Source: Treponema sp. (GTDB taxonomy: Bacteria > Spirochaetota > Spirochaetia > Treponematales > Treponemataceae). From it: DNA of 54,818 bases. This document shows positions 1 through 54,818 of the stretch, in pieces. Each line of letters opens with the position of its first letter. The stretch's first letter is position 1. Where the stretch lies: contig JAILHD010000034.1 in the NCBI GenBank assembly GCA_024696155.1, forward strand, positions 1 to 54,818. The letters run 5' to 3'. The notes below the pieces were generated by a model. That model made no database searches. It saw only the letters and a program-made list of their open reading frames with translations, and had not been told where the DNA came from. Made by a program: the position numbers and the translations under genes.

Positions 1-2
1 TT

Positions 3-1076
3 ATGAAAACATCTGATTTTAACTTTGAATTACCAGAAGAACTTATTGCCCAGCATCCTAGTGGAATACGTGGGCAGGATAAACTTATGCTTTTGGATCG
101 TCAGACTGGTGAATATAAACATCTTTCTATGGATGATTTACCGGATTTAATTACCCCTGATACACTGATGATTTTTAATAATTCCCGTGTTCGTCGTGCC
201 AGAGTTTACGGAATTAAGGAAACTACAGGACGAGAATGTGAGTTTATGTTTTTGAACACAATCGACAAGGACTGCTGTATCTGGAATACAATGGTAAAAG
301 GCGCTAAAAAGCAGAAGCCTGGAATGCATTATAAATTTCCTGATGGTACTGTGGGTACAATTGTTGAGCACGCCGGTAACGCTGGAACTGAATTCCGTGC
401 CATGAAGTTTGATTTTGCAATTGATGAAGACTGGTTTGAACGTAACGGACACATTCCTCTTCCTCCATATATCAAGCGTGGTGATACAGAAGAAGATTCT
501 GAACGCTATCAGAATGTTTATGCAACTGATACAGGTTCAGCTGCCTGCCCGACAGCCGGACTTCACTTTACTGAAGAAATGCTCAAACGCCTTGCTGATA
601 AGGGAATTGACCGCGCTTTTGTAACTCTGCACGTTGGACTTGGAACCTTCCTTCCTGTGCGTGAAGACGAAATTGAAAATCACAAGATGCACGAAGAATG
701 GTATACAATTCCTTTGGAAACTGCTCAGAAAATCAATCAGGCAAAAAAAGAAGGCAGACCGATTCTTGCAGTTGGAACAACAAGTGTAAGAACCCTTGAA
801 AGTGCCGCCAAAGCAATTATTGATGCAGGTGGAAAACCTGGAGATAATGATATTTGGGTAAATGCCGGAACTTCTTCTACAAGTATTTTTATGTATCCGG
901 GCTATAAGTTTAATGTTGTAGACAAGATGTTTACAAACTTCCATACCCCGGAAAGTACATTGATTATGCTGGTAAGTGCCTTTGCAGGACGTGAGCACAT
1001 CCTAAATGCATATAATGCAGCAGTAAAAGAGAAGTATCACTTCTTTAGTTATGGCGACTGCATGCTGATCCGCTAA
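3..1076 (+). CDS. queA: S-adenosylmethionine:tRNA ribosyltransferase-isomerase
   Basis: ORF 357 aa; MKTSDFNFELPEELIAQHP start, AGLHFT and HVGLGTFLPVR motifs typical of QueA. Confidence 0.97.
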   Translation: MKTSDFNFELPEELIAQHPSGIRGQDKLMLLDRQTGEYKHLSMDDLPDLITPDTLMIFNNSRVRRARVYGIKETTGRECEFMFLNTIDKDCCIWNTMVKGAKKQKPGMHYKFPDGTVGTIVEHAGNAGTEFRAMKFDFAIDEDWFERNGHIPLPPYIKRGDTEEDSERYQNVYATDTGSAACPTAGLHFTEEMLKRLADKGIDRAFVTLHVGLGTFLPVREDEIENHKMHEEWYTIPLETAQKINQAKKEGRPILAVGTTSVRTLESAAKAIIDAGGKPGDNDIWVNAGTSSTSIFMYPGYKFNVVDKMFTNFHTPESTLIMLVSAFAGREHILNAYNAAVKEKYHFFSYGDCMLIR

Positions 1077-1086
1077 AAGGTTCATC

Positions 1087-1115
1087 TTGTCATAAATAAC
1101 TAAAATCGGTAATAT
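1087..1115 (+). promoter_or_regulatory. Sigma70-like promoter TTGTCA-N17-TAATAT upstream of the hairpin leader of asnB
   Basis: -35 1087-1092, 17-nt spacer, -10 1110-1115; predicted start ~1122 directly at AACGGCAAAGAGG. Confidence 0.6.
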
Positions 1116-1122
1116 TAATTCA

Positions 1123-1189
1123 ACGGCAAAGAGGTCGTAGATTTTACGTTAGGATTGTCTCCTGACGGCAAATCTACGGCCTCTTTTTT
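1123..1189 (+). ncRNA. Structured leader / sRNA candidate with intrinsic terminator (copy 1, upstream of asnB)
   Basis: AAAGAGGTCGTAGATTT...AAATCTACGGCCTCTTT long stem plus T6; shares ACGGCAAAGAGGTCGTAGAT with 6108-6181. Confidence 0.6.
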
Positions 1190-1212
1190 ATTTGTCTAAA
1201 ATACTAATTTGT

Positions 1213-1266
1213 AAACTCTAAAAATTGCTGCGCACTGCTCGCAATTTTTTTAACGAGTTTGCTATT
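1213..1266 (+). repeat. Hairpin family element, copy A
   Basis: AAACTC-T-AAAAATTGC..GCAATTTTTTT-AAC-GAGTTT-GCTATTAA; outer stem AAACTC/GAGTTT. Confidence 0.6.
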
Positions 1267-1289
1267 AACGCTATGAAATGGAGGTGTGT

Positions 1290-1346
1290 AAAACCTAAAA
1301 AATAATTTTCTGCAGAAAATTATTTTTCTTAACGGTTTTGCTATTT
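1290..1346 (+). repeat. Hairpin family element, copy B, abutting the asnB start
   Basis: AAAACC-T-AAAAAATAATTTTC..GAAAATTATTTTTC-TTAAC-GGTTTT-GCTATTTT. Confidence 0.55.
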
Positions 1347-1351
1347 TAATT

Positions 1352-3106
1352 ATGTGTGGCTTTGTAGGAGCATTTGATTTATCTAGTGGCGGTCAGCCTA
1401 TTGCGGAAGGTTTAAAAGAAGAGTTGCGCTCGCAGGTTCTGGAGATGTCTAAAAGAATCAGACATCGCGGACCGGATTGGAGCGGTGTTTATACTGGTGA
1501 GAATGCCATTTTGAGTCATGAACGACTTTCTATTGTTGACCCGCTTTCTGGAAAACAGCCTCTTGTAAGCGATGATGAAAAAATTATTCTTGCGGCAAAC
1601 GGCGAAATTTACAATCACAAGGAAATCAGAAGTTCTTTTGAAGGAAAATATAATTTCCGTACAGGTTCTGATTGCGAAGTTATCATTCCTTTGTACAAAA
1701 AATATCGCGAAAGCGGAAATTTTTCAGAAATGATAGAGCATCTTTCCGGTATTTTTGCCTTTGCACTTTACGATAGTGAAAATGACGTTTACCTTATTGC
1801 CCGCGACGAAATTGGAGTTATTCCACTTTATCAGGGCTGGGATAAGGCTGGCCGCTACTATGTAGCCAGCGAACTTAAAGCCCTCGAAGGCGACTGCCAG
1901 ACAATAGAAGAATTTCCTAATGGTCACTATCTTTATTCCAGGGACGAAAAAGCAACCCGCTGGTACAACCGCGCCTGGGAATCTTACGATGCTGTAAAAT
2001 CTGCCCCACGTGCCACAGACGAGCACGGCGAAGTAATCAATCCTTCGGTTATCGAAAAAGTTCGCAACGGTTTGGAAGCTGCCGTAAAAGCTCAGCTTAT
2101 GTCTGATGTTCCATACGGTGTATTACTTTCCGGAGGTCTGGACTCTTCAATCATAGCTGCCATCACACAAAAATACAGCAAAAAACGTGTTGAGTCAGAC
2201 AGCCGAGAATCTGCCTGGTGGCCACAGCTCCACTCATTTGCAGTCGGCCTTGAAGGCTCTCCAGATCTGATTGCCGCAAAAAAAGCCGCAGACTACATCG
2301 GCACTGTTCACCACGAAGTTCACTTTACAATTCAGGAAGCTCTGGACGCCCTGCCTGACGTAATCTACCACATCGAAACTTACGATATCACAACTGTCCG
2401 AGCCTCAACTCCAATGTACCTGCTTGCCCGAGTAATTAAATCTATGGGAATTAAGATGGTTTTGAGCGGCGAGGGCAGTGACGAGCTTTTCGGCGGTTAC
2501 CTCTACTTCCATAAAGCTCCAAATGCTCAGGAATTTCACGAGGAACTCGTTCGCAAAATGAGCAAGCTTCACCTTTACGACTGCCTCCGTGCCAACAAAT
2601 CCCTTATGGCTTGGGGCGTAGAAGGCCGCGTTCCTTTCCTTGATAAAGATTTCATCGATATTGCAATGGGACTAAATCCGAGCGACAAAATGAACATTAA
2701 ACTGCCGGATGGCAAACAGCGCATGGAAAAATGGATTCTCCGCAAAGCCTTTGAAGATATGCTTCCTGAAAACATCTGCTGGCGCCAGAAGGAACAGTTC
2801 TCTGACGGTGTAGGCTACAACTGGATTGATACTCTTAAAAAGATGACAGAAGAGAAGGTAAGTGACGCAGAATTTGCCCGCCGCGAAAACCGATTCCCTG
2901 TAAATCCTCCAAAAACAAAGGAAGAATACTACTACCGCGAAATTTACAGCCGCCTTTTCCCAAGCGATTCAGCTGCCCGTTGTGTTCCGCATGAAGCTGG
3001 AGTTGCCTGTTCAACTGCAAAAGCTCTTGAGTGGGATGCTGCATGGAAGAACATGGATGAACCTAGTGGGCGTGCGATTGCTGGTGTTCACGACAAGGCA
3101 TACTAA
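1352..3106 (+). CDS. asnB: Asparagine synthase (glutamine-hydrolysing)
   Basis: 584 aa; MCGFVGAFD N-terminal Cys amidotransferase, RHRGPDWSG, LSGGLDSSIIAA PP-loop. Confidence 0.97.
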   Translation: MCGFVGAFDLSSGGQPIAEGLKEELRSQVLEMSKRIRHRGPDWSGVYTGENAILSHERLSIVDPLSGKQPLVSDDEKIILAANGEIYNHKEIRSSFEGKYNFRTGSDCEVIIPLYKKYRESGNFSEMIEHLSGIFAFALYDSENDVYLIARDEIGVIPLYQGWDKAGRYYVASELKALEGDCQTIEEFPNGHYLYSRDEKATRWYNRAWESYDAVKSAPRATDEHGEVINPSVIEKVRNGLEAAVKAQLMSDVPYGVLLSGGLDSSIIAAITQKYSKKRVESDSRESAWWPQLHSFAVGLEGSPDLIAAKKAADYIGTVHHEVHFTIQEALDALPDVIYHIETYDITTVRASTPMYLLARVIKSMGIKMVLSGEGSDELFGGYLYFHKAPNAQEFHEELVRKMSKLHLYDCLRANKSLMAWGVEGRVPFLDKDFIDIAMGLNPSDKMNIKLPDGKQRMEKWILRKAFEDMLPENICWRQKEQFSDGVGYNWIDTLKKMTEEKVSDAEFARRENRFPVNPPKTKEEYYYREIYSRLFPSDSAARCVPHEAGVACSTAKALEWDAAWKNMDEPSGRAIAGVHDKAY

Positions 3107-3126
3107 TTTAGGAAGATTAAACTAAA

Positions 3127-3170
3127 AAAGGCGAGCTGGTATTACAACTCGCCTTTTGATTTTTTATTTT
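3127..3170. terminator. Bidirectional terminator between convergent asnB and metY
   Basis: AAAGGCGAG...CTCGCCTTTTGATTTTTTATTTT hairpin with T-rich flank. Confidence 0.7.
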
Positions 3171-3188
3171 ATTTTTTGATTTTTAATT

Positions 3189-4472
3189 CTATTTTAATGC
3201 TGCAAAACCGTTTTCAAGATCAGCAATGATGTCATCAATGTGCTCAGTACCAATTGAAAGACGGATTGTGTTCTGTGCAATTCCCTGGTCAGCGAGTTCC
3301 TCGTCATTGAGCTGCGAGTGAGTTGTGCTTGCCGGGTGAATTACAAGCGATTTTACATCGGCAACGTTTGCAAGAAGACTGAAAATCTTGAGGTTATCAA
3401 TGAATTTCCATGCTTCTTCGCGGCCGCCCTTGATGTTGAAGGTGAAAATACTTGCACCGCCGTTAGGGAAGTATTTTTCGTAAAGTTTGTGATCCGGATG
3501 GTCTTTCAAAGAAGGATGATTTACCTTTTCTACCAACGGATGCTTGCTAAGGAATTCAACAACCTTCTTTGTGTTTTCTGCGTGACGGTCGAGGCGGAGG
3601 CTCAAAGTTTCAACTCCCTGCAAAAGAAGGAATGCGTTGAATGGGCTGATTGTTGCACCTGTATCGCGGAGCAAAATAGCGCGGATGTATGTAACGAATG
3701 CTGCAGGACCAACTGCATCTGCAAAACTTACGCCGTGGTAGCTTGGGTTAGGAGCTGCAATCTGAGGGTAGTTTCCGCTCTTTTTCCAGTCAAACTTACC
3801 GCTTTCTACTATAATACCGCCCAAAGTTGTTCCGTGACCGCCGATGAACTTTGTAGCAGAGTGAACAACGATGTCTGCTCCGTGCTCAAACGGACGGATA
3901 AGGTAAGGTGTTCCGAATGTGTTATCAACTACAACAGGAAGACCGTGTTTGTGAGCGATTTCTGAAATTGCATCGATATCAGGAATATCTGAGTTTGGAT
4001 TTCCCAAAGTTTCAAGATAGATTGCGCGTGTATTTTCTTTGATTGCGCCTTCAAGTTCTTTAAGGTTGTGAGCATCAACAAAAGTTGTTGTAATTCCATA
4101 CTGTGGAAGTGTGTGTGCAAGAAGGTTGTAGCTTCCGCCGTAAATTGTTTTCTGAGCAACAATGTGGCCGCCGTTAGCAGCAAGTGCTTCGATTGTATAA
4201 GTGATGGCTGCAGCACCTGATGCAAGGGCAAGGGCTGCTGAACCGCCTTCAAGAGCGGCAACACGTTTTTCAAGAACGTCCTGTGTTGAGTTTGTAAGGC
4301 GTCCGTAAATGTTTCCTGCATCTGCAAGACCAAAGCGGTCTGCTGCATGCTTTGAGTTGTGGAAAACATACGAAGTTGTCTGATAGATTGGAACTGCGCG
4401 AGCGTCTGTTGCAGGATCTGCGCTTTCCTGTCCTACGTGTAACTGTAAAGTTTCGAATTTGTAATTAGCCAT
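3189..4472 (-). CDS. metY: O-acetylhomoserine aminocarboxypropyltransferase / sulfhydrylase
   Basis: 427 aa; FETLQLHVGQESADPATDARAVPIYQTTSYVF and SATKFIGGHGTTLGG PLP motif of the Cys/Met metabolism family. Confidence 0.93.
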   Translation of the reverse strand: MANYKFETLQLHVGQESADPATDARAVPIYQTTSYVFHNSKHAADRFGLADAGNIYGRLTNSTQDVLEKRVAALEGGSAALALASGAAAITYTIEALAANGGHIVAQKTIYGGSYNLLAHTLPQYGITTTFVDAHNLKELEGAIKENTRAIYLETLGNPNSDIPDIDAISEIAHKHGLPVVVDNTFGTPYLIRPFEHGADIVVHSATKFIGGHGTTLGGIIVESGKFDWKKSGNYPQIAAPNPSYHGVSFADAVGPAAFVTYIRAILLRDTGATISPFNAFLLLQGVETLSLRLDRHAENTKKVVEFLSKHPLVEKVNHPSLKDHPDHKLYEKYFPNGGASIFTFNIKGGREEAWKFIDNLKIFSLLANVADVKSLVIHPASTTHSQLNDEELADQGIAQNTIRLSIGTEHIDDIIADLENGFAALK

Positions 4473-4509
4473 AATGTTGCCTCCTGTTTTTATTTTCTTT
4501 TAATTTGCT

Positions 4510-4580
4510 ACCTACTAGGTTAGTAGGATTTACTTTATGACTTAGTTATACAGGATATAACCTACTAGGTCAATAGGTAT
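4510..4580 (-). promoter_or_regulatory. metY promoter with two palindromic operator copies
   Basis: Minus strand TTGACC (4568-4573)-N17-TATAAC (4545-4550); operators CCTACTAGGTTAGTAGG (4511-4527) and CCTACTAGGTCAATAGG (4561-4577). Confidence 0.6.
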
Positions 4581-5989
4581 TATAAAATTTCTTTGATTTT
4601 TTTCATTATTTTGTCGAGTTTATTTATATCAATGCTCGAATAATTCAAAATAAACTGATGCTTGTCTTGTCGCTCTTCGCCCATTTCAAAATCTGTGATT
4701 GAACTTATAAGAATTTTATTTTCTTTTAAGCGTTCTTTAAATTCCTGATCGCTGAGCTTTGTGTTGAACTCAAGAATAAAATGAAGACCTGAATTATTTT
4801 CTATAATTCTGCATTCGTTTTCTGAAAAATGTCGTTTTATCAGTTCAATTATTCTGGCGCGCTTTCGACCGTAGTGAAGGCGCATTCGGTTTATGTGCTT
4901 TTCAAAAAATCCCTGACTTATAAAGGCTGCCAGTGTGTACTGCTCAAATGTAGAAACGGTGCATGAATAAAAAGAAAGTTTTTTATAAAAATCCTGCGCA
5001 AGTTTTTCTGGCAAAATCATATAGCTGATTCGGATTGTAGAGGTAAGCGATTTCGAAAAAGTATTCATATAAATAACTTTTCCAAATACGTCCATACTGA
5101 ATAGAGGAGGAACAGGTTTTCCTTTCTGCCGGAATTCGCTGTCGTAATCATCTTCTATAATATAATTTGCTTCGCTTTCGTTAGACCAGGCAAGCATCTC
5201 ATAGCGACGGCTTGCAAGCATACAGATTCCTGTTGGAAAGTGATGGGTAGGGCTTATATGTGCAACCTGCCCGCCTGCAGCACGAAGTTTTTCAACAGAA
5301 AGTCCCTGTTCATCCATTTCTACAGGAATACAGGTGGCGTTGTTGTTTTCGTAAATTTTTTTAAGTTTTTTATAGCCTGGATTTTCTATGCAGTAGTTTT
5401 TGTCGTTTCCTAAAAGTTTAATCAAAAGTCCGTAAAGATATTCGGTTCCTGCTCCAACTATAATCTGGTCGGGATTTACGCTCATTCCGCGGAAAGATTC
5501 CAGATGATTTGCAATTGCTTCTCTAAGTTCTTGAACGCCGCTACACGGAGAAACTTCCAGAAGTTCCTTTTCTTTTTGAGAGATTGTTTCTCTTAAGATT
5601 TTTGCCCAGATTGAAAACGGAAAGTTTGTTTTTTCAATTCGATTTGAAGAAAAGTCAAAATAATCCTCGTTTTTTTCAGCTGGTTCCGGCGGTAAAAGAT
5701 TTTTGTAAGCAGCTTTTGGAACTGATTTTGTTTTAATGCGGACAATGTTTTCTATTTCTGAAACAAAATATCCGCGCTTTGGCAGGGAATAAATATAGCC
5801 TTCACTCATCAGCTGGTCGTAAGCGCCTTCTACAGAAATAATGCTTATTCCAAGATTTCTTGCAAGTGAGCGTTTTGAAGGCAGTTTTTCGTTTGCCTTC
5901 AACTTTCCCGTCTGAATATCTTCCAGAATAAACTGATAAAGCGTTTTATAAATCGGACCATTTGATTCTGACAGATTGTAGCTTAACAT
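4580..5989 (-). CDS. MocR/PdxR-type GntR regulator with aminotransferase-like domain
   Basis: 469 aa; N-terminal wHTH (LPSKRSLARNLGISIISVEGAYDQLMSEGYIYSLPKRGYFV) plus fold-I aminotransferase domain (EDDYDSEFR, FSKSL). Confidence 0.92.
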   Translation of the reverse strand: MLSYNLSESNGPIYKTLYQFILEDIQTGKLKANEKLPSKRSLARNLGISIISVEGAYDQLMSEGYIYSLPKRGYFVSEIENIVRIKTKSVPKAAYKNLLPPEPAEKNEDYFDFSSNRIEKTNFPFSIWAKILRETISQKEKELLEVSPCSGVQELREAIANHLESFRGMSVNPDQIIVGAGTEYLYGLLIKLLGNDKNYCIENPGYKKLKKIYENNNATCIPVEMDEQGLSVEKLRAAGGQVAHISPTHHFPTGICMLASRRYEMLAWSNESEANYIIEDDYDSEFRQKGKPVPPLFSMDVFGKVIYMNTFSKSLTSTIRISYMILPEKLAQDFYKKLSFYSCTVSTFEQYTLAAFISQGFFEKHINRMRLHYGRKRARIIELIKRHFSENECRIIENNSGLHFILEFNTKLSDQEFKERLKENKILISSITDFEMGEERQDKHQFILNYSSIDINKLDKIMKKIKEIL

Positions 5990-6066
5990 TTTTTCCCTTT
6001 GAAAATCTTTATATCACATTTTTAAGGTGGTGGAAACAGTTTTAATAAGTCAATTTTCAAAAATAC

Positions 6067-6096
6067 TTGACTTATTCTAAAGTAATTCAGTATTAT
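6067..6096 (+). promoter_or_regulatory. Sigma70-like promoter TTGACT-N18-TATTAT for the gltB leader
   Basis: -35 6067-6072, -10 6091-6096, predicted start ~6103 just before ACGGCAAAGAGG. Confidence 0.65.
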
Positions 6097-6107
6097 TTAA
6101 GAAAATT

Positions 6108-6181
6108 ACGGCAAAGAGGTCGTAGATAATAGTCTTAGGGAAAATTTGTCCCTGGGGGTATTATCTACGACCTCTTTTTTT
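6108..6181 (+). ncRNA. Structured leader / sRNA candidate with intrinsic terminator (copy 2, upstream of gltB)
   Basis: Perfect AAAGAGGTCGTAGATAAT/ATTATCTACGACCTCTTT stem plus T-tract, ending ~14 nt before the gltB ATG. Confidence 0.65.
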
Positions 6182-6195
6182 ATTTGAGGTAAAGA

Positions 6196-9100
6196 ATGAA
6201 GACACTGTATGAACCATCGTTTGAGCATGACGCCTGCGGTATTGGGGCTGTTGTGAATATTGACGGAAGCAAGTCGCATAAAATTGTAGATAATGCGCTG
6301 AGCATTGTTGAAAAACTTGAACACCGTGCGGGTAAAGACGCCAGCGGAAAAACTGGTGATGGTGTTGGAATACTTTTACAGATTAGCCATGACTTTTTTA
6401 AGAAAGCTGCTGCAGATTTTGTAGGAAATCTTGGTGAACGTGATTACGGTATTGCTCAGATTTTCTTTCCTGGAAATGAAGATGAATGCAACTCAGAAAA
6501 AACTGATTTTGAAAAGGCTGTAAAAGAGGGTGGCTTAAAACTTCTTGGCTGGCGTCAGGTTCCTGTAGACGCTGCCGTTCTTGGACAAAAAGCCCGTGAC
6601 TGTATGCCAAATATCAGGCAGGCTTTTATTGCCCGTCCAGAAAAATGCGAAAAAGGTCTTGAATTTGATAAACTTCTTTATAAGGTACGTCTTTCTTTTG
6701 AAAAAAAAGATAATCACAAAACATACATCTGTTCATTTAGCAGCCGAACAATTGTTTACAAGGGAATGTTCCTAGTTCACGAGCTCAGAACCTTCTACAA
6801 AGATTTGCAGTCACCTGAATATGTTTCGGCACTTGCACTTGTTCACTCACGCTTTTCTACAAACACAAATCCAAGCTGGCAGCGTGCTCATCCAAACCGC
6901 TTTATAGCTCATAACGGAGAAATCAATACAATCCGCGGAAATGTAGACCGAATGCTTGCCCGCGACGGCGAAGTTGATACAACTGGTTCTGACTCTGCAA
7001 TGCTGGACAATACTCTTGAATATTTTGTAATGAACGGAATGCCTCTTCCTCTTGCAGTTATGATTTGTATTCCAGAGCCTTGGAAGCATGATGATAGTCT
7101 TAGTCAGGAAAAACGGGATTTCTATCACTATTGGGCAACAATGATGGAACCTTGGGACGGTCCTGCTGCAATTCTCTACAGCGATGGTGATGTTCTTGGT
7201 GCCACTTTGGACCGCAACGGTCTTCGCCCAAGCCGTTATTTTATTACAAAAGACAATATGCTGGTTCTTTCTAGTGAAGTTGGTGTTCTTGATATTCCTG
7301 AAAGCCAGATTGTAGAAAAATCACGCCTTATGCCTGGACGCATGCTTCTTGTTGATACAACACAGAAACGACTTATTACAGATAAGGAGCTTAAAGAAAC
7401 TTACGCCACAAAAAATCCTTATGGCGAATGGCTGGATCTGAATCTTACTCATCTTGCAGACCTTAAAATTCCTAATAAAAAAATCCCTGTAAGTACACAG
7501 GAAGAGCGAAATCGTCTTTACCGTGCCTTTGCATGGAACTACGAAGACCTTAACGAAATGGTTCTTCCAATGGCTCGTAACGGCGTGGAGCCTACAGGTG
7601 CAATGGGTGTTGATACACCGCTTGCCTGTCTTTCAGACAAGCATCCTCCTCTTTACAGCTATTTTAAGCAGCTTTTTGCTCAGGTTACAAACCCTCCAAT
7701 CGATAGTCTTCGCGAAAAAATTGTAACAGATACAACAGTTTATGTTGGTACAGACGGTGACCTTCTTCATACAAAAGGTTCAAACTGCCGTGTGCTCGAA
7801 ATTAACAATCCGATTTTGACGGGAACTGACCTTGTAAAAATTGCCGCATTGAATCAGCCTGGTTTACGTGCTACAACTCTTTCGCTTTTGATGGATATGG
7901 AAAAGCTTAATCTTGAATCTGCTTTGGAAAATCTCTTTAAGCAGATTGATGCTGTTTACTCTGAAGGCTACAATATTATTATCCTTAGCGATCGTGGAGT
8001 TGACGAAAAGCATGCTGCAATTCCATCTCTGCTTGCTGTAAGTGCCGTTGAGCAGTATCTTATCCGCACAAAAAAGCGTACAAAGATTTCTATTATCCTT
8101 GAAAGTGCTGAAGTGCGTGATGTTCATCAGGCTGCAATGTGTATGGGTTATGGTGCCCGTGCAATTAATCCTTACCTTGCACATGAATCAATCGCAGAAC
8201 TTATTGATCAGAAACTTCTGGACAAGGATTATCACACTGCAATTGACGATTATAATAAGGCAATTATCGGCGGTATTGTAAAAATCGCTGCAAAAATGGG
8301 AATTTCTGCCGTTCAGTCTTATCAATCTGCCCAAATTTTTGAAGCAGTTGGTATTGCTCAGGACGTTGTCGAAAAGTACTTTACAAATACAGTCAGCCGC
8401 GTTGGTGGTATTGGTCTAAAAGAAATAGAAGAAGATATTCTATATCATCATAAACAGGCCTGGAATGATATGGGACTTACAGTTAATACTCACCTTGACA
8501 GTGTGGGCTTTCATAAGTTCCGCCGCGGTCCTAATGCAGAAGATCATCTTTATAATCCAGAAACTATTATTGCCCTTCAGGAGGCAACCCGTAACGGTGA
8601 CTACTCTCGCTTTAAGGAATATACAGCCCTTGTTGATGATAATTCCCGCCCTCACACTCTGCGTGCAATGCTTGATTTTGATTTTGAAAAAGCCGGAAAG
8701 GGCATTTCAATTGACGAAGTTGAAGGCGTAGATTCAATCGTACAGCGCTTTAAGACAGGTGCCATGTCTTATGGTTCAATTTCTGAAGAAGCTCATAAGT
8801 GTATGGCTGCCGCAATGAATCACCTTCACGGAAAATCAAACTCTGGTGAAGGTGGAGAAAAGCCTGAGCGTCTTGGAACGGAATATAACTCTGCAATCAA
8901 GCAGGTTGCTTCCGGCCGCTTTGGTGTTACAGAAGAATATCTTTTGAGTGCCCGCGAGATTCAGATTAAAATGGCCCAGGGAGCAAAGCCTGGTGAAGGA
9001 GGCCACTTACCTGGCAAAAAAGTTTACCCTTGGATTGCAAAAACACGTTATGCAACTCCAGGTGTATCTTTGATTTCGCCACCACCTCACCACGATATTT

Positions 9101-10662
9101 ATTCTATCGAAGACCTTGCTCAGCTTATTTATGATTTGAAAAATGCAAACCGCGCTGCCAGAATCAGCGTAAAGCTTGTAAGTGAAGCAGGTGTAGGTAC
9201 AATTGCTGCCGGTGTTGCAAAAGCCGGTGCACAGGTAATTTTGATTTCCGGTCATGATGGTGGTACTGGTGCTGCACCAATTTCTTCTATTCATCATGCG
9301 GGACTTCCATGGGAACTTGGCCTTTCTGAGGCTCATCAGACTTTGATTCAAAACGGACTTCGCGGTCGTGTAATTATTGAAACTGACGGTAAACTTATGA
9401 GCGGCCGTGATGTTGCAATTGCCTGTCTTTTGGGTGCAGAGGAGTTTGGTTTTGCTACAGCGCCTCTTATTACAATGGGTTGTGCAATGATGCGTGTCTG
9501 CAATCTTGATACCTGTCCATTTGGTGTTGCAACTCAGAATGAAAAACTTCGCGAACGCTTCCCTGGAAAGCCTGAATACGTAGAAAACTTTATGAAGTTT
9601 ATTGCCCAGGAACTTCGCGAATATATGGCAAAACTTGGAGTTCGTTCTATTGATGAAATGTGCGGACGAACAGATCTTCTTAAGATGAAGGAAAAGCAGG
9701 GCTTTAAGCGTGCCGGTCTTATTGATTTGTCTCGCGTACTTGCCGGTGGCGAAAACGAAGGCTGGAAAAAGACCCGCGATACATTCAACTTCGAACTTGA
9801 AAAGAAACTTGACCTTACAAGACTGGTGCCAGACTTTGAAAACTCTAAGGCTTCGGCAGAAGTAGACATTCAGTCTACAGACCGCACCTTTGGTACTATT
9901 CTTGGCAGCGAAATCCAGAAGAAATTCGGTGGAAAACTTGAAGATGATGCTTACGTTGTAAAATGCCGCGGTGGAGCGGGACAGAGCTTTGGTGCCTTTA
10001 TTCCAAAAGGACTTACAATCCGTCTTACAGGAGATGCAAACGATGCCTTTGGTAAAGGCTTGAGCGGTGGAAAACTTGTTGTTACAAAGCCTGCTGATTT
10101 TGAAGGTCAGGCAGACAGCAACATTATTGTAGGAAACGTTGCATTGTTTGGTGCTACAAGCGGTAATGCCTATATCAACGGTGTTGCAGGCGAGCGTTTC
10201 TGTGTCCGTAATTCCGGGGCTATAGTTGTTGCTGAAGGTTGCGGTGATCACGGTCTTGAATACATGACTGGTGGAACTGCCGTAATTCTTGGAGGCACTG
10301 GACGCAATTTGTGTGCCGGTATGAGTGGTGGAGTTGCTTACATTCTTGATGAAAAGCACGACCTTTACAAACGTCTTAATCACGAACTTGTAAAAAGCTA
10401 TGACCTTGATGATGAGATTTCTACTCTGCGCGGAACAAGTGATCAGGAACGTCTTCGCAGTCTTATTGAAGAACACGCAAAAGAAACAGGTTCTCAAAAG
10501 GCAAAAGCAATTCTTTCTGACTGGGAACATTACAAGACCTGCTTTAAGAAGATTATCCCTAATGATTATCTGAAGATTATGACAGGAATTGCCAGCGAAG
10601 AGTCTAAAGGTCTTGCTCATGATGATGCAGTTCTTGCAGCCTTTAAGAAGGCGACTGCATAA
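6196..10662 (+). CDS. gltB: Glutamate synthase large subunit
   Basis: 1488 aa; HDACGIGAVVNIDG amidotransferase start, GMSGGVAYILDE C-terminal GXGXG domain. Confidence 0.97.
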   Translation: MKTLYEPSFEHDACGIGAVVNIDGSKSHKIVDNALSIVEKLEHRAGKDASGKTGDGVGILLQISHDFFKKAAADFVGNLGERDYGIAQIFFPGNEDECNSEKTDFEKAVKEGGLKLLGWRQVPVDAAVLGQKARDCMPNIRQAFIARPEKCEKGLEFDKLLYKVRLSFEKKDNHKTYICSFSSRTIVYKGMFLVHELRTFYKDLQSPEYVSALALVHSRFSTNTNPSWQRAHPNRFIAHNGEINTIRGNVDRMLARDGEVDTTGSDSAMLDNTLEYFVMNGMPLPLAVMICIPEPWKHDDSLSQEKRDFYHYWATMMEPWDGPAAILYSDGDVLGATLDRNGLRPSRYFITKDNMLVLSSEVGVLDIPESQIVEKSRLMPGRMLLVDTTQKRLITDKELKETYATKNPYGEWLDLNLTHLADLKIPNKKIPVSTQEERNRLYRAFAWNYEDLNEMVLPMARNGVEPTGAMGVDTPLACLSDKHPPLYSYFKQLFAQVTNPPIDSLREKIVTDTTVYVGTDGDLLHTKGSNCRVLEINNPILTGTDLVKIAALNQPGLRATTLSLLMDMEKLNLESALENLFKQIDAVYSEGYNIIILSDRGVDEKHAAIPSLLAVSAVEQYLIRTKKRTKISIILESAEVRDVHQAAMCMGYGARAINPYLAHESIAELIDQKLLDKDYHTAIDDYNKAIIGGIVKIAAKMGISAVQSYQSAQIFEAVGIAQDVVEKYFTNTVSRVGGIGLKEIEEDILYHHKQAWNDMGLTVNTHLDSVGFHKFRRGPNAEDHLYNPETIIALQEATRNGDYSRFKEYTALVDDNSRPHTLRAMLDFDFEKAGKGISIDEVEGVDSIVQRFKTGAMSYGSISEEAHKCMAAAMNHLHGKSNSGEGGEKPERLGTEYNSAIKQVASGRFGVTEEYLLSAREIQIKMAQGAKPGEGGHLPGKKVYPWIAKTRYATPGVSLISPPPHHDIYSIEDLAQLIYDLKNANRAARISVKLVSEAGVGTIAAGVAKAGAQVILISGHDGGTGAAPISSIHHAGLPWELGLSEAHQTLIQNGLRGRVIIETDGKLMSGRDVAIACLLGAEEFGFATAPLITMGCAMMRVCNLDTCPFGVATQNEKLRERFPGKPEYVENFMKFIAQELREYMAKLGVRSIDEMCGRTDLLKMKEKQGFKRAGLIDLSRVLAGGENEGWKKTRDTFNFELEKKLDLTRLVPDFENSKASAEVDIQSTDRTFGTILGSEIQKKFGGKLEDDAYVVKCRGGAGQSFGAFIPKGLTIRLTGDANDAFGKGLSGGKLVVTKPADFEGQADSNIIVGNVALFGATSGNAYINGVAGERFCVRNSGAIVVAEGCGDHGLEYMTGGTAVILGGTGRNLCAGMSGGVAYILDEKHDLYKRLNHELVKSYDLDDEISTLRGTSDQERLRSLIEEHAKETGSQKAKAILSDWEHYKTCFKKIIPNDYLKIMTGIASEESKGLAHDDAVLAAFKKATA

Positions 10663-10663
10663 G

Positions 10664-10742
10664 CGGGGCGTTGCGGGGTGTCCCCGCAGAAGGGGTAGCC
10701 CGCAACAGGGTGCGGGCGCAGGGGAAGGCTTTCCCCTCCTTA
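10664..10742. repeat. GC-rich multi-hairpin intergenic element between gltB and gltD
   Basis: GCGGGGTGTCCCCGC, GCCCGCAACAGGGTGCGGGC, GGGGAAGGCTTTCCCC palindromes in an AT-rich genome. Confidence 0.55.
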
Positions 10743-10763
10743 AAACATCATAGGAGAATTAAT

Positions 10764-12359
10764 ATGGGTAAACCAACTGGATTTATGGATTATAAAAGAA
10801 TTGAAAACGGAAGTTTTGAGCCGCTTGAGCGTATAAAGAATTTTAAGGAGTTTCATCCTGTAATGGAGGATGCTAAGCGACGTGAACAGGCAGCCCGCTG
10901 TATGAACTGTGGTGTGCCGATGTGTCAATCGGCAATCCGTCTTGCCGGCATGGTAACAGGTTGTCCACTTCATAATTATATTCCGGAATGGAACGACGCG
11001 CTTTTTAAAGGTCAGTATGATATGGCGGCCTGGAGACTTTTAAAAACTTCAAGTTTTCCGGAATTTACAGGAAGGGTTTGCCCGGCTCTTTGCGAAAAGG
11101 CCTGCAACTGCGGAAATCCTGTGTGTGGTGATGGAGCCGTTACAGTTCACGAAAATGAGCTTTATATTATAGAAAAAGCTTTTGAATCAGGTTACATGAA
11201 GCCTGAAATTCCTGCGGTTCGAAGCGGAAAAAAGATTGCCGTAATTGGTGCGGGGCCTGCAGGCCTTGCTGCTGCAGACTGGCTTAATCGCCGCGGTCAC
11301 AGCGTTACAGTTTACGAGCGCGAAGATAAGGCCGGCGGACTTTTGATGTACGGTATTCCTAACATGAAGCTGGACAAAAAAATTGTTGAACGCCGAATTT
11401 CCTTGATGAAGGCTGAAGGCGTTGAGTTTGTATTCAATGCCGATGTAGGAAAAAATATTTCTGCAGAGCATATTTTACGCCAGTTTGATGCTGTTGCCCT
11501 CTGCTGTGGTGCAAAAAAAGCCCGCTCTCTTACTTCTTCTGGTATTTCCGAACTAAAATCCGAGCGGGAAGGAGCTGCCGGCGGAATGATGTTCGCTGTA
11601 GATTTTCTTAAAGCTGTTACAAAATGTGTAATTGCAACAACCGGCGCCCTTGAAAAAATCGGAATTAATCCTGCAAACAAACAGATTGACCAGATGCTGC
11701 TTCAGGATTTTGGAATTGAAGTTGAAGGAAAACATGTTGTGATTGTAGGTGGTGGTGATACTGGTAATGACTGCTGCGGAACTTCAATTCGTCTTGGTGC
11801 TGCAAGCGTTACTCAGATAGAAATGATGCCTTGCCCTCCAAAAGAGCGTGCTGCAAATAACCCATGGCCACAGTGGCCAAAAGTGCTCAAAACTGATTAC
11901 GGTGCAGAAGAATCAATTGCGGTTTTCGGTCACGATCCTCGCGTTTATGAAACAACTGTAAAAGAAGTAATCAGTAAAGACGGTCATATTACAGCCGTTC
12001 GCACTGTTGAAGTTGAATTTAAAAATATTGATGGAAAGCGCCAGCTTGTAGAACGCCAGGGAACAGAAAAAACACTTCCTTGTGATTTGCTTCTGGTTGC
12101 CGCAGGTTTTACCGGTTGTGAAGAATATACAGCACAGTCCTTTGGTGTTGAACTTGGTCCCCGCGGAACAGTTGCAACTGCGCTTACTGAAGGAGATCAG
12201 AAAATTGAAACTTCTTTCAGTTCAGATACAGGTTATGCCACATCAGTTTCTAAGGTTTTTGCAGCCGGCGACATGCACCGCGGACAGTCTCTTGTAGTCT
12301 GGGCCATTGCCGAAGGCCGCGAATGCGCCCAGGAAATAGATGCATTTTTATTGAAATAG
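10764..12359 (+). CDS. gltD: Glutamate synthase small subunit
   Basis: MGKPTGFMDYKRIENG start with upstream AGGAGAA; AARCMNCGVPMCQ Fe-S and GAGPAGLAAADWLNRRGHSVTVYE FAD motifs. The ORF-track start at 10671 reads through the GC-rich element. Confidence 0.96.
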   Translation: MGKPTGFMDYKRIENGSFEPLERIKNFKEFHPVMEDAKRREQAARCMNCGVPMCQSAIRLAGMVTGCPLHNYIPEWNDALFKGQYDMAAWRLLKTSSFPEFTGRVCPALCEKACNCGNPVCGDGAVTVHENELYIIEKAFESGYMKPEIPAVRSGKKIAVIGAGPAGLAAADWLNRRGHSVTVYEREDKAGGLLMYGIPNMKLDKKIVERRISLMKAEGVEFVFNADVGKNISAEHILRQFDAVALCCGAKKARSLTSSGISELKSEREGAAGGMMFAVDFLKAVTKCVIATTGALEKIGINPANKQIDQMLLQDFGIEVEGKHVVIVGGGDTGNDCCGTSIRLGAASVTQIEMMPCPPKERAANNPWPQWPKVLKTDYGAEESIAVFGHDPRVYETTVKEVISKDGHITAVRTVEVEFKNIDGKRQLVERQGTEKTLPCDLLLVAAGFTGCEEYTAQSFGVELGPRGTVATALTEGDQKIETSFSSDTGYATSVSKVFAAGDMHRGQSLVVWAIAEGRECAQEIDAFLLK

Positions 12360-12379
12360 AATAAATAAGAAAAATAGCG

Positions 12380-12524
12380 CAAGGGAACAGAGTATGCTTC
12401 AAAAACGTTCTGTTTGTGATGGTCGCAAAAGCGACCAGTTCAATAGTTTCTTTACCACAAACAGCATGTAGCGCGATATCGCGCGGTTTTGAAGCATACT
12501 CTGCGACCGGGAGCAATTTTTATT
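12380..12524 (+). ncRNA. Large structured 3'-UTR element, copy 1
   Basis: Nested helices CAGAGTATGCTTC/GAAGCATACTCTG, CTGTTTGTG/CACAAACAG, GGTCGC/GCGACC, GCGCGATATCGCGC; paralogous to 54591-54733 (minus). Confidence 0.6.
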
Positions 12525-12588
12525 TCTAAGTTGTAATATTCCTGATAAAAAGCTAAAATATCATCAAATTTATTTTTGAGGGATATTA

Positions 12589-14241
12589 ATGATTACAGTA
12601 AGCGATGTAAGCGTTTCATTCAGCGAAAAACCGCTTTTTAAAGACGTAAACCTTAAGTTTAATAAAGGAAACTGTTACGGAATCACCGGTGCAAATGGTG
12701 CCGGAAAATCTACCTTCCTTAAGCTTCTTTCCGGCGAGCTCGAACGCGATTCAGGCGATATTTTTATGACTCCGGGCGAGCGAATGGCTGTTTTAAAGCA
12801 GGATCACTTTGCTTATGATGAATATTTGGTAAAAGATACTGTTATGATGGGCTTTCCAAAACTTTACGAAGTTTCTAAGGCCCGTGACGAAATTTATGCT
12901 AAAGCTGACTTTACCGAAGAAGACGGAATTAAATCTGCCGAGCTGGAAGCAGAATTTGGCGAACTTGGCGGTTACGAAGCAGAAAATCAGATTGAACAGA
13001 TGCTTTCAGGTCTTGGCCTTGAAGAAGAATTTCATGACAAAATGATGAGCGAGCTCGATGAATCTCAGAAGGTTCGTGTTCTTCTTGCACAGGCAATCTA
13101 CGGAAACCCTGATGCCCTGATTCTCGATGAACCTACCAACGGTTTGGATATTGAATCAATTACCTGGCTTGAAAACTTCCTTCTGGACTTTGAAAACACT
13201 GTAATTGTTGTATCGCATGACCGTCACTTCCTGAACACAGTCTGCACTTACATCTGCGATATAGACTTTGGAAAAATCACACAGTTCAGCGGAAACTACG
13301 ACTTCTGGTATCAGATGACTCAGATTATGCAGCGTCAGGCTCATGAACAGCAGAAAAAGACTGAAGACAAGATGAAGGATTTGCGCGAGTTTATCCTCCG
13401 TTTCTCTTCTAACGCATCTAAGGCTAAACAGGCAACATCTCGTAAAAAGATTTACGACAAACTTGCAGAAAGCATGGAAGAAATCCCTGTTTCTACCCGT
13501 AAGTTTCCTTATGTAAGCTTTAAAGCAGACCGTGAAATCGGAAACAACGTTCTTGATATCAAAGGACTCAACTATAAGGATGCAGACGGCGTTCAGCTTC
13601 TTAAAGATTTTTCTTTGTCTGTTGGTCGTAACGATAAAATTGCCTTTGTCGGAATTGAGCATAACTCAAAGACAGCACTTTTTGACATCATCAACGAGGT
13701 TAAAAAGCCTGATTCAGGTGAATATTACTGGGGTCAGACAACTTCACACACATATCTTCCACGCGATACATCATCATACTTTGACAACAATCTGAACATT
13801 ACAGAATGGCTCAAGCAGTATTCTAAAGATCAGGATGATGCTTATGTTCGCGGCTTCCTTGGACGTATGCTCTTTAGTGGTGACGAATCTCTTAAAAAGG
13901 TTAAGGTACTTTCCGGAGGAGAAAAAGTCCGCTGTATGCTTTCAAAACTTATGCTTTCTGGTGCCAACGTTCTTTGTATGGATGACCCTACAAACCACCT
14001 TGACCTTGAAGCAATTCAGTCTTTGAACGAAGGTTTGATTGCATTCCCAGGTGTTGTACTCTTTACTTCACATGACCACGAGTTCATTCAGTCTATTGCT
14101 AACCGCATCGTAGAAATCACTCCAAACGGAATTATTGACCGCATGATGAGCTTTGATGACTACATTAAAGACGAAGGCGTTGCCGAACTCCGTAAAAAGC
14201 TCTACGAAGGAACAGGTAAGAAGCTCAAGTATAGAGTTTAA
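12589..14241 (+). CDS. ABC-F family ATP-binding protein
   Basis: 550 aa; two ABC cassettes (GANGAGKST, LILDEPTNGLD; LSGGEKVRCMLSKLML, CMDDPTNHLD), no TM segments. Confidence 0.93.
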   Translation: MITVSDVSVSFSEKPLFKDVNLKFNKGNCYGITGANGAGKSTFLKLLSGELERDSGDIFMTPGERMAVLKQDHFAYDEYLVKDTVMMGFPKLYEVSKARDEIYAKADFTEEDGIKSAELEAEFGELGGYEAENQIEQMLSGLGLEEEFHDKMMSELDESQKVRVLLAQAIYGNPDALILDEPTNGLDIESITWLENFLLDFENTVIVVSHDRHFLNTVCTYICDIDFGKITQFSGNYDFWYQMTQIMQRQAHEQQKKTEDKMKDLREFILRFSSNASKAKQATSRKKIYDKLAESMEEIPVSTRKFPYVSFKADREIGNNVLDIKGLNYKDADGVQLLKDFSLSVGRNDKIAFVGIEHNSKTALFDIINEVKKPDSGEYYWGQTTSHTYLPRDTSSYFDNNLNITEWLKQYSKDQDDAYVRGFLGRMLFSGDESLKKVKVLSGGEKVRCMLSKLMLSGANVLCMDDPTNHLDLEAIQSLNEGLIAFPGVVLFTSHDHEFIQSIANRIVEITPNGIIDRMMSFDDYIKDEGVAELRKKLYEGTGKKLKYRV

Positions 14242-14295
14242 AACTTGACATTTGTACATATTTCCTCTATATTATATATGTCAGTTTAATATTAG

Positions 14296-14333
14296 TATTA
14301 AAAAGACTCGTGCAAAAACACGGGTCTTTTTTA
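14296..14333 (+). terminator. Intrinsic terminator after the ABC-F gene
   Basis: AAAAGACTCGTGCAAAAACACGGGTCTTTTTT. Confidence 0.75.
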
Positions 14334-14372
14334 TTATTGTTCAAAAAGTTTGTTGCTGACCTGAAACCGGAT

Positions 14373-14861
14373 ATGGAATATACATCATATAAATCAATTA
14401 AATACTATCCTGAGTGTTCTGCTCTTGTAGAAGAACTTGGATACAAACTTGTAGACCTTAAGATTGTTCCTGCAAAGACAATCACTAAGATTTCTGCAAT
14501 TGTGTGCACTAAGGATCCAAACGGGAACATGGGCGTAAATGACTGCGCTAAGGTTCACCGTGTGCTTCTTCCAAAACTTGAAGAGCTTTTGGGAACTGAA
14601 GAAACAAGCATGGAGCTTACAAGCCCTGGCATTGAGCATAATCTTAAGAATGCGGCTGAATTTGCACTTTTTGCTGGCAGAACAGTGCGCATCTGGGATA
14701 AAACTGTTACAGACTGGATTAGTGGAACAATTGTTTCTGCTGATGACAAATCGGTTACTTTAAAGAAGGATGACGGTACAGAGTTTACCCAATCTTTTGA
14801 AAATATAGCAAAGGCAAAATTTATTTCTGCCTCAAATAATAACAATAAAGAGGAGGCTTAA
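14373..14861 (+). CDS. rimP: Ribosome maturation factor RimP
   Basis: Upstream of nusA-infB; LVEELGYKLVDLKIV.., LTSPGIEHNLKNAAEF. Start moved from 14310, which lies in the terminator, to ATG 14373. Confidence 0.88.
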   Translation: MEYTSYKSIKYYPECSALVEELGYKLVDLKIVPAKTITKISAIVCTKDPNGNMGVNDCAKVHRVLLPKLEELLGTEETSMELTSPGIEHNLKNAAEFALFAGRTVRIWDKTVTDWISGTIVSADDKSVTLKKDDGTEFTQSFENIAKAKFISASNNNNKEEA

Positions 14862-14862
14862 A

Positions 14863-16347
14863 ATGTCAGAAATGGCAGAAGCTATCCGTCGTTTGATTGA
14901 AGAAAAAGGTTATTCTGAAGAATCAGTACGACAGACTATCGAGAAGGCACTTAAAGCTGCTTATAAAAAGAGATATGGAACAGACGAGAACGCAATCGTA
15001 AAGTTTGCAGACGATATGTCGGATGTGTCGCTTTTCTCAAGAAAAGTTGTAATTGATGGTGTTTATGACCCAACAATGGAAATTGAACTTGAGGAAGCCC
15101 GCGCACTTGCAGGTGATGAGATTGAAGAGGGTGATGAAATTGATATTCTTGAAGACCCTAAATCTTACGAGCGTTCAGAAGTTTCTACTGGTAAGCAGAC
15201 TGCTCATCAGGGCTTGAACGAAACCTACAAGACATCTCTTTACAACGAGTATAAAGACAAAGTTGGTGAAATCATCATCGGTTATTACCAGCGAGAACGC
15301 AACGGAAACATCTACGTTGACCTTGGAAATGCAGGCCGTCTTGAAGGTGTGCTTCCTGTTAAATATCAGTCTAAACTTGAATTCTACGACAAAAATGACC
15401 GCATTAAGGCTCTTATCGTAGACATTAAGCCTACAAACTCTGGAATCCAGCTGATTCTTTCTCGCAGCGATCCAAAACTTGTCTGCTCTATTTTGGAAAA
15501 AGAAGTTCCAGAAATTGCAGATGGTACTGTAGAAATTGTTAAGGCTGTCCGCGATGCAGGTTACCGCACAAAGATTGCTGTAAGCACAAAACGCGAAGAA
15601 GTAGATCCTGTTGGAGCTTGTGTTGGTCTTAAGGGTGTACGTATTCAGAATGTTATCCGTGAACTTTTGAACGAAAAAATCGATGTTCTTAAGTACGAAT
15701 CTGACCCTGCTGAGTTCATAAAAAATGCACTTTCACCAGCTCAGGTTAATCGCGTAGTTATCATGGATGCAGAAAAACGTCAGGCTCTCGCAATTGTTGA
15801 CGAAAGTCAGTTCTCTCTGGCAATTGGCCGTCAGGGACAGAACGTTCGCCTTGCTAACCGCCTTTGTGACTGGAACATCGACGTTAAGACAGAAGAGCAG
15901 GCAGCAGATATTGACTTCTCTAATGTTAATACTGTTCAGAATGCTCGTGCTCTCTTTAATGATGATGCAGCAGCAGAAGAAAATTATGATGAAATTACTA
16001 CTGTGGCAGAGTTGCCTGGTGTAAATAAAGAGGTTGCCGAACTTCTTAAGGCAAATGGAATTGAACAGATTCAGGACTTTGTTGAAGCTTACGACTCTGA
16101 TAAGATTCAGATTGAAGGTGTTACAAAAAAAGCACTTGATGAAATTAACAATCTTATTAATGAAAACGTTGAGTTCGTAGAAGACGAAACTGAAACTGAA
16201 GAGGCTCCAGCTCAGGCTGAGACAACAGAAAAAGAAGAAGCAGAGGAAGAATACTTCTGCCCTGAATGTGGAGCTAAGATTACTCTTGATATGACTCGCT
16301 GTCCAAAATGTGGTTGTGAGTTTGAATTCGAAGAGGATGCAGAATAG
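14863..16347 (+). CDS. nusA: Transcription termination/antitermination factor NusA with C-terminal zinc-ribbon-like tail
   Basis: NusA N-domain, S1 and KH motifs (DPVGACVGLKGVRIQNVIRELLNEKIDVL); tail FCPECGAKITLDMTRCPKCGCEF. Confidence 0.95.
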   Translation: MSEMAEAIRRLIEEKGYSEESVRQTIEKALKAAYKKRYGTDENAIVKFADDMSDVSLFSRKVVIDGVYDPTMEIELEEARALAGDEIEEGDEIDILEDPKSYERSEVSTGKQTAHQGLNETYKTSLYNEYKDKVGEIIIGYYQRERNGNIYVDLGNAGRLEGVLPVKYQSKLEFYDKNDRIKALIVDIKPTNSGIQLILSRSDPKLVCSILEKEVPEIADGTVEIVKAVRDAGYRTKIAVSTKREEVDPVGACVGLKGVRIQNVIRELLNEKIDVLKYESDPAEFIKNALSPAQVNRVVIMDAEKRQALAIVDESQFSLAIGRQGQNVRLANRLCDWNIDVKTEEQAADIDFSNVNTVQNARALFNDDAAAEENYDEITTVAELPGVNKEVAELLKANGIEQIQDFVEAYDSDKIQIEGVTKKALDEINNLINENVEFVEDETETEEAPAQAETTEKEEAEEEYFCPECGAKITLDMTRCPKCGCEFEFEEDAE

Positions 16348-16366
16348 AGAGGCATAGAATAGAAAC

Positions 16367-19093
16367 ATGGCAGAAGAATCAGAAAAAAAGCCAGGATTTG
16401 TAGTGCATAAGAAGGCACAGACTCAGCCAGCAGCAGCCCAGACTCCATCCGCTCCAGAAAAGAAGCGTGTTGTAGTTGTAAGAAAGAATACTTCACAGGG
16501 GCCTGCTCAGGAAGCTTCTAAAAATGATGTTGCTAAGAAGAACCCGGTAAAGGTTGTTGTAAAGAAAGCTGAAGGTCAGGCACCTGCTCAGACAGAAAAG
16601 CCTGCAAAACCAGCTCCACAGGCAGCAGCTCCAGTTACAGAAGCTCCAAAATCTGCAAATACACAGCAGTCTCAGCGCCCACGCACTTTTGAACTTAATC
16701 AGGCTCGTCCTAATGTAAAAGCCGGAAACCTTTCTGACCATGGTCGTCAGAATAACCGCGGAGGATACAACCGCGGTGGTAACGGACAGGGCGGCTACAA
16801 TAATTATAACCGTGGTGGTCAGGGTGGCCAGGGCGGTTATAACCGTAATGGCGGAAACGGCGGTCAGGGCGGCTTTAACGGCGCTCAGGCACGTCAGAGC
16901 TATCAGAACCGTGAACGCGATAACCGCGAAGGTGGTCAGGGCGGCTATAATCGCGGCGGTCAGGGTGGATTCAACCGTAACGGTGGCCAGGGTGGCTTTA
17001 ATCGCGGTGGCCAGGGCGGCTTTAATCGCGGTGGCCAGGGCGGCTTTAACCGTGGTGGAGCTCAGGGAGGCCAGGGTGGATTCAGACCTCGTCCAATGGG
17101 CGGCGGTATGGCCCCAGCTCCTATTCCTGTTGACCAGCGTTCACAGGGTAAAAAGGCCGCTTACAAAGGTAAAAAACAGGTTTATAACCGCAAGGACGAA
17201 GAGCAGTACGATGATAACCTCTTTGAACAGAAGAAGAAGGTTGAAACTCCTGCAAGCGTAGTTCCAAAAGAAATTGAAATTATGGAAACAGTTTCGGTTT
17301 CTGACCTTGCACGCAAAATGAACCTTAAGGCAAGCGAAGTTATTGGAAAACTCATGGGCATGGGTGTAATGGTTACTATTACACAGTCAATTGACCATGA
17401 AACTGCAGAACTTCTTGCAAGCGAATACGGCTGCGAGGTAAAACTTGTAAGCCTTTATGATGAAACTGTAATTGAAAGCGAAAAGGATGACGGCGTAGAA
17501 CTTCTTCCTCGTCCTCCAATTGTTACCGTTATGGGACACGTTGACCACGGTAAGACTAAGACTTTGGATGCTATCCGCCATGCAAACGTTGCAGCTGGCG
17601 AAGCTGGTGGTATTACTCAGTCTATTGGTGCTTACTCAGTTACTACAGAAAAAGGAAAGATTACATTCCTTGATACACCAGGTCACGAAGCATTTACAAT
17701 GATGCGTGCCCGCGGTGCTCAGGTAACAGATATCGTAGTTCTTGTTGTTGCAGCAGATGATGGTGTAATGCCTCAGACTCTGGAAGCTATTGCTCATGCA
17801 AAAGATGCAAAGGTTCCTATTATTGTTGCTGTAAACAAGGTTGATAAGCCTGAAGCAAATCCGGACCGCGTAAAGACTCAGCTTTCTGAACTCGGTCTTA
17901 CTCCTGAAGAGTGGGGTGGAGATACACAGTACGTTCATATTTCTGCACTTAAAAAAGAAGGTATTGACGATCTTTTGGATGCAATCCTCTTACAGGCTGA
18001 AATGCTTGAGCTTAAGGCAAACTTTGAATGTCGTGCTGAAGGTAAGATTCTTGAATCCCGCGTAGATCAGGGACGTGGTGTTGTTTCTACTGTAATCGTA
18101 CAGCGCGGCTGCCTTAAGCAGGGTGACCCTTTTGTTGCCGGAATTTATTCTGGTCGTGTACGTGCTATGTTCGATGACCGCGGTAAACGTATTCAGGAAG
18201 CAGGTCCTTCTACTCCTGTTGAAGTTCTTGGTATGGAAGAAATGCCAAATGCAGGCGATCCATTCCAGGTAACAGAAAGCGAAAAGGATGCACGTGCTAT
18301 TTCTGCAAAACGTCAGGAACTTAAACGCTTTGAAGCTGCTAAGGCTGTTAAAAAGACAACTATCGATACTCTTTATAAAGATATTGAAAATGGCGAAGTT
18401 ACAGAACTTAAGGTTATCATTAAGGCTGATCTTCAGGGATCTGCAGAAGCACTTAAATCTTCTCTTGAGAAGCTTTCAACTCGTGAAATCCGCCTGAACG
18501 TTATTCATTCAAGTGCCGGTGCAATCAACGAATCAGATGTTACTCTGGCTGCTGCTGACTCTAATGCAATCATCATCGGATTTAATGTTCGTCCTACTCC
18601 AAAGGCAAAAAGCCTTGCAGAACAGGAACAGGTTGAAATCCGTAAGTACAATATCATCTACAAGTGTGTTGAAGAAATTCAGGCCGCTATGGAAGGTATG
18701 CTTCAGCCGGATACAAAAGAAGAAGTTATTGGTCAGGTGGAAGTTCGCAACACATTCCGTGTACCAAAGGTTGGCGTAATTGCCGGTTGTATGGTTTCGG
18801 AAGGTATTGTTCGCCGTACAGCAAGTGTTCATCTTGTTCGTGATGGAATTGTTAAGTTTACAGGTAAGATTACTTCCCTCAAACGCTTTAAGGACGACGT
18901 AAAAGAAGTCAGCACAGGCTATGAGTGTGGTATCGGTCTTGAAAACTGGCAGGATATCATGGTTGGCGATAAGCTCGAAATATTCGAAATTGTAGAAGTT
19001 GCTAAGAAACTTGGAAAGACTCTTGCCGAAGAACAGGCTGAACTTGAAAAGAAAGGCTCTTCAGACGCAGATAAAGAAGGAGAAAATTCATAA
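16367..19093 (+). CDS. infB: Translation initiation factor IF-2 with [12 protein letters not shown]-terminal region
   Basis: [31 protein letters not shown]-motifs. Confidence 0.97.
16740..17095 (+). repeat. In-frame repeat tract encoding [16 protein letters not shown]
   Basis: Near-identical 24-bp units (GGTGGCCAGGGCGGCTTTAATCGC) inside infB. Confidence 0.85.
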
Positions 19094-19503
19094 TGGGACA
19101 GTATCGTTTACAGCGATTGAACGACCAGCTCCGTGATGAAATTTCCACATTGATTTTACGCGGAGAAATTAAAGATCCCCGCGTAAATACATTCCTCAGC
19201 ATAAACAGGGTTGAAGTAACAAACGACCTTGCTTATGCCAAGGTTTACGTTTCTACATTTTTGCCGGACGGTCAGCTTAAAAAAGGCGTTGACGGTCTGA
19301 ATTCTGCTGCAGGATTTATTCAGCGCGAAATTGCTGGAAAACTCAGAATCCGCCAGTTCCCTCATCTTCAGTTTAAGATTGATGAAGGAATGAAGGCGGG
19401 CTTTAAAATGGTTCAGAAATTGAATCAGCTTGAGGCTGAGTCTAAAGCGCGTGAGGCTGGCGAAACTTCTGAAGAAGCTGGAACTTCTGATGCAGACAAA
19501 TGA
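19093..19503 (+). CDS. rbfA: Ribosome-binding factor A
   Basis: RLQRLNDQLRDEISTLILRGEIKDPRV...; between infB and truB. Confidence 0.92.
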   Translation: MGQYRLQRLNDQLRDEISTLILRGEIKDPRVNTFLSINRVEVTNDLAYAKVYVSTFLPDGQLKKGVDGLNSAAGFIQREIAGKLRIRQFPHLQFKIDEGMKAGFKMVQKLNQLEAESKAREAGETSEEAGTSDADK

Positions 19504-20536
19504 CGGAATTGTACTCCTGGCAAAACAGCCGGGAGTAACATCTTTTTCATCCCTCAATAACGTAAAAAAATCTCTTCACACAACTAAAGTTGGTCATACA
19601 GGAACCCTTGACAGTTTTGCTCAGGGGCTCCTTGTTGTATGTACCGGTAGACTTACAAAACTTGTAAGTCGCATTACAGAATTTGATAAATCTTATTCTG
19701 CTGTGATTAAATTTGGTGAAGAAACTGATACGCTGGAGTTTACTGGCAAAGTAGTAAAAAAAGCCCCTCTGCCGTCGCTGGAGGCCCTAAAAACGGCCTT
19801 AAACGCGTTTACAGGGGAACTTTTACAGGCTCCTCCTGCTTACAGTGCAATTCATGTCGACGGTCAGCGAGCAAGTGATCTTGCCCGCAAAGGCATTCAG
19901 GTTGAAATACCTAAGCGAAAAATTACCGTTTTTAGCGCAAAATTGGCCGAATATGAGCTTGTAAAAGGCTCGGATGAAGTTTTATATGCCCGAGTCGATT
20001 TTAGCGTGTCTAAGGGTACTTATATACGCTGTCTTGCACGTGATATTGCAGACGCATGCGGTAGTGCAGGACTCCTTGTAGGCTTACTTCGTACAAAGGT
20101 TGGTAACTTTATTCTTGATGAAGCAGCTGGAGTTTCTCTTCTGGAAGAGTTTTCTATTGCATCTGCAAAAAAGAATGCAGAAGACTTTCTAAAAAATCAG
20201 AAAGAAGAGGCTAAAAAAACTTCTGATGCAGTTTCAAAAACAAAAACACCTTATGTCCCTACAGAGCAGGATATTCTTATCCAAACAGAAATAAAATCAA
20301 AAATCCAGCAGTTTTCAGAAGAGACTTCAACTCTATGTGGATTTGAAAACCTTCATTTGAAAACTGCACAAAATCTTTCAGATTTTAAGAATGGAAAGAA
20401 AATCTTATTTTCAAATTTTAAAGAAGAAATTAATCTCTCTGATACAAAAGATCTTGCTATTTTCTTTGAAGGAAACTTTTGCGGTCTTCTTGAACATTCA
20501 GGTAAAAAATTAAGCTACAAATTTGTAATAGCTTAA
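19490..20536 (+). CDS. truB: tRNA pseudouridine(55) synthase TruB
   Basis: DGIVLLAKQPGVTSF, GHTGTLDSFAQGLLVV; start overlaps the rbfA end. Confidence 0.93.
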   Translation: MQTNDGIVLLAKQPGVTSFSSLNNVKKSLHTTKVGHTGTLDSFAQGLLVVCTGRLTKLVSRITEFDKSYSAVIKFGEETDTLEFTGKVVKKAPLPSLEALKTALNAFTGELLQAPPAYSAIHVDGQRASDLARKGIQVEIPKRKITVFSAKLAEYELVKGSDEVLYARVDFSVSKGTYIRCLARDIADACGSAGLLVGLLRTKVGNFILDEAAGVSLLEEFSIASAKKNAEDFLKNQKEEAKKTSDAVSKTKTPYVPTEQDILIQTEIKSKIQQFSEETSTLCGFENLHLKTAQNLSDFKNGKKILFSNFKEEINLSDTKDLAIFFEGNFCGLLEHSGKKLSYKFVIA

Positions 20537-22248
20537 CTGTGTCTTCTTCTGTCTAATCCTGACTTTTCGTAATATTCATTTTTCATCTTATACATAAACT
20601 CATCGGCTTTAGATATAAGACCTTCGAACGTTGGATTATCATAATCACATGCTGAACAATAACCGTATGAAACAGAAATATTTTTAATGTTATCGCTATG
20701 CCAGTTTTCAATCAGAGAATCAAAGTAGAACAAGCGCTTTTTAAGAATATCTTTGCTGGACTTTAATACAACAAGGAACTCATCACCACCCATTCGGCAG
20801 CGTAGAATGGCATCATAGAATACCTTTTTAAGAATCTCTGTTACTCCTATGATGTATTCATCACCAATTGTGTGTCCCTGATTATCATTTATAGTTTTTA
20901 AACCATTCAAATCAAAATAAATTACGTGGAAATCGTCTGTAAGAGTTGTATTACCCAAATGTTTTTTGAATACTGAATAGGCACGTCTATTGTCCATCTT
21001 TGTAAGCTGGTCTGTGTAGGCATATTTTTCTGCCTCTCTTAATGCAGCCTGCTTTTTAATGGTCTTTATAAATCTAACAACAGAAACTGCAATCTGCATT
21101 GCACAATAAGTAATAAATGAGATTACAGAGAACTTAAAGTAAGTTCCGTCACGATTGTAGTTATACATTATGATGACTACAAGAACTAATATAGAAAACA
21201 GAAGGTTTCCAATGTTGAGTAAAAGCTTTTCCGAACTTTCATATTTTGAAAGATTTAAAATACTCATAATTGTTACATAGATAATCTCTATAACAAATAT
21301 CAGGTGTGTAATAATCAAAAGATCCGGTAAATCTTTTACACCAAAAACAAATAAAAGCGTTTGTAAAATAATATTAATCTTAGAAATTAATAAAATGAAT
21401 TTAATTACAATATTTTCACCATAAAGGGAATTCATATAGTAGGCGAATTCTATTGCAAGGAACAGCAAGGAAGCATAAATAAGAATGCCGTCAACTAAAA
21501 TCTTATCTGTAAAAAGCGAAATAATATGTGAATCGCAAAGTGCCCAGGTAGAAGTAAGAATAGAAATAATTGCAAGGTGATAAAGGCTCTTAGAAAGCGG
21601 CGTAATTCTCTTTTTGTTACCAAAATAACTTAAAAGAAAGAAAATAAATGAGCCAAAGCTGCAGACAATAAGAAGTATTGCAGAGAAAAATAAAGGCAGA
21701 TTTTCGCGCAGGTATTCAACCATGTAAGTATTTTTAGATGAAAGAATAATTTCTGAAAGCGATGATTTTGAAAACATCGGGTTCTGCAGCTGAATTGTAA
21801 TTTCAATCGGCTTGTTGCTGTATTCCTTTGAAAGCGGAATATAGCATCTGTTTTTACCTATGTTTGTCTTTATCCAGCCAATATTGGAAATATCAGAAGC
21901 ATAAATATAATTTCCTTCAATTTTAGCTGTTATGGTTTTGTATCGGCATCGTATAAATAATGTAGAAGTTGAATTAAGGTCAGGCAGGGTAGTATAAATT
22001 GTAAAATCGCTTAAAGAATGCTTTGTTGAATAAGGTAAAACAAGTGTCTGATTATTGTATTCTGCCGAGTTTATTTTCCAGTCAAGGTATTGTATTTCTC
22101 TTTCCGGCTCGACTTTAGAAAAAGTATTGTCTTTAATATGGAAGAATGAAACAAATATTAAGACGACTAATCCGCAGGCTAAAAATCGCCACAGTGCAGT
22201 TGAGATTTTTGGTAAAAGTAAAAAATAAAATTTTAATATAGCTTTCAC
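20533..22248 (-). CDS. Membrane-anchored GGDEF diguanylate cyclase
   Basis: Multiple TM helices; C-terminal RMGGDEFLVVL. GTG start at 22248 preferred because the ORF-track start (22323) lies in a terminator. Confidence 0.88.
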   Translation of the reverse strand: MKAILKFYFLLLPKISTALWRFLACGLVVLIFVSFFHIKDNTFSKVEPEREIQYLDWKINSAEYNNQTLVLPYSTKHSLSDFTIYTTLPDLNSTSTLFIRCRYKTITAKIEGNYIYASDISNIGWIKTNIGKNRCYIPLSKEYSNKPIEITIQLQNPMFSKSSLSEIILSSKNTYMVEYLRENLPLFFSAILLIVCSFGSFIFFLLSYFGNKKRITPLSKSLYHLAIISILTSTWALCDSHIISLFTDKILVDGILIYASLLFLAIEFAYYMNSLYGENIVIKFILLISKINIILQTLLFVFGVKDLPDLLIITHLIFVIEIIYVTIMSILNLSKYESSEKLLLNIGNLLFSILVLVVIIMYNYNRDGTYFKFSVISFITYCAMQIAVSVVRFIKTIKKQAALREAEKYAYTDQLTKMDNRRAYSVFKKHLGNTTLTDDFHVIYFDLNGLKTINDNQGHTIGDEYIIGVTEILKKVFYDAILRCRMGGDEFLVVLKSSKDILKKRLFYFDSLIENWHSDNIKNISVSYGYCSACDYDNPTFEGLISKADEFMYKMKNEYYEKSGLDRRRHS

Positions 22249-22293
22249 TGTATAACCATAATAGCATATTTTACATTTACGTAAAATATTTTT

Positions 22294-22335
22294 ATAAAAA
22301 AAAAGACTTGGTATTTTAACCAAGTCTTTTTTTTA
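22294..22335 (-). terminator. Terminator of tRNA-Val
   Basis: AAAAAAAGACTTGG..CCAAGTCTTTTTTTT. Confidence 0.75.
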
Positions 22336-22337
22336 AT

Positions 22338-22411
22338 TGGGCAGTGAGAGGATCGAACTCCCGACATTCTGGGTGTAAACCAGACGCTCGTACCAGCTGA
22401 GCTAACTGCCC
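22338..22411 (-). tRNA. tRNA-Val(TAC)
   Basis: Minus GGGCAGTTAGCTCAG...TCTGGTTTACACCCAGA...GGGAGTTCGATCCTCTCACTGCCC. Confidence 0.95.
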
Positions 22412-22576
22412 GATTTGTTTTTGTAAGCTGCTGTATCGCTGCTTGATGTTTATATATTATACAATCGTAGAAATTTAGTCAACAGGTTTTGAAAAAAAAA
22501 TTAAAAATTTTTTAAATTTTGCAAAAATGATTAATGACTACTAAATAGAACTGTGTTAAAATATTTTACGCTAAAA

Positions 22577-23236
22577 ATGAAAATCAGAGTGATTGGACTA
22601 ACATTATTATCCGTTCTCTTTTTTGCTTCCTGTTCAAGTGATGCTGAAGAAACTATCAATGCAGCTGATCTGGACACTATTAAACGCGTAGTCTCTAAAA
22701 TAGAAGATGAAACAGTATGGTCTGTAGAATTAGAAAAAGACAGGCTTTCTCAAAACATTACCTCTAATGCAGAACTGTTTGCACCTGGAATAAATCTTAC
22801 AAAAGATAACTCCAGAATATTAAAAATGTATACACCTGCAGTTTATCCGTCTTTTTCAGATTTTGGTTCGCTTGATGTTTCAAAGACTGAATATAAGTTT
22901 ATTACCTCTGCAGAAGAAATCTGTTCTTATATCAGTTCAAATGATCAGGAAAATCTGTTTACCTGCTTTTCTTCAAATTACCGTTTTAATTATGTGTTTT
23001 TTGTGCAGGAACTTAAACGCGACTGGAAAGTAAATATGGAAACAGATTTTTCCTTGTCAGACGCGCTTTTTGAGCGGTTTATTTTGGGTGAAGCTTTTTG
23101 CACAGAAAATCTTGTTCAGATTCCTGCCAGATTTTATTGTAATAAGGGATTTCTTGATGTAACATTATATATGAGCAGTGTTCAGGAAAAATCTGTTTAT
23201 AATATAAAAATCGTAAGGTGGGGGAAAAATGTCTGA
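22577..23236 (+). CDS. Hypothetical lipoprotein
   Basis: MKIRVIGLTLLSVLFFASCSSDAEE lipobox (FASC). Confidence 0.75.
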   Translation: MKIRVIGLTLLSVLFFASCSSDAEETINAADLDTIKRVVSKIEDETVWSVELEKDRLSQNITSNAELFAPGINLTKDNSRILKMYTPAVYPSFSDFGSLDVSKTEYKFITSAEEICSYISSNDQENLFTCFSSNYRFNYVFFVQELKRDWKVNMETDFSLSDALFERFILGEAFCTENLVQIPARFYCNKGFLDVTLYMSSVQEKSVYNIKIVRWGKNV

Positions 23237-24167
23237 TTCAACTCTTACAGGAATTGAACGCGAACTTGTTGTTCAATATCTTATTGATGGAAATGTTCCT
23301 GTTACAATTACTCCGCTTGAAGAATCTTCTGTTGATTCAGAAGAAGAAATCCGTCCAGTAAATTCTCAGATTTTTCCTGTAGCTATAAAAGGTGAGAATA
23401 TTACCGTAAAAAAGAACGGAACAATTATTCTTGAAAATCCGGGTGCTTCTGTAAAAGATTTTTTGAACAAAGCTGTTAAGGTTGAATTTTATTTTAATCG
23501 TGTCGGCTTATATTTTAATTCAAAGGTAACGGCAAAAAAAGAAGTATATTCAGTTTCTATTCCAGATGTAATTTACCGTATTCAGGATGTTATAGAGCAG
23601 AAACATTACGATTTTAGCACACTTTTGTATTATGAATGTAAAACTGGTCGTGAACTTAATATGCTTTGTATTCCATGGGAGCATACGGAGCTGTTAAATC
23701 GCCCTGCATGGAAGTCTATTCCTTTAGAAAATCAGAAAAAGGCAAAAGCCTTGCTGGAAAACTATGTAGAACAGGCTAAACAGGAAAAAAACGCAGGAAA
23801 CGGTATTCAGCTTATTCCTGTATGTAATTATCTTACTTTTGACAATCCCGTAAAAGTTGAATCGTTGCAGGACCGAATAAAGCCTTTGAATATTCTTTAC
23901 GTTGATCACGAACGTCTGGTGCTTGGCCTTGATTCAATTAATTATACTTTTGTTCAGAATGATGAATATGGAATTAAACTTTCGTTTTCTCTAAAATCTG
24001 GCCCTATAATGACCCGTGACATATTTGTAACGGCTTTAGTGAATAAGATTTACCGCTCAGAAACTTTGGGAGACAACAGAATCTGTGTAGACTTCCGTTA
24101 TACAACAATTCAGGAAGAAGATATCCGCTTTATTTACGAAAAAGCCACTAAAACTTTGTTTATTTAA
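23229..24167 (+). CDS. Conserved hypothetical protein, possibly PilZ-like
   Basis: 312 aa, overlaps previous CDS by 8 nt; C-terminal RICVDFRYTTIQEEDIRFIYE resembles a PilZ tail (tentative). Confidence 0.7.
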   Translation: MSDSTLTGIERELVVQYLIDGNVPVTITPLEESSVDSEEEIRPVNSQIFPVAIKGENITVKKNGTIILENPGASVKDFLNKAVKVEFYFNRVGLYFNSKVTAKKEVYSVSIPDVIYRIQDVIEQKHYDFSTLLYYECKTGRELNMLCIPWEHTELLNRPAWKSIPLENQKKAKALLENYVEQAKQEKNAGNGIQLIPVCNYLTFDNPVKVESLQDRIKPLNILYVDHERLVLGLDSINYTFVQNDEYGIKLSFSLKSGPIMTRDIFVTALVNKIYRSETLGDNRICVDFRYTTIQEEDIRFIYEKATKTLFI

Positions 24168-24178
24168 TTTATTATTGT

Positions 24179-25252
24179 TTACTGAAAATCGCGTTTTGTC
24201 TGTTTTGGGTCATTTCCCAAAAGAATAGCAAGCGGGTGCAGATAGGAAATATTTTCGCAGACAATTTTGATGATTACCGTCATAGGAACTGCAATAATCA
24301 TTCCGACTGTTCCCCAGATGTAGCCCCATAGTGTTAAGCTTACAATGATTACAAATGGTGAAAGGCCAAGATTTTTGCCCTGAACACGAGGTTCAATAAT
24401 ATTTCCAATAAAAAAGTTGATAAGAATTATAATAATTAAAAATATAATGCTTTTAGGGTAGTTTGGATAAAACTGAAGAATTGCAAAAATTGTGGTTATT
24501 GTGCATGAAAAAATCGAACCAAAAGTTGGGATAAAGTTCATTACAAAGGCTAAGAAACCCCACAAAATTGCATAATTAAGTCCAAAAGCCATAGAAACAA
24601 GGAATACTAACACACCTGTTAAAAGAGAGATTGCGGTCTTTATGGAAAGATAATGTACAATCTCCATAATAATGCGGCGTATTACGCGCAGAATCTTTCC
24701 TTTTGCGTGTGCAGCGAAGGCATAACTGATTTTTCTGTTAGTCATTCTGTATTCAATAAGATTAAAAAGGCAGAGAATCAGAACTAAGAAAATATTTTTG
24801 CCGGAAGAAACAATGCCGCTGGAAATTGTTACCACAATGCCCTGAATATATTCACGCACTTTTAAATGCTGCCACATGTTTCCAATAAAGCCCATGCCTT
24901 CATCAAATGTAAGACCAAGGTTGTTTGCAACTATTTTGTAAATATGAAGGAATCTTGTTTCGTATTTAGGATAGTCTGCAACAATAGAAGTAGCGCTGGA
25001 AATTAAGAGAGAAGAAATACCAAGAATCACAATAAACAGCAATGAGGTTATTATGACTGCAAGTGCTGTCCATGGAATTTTAAACTTGTAGTTGATTTTT
25101 TGAATAATCGGGGCAAAAACGCAGGCAATAAGCGCTGCTGTGATTACAGGTAAAAAAACGGAAGAAAGGATTTTAAAAAGAAATCCAAGCAGAATAACAA
25201 AGCTTGCAAGGAGAACAAAATAGATTTTTCTTGTATAATCACTTTCTTCCAT
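24179..25252 (-). CDS. AI-2E family transporter (YdiK/PerM-like permease)
   Basis: TM-rich; GIVSSGKN, IIEPRVQGKNLGLSPFVIIVSLTLWGYIWGTVGMIIAVPMTVIIK. Confidence 0.9.
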   Translation of the reverse strand: MEESDYTRKIYFVLLASFVILLGFLFKILSSVFLPVITAALIACVFAPIIQKINYKFKIPWTALAVIITSLLFIVILGISSLLISSATSIVADYPKYETRFLHIYKIVANNLGLTFDEGMGFIGNMWQHLKVREYIQGIVVTISSGIVSSGKNIFLVLILCLFNLIEYRMTNRKISYAFAAHAKGKILRVIRRIIMEIVHYLSIKTAISLLTGVLVFLVSMAFGLNYAILWGFLAFVMNFIPTFGSIFSCTITTIFAILQFYPNYPKSIIFLIIIILINFFIGNIIEPRVQGKNLGLSPFVIIVSLTLWGYIWGTVGMIIAVPMTVIIKIVCENISYLHPLAILLGNDPKQTKRDFQ

Positions 25253-25290
25253 AATTTCCTTTGGAGCAAGTAAAAACTTACCCCATTTGT

Positions 25291-26571
25291 TTATTTTGTT
25301 TTTGGCATAATTTTGTCAAATCCGCAGAATGGTACAAGTACCTCTGGAATTGTAACAGAACCGTCTGCATTCTGGTAGTTTTCAAGGATTGCAAGCATTG
25401 CTCGTCCAACTGCAATTGCAGTTCCGTTCAATGTGTGAACGTATTTGTTCTTTCCGTCATCATCCTTGTATTTAATGTTCAGGCGGCGAGCCTGGTAGTC
25501 TGTACAGTTTGAAGTAGATGTAACTTCACCGTATTCACCACCGTTACGGCCTGGCATCCATGCCTCCAGATCCCACTTGCGGTATGCAGGAGCTCCAAGG
25601 TCACCTGTACATGTGTCAACAACGTGGAATGGAATTCCAAGGCCTTCAAAAATCTCTTCCTCAATCATGCGGAGTTTTTCGTGAAGTTCATCGCTCTGTT
25701 CTGGAGTAGAGTAAACAAACATTTCTACCTTATCGAACTGGTGTACGCGGTAAAGTCCCTTAGAGAACTGGCCTGCTGCACCTGCTTCGCGGCGGAAACA
25801 GTGAGAAAGTCCACCGTACAAAAGTGGAAGACTTGCCTTATCAAGAATTTCATCCTTGTGGTAACCGCCCAAAGTAATTTCTGCAGTTGCAACAAGACAT
25901 GTGCCTTCTTCCTCAATTGAGTAAACGTTAGATTCGTTTCCGCGTGGATTAAATCCGATTCCCTTAAGAACTTCTTCTTTTGCAACATCAGGAGTAATAA
26001 AAAGCTTAAATCCGTGCTTGCGAAGAATGTTCAATGCATACATAATCAATGCCTGCTCAAGGAATACAGCGTCGTTTTTAAGATAGTAGAACTTAGGCCC
26101 AGAAACCTTAGTTCCGCGGTCAAAGTCGATGATATCAAGCTCTTCGCCAAGCTGAACGTGATCTTTTGGTTCAAAGTCAAACTTGCGTGGAGTTCCAACT
26201 TTCTTTACTTCAAGGTTTTCTGTATCAAGTTTTCCAACAGGTGCATCAGGGTGAACCATATTAGGAAGCTGGCGTGCTGCTTCTTCAAGTTTTTCTTCAA
26301 TTGCTTTAGATTCACTTTCAACGTCTGCAATTTCAGCCTTAATCTGTTTTCCAGCTTCAATCAATTTTGCGCGTGCATCGTTATCAAGCTTCTGCTTCAT
26401 GGCCTGTGCGTTTTCGTTACGTTTCTGCTGCAAAGCCTGAAGTTTTGTAACAAGGGCAGTGCGTTTGTCGTAAAGTTCAACAACAATATCTGCATCAGCT
26501 TTCATGTTACGGTTGATGATGTTCTGTTTTACAGCTTCAAGATTGTCTTTTATAAATTTATAATCAAGCAT
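25291..26571 (-). CDS. serS: Seryl-tRNA synthetase
   Basis: MLDYKFIKDNLEAVKQN; CFRREAGAAGQFSKGLYRVHQFDKVE; TSTSNCTDYQARRLNI. Confidence 0.97.
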   Translation of the reverse strand: MLDYKFIKDNLEAVKQNIINRNMKADADIVVELYDKRTALVTKLQALQQKRNENAQAMKQKLDNDARAKLIEAGKQIKAEIADVESESKAIEEKLEEAARQLPNMVHPDAPVGKLDTENLEVKKVGTPRKFDFEPKDHVQLGEELDIIDFDRGTKVSGPKFYYLKNDAVFLEQALIMYALNILRKHGFKLFITPDVAKEEVLKGIGFNPRGNESNVYSIEEEGTCLVATAEITLGGYHKDEILDKASLPLLYGGLSHCFRREAGAAGQFSKGLYRVHQFDKVEMFVYSTPEQSDELHEKLRMIEEEIFEGLGIPFHVVDTCTGDLGAPAYRKWDLEAWMPGRNGGEYGEVTSTSNCTDYQARRLNIKYKDDDGKNKYVHTLNGTAIAVGRAMLAILENYQNADGSVTIPEVLVPFCGFDKIMPKTK

Positions 26572-26605
26572 TTTATTCCTCTTTTTTGGGTATACCCCAA
26601 TTTAT

Positions 26606-27298
26606 TTATTCAATAGTATACTTAATTGTTACGTTAGAAGTAATATCCAGTTTTCCTGGCTCAATAGTTGTGTCTGCATTAGATTTTACAGCTTTTGCAA
26701 GAACAACACCATCGTTGCGGGATGTAGATGTATAGTTTTCAGAGATTTCAAGAACGTTTCCAACTTTGCATCCACTGGCGCCTGCTAAAAGATTTGCTGC
26801 ATCCTGAGCATCTTTAATAGCCATTGTGCGTGCCTGACGCAAAGCAGTAGAGCGGTCAGAAACCATATATTCAAAATCAGTTACACCGTTAGCGCCTGTA
26901 TTCTGTTTTACTGCAGAATCAATAACTTTTCCTGTAAGGTCAGGATTTCTTACAATTACAGAAATTGTGTTGCGAACTGTGTACTGTCCAGGGTAGACTT
27001 GCGAGTTATCCTGTGTGATTTTGTAATCGCTTGTAAAAATATCATCATCTGCAACGCCTGCAGCCTTAATTGCGGCAATGGCATTGTTTGTGTTGATTGC
27101 ATTGCGTTCAGCAGTCTGCGAAACATTCCATCCGCTGTTGCGTACAATAAATTTAATAGAAACTAAATCTGGAGAAACCGAAACGGTTCCGCTTCCAGAA
27201 ACTGTTATGTAACGCTGAGTCTCTGCAGGTTTGTTAATAGTGCAGGATGCAAAAGAAAGTGCGAGTACAGCAGAAACTGCCAAAACGATTTTTTTCAT
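26606..27298 (-). CDS. SIMPL-domain (DUF541) lipoprotein
   Basis: LALSFASC lipobox; ITVSGSGTVSVSPDLVSIKFIVRNSG. Confidence 0.85.
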   Translation of the reverse strand: MKKIVLAVSAVLALSFASCTINKPAETQRYITVSGSGTVSVSPDLVSIKFIVRNSGWNVSQTAERNAINTNNAIAAIKAAGVADDDIFTSDYKITQDNSQVYPGQYTVRNTISVIVRNPDLTGKVIDSAVKQNTGANGVTDFEYMVSDRSTALRQARTMAIKDAQDAANLLAGASGCKVGNVLEISENYTSTSRNDGVVLAKAVKSNADTTIEPGKLDITSNVTIKYTIE

Positions 27299-27309
27299 AA
27301 TCTAACCCC

Positions 27310-28692
27310 TTATCTTCCCTGAAGATAAAATCTTTGTAAATATATAATGCGCTTATTTGCCTTATCCCAGAATTTGCTTGCCGGGTAGTTTTTTGTAAGC
27401 GTTGTATACGAATTAATTGCGCCGTTAATGTTCTGAATGTCAGATTTTGCTTCAAGAATCAGCCCCTGAACATACAAAGCTTCGTCGCGGTTGTCGCTGG
27501 AACCACTCAAATATTCCTTTACATTTTTAAGAGCCTCAGAATATTTTTTTTCTTCCAGCTGTGTTTTTGCCAAAGATAAAAGTGCGCTTAAATCAACTTC
27601 TGATTTTACTTCTGAAACTGATGGAGTGCCCTCTGCCACCTGCGGTTTTTCTGCCGCGGCAGGAACTGTGCCCTGGCTTGTTTTTGCAGTGCTTACACCA
27701 TTTTCTGTCTTCTGGCTAGAAGTGCTAACAGGTTTTGGCTCTTCAAGCAGCTCTACGTCATCGTTAGAATCGTCATAATCAACAGTTGTTTCTGCCTTTT
27801 TTACAGGCTTTTTAGCACGTACAGGCATTTTGAATTCTGGTGCCTGAATGTGAGTCTGGTTACTTCCTCGCTCTGTCTGAACAATTACTTCTATATAATC
27901 ATCAATAATCTGTCCAGAAACTGTGTCGTTTTTATAAAAGTGAAGAATCTTTGTTCCAGGAAGACGTGCCTGCAAAGAAAAATTAGTATTTTCTGTTCCA
28001 AGCTGTCTTCCAAAGTAAGTAATATTCTTTGAGTTATCTGTAGCGCCCATGTAAATCCAGCCCTTGCCAGGGTAGGTAACATCAAGGTATTCAGAAACCT
28101 TAAGTTTTACAGAACGTGAAGTTGTAAAACTCTGAGTATTGTTTGAAGTTTCATCTTCTGCGCTGTTTTCTGCATCAATGTCTTCTGCTTCGTCTGTGCT
28201 TTCATTTTCAGAAGCCTGAGCATCTTCATTATTCTGCTTTTCGCCTTCATCAGCTGCAAGTACATCTGCGCCTGCTTCGTTTGAAGAATCAGTTTTTCCA
28301 GCTGCAGATGCTGTTGAATCAGAAACTGTATCTGTATTTATATTCGCGTCATTTTTCTGTGAGTCAGAATCTAAAGCATCTCCATCACTATCAGAAGTAA
28401 AATCTGAGGCTTCTTCATCTAATTTAGGAAGTTCATCAATTTCATCCGGAGTTAATAGTTCTACACCGTCTTCTTCAGAAACTTCGTTGTCAGAAGCGTT
28501 TTCAAAAGAGGCTTCAGAAGATTCTTCTACAGTTTCTTCTTCTGGTGGTAGATCTGTTACTTCAGGTTCTTCAATGGCAGAAAGTTCTTCTTCCTGTGGC
28601 GCCTGAGGAGTTTCTACATCTGTTGGCTTTGAAGCACAAGAGAAAAATACAAATGTAGAAAGAGCTGTCAAAGTAAGTAAAAGTTTTTTCAT
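27310..28692 (-). CDS. Hypothetical lipoprotein with acidic low-complexity region and C-terminal TPR-like repeats
   Basis: TFVFFSCASKPTD lipobox; Glu/Asp/Ser-rich; LAKTQLEEKKYSEALKNVKEYL.. Confidence 0.75.
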   Translation of the reverse strand: MKKLLLTLTALSTFVFFSCASKPTDVETPQAPQEEELSAIEEPEVTDLPPEEETVEESSEASFENASDNEVSEEDGVELLTPDEIDELPKLDEEASDFTSDSDGDALDSDSQKNDANINTDTVSDSTASAAGKTDSSNEAGADVLAADEGEKQNNEDAQASENESTDEAEDIDAENSAEDETSNNTQSFTTSRSVKLKVSEYLDVTYPGKGWIYMGATDNSKNITYFGRQLGTENTNFSLQARLPGTKILHFYKNDTVSGQIIDDYIEVIVQTERGSNQTHIQAPEFKMPVRAKKPVKKAETTVDYDDSNDDVELLEEPKPVSTSSQKTENGVSTAKTSQGTVPAAAEKPQVAEGTPSVSEVKSEVDLSALLSLAKTQLEEKKYSEALKNVKEYLSGSSDNRDEALYVQGLILEAKSDIQNINGAINSYTTLTKNYPASKFWDKANKRIIYLQRFYLQGR

Positions 28693-29075
28693 GGTGCTGC
28701 CTCCAGTATGTCATTTATAATTTTGTCGTTAGAAAAACTAAGCGACTCTATTTCTTTTTCTGTTGGAACTGTGAACCATTCTTCTGATTCTTCTTTTGTC
28801 CATTTGTCCTTTGCAGGACGAGAAATATTATAGTCTTTAGGAAGTTTTGGTCCGTCAGGAATTACAGGAGTTTCCGTTCCCATAACAGTAGTCTGTTCGA
28901 TTCCTTTAGTTTTTGATTTTTTTCCGCTGCCAGTTGCAAGCAGATAAATCAAAAGAACAATGCATAGTAAAAATACAAAAGCCATTCCTGCAGCTGCAAA
29001 AAAGAGAGTTTTATTTGTTTCCATTAAATCTCGTATTTTTTCCTTTACGGAATCAACTATTGAACCAAAATCCAT
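28689..29075 (-). CDS. Hypothetical single-TM membrane protein
   Basis: 128 aa, one TM helix; in operon-like array after smc. Confidence 0.75.
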   Translation of the reverse strand: MDFGSIVDSVKEKIRDLMETNKTLFFAAAGMAFVFLLCIVLLIYLLATGSGKKSKTKGIEQTTVMGTETPVIPDGPKLPKDYNISRPAKDKWTKEESEEWFTVPTEKEIESLSFSNDKIINDILEAAP

Positions 29076-29080
29076 ATTAA

Positions 29081-31987
29081 TTACTCTGCATTTTCTTCTT
29101 CATGGCGATGGTGTTCTGGACGCGGAGGAAGTACAACGCCTTCTTCCTCTGGAACATCTTCGTCAACAAAGTCTTCGCTTGAACGGTCAATCTGGGCTCC
29201 TGTTTTAATGTCTTCATCAAGACGAAGCTGAATTGTCTTACTTACGCCGGATTCTTCCATTGTAATACCAAGCATTGTAGAAGCACCCATTACGGTCTTC
29301 TTGTTATGTGTAATTACGATGTACTGACTGATGTTTGCAAAACTTTCCAGTGTTGTTACAAAACTTGAAACGTTCTTGTCGTCCAGAGCGGCATCAATCT
29401 CGTCCAGAAGACAGAAGGGGCTAGGGCGAACCTGGTATGTTGCAAAGAGAAGGGCAACCGCAGTCATTGTCTTTTCACCACCCGAAAGAAGGGCAATGTT
29501 TTCAAGGTTCTTTCCAGGCGGCTGGGCGTAAATATCAATACCTGAAGTAAGGATATTTGCAGGATCTGCCAGCTTAAGCTCAGCGCGTCCTCCGTTAAAA
29601 AGGCGGCGGAACATATTGTGGAAATTCTTTTTAATCTTGTTGTAGGTATCAAGGAACATTTCGGCAGATTTTGATTTGATTTCTTCCGAAACTATGATAA
29701 GGTTTTCAAGACTCTTTTTAGTATCAATATAGTTTGAGTTCTGGCGTTCGTAGCGGTCCTTTACTTCGGCAAATTCTTCCGGCGCCATGAGGTTTACGGT
29801 TCCCAGTGAGTTGAAGGCCTTTTTAGCTTCGCTAAGCTTTTCGCGAAGATCTGCAGCAGATGCATTGATTTTATACATGCGCTCTTCGTAAGCCATAAGG
29901 TCTCGGCTGTACTGATCCTGGAAGTTCTGTTTTACGTTACGGATGTCGTTATCTGCTGAGTTCAGACTTAATGTCAGTCGCTCATACTGCTCCTGGTAGC
30001 GGCGTTCATCTTCGCGTTTTTTATCAAGGGTGCCTGTTTTTCCTGAAACGGATTTGTCGCACTTGGCAATTTCTTCGTCAAGGTTTGACATTTCCTTTGC
30101 AAGTTTTTCTCCGCGGTATTCAATTTCGGCAAGCTCATCCTGAATGCCGTTGATTTTTTCGTTGAGTTCTTCCTGACGCTTTGTTTCCGTAAAAATATCG
30201 TCTTCAACTTCGCGCAGACGGTTTTTCTGTTCGGCAAAGGTGCGCTCAAGGTTGTTAATCTGATTTTTAGCAGAGTTAATCTGCTCCTGCATCTGAATTT
30301 CGTTAATCTTAAGTTTATGCAGAGTATCTTCGTACTCGTTGATTTTTGCAACGAGCTCTGAGTTTTCAGAATGAAGGTCTGTAATCTGAGAATTGATTTT
30401 TTCTACTGCGGCAATGTTTTCGTTGATTTTTGAATCAATGCCGCGCTTTTTAGTCATTACACCTTCAGGACTCAAAAATTCTGTGATGAAGGCCGGGGAT
30501 GCGTTTAAGTATTTAGAAAGAGCTTCTTCCAGTACTGCAATCTGACTTTCTGCTTCTGCAAAGGCATCGCTTGCTTCGCGTACAGTTTTTAATGAATCAT
30601 CTGCGCTGTGATTCTGGCTTGCAAAGTCTGTAAATACGTTTTTACGGCCTGTTACAAAAACCTTAAGCTTTCCAAGTGCAGTATCAAGCTCTTCTTTTGC
30701 ATTGCGCATTGCGTTTTCAGAAAAGCCTGCAGATTTAAGCTTTTCATCAAGCATAGTAACGATATCTTCTGTAATAGAAGTAAGTTCGTTCTGAAGAGAT
30801 TTTCTTTCTGCTTCAAGCTCTGTAATTTTTTCGCGGAGCTGGTCTGCCTTCAAATCGTTTTCATTAATCTGACTGCGGCTTTTTGTTACATTGTCTTCAA
30901 TAGACTTAATGTTTGCGCGTGCATTTTCAAGATTTTTTGTCTTTGAATGAAGCTCAGCGTTCTGCTCGTCAATTTCTTCCTGAGTATTATCAAGCTGTTC
31001 GCTGATTGCACGTTTACGGCCATCAAGGTTGTTGATTTTTTCCTTGATTTCGATTGCCTGCTTGTTGAAGTTGGAAATCAAATCAAGCTTGCCGTTTTTT
31101 TCTGTACCAATTTTAATCAGCTCTGCCTGCTTTGCATAAAGTTCTTCCTGCAAAGCCTTTGACTTTTCGCGGTTTTCAGAAATTGTGTTATTGATTTCAT
31201 CGATTTCTTTTCTAACCTGGTCGCGCTTCTGCTCAACAACCTTCAGTTCATCCTGATGGCGGGCCTTATCCTGAACAAAGTTTTTAAGGCGCAGAAGGGT
31301 GATGTCGAGTTCGTAATCAAAAATCTCGTCCTTGTACTTGCGGTATTTGATTGTTTTTTCTGACTGGATTTTCAAAGAGTCATACTGACGTTTAATTTCG
31401 CCAAGGGCGATTTCAATTTGAGTAAGGTTTTGACGTGTACGTTCAAGCTCGCGTTCTGCTTCTGCAACTTCTGCCTTACTTCGGCTGATTCCGGCTGCCT
31501 CCTCAAAAAGATAGCGGCGGTCTTCCGGCTTACTTGAAAGAATCTGGTCAATTTTGCCCTGTTCCATAACAGAGTAGGCAGCCTTACCAACACCAGTATC
31601 CATAAAAAGACGGCGGATTTCTGTAGGACCTGCCGGGCGTCTGTTAATAAAATATTCCTGGTCGCCTGAGCGGTAAAGTCGGCGGGTAATTGCAATTTCG
31701 TCTTCATCAAGAGGGAGTAAGCCCTTGTCGTTACAGAGAGTTAAAGTTACTTCGGCAGCATTAAGTTTTGCGCGGCGTTCTGTTCCGTTAAAAATAACGT
31801 CTTCCATCTTTTCTGCGCGAAGATTTTTTGAGCGGTTTTCTGCCAGTACCCATTTAATGGCATCAACAACGTTTGATTTTCCACAACCGTTAGGGCCAAG
31901 AAGGGCAGTAATTCCTTCTGCAAAATCTATATGAGTTTTATCAGCAAAAGATTTAAAACCGTAAATATCCAAACTCTTTAAAAACAC
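29081..31987 (-). CDS. smc: Chromosome segregation SMC-family ATPase
   Basis: MFLKSLDIYGFKSFADKT...LLGPNGCGKSNVVDAIKWVL; C-terminal LLSGGEKTMTAVALLFA, LLDEIDAALDD. Confidence 0.93.
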   Translation of the reverse strand: MFLKSLDIYGFKSFADKTHIDFAEGITALLGPNGCGKSNVVDAIKWVLAENRSKNLRAEKMEDVIFNGTERRAKLNAAEVTLTLCNDKGLLPLDEDEIAITRRLYRSGDQEYFINRRPAGPTEIRRLFMDTGVGKAAYSVMEQGKIDQILSSKPEDRRYLFEEAAGISRSKAEVAEAERELERTRQNLTQIEIALGEIKRQYDSLKIQSEKTIKYRKYKDEIFDYELDITLLRLKNFVQDKARHQDELKVVEQKRDQVRKEIDEINNTISENREKSKALQEELYAKQAELIKIGTEKNGKLDLISNFNKQAIEIKEKINNLDGRKRAISEQLDNTQEEIDEQNAELHSKTKNLENARANIKSIEDNVTKSRSQINENDLKADQLREKITELEAERKSLQNELTSITEDIVTMLDEKLKSAGFSENAMRNAKEELDTALGKLKVFVTGRKNVFTDFASQNHSADDSLKTVREASDAFAEAESQIAVLEEALSKYLNASPAFITEFLSPEGVMTKKRGIDSKINENIAAVEKINSQITDLHSENSELVAKINEYEDTLHKLKINEIQMQEQINSAKNQINNLERTFAEQKNRLREVEDDIFTETKRQEELNEKINGIQDELAEIEYRGEKLAKEMSNLDEEIAKCDKSVSGKTGTLDKKREDERRYQEQYERLTLSLNSADNDIRNVKQNFQDQYSRDLMAYEERMYKINASAADLREKLSEAKKAFNSLGTVNLMAPEEFAEVKDRYERQNSNYIDTKKSLENLIIVSEEIKSKSAEMFLDTYNKIKKNFHNMFRRLFNGGRAELKLADPANILTSGIDIYAQPPGKNLENIALLSGGEKTMTAVALLFATYQVRPSPFCLLDEIDAALDDKNVSSFVTTLESFANISQYIVITHNKKTVMGASTMLGITMEESGVSKTIQLRLDEDIKTGAQIDRSSEDFVDEDVPEEEGVVLPPRPEHHRHEEENAE

Positions 31988-32041
31988 AAAAATAACTCCA
32001 AAAAATAGTCTAATTATTATACTGATTGAGACCTTTTACTT

Positions 32042-33169
32042 CTACTTTATTTCAGTAATTTGTTTTATAACCTTCATAAGGGCATTTACCGTATCAGTCC
32101 AGTTATATTTCCCAGCCTGAATAAGTCCCAAATCTACCATTCTGATTCTTAGTTCCTTGTCTTCAATTACGCGCTTCATAGCAGCTGCAATTTCTTCCGA
32201 ATCATCCGAATCAAAATAAAGCGGTGCATGTCCGCCAACTTCTTTAAGTGCCCCGGACTTTGAACACAAAACTGGAATTCCGCAAGCCATTGCTTCAAGA
32301 ACAGGAAGTCCAATTCCTTCGTTTACAGCCGGGAAGATGCAGGCTTCTGCGCCGGTGTACAAAGTTGCAAAACTTTCGTGCGGAAAGAATCCTGTAAGAA
32401 AAATGTCTGTTGCAAATTCACTTTTAAAAACAGCATCATGAATTTCTTTAGAAAAATCTCCGTCTTCGCCAGCCAGAACAAGTCTGTGTGGAAGCCCTGT
32501 ATTTCTCTTAAAAATCTCAAACGCCTTAATAAGTTCAAGGTGTTTTTTATCTTTGTCAGAAAGTTTTGACCCATAAATAAAATAAGGACGTTTAATAGAA
32601 AAAGGACTTACTTCAACAGCTTCTTCATCGTCAATTGGTTTTGGAAAAAACAGTTTATGGTCAATTCCGTTATAAATTACACGGATTTTTTCTTCTGGAA
32701 TTCCAAGCTTAGTCAAATCATTTTTAATGTATTCAGTTCCCGCAATAATCAGCTTTACTTTAGAAAGACCGTGTTTTAAAAGCTTTTTGTGAACAAAGTT
32801 CATCTTTTCGATGGAAGCTGAAAGGACAGTATTTACAAGTGCAATTCCATTTTTAATAAAAGTAAATGGAAAAACTTTTGAAACCGCTGGGTAAATTACA
32901 AGATCATAGGCGTTCTTAATTACAAAAATTTTAATTCCGCCTCTATGATGCCACGACTGTTCTGCGCGCAGATTATCTGCAATCTGAACAGCCTGAAAAC
33001 TAAAGCCGTTATTTCCAGTAAAAGTAAATCTATCTGTTTCTGAGCCAAAAAGTTCGAACTGAATGTCCTCATCCTGAGCCGGAAGATTTGAAGTCAAATA
33101 AAAAAGACAGGAACCAAGTCCTGATCTTCCGTGGTCGCAGCCGAACGTATCGATGCCAACTTTAATCAT
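32042..33169 (-). CDS. Glycosyltransferase family 1 (GT4-like)
   Basis: ARNDC-like body with EACIFPAVNEGIGLPVLEAMACGIPVLCSKSGALKEVGG donor-site motif. Confidence 0.9.
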   Translation of the reverse strand: MIKVGIDTFGCDHGRSGLGSCLFYLTSNLPAQDEDIQFELFGSETDRFTFTGNNGFSFQAVQIADNLRAEQSWHHRGGIKIFVIKNAYDLVIYPAVSKVFPFTFIKNGIALVNTVLSASIEKMNFVHKKLLKHGLSKVKLIIAGTEYIKNDLTKLGIPEEKIRVIYNGIDHKLFFPKPIDDEEAVEVSPFSIKRPYFIYGSKLSDKDKKHLELIKAFEIFKRNTGLPHRLVLAGEDGDFSKEIHDAVFKSEFATDIFLTGFFPHESFATLYTGAEACIFPAVNEGIGLPVLEAMACGIPVLCSKSGALKEVGGHAPLYFDSDDSEEIAAAMKRVIEDKELRIRMVDLGLIQAGKYNWTDTVNALMKVIKQITEIK

Positions 33170-33216
33170 TCTTCTATTCTATCATTTTTTGCGCCTGTGT
33201 GCTATATTTTAGTCGT

Positions 33217-34413
33217 ATGAAAAACGCATTCACATTATTGTCAGAAAACTTAAATCATAAACTTGAATCTCTTGAAATTAAAGAACCAACAGCTGTTCAG
33301 AACGAAATTATTCCCCGTATTTTAGAAAAAAAGAATGTGATTTTTCAGTCAGAAACCGGAACTGGAAAAACTTTTGCATATCTTTTGCCTTTAATTCAAA
33401 ATTATGGAGAAGGTGATGATGAAGGCACGTCTTTCGACGTGCGAAAAAGTGAAGATTGCAAATCACCTTCAGGTGAGGGGGCGGCAAAGAACACTGCAGA
33501 TTGTGTTAAGATTATAATAGCCGCCCCGACTTTCGAGCTTGCTTCTCAGATTAATCAGGCCGCTAAGCAGATTACAGAAAAGAAAACTGCCTTGTTCATT
33601 GGCGGTGCCCCGATTAAGCGCCAGATAGAAACTCTAAAAGAAAAACCGTTTCTTGTGATTGGAACGCCTGCTCGTCTTGTAGAACTTATTCGCCTTAAAA
33701 AACTTAAAATCAATACTCTTAAGGCAATAGTTTTTGATGAAACTGACCGTCTTGTGCGCAAAGAACTCTTTGAAGAGTCAGATGCACTTCGTCTTTTAGT
33801 ACCAAAAGAAACTCAGGTGATTGCTTGTACTGCAACCTTAAACAAGCAGACAAAAATCTTTTTTGCCGGAATTGAAAATGTTGTTCTTCCTGCAGAAGAT
33901 GTACTTCGTAAGCGCATTACTCACTGGGCAATTTATGCCGAAAACCGAGATAAAATCGAAATGCTCCGCAAGTTTATTGCAGCCTGCGATTTCCAGAAGA
34001 TTTTGATTTTTACAAGCCGTGCAGATCAGGTAGAAAATATTTATTCAAAATTAAAATATAAGAAAATTGACTGTATGGCTCTTCATGCTAAGGCAGACAA
34101 GCAGCTTCGTAAAGCCGCTATCGACAAATTCAGAAGCGGAAAGTGCAAGATTTTAATTACAAGCGACCTTGCTGCCCGCGGTCTTGATATTGCAAACATT
34201 TCTCACGTCGTGCAGATGGATTTACCTGAAGATGAAGATTTCTTTATTCACCGCAGTGGTCGTACCGCCCGTGCAGGAAAAACCGGCATAAATATAGTTA
34301 TCGGTGATGAATACGAAATGCGAAAATTCGCAGCCTTGGAAAAGAAACTTGGAATAGTGGTCTACCCGAAGGAAATATTTGACGGCAAGATTGTAGCACC
34401 TGGGGAAGTTTAG
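33217..34413 (+). CDS. DEAD-box RNA helicase
   Basis: SETGTGKTFAYLLPLI, VFDETDR, CTATLN, HRSGRTARAGKTG. Confidence 0.93.
   Translation: MKNAFTLLSENLNHKLESLEIKEPTAVQNEIIPRILEKKNVIFQSETGTGKTFAYLLPLIQNYGEGDDEGTSFDVRKSEDCKSPSGEGAAKNTADCVKIIIAAPTFELASQINQAAKQITEKKTALFIGGAPIKRQIETLKEKPFLVIGTPARLVELIRLKKLKINTLKAIVFDETDRLVRKELFEESDALRLLVPKETQVIACTATLNKQTKIFFAGIENVVLPAEDVLRKRITHWAIYAENRDKIEMLRKFIAACDFQKILIFTSRADQVENIYSKLKYKKIDCMALHAKADKQLRKAAIDKFRSGKCKILITSDLAARGLDIANISHVVQMDLPEDEDFFIHRSGRTARAGKTGINIVIGDEYEMRKFAALEKKLGIVVYPKEIFDGKIVAPGEV
33410..33469 (+). repeat. Palindromic in-frame insertion in the helicase gene
   Basis: AAGGTGAT..GCACGTCTTTCGACGTGC..ATCACCTT nested inverted repeats. Confidence 0.5.
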
Positions 34414-34507
34414 ACACGGATGCACGCAGATGAACACGGATGGGACACGGATATATTATTTTTTTATTTAATCCGTGAAAATCCGTGTTTATCCGTGATA
34501 TCCGTGT
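34413..34507. repeat. Intergenic ATCCGTG/CACGGAT palindromic repeat, copy 1
   Basis: gACACGGATGCACGCAGATGAACACGGATGGGACACGGAT...AATCCGTGAAAATCCGTGTTTATCCGTGATATCCGTGTC. Confidence 0.8.
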
Positions 34508-34545
34508 CAAAAAAAAAGCTCCCGTTTTACCGGAAGCCTTATTTT
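34508..34545 (-). terminator. clpX terminator
   Basis: Minus GGCTTCCGGTAAAACGGGAGCTTTTTTTTT. Confidence 0.6.
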
Positions 34546-35820
34546 TTAAGCCGACTCTATCTGTCCGGCCTGTTTGTTAATCAACTTCATTACGTCTTTT
34601 TCTTTCTGCAACACTACATCTTTTGTAATTTTTACAGATTTTTTACCTTCAATATCAGGTACTTCAAACATAATGTCCATAAGCATTTTTTCTACGATTG
34701 TACGTAAGCCGCGGGCGCCGGTTTTCTGGCGGATAGCCTCGGCTGCAATTTCTTTGATGGCGTCTTCTTCAAAGCTCAGATCAACATCATCAATCTTAAA
34801 ACTTGCCTGGAACTGCTTTGTAATTGCATTTTTAGGCTCGGTAAGAACAGAAACAAGGTCATCCTGAGTAAGTTCTTTGAGTGCGCAGGTAATAGGCATA
34901 CGGCCAATAAGCTCTGGAATAAGACCGAACTTTACAAGGTCGTCCGGAGTTACCTGAGAAAGAAGCTTCATTTTCTGAGTTTCGTCCATCTGACCGATGT
35001 TTGAACCAAATCCCATAGAATGAGCGTAAACGCGCTGTTCAACAATCTTATCAAGACCAACAAAAGCACCACCAAGAATAAAGAGGATGTTTGTTGTATC
35101 AATCTGAAGCATTTCCTGGTTAGGATGCTTGCGACCGCCCTGAGGAGGAACGCTTGCAACTGTACCTTCAATAATCTTTAAAAGTGCCTGCTGAACACCT
35201 TCGCCGCTTACATCACGTGTAATAGAAGTGTTTTCAGACTTGCGGGCAATCTTATCAATTTCATCAATAAAGATAATTCCGCGTTCTGCAGCTTCAATGT
35301 TTCCGTCTGCGGCATTAATCAGTTTAAGAAGAACGTTTTCTACGTCTTCTCCAACGTAACCTGCTTCTGTAAGTGTAGTGGCATCTGCAATTGCAAAAGG
35401 AACCTTAAGCTTCTGTGCAAGAGTTTTTGCAAGAAGAGTTTTTCCGCTACCTGTTGGACCAATCAAAAGCACGTTAGATTTTTCAATTTTAACTGCATTT
35501 TCATTTGTCTGAAGAGCCTGAGAAGAAGACATTCGTTTATAGTGGTTGTAAACAGCAACTGAAAGAACTTTTTTTGCATCATCCTGTCCAACAACATACT
35601 GATCAAGATAAGCTTTAAACTCTTTTGGTGTTGGAACGTTCTCCAGTTCAATTGGAAGAACGTCAGCTGCCTGCTGTTCAAGAATTCCTGCACAGATTGC
35701 AACACATTTGTCACAGATAAAAGAATTTCCAGAAGGTCCAGAAATCAATTTTCTGTCTTTGCCTGCTGTGCTGCCACAGAAAAAACAATATTTATCGTTA
35801 GGTGAACTAAAAAGACCCAT
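34546..35820 (-). CDS. clpX: ATP-dependent Clp protease ATP-binding subunit ClpX
   Basis: N-terminal zinc finger [38 protein letters not shown]. Confidence 0.97.
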
Positions 35821-35843
35821 TATTTGCTCCCGTTAATGATGAT

Positions 35844-36452
35844 TTATTTTCTAGAAGGCATTACGTGATCTACAATTCCATAAGCAAGTGCGTCCTGAGC
35901 TGACATGTAGTAATCACGTTCCATATCTTTTGCTACTTCGTCGATTGATTTTTTTGTATGATGTGCAAAATATTCAATAGAAAGCTTTTTAAGACGAATA
36001 ATCTCTTTTGCCTGAATAGAAATATCACTTTCCTGTCCTTGAACTCCGCCCCATGGCTGATGAATCATAACGCGGCTAGAAGGAAGGGCATAGCGTTTTC
36101 CTGCTGTACCTCCTGCAAGAAGAATTGCGCCCATAGAAGCTGCCTGTCCCATACAGATTGTCTGAATGTCACATTTTACGTACTGCATTGTATCGTAGAT
36201 TGCAAGACCTGCTGTTACGCTTCCTCCTGGAGAGTTGATGTAAACGCTGATGTCTTTATCTGGATTTTCTGATTCAAGAAAGAGAATCTGTGCAACTGCA
36301 AGGTCTGCAGATGCATCGTTAATTTCACCGTCAATAAAAACGATTCTGTCTTTTAAAAGGCGAGAAAAAATATCGTAAGTGCGTTCTCCGTTTCCAGTTT
36401 TTTCTACAACGTAAGGCACAAGTGTGTTCATCTGTTCGTTCATAAAAATCAT
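35844..36452 (-). CDS. clpP: ATP-dependent Clp protease proteolytic subunit
   Basis: [40 protein letters not shown]. Confidence 0.97.
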
Positions 36453-36538
36453 CCTGCTAAGAAAAATAAAAATTCGTACTCTATAAATATATTAGAAAAA
36501 TGCAAAAAAGGGTAGTAATATTGTAAAATACACACAAA

Positions 36539-36574
36539 AAAAATCCTTCAGAGTACTTCCGAAGGATTTTTTTA
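36539..36574 (-). terminator. Terminator after tig
   Basis: AAATCCTTC(A)GAG..TTCCGAAGGATTTTTTT hairpin between tig and clpP. Confidence 0.7.
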
Positions 36575-36602
36575 TTAAGAAAAGAATTTTTCTCTTTCTT
36601 TA

Positions 36603-37955
36603 TTAGTTGTTAGCAAACAAATCTTTGAAAGAAAGTTTGTCACCTTTAGTAACTTTAACTTCTTTGTAAAGTTCGTCGTAAAGTTTGTTTTCTTTTGTAT
36701 CGTCAATAAGATACTCTTTAGCACGAGCATCAGAGTAGTGCTTTTTAACTTCTTCTACAGACAATCCGCTGTCTTCTGCAATTTTCTTGTACTGTTCTTC
36801 GATTTCTTCTGGAGTAACGCTGATGTTGCGTTCGCGAAGAAGTGAATCAACGATGATTCTAGATTTAAGCATTTTTTCGCTGTCACCAGTCCACTGTGTA
36901 AGCATAGCTTCTTTTGTCTGGCCACTAGCTGTTACCATTTTTTCAAGCTGTTCAGGTGTTGTCTGGAACTGCTGAGCCATCATTCTCCAGCGTCCGTCAA
37001 GTTCTGCATTGAGCATAGAAGCTGGAATGTCGAACTTGTTCTTTTCTACAAGCTGTTCAAGAAGTGAGTTGTTCTTCATTTCACGAACACGGCGGTTCTT
37101 TGCAGCTTCCATGTTGCGGCTGATGTCAGCTTTCATGTCTGCAAGAGTTTTGTATTTAGCATTGCAGTCCTGTGCAAAGTCATCATCCAAAGCTGGAAGA
37201 TCGCGAACTTTTACAGCAGTAACAGTAACTGAAAGTTTTACTGTTTTTCCTGCAAGGTCAGAATCTTCGTAATCTTTCTTGAAAGATTTTGTGATTTCTT
37301 TAGTTTCGTCTTTCTTCATACCGATGATTTCGTCATCGATTTTGTAAAGGTTTTCACCAGTTCCTACTGTGAATACGTAATCCTGGCGTTTTGAATTTGC
37401 AACTTCTTTTCCATCGTCACCGATTTCTGAATAGTTGATTGTTACGATATCGTCTTTTGCAACAACAGGATCTTTTTTGTCGATTACCATTGCGTTGCGT
37501 TCCTGCATAGCCTTGAGTTCGTCGTTCAAGTCTGCATCAGAAACTGTAACCTGTGGTTCTTTTACTGTAATTCCAGAGAAGTCTTTTACAGATACTTTTG
37601 GGAAAACATCGTAAGTTACTGTATATGTAAGGTCTTTTGTTACGTCCAATTCAGGAGCTTTATCCATAACTGGCTGTGCGTATGGAAGAGGACGGTTGTC
37701 TGTTTCTTTTTCGAAAATCTCGTTCAATGAAGAATCAATGAGCTCTCCGAGTGCGTCAGCCTTAAGGGAATCACCATATTTGCGCTCAAGAACATTTGCT
37801 GGTACGTGACCTTTGCGGAAGCCAGGAATCTGTGCATTTTTTACATACTTTGACAAAGTAGATTTGTAAGACTGCTCAACGTCAGCTTTTGCGATTGTTA
37901 CTGTCAGTTTTACTGCAGATTTTTCCAAGTTTGTGAATTCTTTTGTAAGTTTCAC
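36603..37955 (-). CDS. tig: Trigger factor
   Basis: KLTKEFTNLEKSAVKLTVTI; IPGFRKGHVPANVLERKYG; GTG start at 37955 after AGGGGUU preferred over the longer ORF. Confidence 0.93.
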   Translation of the reverse strand: MKLTKEFTNLEKSAVKLTVTIAKADVEQSYKSTLSKYVKNAQIPGFRKGHVPANVLERKYGDSLKADALGELIDSSLNEIFEKETDNRPLPYAQPVMDKAPELDVTKDLTYTVTYDVFPKVSVKDFSGITVKEPQVTVSDADLNDELKAMQERNAMVIDKKDPVVAKDDIVTINYSEIGDDGKEVANSKRQDYVFTVGTGENLYKIDDEIIGMKKDETKEITKSFKKDYEDSDLAGKTVKLSVTVTAVKVRDLPALDDDFAQDCNAKYKTLADMKADISRNMEAAKNRRVREMKNNSLLEQLVEKNKFDIPASMLNAELDGRWRMMAQQFQTTPEQLEKMVTASGQTKEAMLTQWTGDSEKMLKSRIIVDSLLRERNISVTPEEIEEQYKKIAEDSGLSVEEVKKHYSDARAKEYLIDDTKENKLYDELYKEVKVTKGDKLSFKDLFANN

Positions 37956-38017
37956 GATGGTAACCCCTATAAATAAAATTAACTGCACACGGGCAGTAAA
38001 GTTCAAAATACCAAAAA

Positions 38018-38056
38018 AAAAGCGGTTCAGACTTTATCTGAATCGCTTTTCTTGAT
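38018..38056 (-). terminator. Terminator of the tRNA cluster
   Basis: AAAAGCGATTCAGATAAAGTCTGAACCGCTTTTTTTTT on minus. Confidence 0.7.
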
Positions 38057-38060
38057 TTAG

Positions 38061-38132
38061 AGCGGAAAACGGGAGTTGGACCCGCGACATCCACCTTGGC
38101 AAGGTGGCGCTCTACCACTGAGCTATTTCCGC
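38061..38132 (-). tRNA. tRNA-Gly(GCC) copy 1
   Basis: Minus GCGGAAATAGCTCAGTGG..CACCTTGCCAAGGTG..GTTTTCCGC. Confidence 0.95.
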
Positions 38133-38167
38133 AAAGCTTTATGCGTTTTCAGGTCTCTGAAAAGTAG

Positions 38168-38239
38168 AGCGGAAAACGGGAGTCGGACCCGCGACATCCA
38201 CCTTGGCAAGGTGGCGCTCTACCACTGAGCTATTTCCGC
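38168..38239 (-). tRNA. tRNA-Gly(GCC) copy 2
   Basis: Near-identical to copy 1, one base different in the T arm (gagttgg vs gagtcgg). Confidence 0.95.
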
Positions 38240-38275
38240 AAGATTATTTCCTTTGCAATGTCCAGGAAAGACAAT

Positions 38276-38355
38276 TGCGAGAGGAGGGACTTGAACCCTC
38301 ACGCCGAAGCACTAGATCCTAAGTCTAGCGTGTATGCCAATTTCACCACTCTCGC
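38276..38355 (-). tRNA. tRNA-Leu(TAG)
   Basis: Class II tRNA with variable arm; loop CTTAGGA. Confidence 0.92.
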
Positions 38356-38382
38356 GTGATTTTTAAGGCCAAGCCTTCTTTA

Positions 38383-38455
38383 TGAGCGACCGGGGGATCG
38401 AACCCCGGACCCACAGATTAAGAGTCTGTTGCTCTACCAGCTGAGCTAGTCGCCC
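38383..38455 (-). tRNA. tRNA-Lys(CTT)
   Basis: GGGCGACTAGCTCAG..CAGACTCTTAATCTG..GGTTCGATCCCCC. Confidence 0.93.
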
Positions 38456-38559
38456 GAAGTGATTAGTAATATAACAAATCAGCGCATTTTGTTCAAGGGG
38501 TTGAATCTTGATTTTTCAAAAATTGTTGATTTTTTTTTACAGCGTTACAACCGCTGTTC

Positions 38560-38634
38560 TGCGTCTGAGAGGACTTGAACCTCCTACCTTCGGTTTCGAA
38601 GACCGACGCTCTGATCCAGATGAGCTACAGGCGC
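38560..38634 (-). tRNA. tRNA-Arg(TCG)
   Basis: GCGCCTGTAGCTCATCTGG..TCGGTCTTCGAAACCGA..GGTTCAAGTCCTC; one C-A mismatch in the acceptor stem. Confidence 0.88.
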
Positions 38635-38646
38635 ATTGCAGAAAAA

Positions 38647-38688
38647 TCTGCTTAAAAAAAAACGAACAGATTAAGCTGTTCGTTTTAG
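38647..38688 (-). terminator. Terminator after tRNA-His
   Basis: AAAACGAACAGCTTAATCTGTTCGTTTTTTTTT on minus. Confidence 0.7.
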
Positions 38689-38761
38689 GGTGCCTAGTCG
38701 GGATCGAACCGACGACAACCAGATCCACAATCTGGCGCTCTACCGCTGAACTATAGGCACC
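38689..38761 (-). tRNA. tRNA-His(GTG)
   Basis: GGTGCCTATAGTTCAG..CCAGATTGTGGATCTGG..GGTTCGATCCCGACTAGGCACC. Confidence 0.93.
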
Positions 38762-38901
38762 GTACTTGTCGTTAAGACTTGTAAATATTAGCAGATTTTT
38801 GCTTTTCAAGTCAATGGTAGTTTACGCAATTATTAGAAAAATTATGAAAATTTTGCATTTGTTTTAGAATATTTTTTTATGTAAAAAATCCAAAATTTTT
38901 C

Positions 38902-38928
38902 TAAACCTTTTATTTCAGATACCGATGA
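38902..38928 (+). promoter_or_regulatory. Sigma28 (FliA)-like promoter for the flgN-like/flgK/flgL operon
   Basis: TAAA-N15-ACCGATGA against consensus TAAA-N15-GCCGATAA. Confidence 0.65.
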
Positions 38929-38980
38929 ATAAGTGAAAGACCGTACCGTCAGGGAAGGGGCAGCGGATTCTGGAGATTTT

Positions 38981-39409
38981 ATGAACAAAGAATTTGAAAA
39001 ATTATTAAAGAAAGAAGCAGAGATTCTTGATCAGATTTCTTCTAAGCAGATTGAAATGCGAAAAGCTGTAAAAGAAAAAAACTGGAATAATCTTATGGCA
39101 TTGATTACTGACGTAAACGTTTTGTCAGATTCTTTTAAAACACTAGATGCTTCCAGAGATAAAATTCAAGCATCTATACAGCGCGATGAACTTTCTTCTT
39201 ATAAAAATTCTTTGTCAGATCTTAGAACAAAACTTCTTAAATGCAAGGCAGAAAATAAGGCTTTTGCAAGTTATGTAAACATCAGCCGTAGTTTTGTTCA
39301 GCAGGTTGTAGAAAAAGCACTGCCTCAGTCACGAAATAAAAATTATTCAAGAAACGGAAACATCGTTCAGCCACAGCCACAGAGTGTTGTGGTTAATCAG
39401 CTTTTTTAA
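38981..39409 (+). CDS. FlgN-like flagellar chaperone candidate
   Basis: Small helical protein directly upstream of flgK; ATG after TGGAGATTTT. Confidence 0.65.
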   Translation: MNKEFEKLLKKEAEILDQISSKQIEMRKAVKEKNWNNLMALITDVNVLSDSFKTLDASRDKIQASIQRDELSSYKNSLSDLRTKLLKCKAENKAFASYVNISRSFVQQVVEKALPQSRNKNYSRNGNIVQPQPQSVVVNQLF

Positions 39410-39415
39410 TAGTTG

Positions 39416-39475
39416 GAAAAGCTAAAAAATTGCTGCATCGCAATTTTTTTTAACGCTTTGCTATTAAACACCGCG
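39416..39475 (+). repeat. Hairpin family element, copy C, upstream of flgK
   Basis: AAAGC-T-AAAAAATTGC..GCAATTTTTTTT-AAC-GCTTT-GCTATTAAA. Confidence 0.6.
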
Positions 39476-39512
39476 GACTCTGACCGGTCTGCTTACACAG
39501 GAGAATAAAAAA

Positions 39513-41387
39513 ATGGGATCAACTTTTTCTGGAATTGAACTTGGAAAACGCAGCATTATGGCTCATACAGATGCCATCACAACTGCAGGTCATAATATTT
39601 CAAATGCAAATACAGAAGGCTATTCACGTCAGCGTGTTCAGATGAAGGAATTTGATCCTTTGTATAAACCTGATCTTGAACGTGCAGAACGTGCCGGAAT
39701 GATTGGACAGGGTATTGATACTCAGAGCATCAACCGAATCCGTGATGAACTTCTGGACGGCAGAATTGTTGCACAGGCTAATCAGGAAAGCTACTGGCAG
39801 ACAAGAAGTGATTATTACACAATGCTGGAACAGATTTATAACGAACCGGCTGATATTTCTATCCGTTCAAATATGGATAAATTCTGGGAAAGCTGGCAGG
39901 AACTCAGCATGAATCCTGAAAGTCAGGCGGCACGTCAGGCTGTAGTTACCCGCGGTGTTACTTTGACAGATTCAATTAAAAACCGCTGGGAAGGGTTGAG
40001 CGGTGTTGCAAATATTATTGACGGCGATATTGAAGCTACAATGCGTCAGGTTAATTCCATTACAGCGCAGATTGCAGAAGTAAACGGTGAAATCGTGCGT
40101 TCAAAGGCAATGGGAGATAATCCTAACGATTTAATGGATCGCCGCGATCTTCTTGTTGATAAACTCAGCCAGCTTATCAATGTAACTACTGACCGCCGTG
40201 ATTCAGATGAGTTTGAAGTTCACGTAGACGGAAAAATTCTTGTTCAGGGCAGTGTGGCACGCGAATTTGCACTTACACCAAAATTTGATGACACCGGCTA
40301 TTCAAAGCTTATCTGGGCAGATACAGGAAGCGATGCTCACTTTAGCGGCGGAAAACTTGGCGCTCTTGTAGAACTTCGTGATGTGGATATCCGTAAGGAA
40401 ATTCAGAGTCTTAACACAATGACAATGAACTTTTCTGACCTTGTAAACGACGTTCACCGCAATGCCGTTGGCGCAAACAAGGTAACAGGCCTGGATTTCT
40501 TTGTTCAGCACTCTTTTGTAGAAAATGCAAACGGTAATTTTGACCGTGATGGTGACGGCGAACTTGATACATCATATATCTTCCGTTTTACAGGAAATAA
40601 TGCCCTTGATTTGCAGCAGCAGGTTGGCTTTGAAGGCGTTATGAAGCTTAGCGGAGCAAACGGTGATGTAGAAATTCCTTACTATCATACAGATACTGTA
40701 GAAACTGTAATTGCCAGAATTAATGACAGCACAAGTGAAGTAAAGGCTTACCTTGATAAAAATAATCACCTTGTTTTGAAGGGAACAACAGCCCTGAATG
40801 AGGAAAATCCTGATTTTGTTATCCGTCATGTAGAAGATTCAGGTTACTTCCTTGCAGGCTATGCCGGAATTCTTCGCGGCGCAGGAGATGCTTCTGCTTA
40901 TGATTTTGCTCAGGCTGATGCTGTTATGGCACTTGCAGAGGGAAGTCAGTATGCAGTAAGTCCTGTTTATAACCCTTCTGCCTACGTAGAAGTAAATCCT
41001 GAAATCAGAAATGACGTTATGTCTGTGGCTGCTGCCTACAGTGACAGTAGTGCCGGGGCAGCGGCTGGAGACGGTCGTGCCGCAGTAGAAATTGCAGCAA
41101 TCCGCAATTCTCAGGTAATGGTTGGCGGCCTTAAGACTTTTGATGATTATTTTGCAGATGCTGTAACAAATGTTGGTCTTATGGGCGAACAGGCAGAAAT
41201 GAATCTTATGAGCCAGAATGCGATTATGGATGACCTTCGCGGACTCAGAGATTCAATCAGCGGTGTAAATATTGATGAAGAACTTGCAGATATACTTAAG
41301 TTCCAGCACGGCTACAATGCCGCTGCAAAGTTTATCACGGTTTGGGATAACCTGGTTGATACAGTAATCAACCGCTTGGGAGTTTAA
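39513..41387 (+). CDS. flgK: Flagellar hook-associated protein 1
   Basis: MGSTFSGIELGKRSIMAHTDAITTAGHNISNANTEGYSRQRV; C-terminal heptad region. Confidence 0.95.
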   Translation: MGSTFSGIELGKRSIMAHTDAITTAGHNISNANTEGYSRQRVQMKEFDPLYKPDLERAERAGMIGQGIDTQSINRIRDELLDGRIVAQANQESYWQTRSDYYTMLEQIYNEPADISIRSNMDKFWESWQELSMNPESQAARQAVVTRGVTLTDSIKNRWEGLSGVANIIDGDIEATMRQVNSITAQIAEVNGEIVRSKAMGDNPNDLMDRRDLLVDKLSQLINVTTDRRDSDEFEVHVDGKILVQGSVAREFALTPKFDDTGYSKLIWADTGSDAHFSGGKLGALVELRDVDIRKEIQSLNTMTMNFSDLVNDVHRNAVGANKVTGLDFFVQHSFVENANGNFDRDGDGELDTSYIFRFTGNNALDLQQQVGFEGVMKLSGANGDVEIPYYHTDTVETVIARINDSTSEVKAYLDKNNHLVLKGTTALNEENPDFVIRHVEDSGYFLAGYAGILRGAGDASAYDFAQADAVMALAEGSQYAVSPVYNPSAYVEVNPEIRNDVMSVAAAYSDSSAGAAAGDGRAAVEIAAIRNSQVMVGGLKTFDDYFADAVTNVGLMGEQAEMNLMSQNAIMDDLRGLRDSISGVNIDEELADILKFQHGYNAAAKFITVWDNLVDTVINRLGV

Positions 41388-41475
41388 AATGTCAACTCTG
41401 CACAGCAAAGTTGATGTTTCGGTAAAAAAGTTAAGATAATGTAAGGCGGTTTGCGACCGCAACAGGAGGCTTAAA

Positions 41476-42720
41476 GTGCATCGTATCAGCAGTCAGATGA
41501 ATAATAATAATACTCAGAGCAATTTACGCATTCAGGAACATAAATTGAACCGCGCAAATAATCAGCTTGGAAGCCAGCAGAAAATTCAGCAGCTTCGTGA
41601 TGATCCGATTGCTGCAGGACATCTTGTGCGCTATCAGTCTTATCTTGACCGCGTAAACACTTTTGAAAAAAATGCTGCAACTTTGAGCGATAGTTTTAAT
41701 CTTCGCGAAACTTATATGACAGATTCTCTTGAAATCATGCAGAGAGTTCGTGAGCTTGCCGTAACCGGAGCAAACGGTATTTACACAAAAGATGACCTTA
41801 AGAATATGGCGACTGAAGTTGATGAGCTTTTAAAACAGCTTATTCAGAATGCAAACGCTGTTTCTTCTGATGGAAACTCAATTTTTGCCGGAACAAACAC
41901 AAAGGCAACAGCATTTGAAGTTGATATGGGAAACGTTGAAGGGGCTGGAAGCGCATTGATTCAGAATGTACGCTACAACGGCAACATTCAGGTAAATAAG
42001 ATTGAAGTTGATGAAGGAAAATACCTTGATAACGACAATGCCGGCGTAAGAACTTTCTGGGCAGAAAATCAGCAGGTTTTTGGTGGCCGCGACGGTTCTC
42101 AGTGGCAGGCAAATGCAGATTCAATTATCAGCGTGGATGGTGTTCAGATAAAAATCAATCAGGGTGATAATATTTACGCCGTAGTTGGAAAAATCAACGA
42201 AAGTAATGCTGCAGTAAAGGCTAGTGTAGACCCTGTACGCCATAGCCTTAATCTTACAACAACAGATGCACGCCAGCTCTGGCTTGAAGATATTCAGGGA
42301 AATGCTTTGAACGAACTTGGAATTATCAAGGATTCTTCTCAGCGTCCTCCATATAATCTTGGAGACAGCACCCGTGTAAGCGGCGGTTCACTTTTTGACA
42401 CTGTAATTGCCTTCCGTAATGCTCTTCTTGCAGGCGACAGTGAGTCAATAGGCGGACGAGTGCTTGGAAGTCTTGATCAGGGAATCGGAAACCTTGTAAC
42501 AAGAATTGCTAAAAATGGTTCTGAATATGAGCGTGCCCAGCTGAATATTACACGTAACTCAAAGCTTGCTCTTGATGTAAACAGTCAGATCAGCCGCGAA
42601 GGTGACCTTGACTTTACAAAAGCCATTACAGACCTTAAAATGCTCGACTACACAAATCAGGCTACCTTAAGTCAGGCTGGTAAAATGTACAGTTCAACTT
42701 TGTTGAACTATATGCGCTAA
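41476..42720 (+). CDS. flgL: Flagellar hook-associated protein 3
   Basis: GTG start after AGGAGG; HRISSQMNNNNTQSNLRIQEHKLNRANNQLGSQQKIQQLRDDP. Confidence 0.93.
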   Translation: MHRISSQMNNNNTQSNLRIQEHKLNRANNQLGSQQKIQQLRDDPIAAGHLVRYQSYLDRVNTFEKNAATLSDSFNLRETYMTDSLEIMQRVRELAVTGANGIYTKDDLKNMATEVDELLKQLIQNANAVSSDGNSIFAGTNTKATAFEVDMGNVEGAGSALIQNVRYNGNIQVNKIEVDEGKYLDNDNAGVRTFWAENQQVFGGRDGSQWQANADSIISVDGVQIKINQGDNIYAVVGKINESNAAVKASVDPVRHSLNLTTTDARQLWLEDIQGNALNELGIIKDSSQRPPYNLGDSTRVSGGSLFDTVIAFRNALLAGDSESIGGRVLGSLDQGIGNLVTRIAKNGSEYERAQLNITRNSKLALDVNSQISREGDLDFTKAITDLKMLDYTNQATLSQAGKMYSSTLLNYMR

Positions 42721-42740
42721 TTATAACTCACACAAAGTGT

Positions 42741-42789
42741 GGAAAACCTAAAAATTGCTTTCGCAATTTTTTTAACGGTTTGCTATAAA
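42741..42789 (+). repeat. Hairpin family element, copy D, upstream of fliW
   Basis: AAAACC-T-AAAAATTGC-TTTC-GCAATTTTTTT-AAC-GGTTT-GCTATAAA. Confidence 0.6.
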
Positions 42790-42837
42790 TCAAGAGGCTG
42801 CATAGCAGCCTCACTCAAGTAAACAAAGGATGAATTT

Positions 42838-43281
42838 ATGGAAGTTCTAACAAGAGAAAAAGGTAAAGTGGATGTTGCCGCCGAAAATCTTCTTACAATT
42901 CCAGAAGGTTTATTTGGTTTTGAAATGTATTCAAAATACGCTCTTATTGATTCTGAATACATGCCGTTTATCTGGCTGCAGTCTTGCGAAGATTCAAATC
43001 TTGCATTTTTGATTGTAGATCCTTTCAGAATCTGTGCTGACTACGAAGCAGATATTGATGATGAAACTCTTGCAAAAATCGGAATTGAAAAACCGGAAGA
43101 TATTATCATAATGGCGATTGTTACAGTTCCTAGTAATGGTTCACCTATTACAGCAAACCTTCAGGGCCCTCTGGTAATTAATAAAAAGAACCAGAAGTGC
43201 ATGCAGGTTGTATTGAACGATAACCGCTGGAGCACAAAGTTTGACATCATGAAGGCTCTTGAGCAAAAAGGAGAACAATAA
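42838..43281 (+). CDS. fliW: Flagellar assembly factor FliW
   Basis: [11 protein letters not shown], next to csrA. Confidence 0.93.
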
Positions 43282-43535
43282 TGTTAATCCTTTCAAGAAA
43301 AATTGATGAAAAAATTAAAATTGGCGATAACATTACAATTACTTTGATTGATGTTCACGGAGATCAGGTAAAAATTGGTGTTGAAGCTCCAAAAAATGTA
43401 AAAGTTTTCCGCCAGGAAGTTTTTGACGCTATTCAAAGCGAAAATAAAGTTGCTGCTGTGGAAAATAAGAGTCCTACAGAAGAAAAATCGGCAATTGCTG
43501 CCGTTAGTGCACTTTCTAAGTTGTTAGGGAAATAA
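43281..43535 (+). CDS. csrA: Carbon storage regulator CsrA
   Basis: [47 protein letters not shown]. Confidence 0.97.
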
Positions 43536-43539
43536 TTTT

Positions 43540-43634
43540 TTGACATGGATAAGCACGGATGTTCTCGGATATAAAAAATAAGGAAAATCTATCCGTGTTT
43601 CGTCCGTGTGAATCCGCGCACATCCGTGTCTAAA
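43540..43634. repeat. Intergenic ATCCGTG/CACGGAT palindromic repeat, copy 2
   Basis: GACATGGATAAGCACGGATGTTCTCGGAT...CTATCCGTGTTTCGTCCGTGTGAATCCGCGCACATCCGTGTC. Confidence 0.75.
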
Positions 43635-43641
43635 AAAAGAA

Positions 43642-44319
43642 TTATGAGTTTTGCGATAATTTAACTTCTGCCTCGCTGGCACGAAGGTAAACAGGACCAT
43701 CATAATCTGCAAGAGGCTTTTTGCCGTCTTCAATCATTTTTTCTGTAATCTGGAACATGCTTTCTGCACTCAATGCCTGAACTTTCGGGCAGAAAACTTT
43801 AGCTTTTAAACCGTTTTCTGAAAGCTGCTTGCAGAAAACTTCGTTGTCTGTTCCGCAAACAAAAATCTTTTCAAATTGATTTGCTTTTTCTACAATTGCA
43901 GGGATTTCGTAATCTCCGTCGGTAAGAATTTCTTTTTCACCGTCTGAAAGGTTTGCATAAAAACGGTCTTTTTTGGCATCAATTCCGCAAAGAACTGGAA
44001 GTCCTGATTCCAGATATGGCCATGCGTGAATTTTAAGAGATGAAATTGCGTAAAGAGGAGTATTATTTGCAAGTGTTAATGCCTTCAGCACAGAAAAACC
44101 GAGTCTAAGTCCTGTAAAACTTCCTGGTCCTGCTGTAACACATGTATAATCTAATTCTTTTGCAGTTATTCCCACTTTTTCTAGTACGTAATCAACTGCA
44201 TTTACTATTGTTTCTGACTGTTTCATGCCAATGTCGTAAACTGCGGCACACATGTTATCGTCATTTTTTGCGGCTACAATAAGTCTTGTAACTGCACAAT
44301 CTATAGCCAGAGCTTTCAT
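43642..44319 (-). CDS. tsaB: tRNA threonylcarbamoyladenosine biosynthesis protein TsaB
   Basis: TCVTAGPGSFTGLRLGFSVLKALTLANNTPLYAISSL. Confidence 0.93.
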   Translation of the reverse strand: MKALAIDCAVTRLIVAAKNDDNMCAAVYDIGMKQSETIVNAVDYVLEKVGITAKELDYTCVTAGPGSFTGLRLGFSVLKALTLANNTPLYAISSLKIHAWPYLESGLPVLCGIDAKKDRFYANLSDGEKEILTDGDYEIPAIVEKANQFEKIFVCGTDNEVFCKQLSENGLKAKVFCPKVQALSAESMFQITEKMIEDGKKPLADYDGPVYLRASEAEVKLSQNS

Positions 44320-44750
44320 TTAATGTCTCCGTTATTCCAGTTTTCAATTTCGATTGTCCGGTCGTCACCTTCGCCCGGAGTAATTCTTAATAATATTGTT
44401 TTTTTAGGCAGTTCGTCCATGATTTTTTCGCTCCATTCGATGATTGAAACGCCGTTTCCGTAAATCATGTCGTCTGTGCCAAGGTTGATAAAGTCGTCGC
44501 CGCCTTCAAGACGATAAACGTCCATGTGGTAAAGAGGCATTTTGCCTGAATATTCGCTGATCAGACAAAAAGTAGGGCTTGTAATTGTGTCTGTTACGCC
44601 CAGAGCCTTTGCAATTCCTTTTGTAATTGTGGTTTTTCCTGCTGCAAGAGTGCCCTGCATGGCAATAACGTCACCTTTTTTTAAAAGGGAGCCGATTTTT
44701 TCGCCAAGGGCGATAGTCTCGTTAGCGGAGTGAGTTGTAAATGTTAACAT
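44316..44750 (-). CDS. tsaE: tRNA threonylcarbamoyladenosine biosynthesis protein TsaE
   Basis: LAAGKTTITKGIAKALG P-loop, SPTFCLISEY, HMDVYRL. Confidence 0.93.
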   Translation of the reverse strand: MLTFTTHSANETIALGEKIGSLLKKGDVIAMQGTLAAGKTTITKGIAKALGVTDTITSPTFCLISEYSGKMPLYHMDVYRLEGGDDFINLGTDDMIYGNGVSIIEWSEKIMDELPKKTILLRITPGEGDDRTIEIENWNNGDIK

Positions 44751-45010
44751 TGAGGGAGTCTGCCTTCTAATTCTTCTGTTAAAATAAATTCAGTAAGCGC
44801 TTTTTTTACTGGCAAAAGAGGATAATTTACAGGCTTAATGAATTGAATATTAATAATTCGTTTGCCCATTGGATTTACTTCAATTGTAAATAAAATCCTG
44901 GCGTTTTCGGTTGCGGTTGGCAGCTCAATCACTGCATCGCACGTATACTTACGCAGATAAAATATCTGACCTTCTTCGCGCTGTAGATTTTGTAATTCAA
45001 GCACCTTCAT
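44744..45010 (-). CDS. Conserved hypothetical protein
   Basis: 88 aa, overlaps tsaE start by 7 nt. Confidence 0.65.
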   Translation of the reverse strand: MKVLELQNLQREEGQIFYLRKYTCDAVIELPTATENARILFTIEVNPMGKRIINIQFIKPVNYPLLPVKKALTEFILTEELEGRLPQC

Positions 45011-45059
45011 GTCCTTTCATTTTACTCCAAAAAGTTAGTATTCACAAGTTTAAATACTT

Positions 45060-45650
45060 TTAGAAATGTAATGCCTGTGAAATTGCTGTTAATCTTGGAC
45101 AGATTTCGTATTCAGACAAATCTCCTATAAGGACAGTATCATTATTTTGCAGAGCCTGCTCAAAATCAAGTAAAATCTGAGAAAAATCTGCAAAAAAGTC
45201 TTTAAAATTCATTCCGTTGATTGTTATTTCTTTGAAAGTGTCTGGGAATAGGGAAGCAAGTGTTGCCACGTGGCAGAATTCATCAATGTGATCTGCAAGA
45301 TTTTTAATTGATTCAACAACCTCTGAATTCTGACCATTCTGCAAAGCTACGGGAACTTGTTCCATTTTTTCTGAAAGACTTGTAAAAAGCACAGAAAGAT
45401 TTTCAAATGCTTCCTGAATTGAACCTTTTGTAACTACAGAAAATTCAAATTTTGTATTTTTACCAAGTTCTTTTGAAGCTTCTTCATCAAAAATATCTGC
45501 TGTAATCTGTTTTCCGTCTACTGTGATTCCAATTACAGCGGCTTCGTTTTCTTCGCAGGTTTTCTCAAAAGATTTAAGAACATCACCTACTGTCTGCTCG
45601 TCTTCTATCTGAACTTCTACGTTCTGACCGTTTATAAAAAATTCTACCAT
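45060..45650 (-). CDS. Hypothetical protein in the flagellar cap locus
   Basis: 196 aa directly downstream of fliD; beta-rich N-terminus then helical C-terminus. Confidence 0.75.
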   Translation of the reverse strand: MVEFFINGQNVEVQIEDEQTVGDVLKSFEKTCEENEAAVIGITVDGKQITADIFDEEASKELGKNTKFEFSVVTKGSIQEAFENLSVLFTSLSEKMEQVPVALQNGQNSEVVESIKNLADHIDEFCHVATLASLFPDTFKEITINGMNFKDFFADFSQILLDFEQALQNNDTVLIGDLSEYEICPRLTAISQALHF

Positions 45651-45681
45651 AATTTCCTCTTAATTTATTTATCGGAAGATT

Positions 45682-47640
45682 TTAGCGGTTTCTGTTCTGT
45701 TGATTAGTAAAATTATTAATTGAATTCTGCTGGCTTTCCAAACTGTTAAGAGAACCTTCCATCTGACCGTATTTATTTCTTAAATCAGCTTCTTTTTTAT
45801 CCATCTGGACTTCAAGGCGTGCAATTTTCTGTTCAGAACTCTTGATTTTTGAATCAAGGCCGCTGGTCTTCATTGCAAGAATTCCACCTGTCTGAGTGTA
45901 AGCAGAAATCTGCTTATCCAGTTGAACGCCAATTCCCTTATCAGAAACTAAATCGCCGTCAGAATCATAACCGAACAAAAGTCTTATGTCTTCAAGATGA
46001 TTTTCTATTGCCTGATCAAGTTTTTTTTCATCAATTTCAAGATAGCCGCGGAGTCTGCTTTGAGAATAGCTTCCGTTTCCGCCGCTTGCGTTTGTGCTGA
46101 TTCCAATCTGATTAAGCATTGTGATTGTTGCCTGATCAGAAGTCTGATAACCTGCATTCAGAATGTTAGACATATTTGATTTTATAGTAGGAAGTGTAAA
46201 ATCTGTCTGGAACATTCCAAGTTTTTTCATTTCTGCTTCGCGTTCATCAGAAGTCAGATAGTCAAGTTCCTGAATAATTTCTTCTTTATTCTGAGAAAGA
46301 ATATTTAATTCTGCAACGGTGCGGTTATACTGGCCAACAAACTGAATTAAAGCGTCTTTAGAAGCTTCTTTATCTGGTTTTACGGTGATTGTTGCAGTTT
46401 TTTCTGTTTTGTCGTGAACGTGCAGTGTAATTTCGGGCACTATGTCGTCTATGTCGTTTGTAGGACGGCTGATTTTAATGCCTTCATATTTCACAATAGC
46501 GTCATCTGCCTCTGAAACCGGATTTTTTGGCTGATAGCCCAGCTGCTTTCCTCCATCATAAGAAGTAAATGCTGAGGTGTCCAGTTGTTTTCCGGTGTTT
46601 GTATTTTTAATTCTGATTGCAGTAATTCCGTCGTAATCTCTAAGCGGAATGTCTACGAGTGTATCTTCTGCAAAAAGACCCGGAGTTTCTATTAATTTTT
46701 CGCTGCCGTCTTCCATAACGGCGTAAACTACATTTTCTGTAGAAACCTTCTGCTTTGGTTCCGGCATTTTTTCTGCACTTTCAGAATTAGGGTCAAGGTT
46801 TGTGATTGTAATGCCCCCAAATTCCGCAGAACCTGAGCTTTGTAAGTCTGGAGTGCCAGGTATTGTTTTATTGTAGGCATCTGCAACGTCATCTGTATCT
46901 GTTGCAATTAAAGAAAAAGTTACGTGAGTATTTTTTGAAGAGCGCAAATCCATTGGAATTTCAACTTCTATAGAAGCTTCAGGCAAAAGGGTAGAGTCTT
47001 CGTAAAATTCGTTTCCCTTTGATTTTGCAGGTTCAATCATTCCAGAACTTAACGCAAAATCTTTTGCATTGCCAATAAATTCAAGACGATTTTCTGCCCC
47101 TGTAACCATTGATTCAATCATTAAAGCGGATTTTCCGCTGCTTCCGCCAATAATCATTGATTTTACAAGGTTGTTGGAGCGTCTGTTGATTGCGTTAGAA
47201 AAATCTTTTAGAGTGCCGCCTTTCCAGTTAAAACTAAGCTGTTTTTCGCCAACTTTGTAAGTGTAGGTTCCAGATGGTACTTTAAAATCTTTTTCCATTT
47301 CATCAGACATAAATCTGTCTGCAGTAGCAGGCTGAAGAACGTCAATTTTAAAAGACTGAAGTTCTGCGCTTCTTGTTGCTTCTGCACTAATTGCGCTTTC
47401 CTGCGAGGAGTCGGTTATTTTACTGTTAAATGGATTTTCAAAAGAGTAGAGTGCTTTTGTCTTTTCTCTAAGCGAGGCGAGTTGCGAATTAACATCTCTC
47501 CAGGCGTCTTTTTGGGCTTTTAGTCCGTCAAGTTGAGTTTTTTCCCTATTTAAAGGAATACGCTCAACCTGCATCAGTTTTTCAATGGTTTCATTTGTTT
47601 TATACTGATCTGTGACGCCTGGAATATTGAGTCCAGCCAT
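45682..47640 (-). CDS. fliD: Flagellar filament capping protein FliD
   Basis: MAGLNIPGVTDQYKTNETIEKLMQVERIPLNREKTQLDGLKAQKDAWRDVN; C-terminal coiled coil. Confidence 0.94.
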   Translation of the reverse strand: MAGLNIPGVTDQYKTNETIEKLMQVERIPLNREKTQLDGLKAQKDAWRDVNSQLASLREKTKALYSFENPFNSKITDSSQESAISAEATRSAELQSFKIDVLQPATADRFMSDEMEKDFKVPSGTYTYKVGEKQLSFNWKGGTLKDFSNAINRRSNNLVKSMIIGGSSGKSALMIESMVTGAENRLEFIGNAKDFALSSGMIEPAKSKGNEFYEDSTLLPEASIEVEIPMDLRSSKNTHVTFSLIATDTDDVADAYNKTIPGTPDLQSSGSAEFGGITITNLDPNSESAEKMPEPKQKVSTENVVYAVMEDGSEKLIETPGLFAEDTLVDIPLRDYDGITAIRIKNTNTGKQLDTSAFTSYDGGKQLGYQPKNPVSEADDAIVKYEGIKISRPTNDIDDIVPEITLHVHDKTEKTATITVKPDKEASKDALIQFVGQYNRTVAELNILSQNKEEIIQELDYLTSDEREAEMKKLGMFQTDFTLPTIKSNMSNILNAGYQTSDQATITMLNQIGISTNASGGNGSYSQSRLRGYLEIDEKKLDQAIENHLEDIRLLFGYDSDGDLVSDKGIGVQLDKQISAYTQTGGILAMKTSGLDSKIKSSEQKIARLEVQMDKKEADLRNKYGQMEGSLNSLESQQNSINNFTNQQNRNR

Positions 47641-47664
47641 AAATCTTTACCGTTCAGTTTATAA

Positions 47665-48051
47665 TCAGATTACTTCGTCAAAAATATTACCGATTGCTTT
47701 TCTGATTCTAAGCTTCAGATTTTGAATCTCTTCCGACGGAATCTGTTTTATAACTTTATCTGTGCTTGCATCTACAATAGAAACAATAACACTACCAAGT
47801 TCTTTGTTCACGCTAAACTGCAACTTATTATCGGAAATTAATTCCGAAAGCCGCTGCAACTGCTGTGAAACTTCCTTAGTTTGTGCTACAGACTGCTCAA
47901 TGCTCTGTGCAACCTGTGCTCCACTCGGTGCAATGGATTGCGTTTGTACCTGCTGATCTTTGCTGGTATTCACACTTTTTACATTGTTTTTATAAAGAGT
48001 CTGGCCATCCATTGCCATCTGAACCATGGAACTGTTTGTAATAGTGTTCAT
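47665..48051 (-). CDS. flaG: FlaG family protein
   Basis: LQFSVNKELGSVIVSIVDASTDKVIKQIPSEEI. Confidence 0.9.
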   Translation of the reverse strand: MNTITNSSMVQMAMDGQTLYKNNVKSVNTSKDQQVQTQSIAPSGAQVAQSIEQSVAQTKEVSQQLQRLSELISDNKLQFSVNKELGSVIVSIVDASTDKVIKQIPSEEIQNLKLRIRKAIGNIFDEVI

Positions 48052-48123
48052 AGTTCACCTCCTGTATATAGGGTTAATATGTCAAGAATTTCTTCCTTGA
48101 AAAATCCCCCCCTGATACTTTCA

Positions 48124-48164
48124 AAAAAAAAGCAGGAGAGGGGCGCAACCCCTCCTGTTAGAAA
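48124..48164 (-). terminator. Terminator of flagellin gene 1
   Basis: AACAGGAGGGGTTGCGCCCCTCTCCTGCTTTTTTTTT on minus. Confidence 0.8.
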
Positions 48165-48204
48165 TTATTTCAAAAAGACGACATCCAGAGGTCTCTTTGA
48201 AAAC

Positions 48205-49053
48205 TTACTGCAAAAGTCCAAGTACATTCTGTGTCTGTGAATTAGACTGTGCGAGCATTGCTGTACCAGCTTGTGTGAGAATCTGGTTCTTAGTAAACTC
48301 AACCATTTCAGAAGCCATATCTGTATCGCGGATGCGGCTCTCTGCTGACTGAGTATTTTCTGCAGCAATATCTACACCTTTTGCAGCCAACTCAAATCTG
48401 TTCTGGTATGCACCAAGATCTGCTCTCTGTTTTGTTACTGTAGTCAAAGCAGCATCAACAGCAGCAAGAGTCATGTTTGCATCCTCAGGTGTTGAGATGG
48501 TAATCTGTTCATCGCCACCCTGCATACCCTTCAAACCAAGAGCTGTAGCAGTCATAGTACCAATGAACACACGTGCATTCTGGTCAACATTTGCACCAAT
48601 CTGGAACTGCATTACTGACTGACCTTCCTGTGCAAAGCGTCCAGTCAACATATTCATACCGTTGAACTGAGCCTGACTTGCAATGCGGTCAACTTCAGCA
48701 ACGAGCTGTGATACTTCTACCTGAATCTGCATGCGATCTTCATCGCTGTAGATACCGTTAGCAGACTGTACTGCAAGTTCACGAACACGCTGAAGAATGT
48801 CTGTAGTTTCTGTTAAATAACCTTCAGTTGTCTGAATGAAAGCAACTCCATTCGAAATGTTCTTACTTGCCTGGTTAAGTCCGCGAATCTGGCTTCTCAT
48901 TTTTTCTGATACTGCCAGACCTGAAGCATCGTCTCCGGCGCGATTGATGCGTTCACCAGAAGAAAGTTTCTCCATGTTCTTCATGATTGAATCATTAGAA
49001 ATGTTCAATACACGATCAGCATAGAGCGAACTCATATTGTGATTAATAATCAT
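48205..49053 (-). CDS. Flagellin (FlaB-type core)
   Basis: [18 protein letters not shown]...[49 protein letters not shown]. Confidence 0.96.
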
Positions 49054-49079
49054 AGTTGTGCCCTCCATGTTTACTTATA

Positions 49080-49220
49080 CATAAAGCATCTTGCTTTACG
49101 CCTGCAGGTGAAGGCTGAATTAGTTCTGCGCCCCTAATTCAGTTTCAGACCTATTACAGCAGGAATAGTCAGAATAAATAGGCGTTTAATCTGACCGTTC
49201 TTGCTGTCACCTGCAGGGCA
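49080..49220 (-). promoter_or_regulatory. Structured 5' UTR (three-way junction candidate) of flagellin gene 1
   Basis: CCTGCAGGTG/CACCTGCAGG closing stem (49101-49110 with 49208-49217), plus internal CTGAATTAG/CTAATTCAG and ACAGCAGGAA..GTCAGA/TCTGAC..TTCTTGCTGT stems. Confidence 0.55.
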
Positions 49221-49429
49221 GGGAAGGCACTATGTCAAAAATCTTTGGTATATCTGAAAATATACTCTGTTATAGTCTAACACTATAATACTACTATTTG
49301 GTGTTTTTGTGGAAATAAATTTTAAGAAAAAAATCAGAAACACCGTGCTGTTAAAGAACAGTCTTTCGACTGCTCTTTAACTTTAGTATAACTCACTATT
49401 TAAGTAAAGACAACCTTAACTTAAATGAA

Positions 49430-49459
49430 CTATCTGTACAAGCTAAGTACATTCTGTGA
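49430..49459 (-). pseudogene. Remnant of a flagellin C-terminus (SQNVLSLYR*)
   Basis: Minus-strand codons TCA CAG AAT GTA CTT AGC TTG TAC AGA TAG against SQNVLSLLR* of the flagellin at 49524. Confidence 0.6.
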
Positions 49460-49523
49460 CTAAAAATATGCCAGAGCAAGCTGCTTTCAAATGTCTTTTT
49501 AGTCACTAAACATACTTGTCAGA

Positions 49524-50384
49524 CTATCTCAATAAGCTGAGAACATTCTGACTCTGTGAGTTTGCCTGTGCAAGCATAGCTGTTCCAGCCTGCATCAATA
49601 CAGAGTTCTTTGTGAATTCAACCATCTGACTTGCCATATCTGTATCACGGATGCGTGATTCAGAAGCCTGTGTATTTTCAGCTGCAATATCCAAGCCTCT
49701 TACAGTCATTTCAAGACGGTTCTGATAAGCACCAAGGTCAGCACGCTGTTTGTTGATCTTCTTAAGTGCTTCATCTACTGTTCCGATAGCACGGTTGGCA
49801 TCTTCCGGTGTGGCAAGTGTAATTTTTTCGCCAGTTCCGATTTCGCGGATTCCAAGAGCATCAGCTGTCATTGTACCGATGTAAACCTGTACGCGCTGAT
49901 CCATGTTAGCACCAATATGGAACCACATAGAAGCAGTAACTGAGTTTTCTCCCAAAGCCTGTGCGAAACGTCCTGTAAGCATGTTCATGCCGTTGAACTG
50001 AGCAGAACTTGCAATACGATCAACTTCAGATACGAGAGCAGAAATTTCTACCTGAATCTGCATGCGGTCTTCAGAAGAGTAGATACCGTTTGAAGACTGA
50101 ACAGCAAGTTCACGGATACGCTGCATGATGTCTGTTGTTTCCTGCAAATAGCCTTCAGTTGTCTGAATAAAGCTGATGCCGTTCTGGGCATTTCTAGAAG
50201 CCTGATTCAAACCTCTGATCTGGCTGCGCATCTTTTCAGATACTGCAAGACCTGAAGCATCATCACCTGCACGATTGATTCTTTCTCCTGATGAGAGTTT
50301 CTCCATGTCTTTTGTGAAACTTACACCAGTAACTCCGAGCTGACGGTTGGCAAACATTGCCGACATGTTGTGGTTGATAACCAT
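49524..50384 (-). CDS. Flagellin (FlaB-type core)
   Basis: [17 protein letters not shown]...[45 protein letters not shown] in front of ATG 50384. Confidence 0.96.
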
Positions 50385-50387
50385 AGT

Positions 50388-50429
50388 ATTCCTCCTTGGA
50401 ATGTTGTGGCAGAAGAATCCTTTCTTCTG
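50388..50429 (-). promoter_or_regulatory. Two CsrA-type hairpins in the flagellin leader
   Basis: CAGAAGA-AAGGAT-TCTTCTG (50410-50429) and ATTCC-AAGGA-GGAAT (50388-50402, covers the SD). Confidence 0.65.
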
Positions 50430-50532
50430 TAAAAAAAGACGCAAAAATGCGTAAATGTTCTTACAAGGCTACATCTACACATTTTTGCAGGAAGTGTTTA
50501 ATCTTTGCTTCTTCGAAGTCGTAAAATCATAA

Positions 50533-50565
50533 CACTTCTAATTTATCATCGGAGGACTGCGTAAA
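50533..50565 (-). promoter_or_regulatory. Sigma28-like promoter for flagellin gene 2
   Basis: Minus TAAA-N16-TCCGATGA, sharing CCGATGA with the promoter at 38902. Confidence 0.5.
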
Positions 50566-50593
50566 AATCTTTAATAAAAAATTTAATTTTTTT

Positions 50594-51253
50594 TTAAATT
50601 TTTAAAGATTCTATGATTTTTTTAAGAGACTGTGTTGCTTTTCCGCGGTGCGAGATTTTATTTTTGTCTTCTGCAGAAAGCTGAGCAACAGTTTTATTGA
50701 ATTGAGGAAGAAAAACAATTGGATCATATCCAAATCCGCCGTCTCCAGCTTTTTTAGAAATGTCTTCAATCAAAGTTCCTTCAAAAGTTTCCTGGCATAC
50801 AAAAAGTCTGTCTGTACCAAGGTACAAAACCATTGCGCAGGTGTAGTGGCAGCTTCTTTCACCGTTAAGATAGGCTGCTTTTGGAAGACTGTCTTTTTTT
50901 ACAGCGTCATTCAGCTGGCTGATTAAGAAGACATTCTGTTCTTCCTGGCTGATTTTTGTTCCGTCAGGCTTTCCGTGCATAAAATCTGGACCTGCATAGC
51001 GCGAAGAATAAATGCCAGGCGCACCTTCTAATGCATCTACGCAGATTCCAGAGTCGTCTGCAATTACAGGCTGATGAACAATGTCAAACAATGCTTTTGC
51101 CTTAATAAGGCTGTTTTCGTAAAAAGTTGAACCTGTTTCTTCTGGATCAAAGGCAATACCTTCGTCAGAAGGTATCAGGATTTCGTGTTCAGGAAGAAGC
51201 TGCTGCATCTCCCGTTTTTTGTTTTGATTTCCGGTTGCTAAATAGATTTTCAT
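50594..51253 (-). CDS. rdgB: RdgB/HAM1 non-canonical purine NTP pyrophosphatase
   Basis: MKIYLATGNQNKKREMQQLL; VIADDSGICVDALEGAPGIYSSRYAG; GGFGYDPIVFLP. Confidence 0.95.
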   Translation of the reverse strand: MKIYLATGNQNKKREMQQLLPEHEILIPSDEGIAFDPEETGSTFYENSLIKAKALFDIVHQPVIADDSGICVDALEGAPGIYSSRYAGPDFMHGKPDGTKISQEEQNVFLISQLNDAVKKDSLPKAAYLNGERSCHYTCAMVLYLGTDRLFVCQETFEGTLIEDISKKAGDGGFGYDPIVFLPQFNKTVAQLSAEDKNKISHRGKATQSLKKIIESLKI

Positions 51254-51292
51254 GAAAAAAATAATAGCAAAAAAGTAGAAAAAAAAACATTT

Positions 51293-52222
51293 TTATAAGG
51301 CACTTTTTTCTATTTCTTCTTTGAATATCTTGCTGTAATTTTTGGCGCATGCAAGATAGTATCTTACCTGCCGTTCACAAATTCCCAGAAGGTTTGCAAT
51401 TACTTTATTTGAAGTAACCATGTGGGAAGCCTGTGTACTTAAAATGCGGTTTTTTGCCTGCCACAGATTTGTGTGGTGTTTGTATTTCTGCAGAACTTCG
51501 GAGTTTACCTCTTCGGAAGAATTTTCCATATTTGTAAGAAGATTTAACTGCGACTGATAGCGATTATGGTAATAATATGACTTATTTCTTGATTCTGAAA
51601 GTTCGTGATGGCGCTCAATTTTTTGTTGCAGCGTATTTTTGCAAAGCCGGCTTCCTTCAAGTATTATTTGCGGATCAATATTCATAGCTTTGCAGATGGC
51701 ATAAATTGAATTTTCATCAAAATAAAGAACGTATTTTAATAAAAGTGTAACAATTACGCGCTCTTTTTTAGAAGAGTAGTTTTGTAGTGCGGCACGAAGC
51801 TCTTCTGGAGTAATTTTCTTTCTTACATACGGCGGTTTTGGTTCTGCAGCCAAAAGAGGCGTGAGCGGTTCATATTTTAATCTGTCGTAAAAAACTTTTG
51901 AATATTCCTGATTTACAGTACAGAGTTCGTTAAGACAATTTTTAGCCCGATTTTTTATATTCTTGTTTATAATACTTGTGATATGGGCATAAAAATATGG
52001 AAAAAAGTTTCCAATCCGTTTGTCAAAGGAATCTAATACGATTCTGCCTTTTTCTAAGAAATTTACGATAATTTCTTCTCTAAAATCTTCATCAAATTTG
52101 TGAAGCCCAAAAAGCGGATAATTTTTGTAAATAAATTCTGCCATAAAATTTACGGCTTCATTTTTTGTAATTGTGCCCTGTTCTAAAAGAACAGGAATCT
52201 GGTTTAATTCAATTTTCATCAT
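51293..52222 (-). CDS. Divergent sigma-70-like / HTH protein
   Basis: FREEIIVNFLEKGRIVLDSFDKRIGNFFPYFYAHITSIINKNIKNRAK resembles sigma region 2; C-terminal HTH-like NKVIANLLGICERQVRYYL. Confidence 0.65.
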   Translation of the reverse strand: MMKIELNQIPVLLEQGTITKNEAVNFMAEFIYKNYPLFGLHKFDEDFREEIIVNFLEKGRIVLDSFDKRIGNFFPYFYAHITSIINKNIKNRAKNCLNELCTVNQEYSKVFYDRLKYEPLTPLLAAEPKPPYVRKKITPEELRAALQNYSSKKERVIVTLLLKYVLYFDENSIYAICKAMNIDPQIILEGSRLCKNTLQQKIERHHELSESRNKSYYYHNRYQSQLNLLTNMENSSEEVNSEVLQKYKHHTNLWQAKNRILSTQASHMVTSNKVIANLLGICERQVRYYLACAKNYSKIFKEEIEKSAL

Positions 52223-52339
52223 TTGTTTTCCTTATGTGTGTACACGCCTTTTATATAGCAACTTCTGTGCCAGAAAAGCGGATAATTTTAATTTAGTGAA
52301 AATTTTCTTAAGAATTTTTAAAAAATCGCCAGAACCCTA

Positions 52340-52368
52340 TTGACCCAAACACCTTAAAAAGATATATT
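52340..52368 (+). promoter_or_regulatory. Sigma70 promoter of tRNA-Met
   Basis: TTGACC-N17-TATATT, 14 nt upstream of the tRNA. Confidence 0.7.
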
Positions 52369-52381
52369 GTTACTCACTTAC

Positions 52382-52454
52382 GGCGACCTAGCTCAGTTGG
52401 TAGAGCACACGGCTCATATCCGTGATGTCAATGGTTCAATCCCATTGGTCGCTA
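52382..52454 (+). tRNA. tRNA with CAT anticodon (elongator Met most likely)
   Basis: GGCGACCTAGCTCAGTTGG..ACGGCTCATATCCGT..GGTTCAATCCCATTGGTCGCTA. Confidence 0.93.
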
Positions 52455-52455
52455 T

Positions 52456-52487
52456 CAGGCTTCCTAAACAGGAAGCCTTTTTTATTT
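52456..52487 (+). terminator. tRNA-Met terminator
   Basis: AGGCTTCCTAAACAGGAAGCCTTTTTTATTTT. Confidence 0.85.
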
Positions 52488-52855
52488 TAACTTCCAGTGC
52501 ATATTACGTTAATAAATTAATGAAAATTAACAGAAATTAACGAAATATAGGTATATTGTTAATTTATTTTTAGACTTTTTTCTTTGATGACTGCATCTGA
52601 ATTTTGTGTTATTCTAGTTTAACCCGCATGATTTGCTTTAATAATAATTCTATTTTTCAAGGAATATTTCTGGTGTTATTGAAGGCAAACAAACAATATT
52701 TCAATTGTAAATCTCGTATTTTTCCCTTTTCATTTTCTATCTATTCTCGCAAGCCGGATGGAAAATATCATAATTTCCGGAGAAAGTTTAATTACGTCAA
52801 TAACAATTGATGTGCCTAACTTCTTTACTCTAGGATGTTTCTGTTTTGTAAGGCA

Positions 52856-52994
52856 TGTGGCGCGAGCATGGAGCTGCGCCGGAGGCGGCCTCTGGACTGA
52901 GGGAATGAGCGCAGCGAATGGACGAAGGAAGAGGCTGGAGCGGCAGCGGAACGGCGGAACGCGAGTGGGTGAAGGGGCTCGCCTGGACGATTAA
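52856..52994. repeat. GC-rich structured intergenic element
   Basis: ~135 bp of purine-rich GC-rich sequence in AT-rich surroundings; GGCGCGAGC/GCTCGCC outer and GCCTCT/AGAGGC inner pairing. Confidence 0.45.
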
Positions 52995-53098
52995 AAATTT
53001 TTGCGTTGAATAATAAATTTTGTTGTTAATTCAGAATATTCAGAATATAATATTTATATATAAAAAGTTGGTGGGAAATTATCTTGCAGGAGTTACAT

Positions 53099-53515
53099 AT
53101 GAAGAAACTTTTTATTTTAATTGCTATGGCAGTTATGGCTGTTCCGTCGCTCTGTGCAGCTGCAAAGAAGTCGGAAGTTACATATTTTAGTGTACCTGTT
53201 CTTAAGGTTTTGGATAGTAGAGATGCATACGTTGTGATTTATCAGAAAAATAAAATTGGAACAGGAACTGTGCTTCTTCCAAAAAGCTGGACACTTCCTA
53301 CTAAGAGTGGTGATACTCCGGTAAAACTTCGTCTTAGATCGGTAAGAACTATGAATGAAGCTTACTTTAGCGTTTACAAACGTAATGGGGAGTTCTATCG
53401 TGCTGTTCTTAATGTGCCTATGAAGAAGACTAATCCTATCTGGGGTATTGTTGATCAGAAAAATAATAAGCTTGAAGGGGCAGATAAAGATACTCTGGAA
53501 GAACTTGAATTGTAG
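53099..53515 (+). CDS. Hypothetical secreted protein
   Basis: MKKLFILIAMAVMAVPSLCAAA signal peptide; SD GCAGGAG upstream. Confidence 0.75.
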   Translation: MKKLFILIAMAVMAVPSLCAAAKKSEVTYFSVPVLKVLDSRDAYVVIYQKNKIGTGTVLLPKSWTLPTKSGDTPVKLRLRSVRTMNEAYFSVYKRNGEFYRAVLNVPMKKTNPIWGIVDQKNNKLEGADKDTLEELEL

Positions 53516-53544
53516 TAATTTTGCAAGTTATTTTGTAATATAAA

Positions 53545-53576
53545 AGAGGGCAGTTTTGTCCTCTTTTTTTTTTGCA
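53545..53576 (+). terminator. Intrinsic terminator
   Basis: AAAGAGGGCAGTTTTGTCCTCTTTTTTTTTT. Confidence 0.75.
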
Positions 53577-53601
53577 AAAAATTAATTAATAAAGGTATTA
53601 T

Positions 53602-54588
53602 ATGAAACAAATTCTGGATTCTGATGTAGAAGCTTTAAAATCATTTATACAAAATCATGACTTTTTCTTTGTAATCGGGCATAAAGAGCCTGATGGAGAT
53701 TGTATGTCCAGCTGTCTTGGTGCTGCTGCAATTCTTGACGGTTTTAATAAACGATATCAGCTGCTTTCTGCAGGACCATTTAAAAGAAATGAAGTTCGCC
53801 GCTTTGAAGAGAAGTTTTCTGATATGATGGAATTTCTGGATGATAATGACAGAAAAAAGACGGGGCTTATAATTGTTGACTGTTCTGAATTGAGCCGTCT
53901 TGGAGAGATTGACGGGGATTTTGAAGGGCTTGATATTTTTGTAATTGATCACCATAAAACTTCGGGGCTTCCTGAAGGTGCGCAGGGCTTTATTGATTCT
54001 GATTCTCCTGCCTGTGCCTATATTGTTCAGAACTTTTATGAGCGTTTGATTGGCCCTGTGCCAGAAGAGCTTGCAAAAAATCTTTTCTTTGGACTTTGTA
54101 CGGATACGGGATTTTTCCGCTTTGTAAGTTCTAAGGGGGCTGATGTGTTTGATGGTGCTTCTCGGCTTGTAAAGGCTGGGGCGGATCCTAGAAAAACTTA
54201 TAATTTGATTAATTCTGGAAAGCCGTATTCAACCCGTAAGCTTTTGGGAACTCTTTTGATGAAGGCTGAGCGCTATCTTGAAGGTAAGCTTGTTATTACT
54301 ACTGAAAGTCTTGAAGATACTAAAAAATATGGTCTTGAAGGCCGTGATTCTGATGCGCTTTATCAGCTTTTTTTGGCAACAGAGGGCGTGCAGGCGGTGG
54401 TTTTCTTGCGTCAGGATACAGAAACAACCTGTACCGGCGGTTTCCGCTCGCTGGAAGAAATTGATGTTTCGCAGGTTGCGGCAAAATTTGGGGGCGGCGG
54501 ACACAAAAATGCCAGTGGTATGAGCTGTAATGGTAAGATTGAGACGCTTTTGCCACAAATTGTGAAAGAGTTCGCAAGAATTATGTAA
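53602..54588 (+). CDS. DHH/DHHA1 phosphoesterase (NrnA-like)
   Basis: IGHKEPDGDCMSS, VIDHHKT, C-terminal FGGGGHKNASG. Confidence 0.92.
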   Translation: MKQILDSDVEALKSFIQNHDFFFVIGHKEPDGDCMSSCLGAAAILDGFNKRYQLLSAGPFKRNEVRRFEEKFSDMMEFLDDNDRKKTGLIIVDCSELSRLGEIDGDFEGLDIFVIDHHKTSGLPEGAQGFIDSDSPACAYIVQNFYERLIGPVPEELAKNLFFGLCTDTGFFRFVSSKGADVFDGASRLVKAGADPRKTYNLINSGKPYSTRKLLGTLLMKAERYLEGKLVITTESLEDTKKYGLEGRDSDALYQLFLATEGVQAVVFLRQDTETTCTGGFRSLEEIDVSQVAAKFGGGGHKNASGMSCNGKIETLLPQIVKEFARIM

Positions 54589-54590
54589 AT

Positions 54591-54733
54591 AAAAATGACT
54601 CCCGGTCGCGTAGTGTGTGGCAAAACCGCGCGATAACGCGCTACACGCTGATTGTTGCAAAGAAACTATTTAATTGACCGCTCTCGCGGTCTAAACAATC
54701 AGAGTGTTTTTGCCCCACACTCCGCTCCCTAGC
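54591..54733 (-). ncRNA. Large structured 3'-UTR element, copy 2
   Basis: Minus-strand homolog of 12380-12524 with compensatory changes in stems CTGATTGTT/AACAATCAG and GACCGC/GCGGTC. Confidence 0.6.
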
Positions 54734-54743
54734 GTCTTTTTTT

Positions 54744-54818
54744 CTACCTTAATTCAGCGCCTTTTATGAATGTTTGAGCGTATTCAATAAGTTCTGCGAC
54801 CTCAGAGTCGGTGTAGGG
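54744..54818 (-). CDS. C-terminal end of a CDS running off the window
   Basis: Minus frame PYTDSEVAELIEYAQTFIKGAELR* open to the window edge. Confidence 0.5.
   Translation of the reverse strand, partial: PYTDSEVAELIEYAQTFIKGAELR

Follow-up and report, generated by a model that had tools for sequence, protein, structure and literature searches.

How gltB, the gene for the large subunit of glutamate synthase, can be expressed in this Treponema genome is the question raised by its leader, in which a promoter-like site is followed by a strong intrinsic terminator that ends 14 nt before the start codon. A sequence-only reading of the locus had argued that gltB would need read-through or antitermination, and had offered protein-mediated antitermination, an alternative pairing of the leader's 5' end, or an independent sRNA as the options. 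The analysis reported here supports the need for antitermination and brings the first two options together, in that the 5' end (ACGGC) pairs with GTCGT in an ANTAR-type hexaloop hairpin in competition with the terminator, and an ANTAR gene is present in the genome. On these sequence grounds, the gltB (gltBD) leader is very probably an ANTAR (NitR-like) transcription attenuator/antiterminator working via a single start-proximal hexaloop.

Layout of the gltB and asnB leaders

The window (the whole stretch of DNA analysed, 54,818 nt) is contig 11 of a 2.4-Mb draft Treponema genome that is 86% complete. Two of its leaders carry the element:

1087-1092 and 1110-1115, + strand: asnB promoter-like twin, TTGTCA, N17, TAATAT (sequence, promoter score)
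1123-1138, + strand: putative asnB antiterminator hairpin, ACGGC-AAAGAG-GTCGT (sequence, folding)
1128-1189, + strand: asnB terminator, apical stem different yet paired (sequence, folding)
1352-3106, + strand: asnB, asparagine synthase B (NF006949)
6067-6072 and 6091-6096, + strand: candidate gltB promoter, -35 TTGACT, 18-nt spacer, -10 TATTAT (consensus scan)
6108-6123, + strand: putative gltB antiterminator hairpin, ACGGC-AAAGAG-GTCGT (pairing, folding, covariation, A1/G4 conservation)
6113-6181, + strand: gltB intrinsic terminator (sequence, folding energy, stepwise fold)
6186-6190, + strand: gltB ribosome-binding site GAGGT (sequence)
6196-10662, + strand: gltB, glutamate synthase large subunit (NF008730, 1568 bits against a cut-off of 1047)
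10671-12359, + strand: gltD, glutamate synthase small subunit (TIGR01317)

The promoter-like site at 6067-6096 is sigma-70-like, matching 10 of 12 consensus bases, and would drive gltB from a start expected at about 6103-6104; a consensus scan of the + strand from 5950 to 6250 listed no further promoter-like site. Since gltD begins 8 nt behind gltB, both genes are presumably carried on one transcript. The coordinates previously assigned to promoter, terminator and the 14-nt gap between T run and gltB ATG (6196) were right, and RNA from 6102 to 6200 folds at -45.3 kcal/mol compared with -18.65 kcal/mol for shuffled sequences (z -8.0, with 0/200 shuffles as low). The motif ACGGCAAAGAGGTCGTAGATAAT in the gltB leader begins at 6108, and its asnB twin spans 1123-1189, where the apical stem does differ from that of gltB while keeping its pairing, as had been noted from the sequence.

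Two neighboring features were also observed in the window. A gene for a MocR/PdxR-like aminotransferase-fused regulator (NF052282; 4580-5989, - strand) is divergent from gltB, with a promoter-like site of its own (5975-6003) in the shared intergenic region, and six tRNA genes are clustered at 38061-38760 on the - strand.

Two mutually exclusive folds

The gltB hairpin pairs ACGGC (6108-6112) with GTCGT (6119-6123) in a 5-bp stem, or 6 bp when U6107-A6124 is counted, around the hexaloop AAAGAG (6113-6118), with A1 at 6113, G4 at 6116 and a closing pair C6112-G6119. By sequence, a C:G-closed hexaloop carrying A1 and G4 is the hallmark of RNAs bound by ANTAR antiterminators, and all three features are shared with the EutV motif (PMC3369931) and the NasR SELEX consensus (PMC7496416).

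The terminator has a lower stem of 6113-6131/6159-6177, an apical stem of 6133-6141/6149-6157 and a T run at 6175-6181. The 5' strand of the hairpin, ACGGC, lies outside it, and the hexaloop together with the 3' strand forms the terminator base; thus, antiterminator and terminator folds are mutually exclusive. In stepwise folding of the growing gltB RNA, the ACGGC/GTCGT hairpin became the lowest-energy structure once nt 6122 was reached and stayed so until at least nt 6162; the terminator fold was dominant by 6172.

Conservation and covariation of the element

The pattern CGGCAAAGAGG...CCTCTTTT was found in 23/148 relatives, every one of the same genus, compared with 1 match for the reversed control pattern. 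R1, a covariance model built without ACGGC and tuned to the window's stem sequence, found copies in 132/196 same-genus genomes. Rfam, at gathering and relaxed thresholds, gave no above-threshold match at the element, and sub-threshold matches were mostly to miRNA hairpin families.

A census of 89 distinct gltB leaders of the genus, picked by gene, showed a hairpin with a 6-nt loop on the terminator 5' arm in 59/89, with A1 in 56 and G4 in 58 of those 59. Leaders with an A1/G4 hexaloop thus numbered 56/89, against an average of 0.6 for shuffles and 2 for reverse complements. Loops of 8 nt were common in the hairpin-length survey of gltB leaders, and we think that these are 6-nt loops with the closing pair opened.

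A second set comprised 123 oriented elements chosen from fetched loci by the terminator alone, leaving the upstream 5-mer outside the selection. That 5-mer paired at 5/5 positions in 95 elements and at 4/5 or more in 115, whereas 5-mers slid upstream as a control paired 5/5 in 0.7% and at least 4/5 in 8%. This set is partly biased, many loci having been fetched via a CGGC-containing pattern; the gltB census is free of such bias.

Among 56 distinct hairpins, two-sided changes occurred at all 5 pairs, with 89 double-change cells compared with 24.7 in shuffles (0/500 as high), and slid controls scored far lower. Stem variants include ACGGC/GTCGT, GCATC/GATGC, CAAGC/GCTTG, TGAAC/GTTCA and CGAAC/GTTTG, yet A1 and G4 persist across these unrelated stems, and the closing C:G is present in 54/56 distinct elements. 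The covariation set was preselected for pairing and A1/G4, but only about 1% of such matches are expected by chance; given the low shuffle rate in the A1/G4 count, preselection can explain the covariation only to a limited extent.

An ANTAR protein encoded behind glnA

The ANTAR domain (PF03861) was found in 51/98 relatives, which without exception belong to the same genus, and was absent from the other genera that were sampled in the order; within the genus, 172/200 genomes have an ANTAR gene. In the genome studied here, the domain lies on contig 113 (G000:C113:2672-2830, E 1.5e-16), in a gene behind a truncated pyrG and glnA (order pyrG-glnA-ANTAR). The protein has sequence matches to Rv1626, EutV, AmiR and NasR, and the best matches of its predicted structure (pLDDT 91.9) are Rv1626, EutV, RNA-bound EutV (6ww6, TM 0.73) and AmiR.

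Its receiver-like domain keeps the Asp (D56 in A2) and is, we infer, a pseudo-receiver, because TKD or SNT stands where the acidic pair of receivers is expected. Seven RNA contacts of EutV (PMC8934654) were mapped onto the protein via sequence alignment, with chain numbering 2 above that of the publication: Met172 is kept, Lys143, Lys147 and Arg177 are replaced by Arg, Arg and Lys, and R168, N173 and R175 are changed non-conservatively to E, D and S. Clostridia contain ANTAR relatives at 32-41% identity. Two ANTAR subtypes were seen in the genus, one SVLLVTKD-type (L187-L199) and one VLIVSNT-type (L044); stems of the window type accompany the former, and the latter often occurs with other stems.

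The element and the ANTAR gene tend to occur together. In hand-tabulated genomes at least 90% complete, an R1 match (E up to 1e-6) was present in 39/50 genomes with ANTAR and 1/13 without (Fisher p 5e-6), although this is not an independent test, since gltB is also missing from several ANTAR-negative genomes. The one genome without ANTAR that has an R1 match at this threshold (G034) has a plain terminator and no hexaloop stem, and ANTAR-negative G007 and G013 have weaker R1 matches that look real. Seven draft genomes (G072, G208, G157, G066, G043, G075 and G231) have the element and no detected ANTAR gene, a class in which gene loss and assembly gaps cannot be separated.

A putative glutamine and ammonia regulon

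Beyond the window, the element was found at further sites in the same genome:

contig 115: element before a 486-aa glutamine synthetase (NCBIfam match to the general GlnA model)
contig 53 (L380:870-1000): two tandem elements before the ammonium transporter gene amt
contig 75 (L381:1496-1600): leader of a GlnQ-like ABC ATPase, 5' stem of only 3 bp

By our reading of its sequence, the 486-aa glutamine synthetase is type-III-like. The second loop of the amt leader, GATGAG, has no A1, and the GlnQ-like ABC ATPase leader may respond more weakly or not at all. The pyrG leader of this genome falls beyond the contig end, and an AAAGGC-type leader pattern gave 0 matches in the genome.

Relatives carry the element before gltB, asnB, purF, glnA, pyrG, gltD and glnN, with dapF, carA, carB, amt and an O-acetylhomoserine sulfhydrylase gene as further targets, and in Clostridia it precedes gdhA and asnA. 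Nearly all of these putative targets produce or consume glutamine or ammonia. In T. bryantii B25, whose ANTAR gene is at L208:5001-5564, the element lies directly before glnA-ANTAR, so the regulator is likely autoregulated; the same order is seen in T. porcinum ATCC BAA-908. In T. porcinum, serial terminators with one hexaloop hairpin each (L242:7521 and 7585) precede a type-III-like glutamine synthetase gene.

One hexaloop or two

Described ANTAR leaders have a dual-hairpin motif, and the single-hexaloop design proposed here differs from it, with novelty judged on the open-licence literature accessible for this work. In Enterococcus faecalis, induction is lost when hairpin P1 is deleted (PMC3369931) and linker length is critical (PMC8934654), and NasR binds a single hairpin at about 12 uM compared with about 1 uM for two, about 12-fold more weakly (PMC7496416); one hexaloop might therefore work poorly. 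Walshe et al. (2022), from crystal and binding data, described a single hexaloop as the minimal ANTAR site, with contacts extending into the three base pairs next to the loop, and urged that single-hexaloop sites in genomes be studied both by bioinformatics and by experiment (PMC8934654). The hairpin at 6108-6123 fits this minimal definition, having a short stem, a hexaloop and G4. Relative to the dual definition of Ramesh et al. (2012), the gltB/asnB element lacks the tandem hexaloops with a short linker; the gltB element has the other sequence features of that definition, namely, the A1/G4 hexaloop, C:G closing, terminator overlap and an ANTAR gene in the genome.

Alternatively, the leaders could be ANTAR controlled in the classical dual mode, the partner being the terminator apical stem, a tandem copy of the element or a weak hairpin farther upstream. 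The finding of Ramesh et al. that both hairpins are essential (PMC3369931), the tandem A1/G4 elements in 10/89 gltB leaders and an apical GAC-ANNANT-GTC hairpin that recurs in glnA/pyrG leaders all favor such an arrangement. Against it, the gltB and asnB leaders of the window contain a single A1/G4 hexaloop each, apical loops vary in size and sequence, and the recurring apical loop has A instead of G at position 4. The search for a second A/G hexaloop inside the terminator was unconvincing (20/181 elements compared with 13.6 shuffled), and an additional one upstream occurred at the chance rate (15/181 compared with 12.75), on which count an upstream P1 hairpin was rejected.

Promoter position also bears on this alternative. 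Promoter scores of 229 elements averaged 11.1, compared with 5.2 for shuffled sequences, and in most of them 6 to 11 nt separate the end of the best promoter's -10 box from the base of the stem (mode 7; mean distance, 9 nt). With the -10 box so near the stem, transcription would start at or a few nucleotides before it, leaving no space for P1. We consider the dual mode unlikely. By comparison, natural ANTAR antitermination via a single start-proximal hexaloop is probably standard in gut Treponema and in the glnA-linked ANTAR systems of Clostridia, where it would control a genome-wide glutamine/ammonia regulon (gltB, gltD, asnB, purF, pyrG, carA, carB, glnA, glnN and amt), and P1 would be no general requirement.

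The recurring GAC-ANNANT-GTC hairpin lies inside the terminator of glnA/pyrG leaders (L231:1730, L234:1927, L208:3713 and others), has a 6-nt loop in which positions 1 and 4 are both A, and is absent from the gltB and asnB leaders of the window; it is possibly a second, altered hexaloop. At the Clostridial ANTAR loci L247, L249, L253, L256, L259, L261 and L279, a single A1/G4 hexaloop follows a TTGACA/TATAAT-like promoter, and the single-hexaloop design may accordingly be widespread.

Explanations without an ANTAR protein

Constitutive attenuation, in which the terminator reduces the output of gltB and asnB in constant proportion and the 5' hairpin is accidental, is very improbable, because the ACGGC strand, although outside the terminator, still pairs in 115 of the 123 terminator-chosen elements and covaries, and because the loop retains A1 and G4 over unrelated stems. 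Less probable still is that the locus encodes a separate ~75-nt sRNA acting in trans, with the gltB promoter elsewhere downstream. A terminated RNA of ~75 nt is expected, as it would be under any attenuation model, where such a leader RNA would be a by-product, making the sRNA option superfluous; moreover, the gap between T run and ATG is only 14 nt, the scanned + strand interval offers no other promoter-like site, and elements lie directly before many different nitrogen genes with variable apical sequence. Finally, a DNA operator or mobile repeat, suggested by the nearly perfect palindrome of the outer arms and the several copies per genome, is the least credible reading and was rejected on strand asymmetry and covariation, given that the U run and 5' ACGGC are one-sided, the reverse reading pairs mostly at 0-2/5 positions, and RNA fold and loop are kept while arm sequence changes.

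Proposed mechanism and relation to known ANTAR systems

An ANTAR-controlled antiterminator with a single hexaloop would operate as follows. RNA polymerase would start about 4 to 5 nt before ACGGC, making ACGGC-AAAGAG-GTCGT the first hairpin able to form. The NitR-like pseudo-receiver ANTAR protein from the gene behind glnA, which is probably active when nitrogen or glutamine is scarce, would in its active state bind the A1/G4 hexaloop and hold the hairpin, so that the terminator base would be unavailable and polymerase would read into gltBD. When the protein is inactive, the longer terminator would displace the hairpin, and a short RNA with its 3' end near 6181 would be released. A single 5'-terminal hexaloop would be enough, unlike in the targets of EutV, NasR and AmiR. 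That shortage of nitrogen activates the protein is what we expect from the example of NitR of Clostridium saccharobutylicum, which PMC6316151, citing Stutz et al. 2007, describes as an ANTAR antiterminator of GS/GOGAT genes responding to nitrogen limitation.

As with NitR, so far as that text describes it, an ANTAR protein is tied here to glutamine synthetase and glutamate synthase genes: it is linked to glnA, and the element is present in gltB, gltD, glnA and glnN leaders. The NitR host belongs to a different phylum, but the Clostridial relatives examined carry the same single-hexaloop leader. Like the EutV/eut leaders of E. faecalis, the Treponema system combines an A1/G4 hexaloop overlapping the terminator base, a receiver-like ANTAR protein and nitrogen genes. 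EutV targets differ in having P1 and P2, with P1 deletion or a longer linker abolishing antitermination, compared with one 5'-end hexaloop here; EutV is also phosphorylated by EutW, whereas the Treponema receiver keeps the Asp without the usual acidic pair at its start. NasR of Klebsiella oxytoca shares the C:G closing, A1, G4 and attenuation of nitrogen genes; unlike the Treponema system, it carries a NIT domain, responds to nitrate and relies on two hairpins (PMC7496416). AmiR of Pseudomonas (1qo0) is a receiver-like ANTAR protein whose fold resembles the one predicted here, but it is complexed with AmiC, and the amidase leader has two hairpins (PMC3369931).

In its accessible text, a 2012 survey placed ANTAR leaders in Actinobacteria, Bacteroidetes, Firmicutes and Proteobacteria, with spirochaetes not among them (PMC3369936), and a search of open-licence papers for ANTAR and spirochaetes returned no relevant match, only Antarctic and unrelated papers. 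The leaders described here suggest a route for the control of nitrogen assimilation in gut spirochaetes. They also bear on the discrepancy between the single-hexaloop site of Walshe et al. and E. faecalis genetics, in which both hairpins are essential, by providing many natural single-hexaloop terminators with clean covariation. Because such elements occur in the cultured strains T. bryantii B25 and T. porcinum ATCC BAA-908, the single-hexaloop question is directly testable.

Follow-up and report, generated by a model that had tools for sequence, protein, structure and literature searches.

What is the multi-helix stretch that follows gltD in this Treponema genome, and why does it recur on the opposite strand with its helices kept and its paired bases changed? 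The original prediction offered two answers, selection on RNA structure and a structured mobile repeat. Analysis of the window (the whole 54,818-nucleotide stretch) and of related genomes supported both, in different species.

Architecture of the element in the window

The four helices predicted at 12380-12524 (P1, P2, P3, and P4) were found exactly where they had been placed, but the element proved larger. An outer stem was added, its arms pairing with one A·A mismatch and enclosing a basal purine-rich internal loop (GCRAGGGAG/GACCGGGAG), and P4 turned out to be the third arm at the P1/P2 junction. The core is a three-way junction of P1, the P2 arm carrying P3, and the P4 arm, with an extra ACAY/RTGT helix immediately 5' of P2 (Table 1). 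Compared with dinucleotide shuffles, the folds of copies 1 and 2 reached z = -8.3 and z = -7.5, respectively. A 24-base core motif occurred exactly twice in the window, where 0 occurrences were expected.

Copy 1 lies downstream of gltD, as predicted, starting about 11-12 nt past the stop (the ORF ends at 12359) and not about 20 nt. The gltD assignment was given by a profile match (TIGR01317, E = 7e-175), and profile matches likewise backed both the ABC-F gene that follows copy 1 and the DHH-type (NrnA-like) gene beside copy 2. The minus-strand copy 2, which had been placed at 54591-54733, kept all helices while changing paired bases, and its CM match spanned 54588-54741. It is flanked by the stop TAA (54586-54588) of the plus-strand DHH-family gene and the apparent stop TAG (54744-54746) of a converging minus-strand gene. 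Elsewhere, the window holds two paralogous stretches (48627-48986 and 49958-50317; 1331 bp apart, 78-80% identical) and glycine-rich coding repeats (GGTGGCCAGGGCGGCTTTAAC) at 16814-17082 within a 908-aa ORF.

Table 1. Parts of the element and their positions in the window
Feature	Positions	Strand	Support
Copy 1, whole element (outer A-tract/T-tract stem, basal internal loop, P1, P2/P3 arm, P4 arm)	12371..12524	+	CM match 161 bits; fold z = -8.3
Outer stem 5' arm AAAAATAGC; T-tract tail on minus strand	12370..12378	+	Sequence; family covariation in outer-stem columns (85% of cells paired)
Outer stem 3' arm GCAATTTTT; terminator-like U-tract on plus strand	12513..12521	+	Sequence; 83/92 clade copies with at least 5 T in 8 nt
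Basal internal loop 5' side (GCAAGGGAA)	12379..12387	+	Conserved block in family alignment
Basal internal loop 3' side (CGACCGGGA)	12504..12512	+	Conserved block in family alignment
P1 5' arm, continuing as AAAA paired with 3' TTTT	12388..12400	+	P1 plus base: double changes at 15/19 pairs
P1 3' arm	12491..12503	+	P1 plus base: double changes at 15/19 pairs
P2 5' arm	12410..12418	+	P2 helix: double changes at 12/14 pairs, 98% paired
P2 3' arm	12456..12464	+	P2 helix: double changes at 12/14 pairs, 98% paired
P3 hairpin GGTCGC-AAAA-GCGACC, arms 12421-12426/12431-12436	12421..12436	+	Sequence; covariation
Conserved unpaired bulge AATAGTTTCTTT, between P3 and P2 3' arm	12442..12453	+	ATAGTTWC nearly invariant, 39 copies
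P4 hairpin GCGCG-ATAT-CGCGC, arms 12471-12475/12480-12484	12471..12484	+	99.5% of cells paired; loop-closing pair G-C/A-U/C-G
Copy 2, whole element	54588..54741	-	CM match 160 bits; sequence
Copy 2 P3 hairpin GACCGC-GAGA-GCGGTC, compensated versus copy 1	54676..54691	-	Sequence

Family size, covariation, and distribution

The two copies first noticed were not a mere pair but belong to a family represented at least 35 times in the genome of the window (G000; BLAST, assembly of 2.40 Mb, 86% complete). An alignment of 39 copies gave a consensus of 47 pairs, 35 of which showed double changes. Paired cells made up 95.6% of the alignment versus 79.6% in shuffles, a level reached by 0 of 500 shuffles, and 291 cells were double-changed versus 79 in shuffles. 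When partners were slid by 1-3 columns as a control, pairing was only 30-47%. Few single-sided intermediates were found among covarying pairs. Unpaired blocks were conserved across all lineages, the mobile form described below included, and on the plus strand G·U outnumbered A·C about 3:1 (118 vs 40). Pairing was thus kept with massive compensation, as expected of selection on RNA structure, and it persisted where transposon ends are gone.

Part of the covariation was block replacement, as P2 and P3 were swapped jointly at orthologous sites while their flanks were unchanged; gene conversion or hairpin template switching could be the source. Orthologous pairs were bimodal, being either near-identical or different at many coordinated pairs, a pattern that, judged from the sequences, indicates replacement by conversion or re-insertion plus point-by-point compensation.

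The CM search over spirochaetes that had been suggested found the family in 116 of the 200 genomes searched in the genus. In a phylum-wide CM sample, it was present in 28 of 393 genomes and 3 of 167 genera, all within one taxonomic family; the named matches were Treponema and other spirochaete genomes, many of them from the rumen. Loss was under-counted, because CM and BLAST searches detect intact cores only. In Rfam, only tRNAs were matched in the window at the gathering threshold and the element had no match; at E ≤ 10, no family rose above threshold at the element, giving no known riboswitch, HEARO, sRNA, or the like. The element was absent from the phage records, plasmid records, and viral contigs searched, giving no hint that it is a feature of phages or plasmids, and our literature searches found no description of the repeat in Treponema.

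A mobile form in other Treponema

The structured mobile repeat was encountered in other species, where the same core is best described as a recently mobile ISAs1-type MITE. There, the core sits inside a unit of about 215 bp with ends CAGGGC(AAA/TTC)CGCATTATAAA and target duplications of about 10 bp, present in many near-identical copies in G187, G207, G137, G213, G010, and other genomes. We took CAGGG ends with 8-10-bp duplications to be ISAs1-like, and this assumption was then tested. TIRs matching an ISAs1-family IS (20-bp ends) were found in G187, G207, G213, G137, G039, and G010, and TSDs of about 8-10 bp were exemplified by GGTAGAGATT (L223), CCGTGCGGAA (L097), and CTGAATTTTA (L094). The form was called ISAs1-type because an ISAs1-family transposase of G137 (384 aa; NF033564, E = 8.6e-104), located through the ISAs1-associated domain, bears the matching inverted repeat: its stop codon overlaps TCTATAATGCGTTTGCCCTG, which is the MITE inverted repeat, and a degraded partner lies upstream.

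A pair of ISAs1-type ends 1.6 kb apart in G187 (L218; G187:C53:10952-12563) was ruled out as an autonomous IS, as it encloses a 416-aa beta-lactamase-fold (PF00144) ORF and no transposase; it could represent gene capture by a MITE pair. In the same genome, several MITE cores (L219, L220, L221) carried a palindromic repeat of about 110 nt (GAGTTTTGGCG...GGCTCGTGC) in or near the P3 loop, a hairpin-in-hairpin nesting. G010 held at least 21 scored near-identical copies (166 first-look candidates), many of them at the ends of contigs, which looks like a very recent burst that fragments the assembly.

Retention without ends in the window's clade

In the window's clade, which comprises G000 and its relatives G004, G056, G057, and G169, the ends were largely gone. 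The match to the MITE ends in the flanks was 19-20/20 in the young genomes, about 14/20 in G040/G041, and about 11/20 in the window's clade (background 10.7). The flanks of the window copies stood at background, without TIRs, and no TSD was recognised; the whole G000 genome gave a single weak TIR, and ISAs1-type ends remained on at least one copy in G004, where ends were perfect or eroded. The ISAs1-associated transposase domain PF13808 had 0 matches in the five clade genomes. Despite the absent ends, the cores were intact (124-179 bits by CM). From this erosion series of the ends, we infer that the direction was probably from MITE to terminator.

Twenty orthologous sites among the five genomes carried the element in the same orientation with both flanks homologous, and the element at the copy 1 site was common to G056. 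The element was inverted in place in 16 of 47 orthologous site pairs and had the same orientation in the remaining 31.

Placement at gene ends

Among the five clade genomes, 38 of 79 copies lay between convergent genes versus 20 of 146 other gaps at the same loci (Fisher p = 5e-8), and divergent-gene gaps were depleted of the element (p = 9e-5); genes were called as ORFs of at least 300 nt, so single calls may err, but the contrast is large. Gene 3' ends made up 109 of 158 flanks, at a median distance of 16 nt. Between tandem genes, the element was on the same strand as the genes in 20 cases and on the opposite strand in 13. The idea that copies always sit just 3' of same-strand stops failed in that form: enrichment near 3' ends was strong, but the commonest placement was between convergent genes, and tandem copies were on either strand. 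The random orientation and placement, with decay, expected of inert MITEs agreed with the data in one respect, orientation not being fixed, while placement was strongly enriched at 3' ends and cores were intact. An orientation-indifferent 3'-end element is more likely than a strand-specific sRNA derived from the 3' end, because orthologous copies were often inverted in place and tandem copies occurred on either strand.

Young MITE copies in the other species were never between convergent genes (0 of 20) and were flanked mostly by gene starts. The clade placement is therefore not a simple by-product of ISAs1 insertion and needs selective retention or another route.

The stem was followed by at least 5 T in 8 nt in 83 of 92 clade copies, and T-tracts were present on both strands in 60 of 92. 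The A-tract/T-tract stem that carries the core is particular to each locus. A standard terminator scan gave no canonical match at either window copy, because the loop is far too long. Of the features of intrinsic terminators, the element has the T-tract directly after the stem; a compact GC hairpin with a short loop is replaced by a junction of about 130 nt. The outer GC stem measures only 2-5 bp and is topped by a large internal loop, which counts against a terminator reading. The element is accordingly not filed as a canonical terminator, and it may work like one.

Exchange of the element at orthologous sites

One site (L010) held the element in G000 and G057, the element inverted in place on the same outer stem in G056, a plain hairpin (AAAAAAACAGCTTTCAG-TTGA-CTGAAAGCTGTTTTTTT) forming a plain terminator on the same basal stem in G169, and, in G004, a long hairpin that is unrelated to the element and has A/T tracts of its own. 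Plain terminators occupied the L024 and L021 sites in some relatives. At the copy 2 site, G056 carried the element with an added hairpin in P4, and G057 carried it inverted. The G169 plain terminator could be an ancestral empty site, but its loop-side GACTGAAAGCTG (CGACTGGAAGCCC at another site) resembles the 3' end of the element, and it may instead be a collapsed element.

Other hairpins were dispersed in these genomes. A second family (CGCGGGTCCCAGCGAYGGC...GCCTGCGTCCCACG) of about 75-110 nt, lying inside A-tract/T-tract stems (L204, L212, L201, L202 in G004, G169, and G056), occupied some element-bearing orthologous sites, with 5-18 matches per relative and 0 in G000. Further long-hairpin types at gene ends (L200 in G057, L203 in G004, L193 in G056, and L206/L207) had different tops and carried the element's basal motif GCGNGAG.GGAG / CGGRAGC, as if tops had been swapped on a common base.

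Interpretation and alternative explanations

We consider it probable, though well short of certain, that the element in the window's clade is an ISAs1-type MITE core that lost its ends and was co-opted as a bidirectional intrinsic terminator or mRNA 3'-end structure. Transcripts arriving from either side would fold the outer A-tract:T-tract stem, capped by the compact three-way junction, RNA polymerase would pause at the U-tract and then release, and the stable folded 3' end may also hinder 3'->5' exonucleases. As stem and T-tract are present on both strands, in-place inversion would be tolerated and one element could serve two converging genes. This reading is the most economical because it explains the loss of ends with the fold kept, the A/T tracts on two strands, the convergent placement, the tolerance of inversion, and the exchange with plain hairpins. 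The conservation of the junction, the AATAGTTWCTTT bulge, and the basal GA-rich loop, together with the G·U excess, is unneeded for termination and lies beyond the terminator account; the conserved unpaired blocks and the G·U excess suggest either a role for the RNA of that strand or a constraint inherited from the mobile phase.

These features would be expected if the element were a functional RNA beyond a terminator, with the T-tract stem as its end only and the junction, bulge, and basal loop bound by a host protein, or if it were a 3'-end processing or stability element or a 3'-derived sRNA. The fold is more elaborate than a terminator needs, and the unpaired blocks are conserved even in the MITE form. 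We hold this to be unlikely in view of the in-place inversions and the weak strand preference at tandem genes; moreover, plain or other long hairpins substitute at the same sites, so no locus seems to need the element's RNA.

Inert MITE debris, in which only the transposon core is structured, the fold serves transposition or is irrelevant, and the window copies are dead insertions, would account for the high copy number and the unfixed orientation, and in G187, G207, and G213 this core occurs as a young MITE with TSDs, as it also does, by its ends, in G010. It is improbable, and already largely refuted for the window's clade, where copies without recognisable ends or PF13808 keep their cores at shared orthologous sites and placement is sharply unlike that of young copies.

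We give little credence to a process acting on DNA only, in which hairpin template switching and gene conversion keep long inverted repeats paired and covariation overstates selection. The bimodal orthologous pairs, the P2/P3 blocks swapped as units with few single-sided intermediates, and the collapsed hairpins, which resemble fold-back products of the element's 3' end, all fit such a process; perfecting would, however, erase the mismatches, internal loops, and bulge that are maintained instead, and the unpaired blocks are as conserved as the helices. Dispersed folded elements near gene ends, in-place inversion, and GTAG before P4 in many copies would suit hairpins of the integron attC or REP/RAYT kind that move as folded single-stranded DNA. 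This reading is very improbable, as GTAG is not conserved (variants GTCTAG and GTCAAG), the element measures 154 nt against the 20-40 bp given for REPs in PMC3733652, and the DDE-type ends and TSDs of the mobile form fit instead.

An extension of the co-opted terminator is more tentative, and we regard it as possible but doubtful: a new structured RNA module, dispersed by ISAs1 MITEs, would have been domesticated throughout the genome in rumen Treponema as a bidirectional 3'-end cassette that can be exchanged and flipped. A host factor, whether polymerase, nuclease, or RNA-binding protein, would bind its junction and bulge, and the module would compete with other long-hairpin families for gene-end sites.

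Relation to known repeats and significance

The element resembles bcr1 and related bcr repeats from the Bacillus cereus group (Okstad 2004 and Kristoffersen 2011, both cited in PMC6542083), which are likewise interspersed, clade-restricted repeats of about 150-170 nt whose fold is conserved, which show features of mobile elements, and which number in the tens per genome (PMC6542083, PMC2267715). However, the mobility of bcr repeats is linked to a TTTAT motif and resembles site-specific recombination (PMC6542083), whereas the Treponema mobile form has ISAs1-type ends and TSDs of about 10 bp, and the Treponema element has T-tract stems, convergent-gene placement, and no Rfam match. Its restriction to one spirochaete family and its ISAs1-type ends set it apart from bcr1 by description. 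Like DDE (ISAs1-family) MITEs, the mobile copies are short, TIR-bounded, TSD-flanked, and transposase-less, and they have an end sequence in common with an ISAs1-family IS in a related genome; unlike them, the Treponema core is a highly conserved structured module that persists without ends in the window's clade. REPs and BIMEs are similarly extragenic, palindromic, and IS-associated (PMC1525189, PMC3733652), but the Treponema element is much larger, has three arms and no conserved GTAG, and goes with a different transposase class; its length and variable GTAG placed it outside the GTAG class of REPs.

Bidirectional intrinsic terminators share the stem, T-tracts on both strands, convergent genes, and compensated pairs, and compensatory evolution has been described in those of convergent genes in B. 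cereus (PMC5381666). Ordinary terminators are short hairpins particular to their locus, whereas copies of the element form one homologous family of 150 nt in which a three-way junction takes the place of the loop. By analogy, a bidirectional intrinsic terminator would be the closest counterpart of the element in its working, and in size, copy number, and fold the element resembles bcr1-type repeats.

If the co-option reading is true, this case would document unusually well how transposon debris can turn into general machinery of gene expression, with the same module seen as a young mobile element, a decaying one, and an end-less structured gene-end signal at orthologous sites. The natural series at a single locus (element, inverted element, plain hairpin, and another family) would provide a test of terminator evolution, and it would also allow one to ask whether complex folds above a terminator stem affect termination or mRNA stability.

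Follow-up and report, generated by a model that had tools for sequence, protein, structure and literature searches.

A 152-nt element on the minus strand (54591–54742), referred to here as copy 2, belongs to a dispersed, mobile-element-derived family, and we propose, with a probability of roughly 0.6, that the branched RNA carried by these MITEs has been retained as a bidirectional 3′-end or terminator element, a function that we infer from sequence comparison. The window, i.e. the whole stretch of Treponema sp. DNA that was analysed, comprises 54,818 nucleotides. Its relevant features are the following.

54591–54742, minus: whole element, copy 2 (match to covariance model R1, 163.1 bits, E 6.7e-37; z −8.1)
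54737–54743, minus: 5′ A-tract, equivalent to a T-tract for transcripts of the convergent plus-strand gene (4 or more A in a row in 89/115 copies)
54712–54724, minus: 5′ arm of P1, CGGAGTGTGGGGC (fold and covariation alignment)
54609–54621, minus: 3′ arm of P1, GCCACACACTACG (two mismatches; P1 pairs covary, 120 copies)
54694–54707, minus: 5′ arm of P2, ACACTCTGATTGTT (helix 3: 99.2% of cells paired, double changes in 9/12 pairs)
54643–54656, minus: 3′ arm of P2, AACAATCAGCGTGT (covariation alignment)
54676–54691, minus: P3 hairpin GACCGC-GAGA-GCGGTC with GNRA loop (helix 4: double changes in 6/6 pairs)
54661–54669, minus: conserved, mostly unpaired ATAGTTTCT (near invariant in 33 own-genome copies)
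54628–54641, minus: P4 hairpin GCGCG-TTAT-CGCGC, completing the three-way junction as its third arm (covariation alignment)
54726–54733, minus: conserved internal loop, 5′ side, GCTAGGGA, opposite GACCGGGA (own-genome copy alignment; G-A mismatches in the sequence)
54600–54607, minus: conserved internal loop, 3′ side, GACCGGGA (own-genome copy alignment)
54591–54595, minus: 3′ T-tract (4 or more T in a row in 92/115 copies)
54744–54818, minus: last 25 codons, stop included, of a radical-SAM activase-like gene that continues beyond the window (by eye, against a longer C6A8 homologue)
53602–54588, plus: DHH/DHHA1-domain protein, convergent neighbour (Pfam PF01368, PF02272)
12370–12521, plus: copy 1 of the same family, after gltD (R1 match 164.4 bits)

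Copy 2 spans all 152 positions of R1. Its minimum free energy is −68.2 kcal/mol, compared with −39.4 (s.d. 3.6) for 200 dinucleotide shuffles (z −8.1), none of which folds as well (0/200); the large structured element described in the initial annotation is thereby borne out. Sequence and coordinates were also correct; compared with the R1 match, the span 54591–54733 given there falls short by the 5′ A-tract and outermost G-A-C alone. P1 had been reported to pair with two mismatches, and exactly two are found when CGGAGTGTGGGGC (54724–54712) is set against GCCACACACTACG (54621–54609). The G-A mismatches of the internal loop can be read directly from the sequence. A short, weak stem (GAC/GTC) and an internal loop form the base of the element, whose hairpin is long and branched. 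A T-tract is conserved in 92/115 family copies, but a simple terminator scan makes no call at copy 2. Terminal inverted repeats (TIRs) were absent from copy 2 in a search of its genome (G000) allowing up to one mismatch, and no target-site duplication is visible.

The in-frame stop codon TAG of a minus-strand gene occupies 54746–54744, and copy 2 begins right after it. This gene runs off the window and was compared by eye with the longer homologue of Treponema sp. C6A8: the peptide ends in ...QTFIKGAELR*, the C6A8 homologue in ...RTFVEGAELR, and the gene appears to be radical-SAM activase-like. At its other end, copy 2 is separated by 2 bp from the stop codon of the DHH-family gene (53602–54588, plus strand), a neighbour that did not form part of the initial observation. 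Copy 2 is therefore flanked by the stop codons of two convergent genes, and “just 3′” applies to either gene equally well. The statement that it lies directly 3′ of a same-strand gene is literally true, but it is misleading, since the flanking genes converge and the orientation of the element at this site is reversed in C6A8. The convergent site, the inverted C6A8 allele and relatives that lack the element do not support the idea that it is tied to a place 3′ of a same-strand gene. In the spacer after the DHH gene, the element is on the minus strand in G000 and, as another allele, on the plus strand in C6A8. G151 contains an unrelated palindrome (L348) together with the element on the minus strand, its P4 altered; G024 and G004 have other palindromes instead, and G161, G003 and G015 have neither element nor palindrome. 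On the sequences compared, the spacer is thus a turnover spot among the closest relatives, which argues against a conserved pairing of the element with the minus-strand gene. The palindromes in this spacer (L051/L349 and L052/L350 in G024 and G004, L348 in G151) read AGCCACAGAT...ATCTGTGGCT and GCGATGGTTGTAATC...ACCATCGC, so several unrelated palindrome families seem to turn over there.

The two copies considered at first are part of a much larger set: the own genome contains 40 places by DNA search and 42 by R1, and the R1 counts in relatives are 60 for C6A8, 22 for G004 and 16 for G024. The element is present in 49/145 family genomes and 3/20 genera, and many genomes of the same genus do without it. 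All core-pattern matches listed in genome contigs come from Treponema, Spirochaetaceae, Spirochaetales or Spirochaetia records, many of them from ruminants. A phage origin was rejected because the core pattern had no match in viral contigs, and a known RNA family because Rfam 15 gave no match above the gathering threshold. Our literature search found no report of this repeat in Treponema. Two other repeats were seen in the window, a near-perfect 32-nt inverted repeat with a 1-nt spacer at 6113–6177 (AAAGAGGTCGTAGATAATA...TATTATCTACGACCTCTTT) and an array of 24–27 bp repeats at 16814–17082 (GGTGGCCAGGGCGGCTTTAAT...) within a 908-aa ORF (16367–19093).

The covariation claimed initially from two copies is real on 120 copies. 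An alignment of more members, named at the time as a way to see whether the helices fail to form, shows them pairing in 120 copies as a three-way junction (P1, P2 carrying P3, and P4). In this alignment, which was fitted to the model, 95.9% of the pair cells are paired and 40/48 pairs have changed on both sides; in a sequence-only alignment (A1), double changes are already found in 32/48 pairs. The covariation score is 0.482, compared with 0.174 for shuffles and at most 0.086 with the partners slid. G.U cells outnumber A.C cells by 178 to 59 overall (3:1) and by 101 to 20 in P1 (5:1), whereas the outermost helix has no G.U excess (20 versus 25). Counted per base pair the figures are 26 to 10 (p 0.011), and because the copies are related, cell-based p values are too small. 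The sense strand folds with −70 kcal/mol versus −60 for the antisense strand and is the better one in 117/119 copies. Since G.U exceeds A.C on one strand, selection acts on the sense-strand RNA; DNA-level palindromy alone predicts neither this asymmetry nor the sense-fold advantage. Comparison of the copies shows the core to be a sense-strand three-way-junction RNA kept by compensatory changes and G.U wobbles. In addition, the unpaired segments CAAAAACA, ATAGTTTCT, TGTA and GGTTTTG are invariant or nearly so, bases around the junction are conserved, and GNRA loops are present in the family. That these loop and junction bases are fixed suggests an additional role for a protein or a tertiary fold.

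The origin of the family becomes apparent from relatives with intact ends. G010 harbours about 190 near-identical copies in which the core lies between inverted repeats CAGGGC(TTC/AAA)CGCATTATAA, and TIRs at both ends were found in G010, G060 and T. bryantii NK4A124. Of 57 intact copies, 20 are flanked by target duplications that measure exactly 10 bp (9/10 or more positions matching), versus 0.4 by shuffling, and other lengths occur 0 or 1 times. A 1.2-kb element with the same TIRs in G243 (C13:83075–84275) contains an ORF that matches PF13808 (DDE_Tnp_1_assoc, E 6e-25), its transposase reading frame being interrupted. The pair PF13808 and DDE_Tnp_1 is typical of ISAs1-family transposases. 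DDE_Tnp_1 (PF01609) has two matches in G059 and none in G000, G004, G010, G024, G060 and C6A8. By comparison, the family is thus shown to be a MITE, putatively of ISAs1 type, of rumen/gut Treponema.

Copies of the own genome yield no TIR match at up to one mismatch; most have kept the core without TIRs, with A4 before and T4 after. Decayed TIRs are discernible on both sides of one own-genome copy (L010) and its G004 orthologue, and some C6A8 copies retain TIR remnants. It is this handful of decayed copies, together with the common core, that would link the TIR-bearing to the TIR-less subfamily. No clean empty site with a duplication was found for TIR-less copies among the orthologous loci compared. 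Conversely, the deletion derivatives L238, L250 and L254 have kept the TIRs and lost the branched core, and L254 has a perfect 10-bp duplication, ATTAATTACG, on each side. A REP/RAYT system was rejected because G000 (86% complete) has no match to the Y1 transposase (PF01797). Insertion into terminator loops as a general preference was also rejected, as flank palindromy is 3.25 versus 3.26 for shuffled sequences in 57 intact MITEs. In one case (L345 in G171), what looks like a terminator hairpin with A and T runs, GGGGCGGCTTA...TAAGCCGCCCC, is interrupted by an intact MITE with core. Many contigs of the G010 draft (C86, C57, C83, C69, C51 and others) start or stop within the MITE, so this draft assembly is broken up by the repeat.

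At least five own-genome copies (L004, L011, L016, L019 and L041) share their allele with an orthologue, with a core identity of 0.95–0.99, and the flanking DNA is mostly 75–95% identical; examples are L004/L268, L011/L297, L019 with L321 and L331, and copy 1 with G151. Elsewhere a different family allele occupies the same position (L026/L274, L005/L270, L283/L311). About 10 orthologous sites hold a different allele, which implies that not every allele is locus-specific. L333 (G004) and L310:13536 (C6A8) form an apparent chimera, the 3′ P1 arm and flank being identical and the 5′ half replaced, with a breakpoint near P4. Recombination between copies thus probably occurs; it does not explain the G.U asymmetry. 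At a site where G024 and G004 carry the element, C6A8 has a long A-tract/T-tract palindrome, AAAAAAAAGCCATGCGGGTCCCAGC...CACATGGCTTTTTTT (L309, orthologous to L287/L337; also L156), possibly a second family of similar architecture.

TIR-less copies are found preferentially at gene ends. Of 101 such copies with close genes on both sides, 40 are convergent and 14 divergent, compared with 19 convergent, 68 tandem and 23 divergent background spacers and with 4 convergent and 15 divergent sites for 34 intact MITEs (p 0.003 and 0.0005 versus TIR-less copies), all of these counts being approximate, given the simple ORF rule behind the gene calls and the presence of orthologous copies in the set. Intact MITEs are located anywhere between genes. 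In tandem pairs, the TIR-less copies of four genomes are sense in 34 cases versus 13 antisense (p 0.003), a bias that stems mainly from C6A8 (20:6), the own genome alone giving 7:6. At convergent sites, the median distance from the element to each stop is about 16 nt. A-runs of at least 4 border 89/115 copies versus 18/115 control windows, and T-runs of at least 4 border 92/115 copies versus 16/114. Where the element is missing, the orthologous site often has a terminator hairpin of the ordinary type, as it does downstream of gltD in C6A8 and G024 and at the L267 site.

According to the reading that we prefer, copy 2 is an old member of this MITE family. A copy would insert as a MITE and later lose its transposon ends, and copies at gene 3′ ends would be retained for the ability of their transcript to end messages. 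Flanked by an A-tract upstream and a T-tract downstream, the long branched hairpin may serve as a terminator or 3′-end block in both directions; at copy 2 it would separate the convergent DHH and radical-SAM activase genes. The convergent enrichment, the stop spacing, the A4/T4 tracts and the terminators at element-free orthologous sites favour a terminator. Against it stand the silent scan at copy 2, the short basal stem, the long branched hairpin and the conserved loop and junction bases, which a terminator does not need. Further points against the preferred reading are the lack of a sense bias in the own genome and the orthologous sites with a different allele. Tentatively, one may go further: the transposon could carry an RNA domain whose core has a specific tertiary fold or binds a protein, and each genome could have domesticated this domain dozens of times, as a bidirectional 3′-end element that is regulated or depends on a protein. 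This would be a new class of structured RNA, spread by transposition and then selected at gene ends.

It is unlikely that the elements are purely selfish MITEs whose structure serves transposition only, as a DNA hairpin or by transposase binding, and whose old copies are harmless remnants at gene ends. The clear TIR and duplication biology in relatives, the intact copies anywhere between genes and the palindromic DNA typical of MITEs all agree with this explanation. However, judging from the derivatives L254, L250 and L238, the core does not seem to be needed in cis, unless its loss followed insertion, a one-strand G.U excess is not expected under DNA-level selection, and shared TIR-less alleles are more similar than their flanks. 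We consider it quite doubtful that the MITE disperses a trans-acting or protein-binding RNA (a source of sRNA, an RNA-protein particle, a ligand-binding or catalytic RNA), for which the 3′-end location would be incidental or give transcription from upstream genes. The invariant unpaired bases, the GNRA loops, the three-way junction and the sense bias at tandem sites would fit, but there is no fixed partner gene, dozens of divergent copies are present per genome, Rfam holds no relation and many genomes of the same genus lack the element. Highly improbable is a mutation bias, i.e. quasi-palindrome template switching or gene conversion keeping the arms complementary without selection: allele replacement (L026/L274, L283/L311) and the L333/L310 chimera suggest recombination between copies, but such a bias predicts no strand asymmetry, which is observed in P1 and not in the outer helix, and leaves the fixed unpaired bases and the identity above the flanks unexplained.

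Bacterial MITEs have mostly been treated as palindromic junk with occasional RNA effects, and the present family displays RNA-strand-specific compensatory evolution over more than 100 copies in four genomes, some copies having remained 95–99% identical between species beside DNA that has mostly diverged to 75–95%. C6A8, a sequenced strain with 60 copies, offers a clean system to ask whether mobile elements supply terminators and what the fixed unpaired bases bind. Among known systems, ERIC/IRU is a 127-bp enterobacterial intergenic MITE, palindromic and co-transcribed with its neighbours, with an orientation-dependent effect on mRNA stability (PMC2229807). It resembles the Treponema family as a small palindromic MITE but differs in sequence, host phylum, size and fold, the Treponema family having a covarying three-way junction and an ISAs1-type relative. 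The 168-bp palindromic YPAL/RU-2 element of Yersinia, which may influence the stability of upstream transcripts (PMC2229807), is similar in size and in its abundant intergenic copies, yet has duplications of 3 to 26 bp and internal inverted repeats where the Treponema family has exactly 10 bp and, in relatives, clear TIRs. The Correia/NEMIS elements of Neisseria are MITEs of about 107/155 bp, and RNase III is proposed to act on their RNA stem-loops (PMC2229807); they are unrelated, the 155-bp form has an IHF site, and PMC2229807 describes no three-way junction for them. The MRSC-65-2 motif (2024) is a mobile/repeat candidate with dozens of copies per genome, strong covariation and a conserved UYCCGG (PMC11109978). 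The Treponema sense strand has CCGGRA, the complement of UYCCGG, but MRSC-65-2 is a single long stem from diverse phyla, whereas the Treponema family is branched and restricted to Treponema and close genera. In intrinsic terminators of Bacillus cereus, stems evolve by compensatory changes, most often through a G.U intermediate, and bidirectional terminators are predicted (PMC5381666); these are ordinary terminators of individual genes, unlike the dispersed, transposon-derived Treponema family. MITEs with structured, transcribed RNA, such as ERIC, YPAL and NEMIS, are thus an already known kind (PMC2229807), and what appears to be new, being absent from Rfam and the papers searched, is this family with its branched fold and strand-specific covariation.
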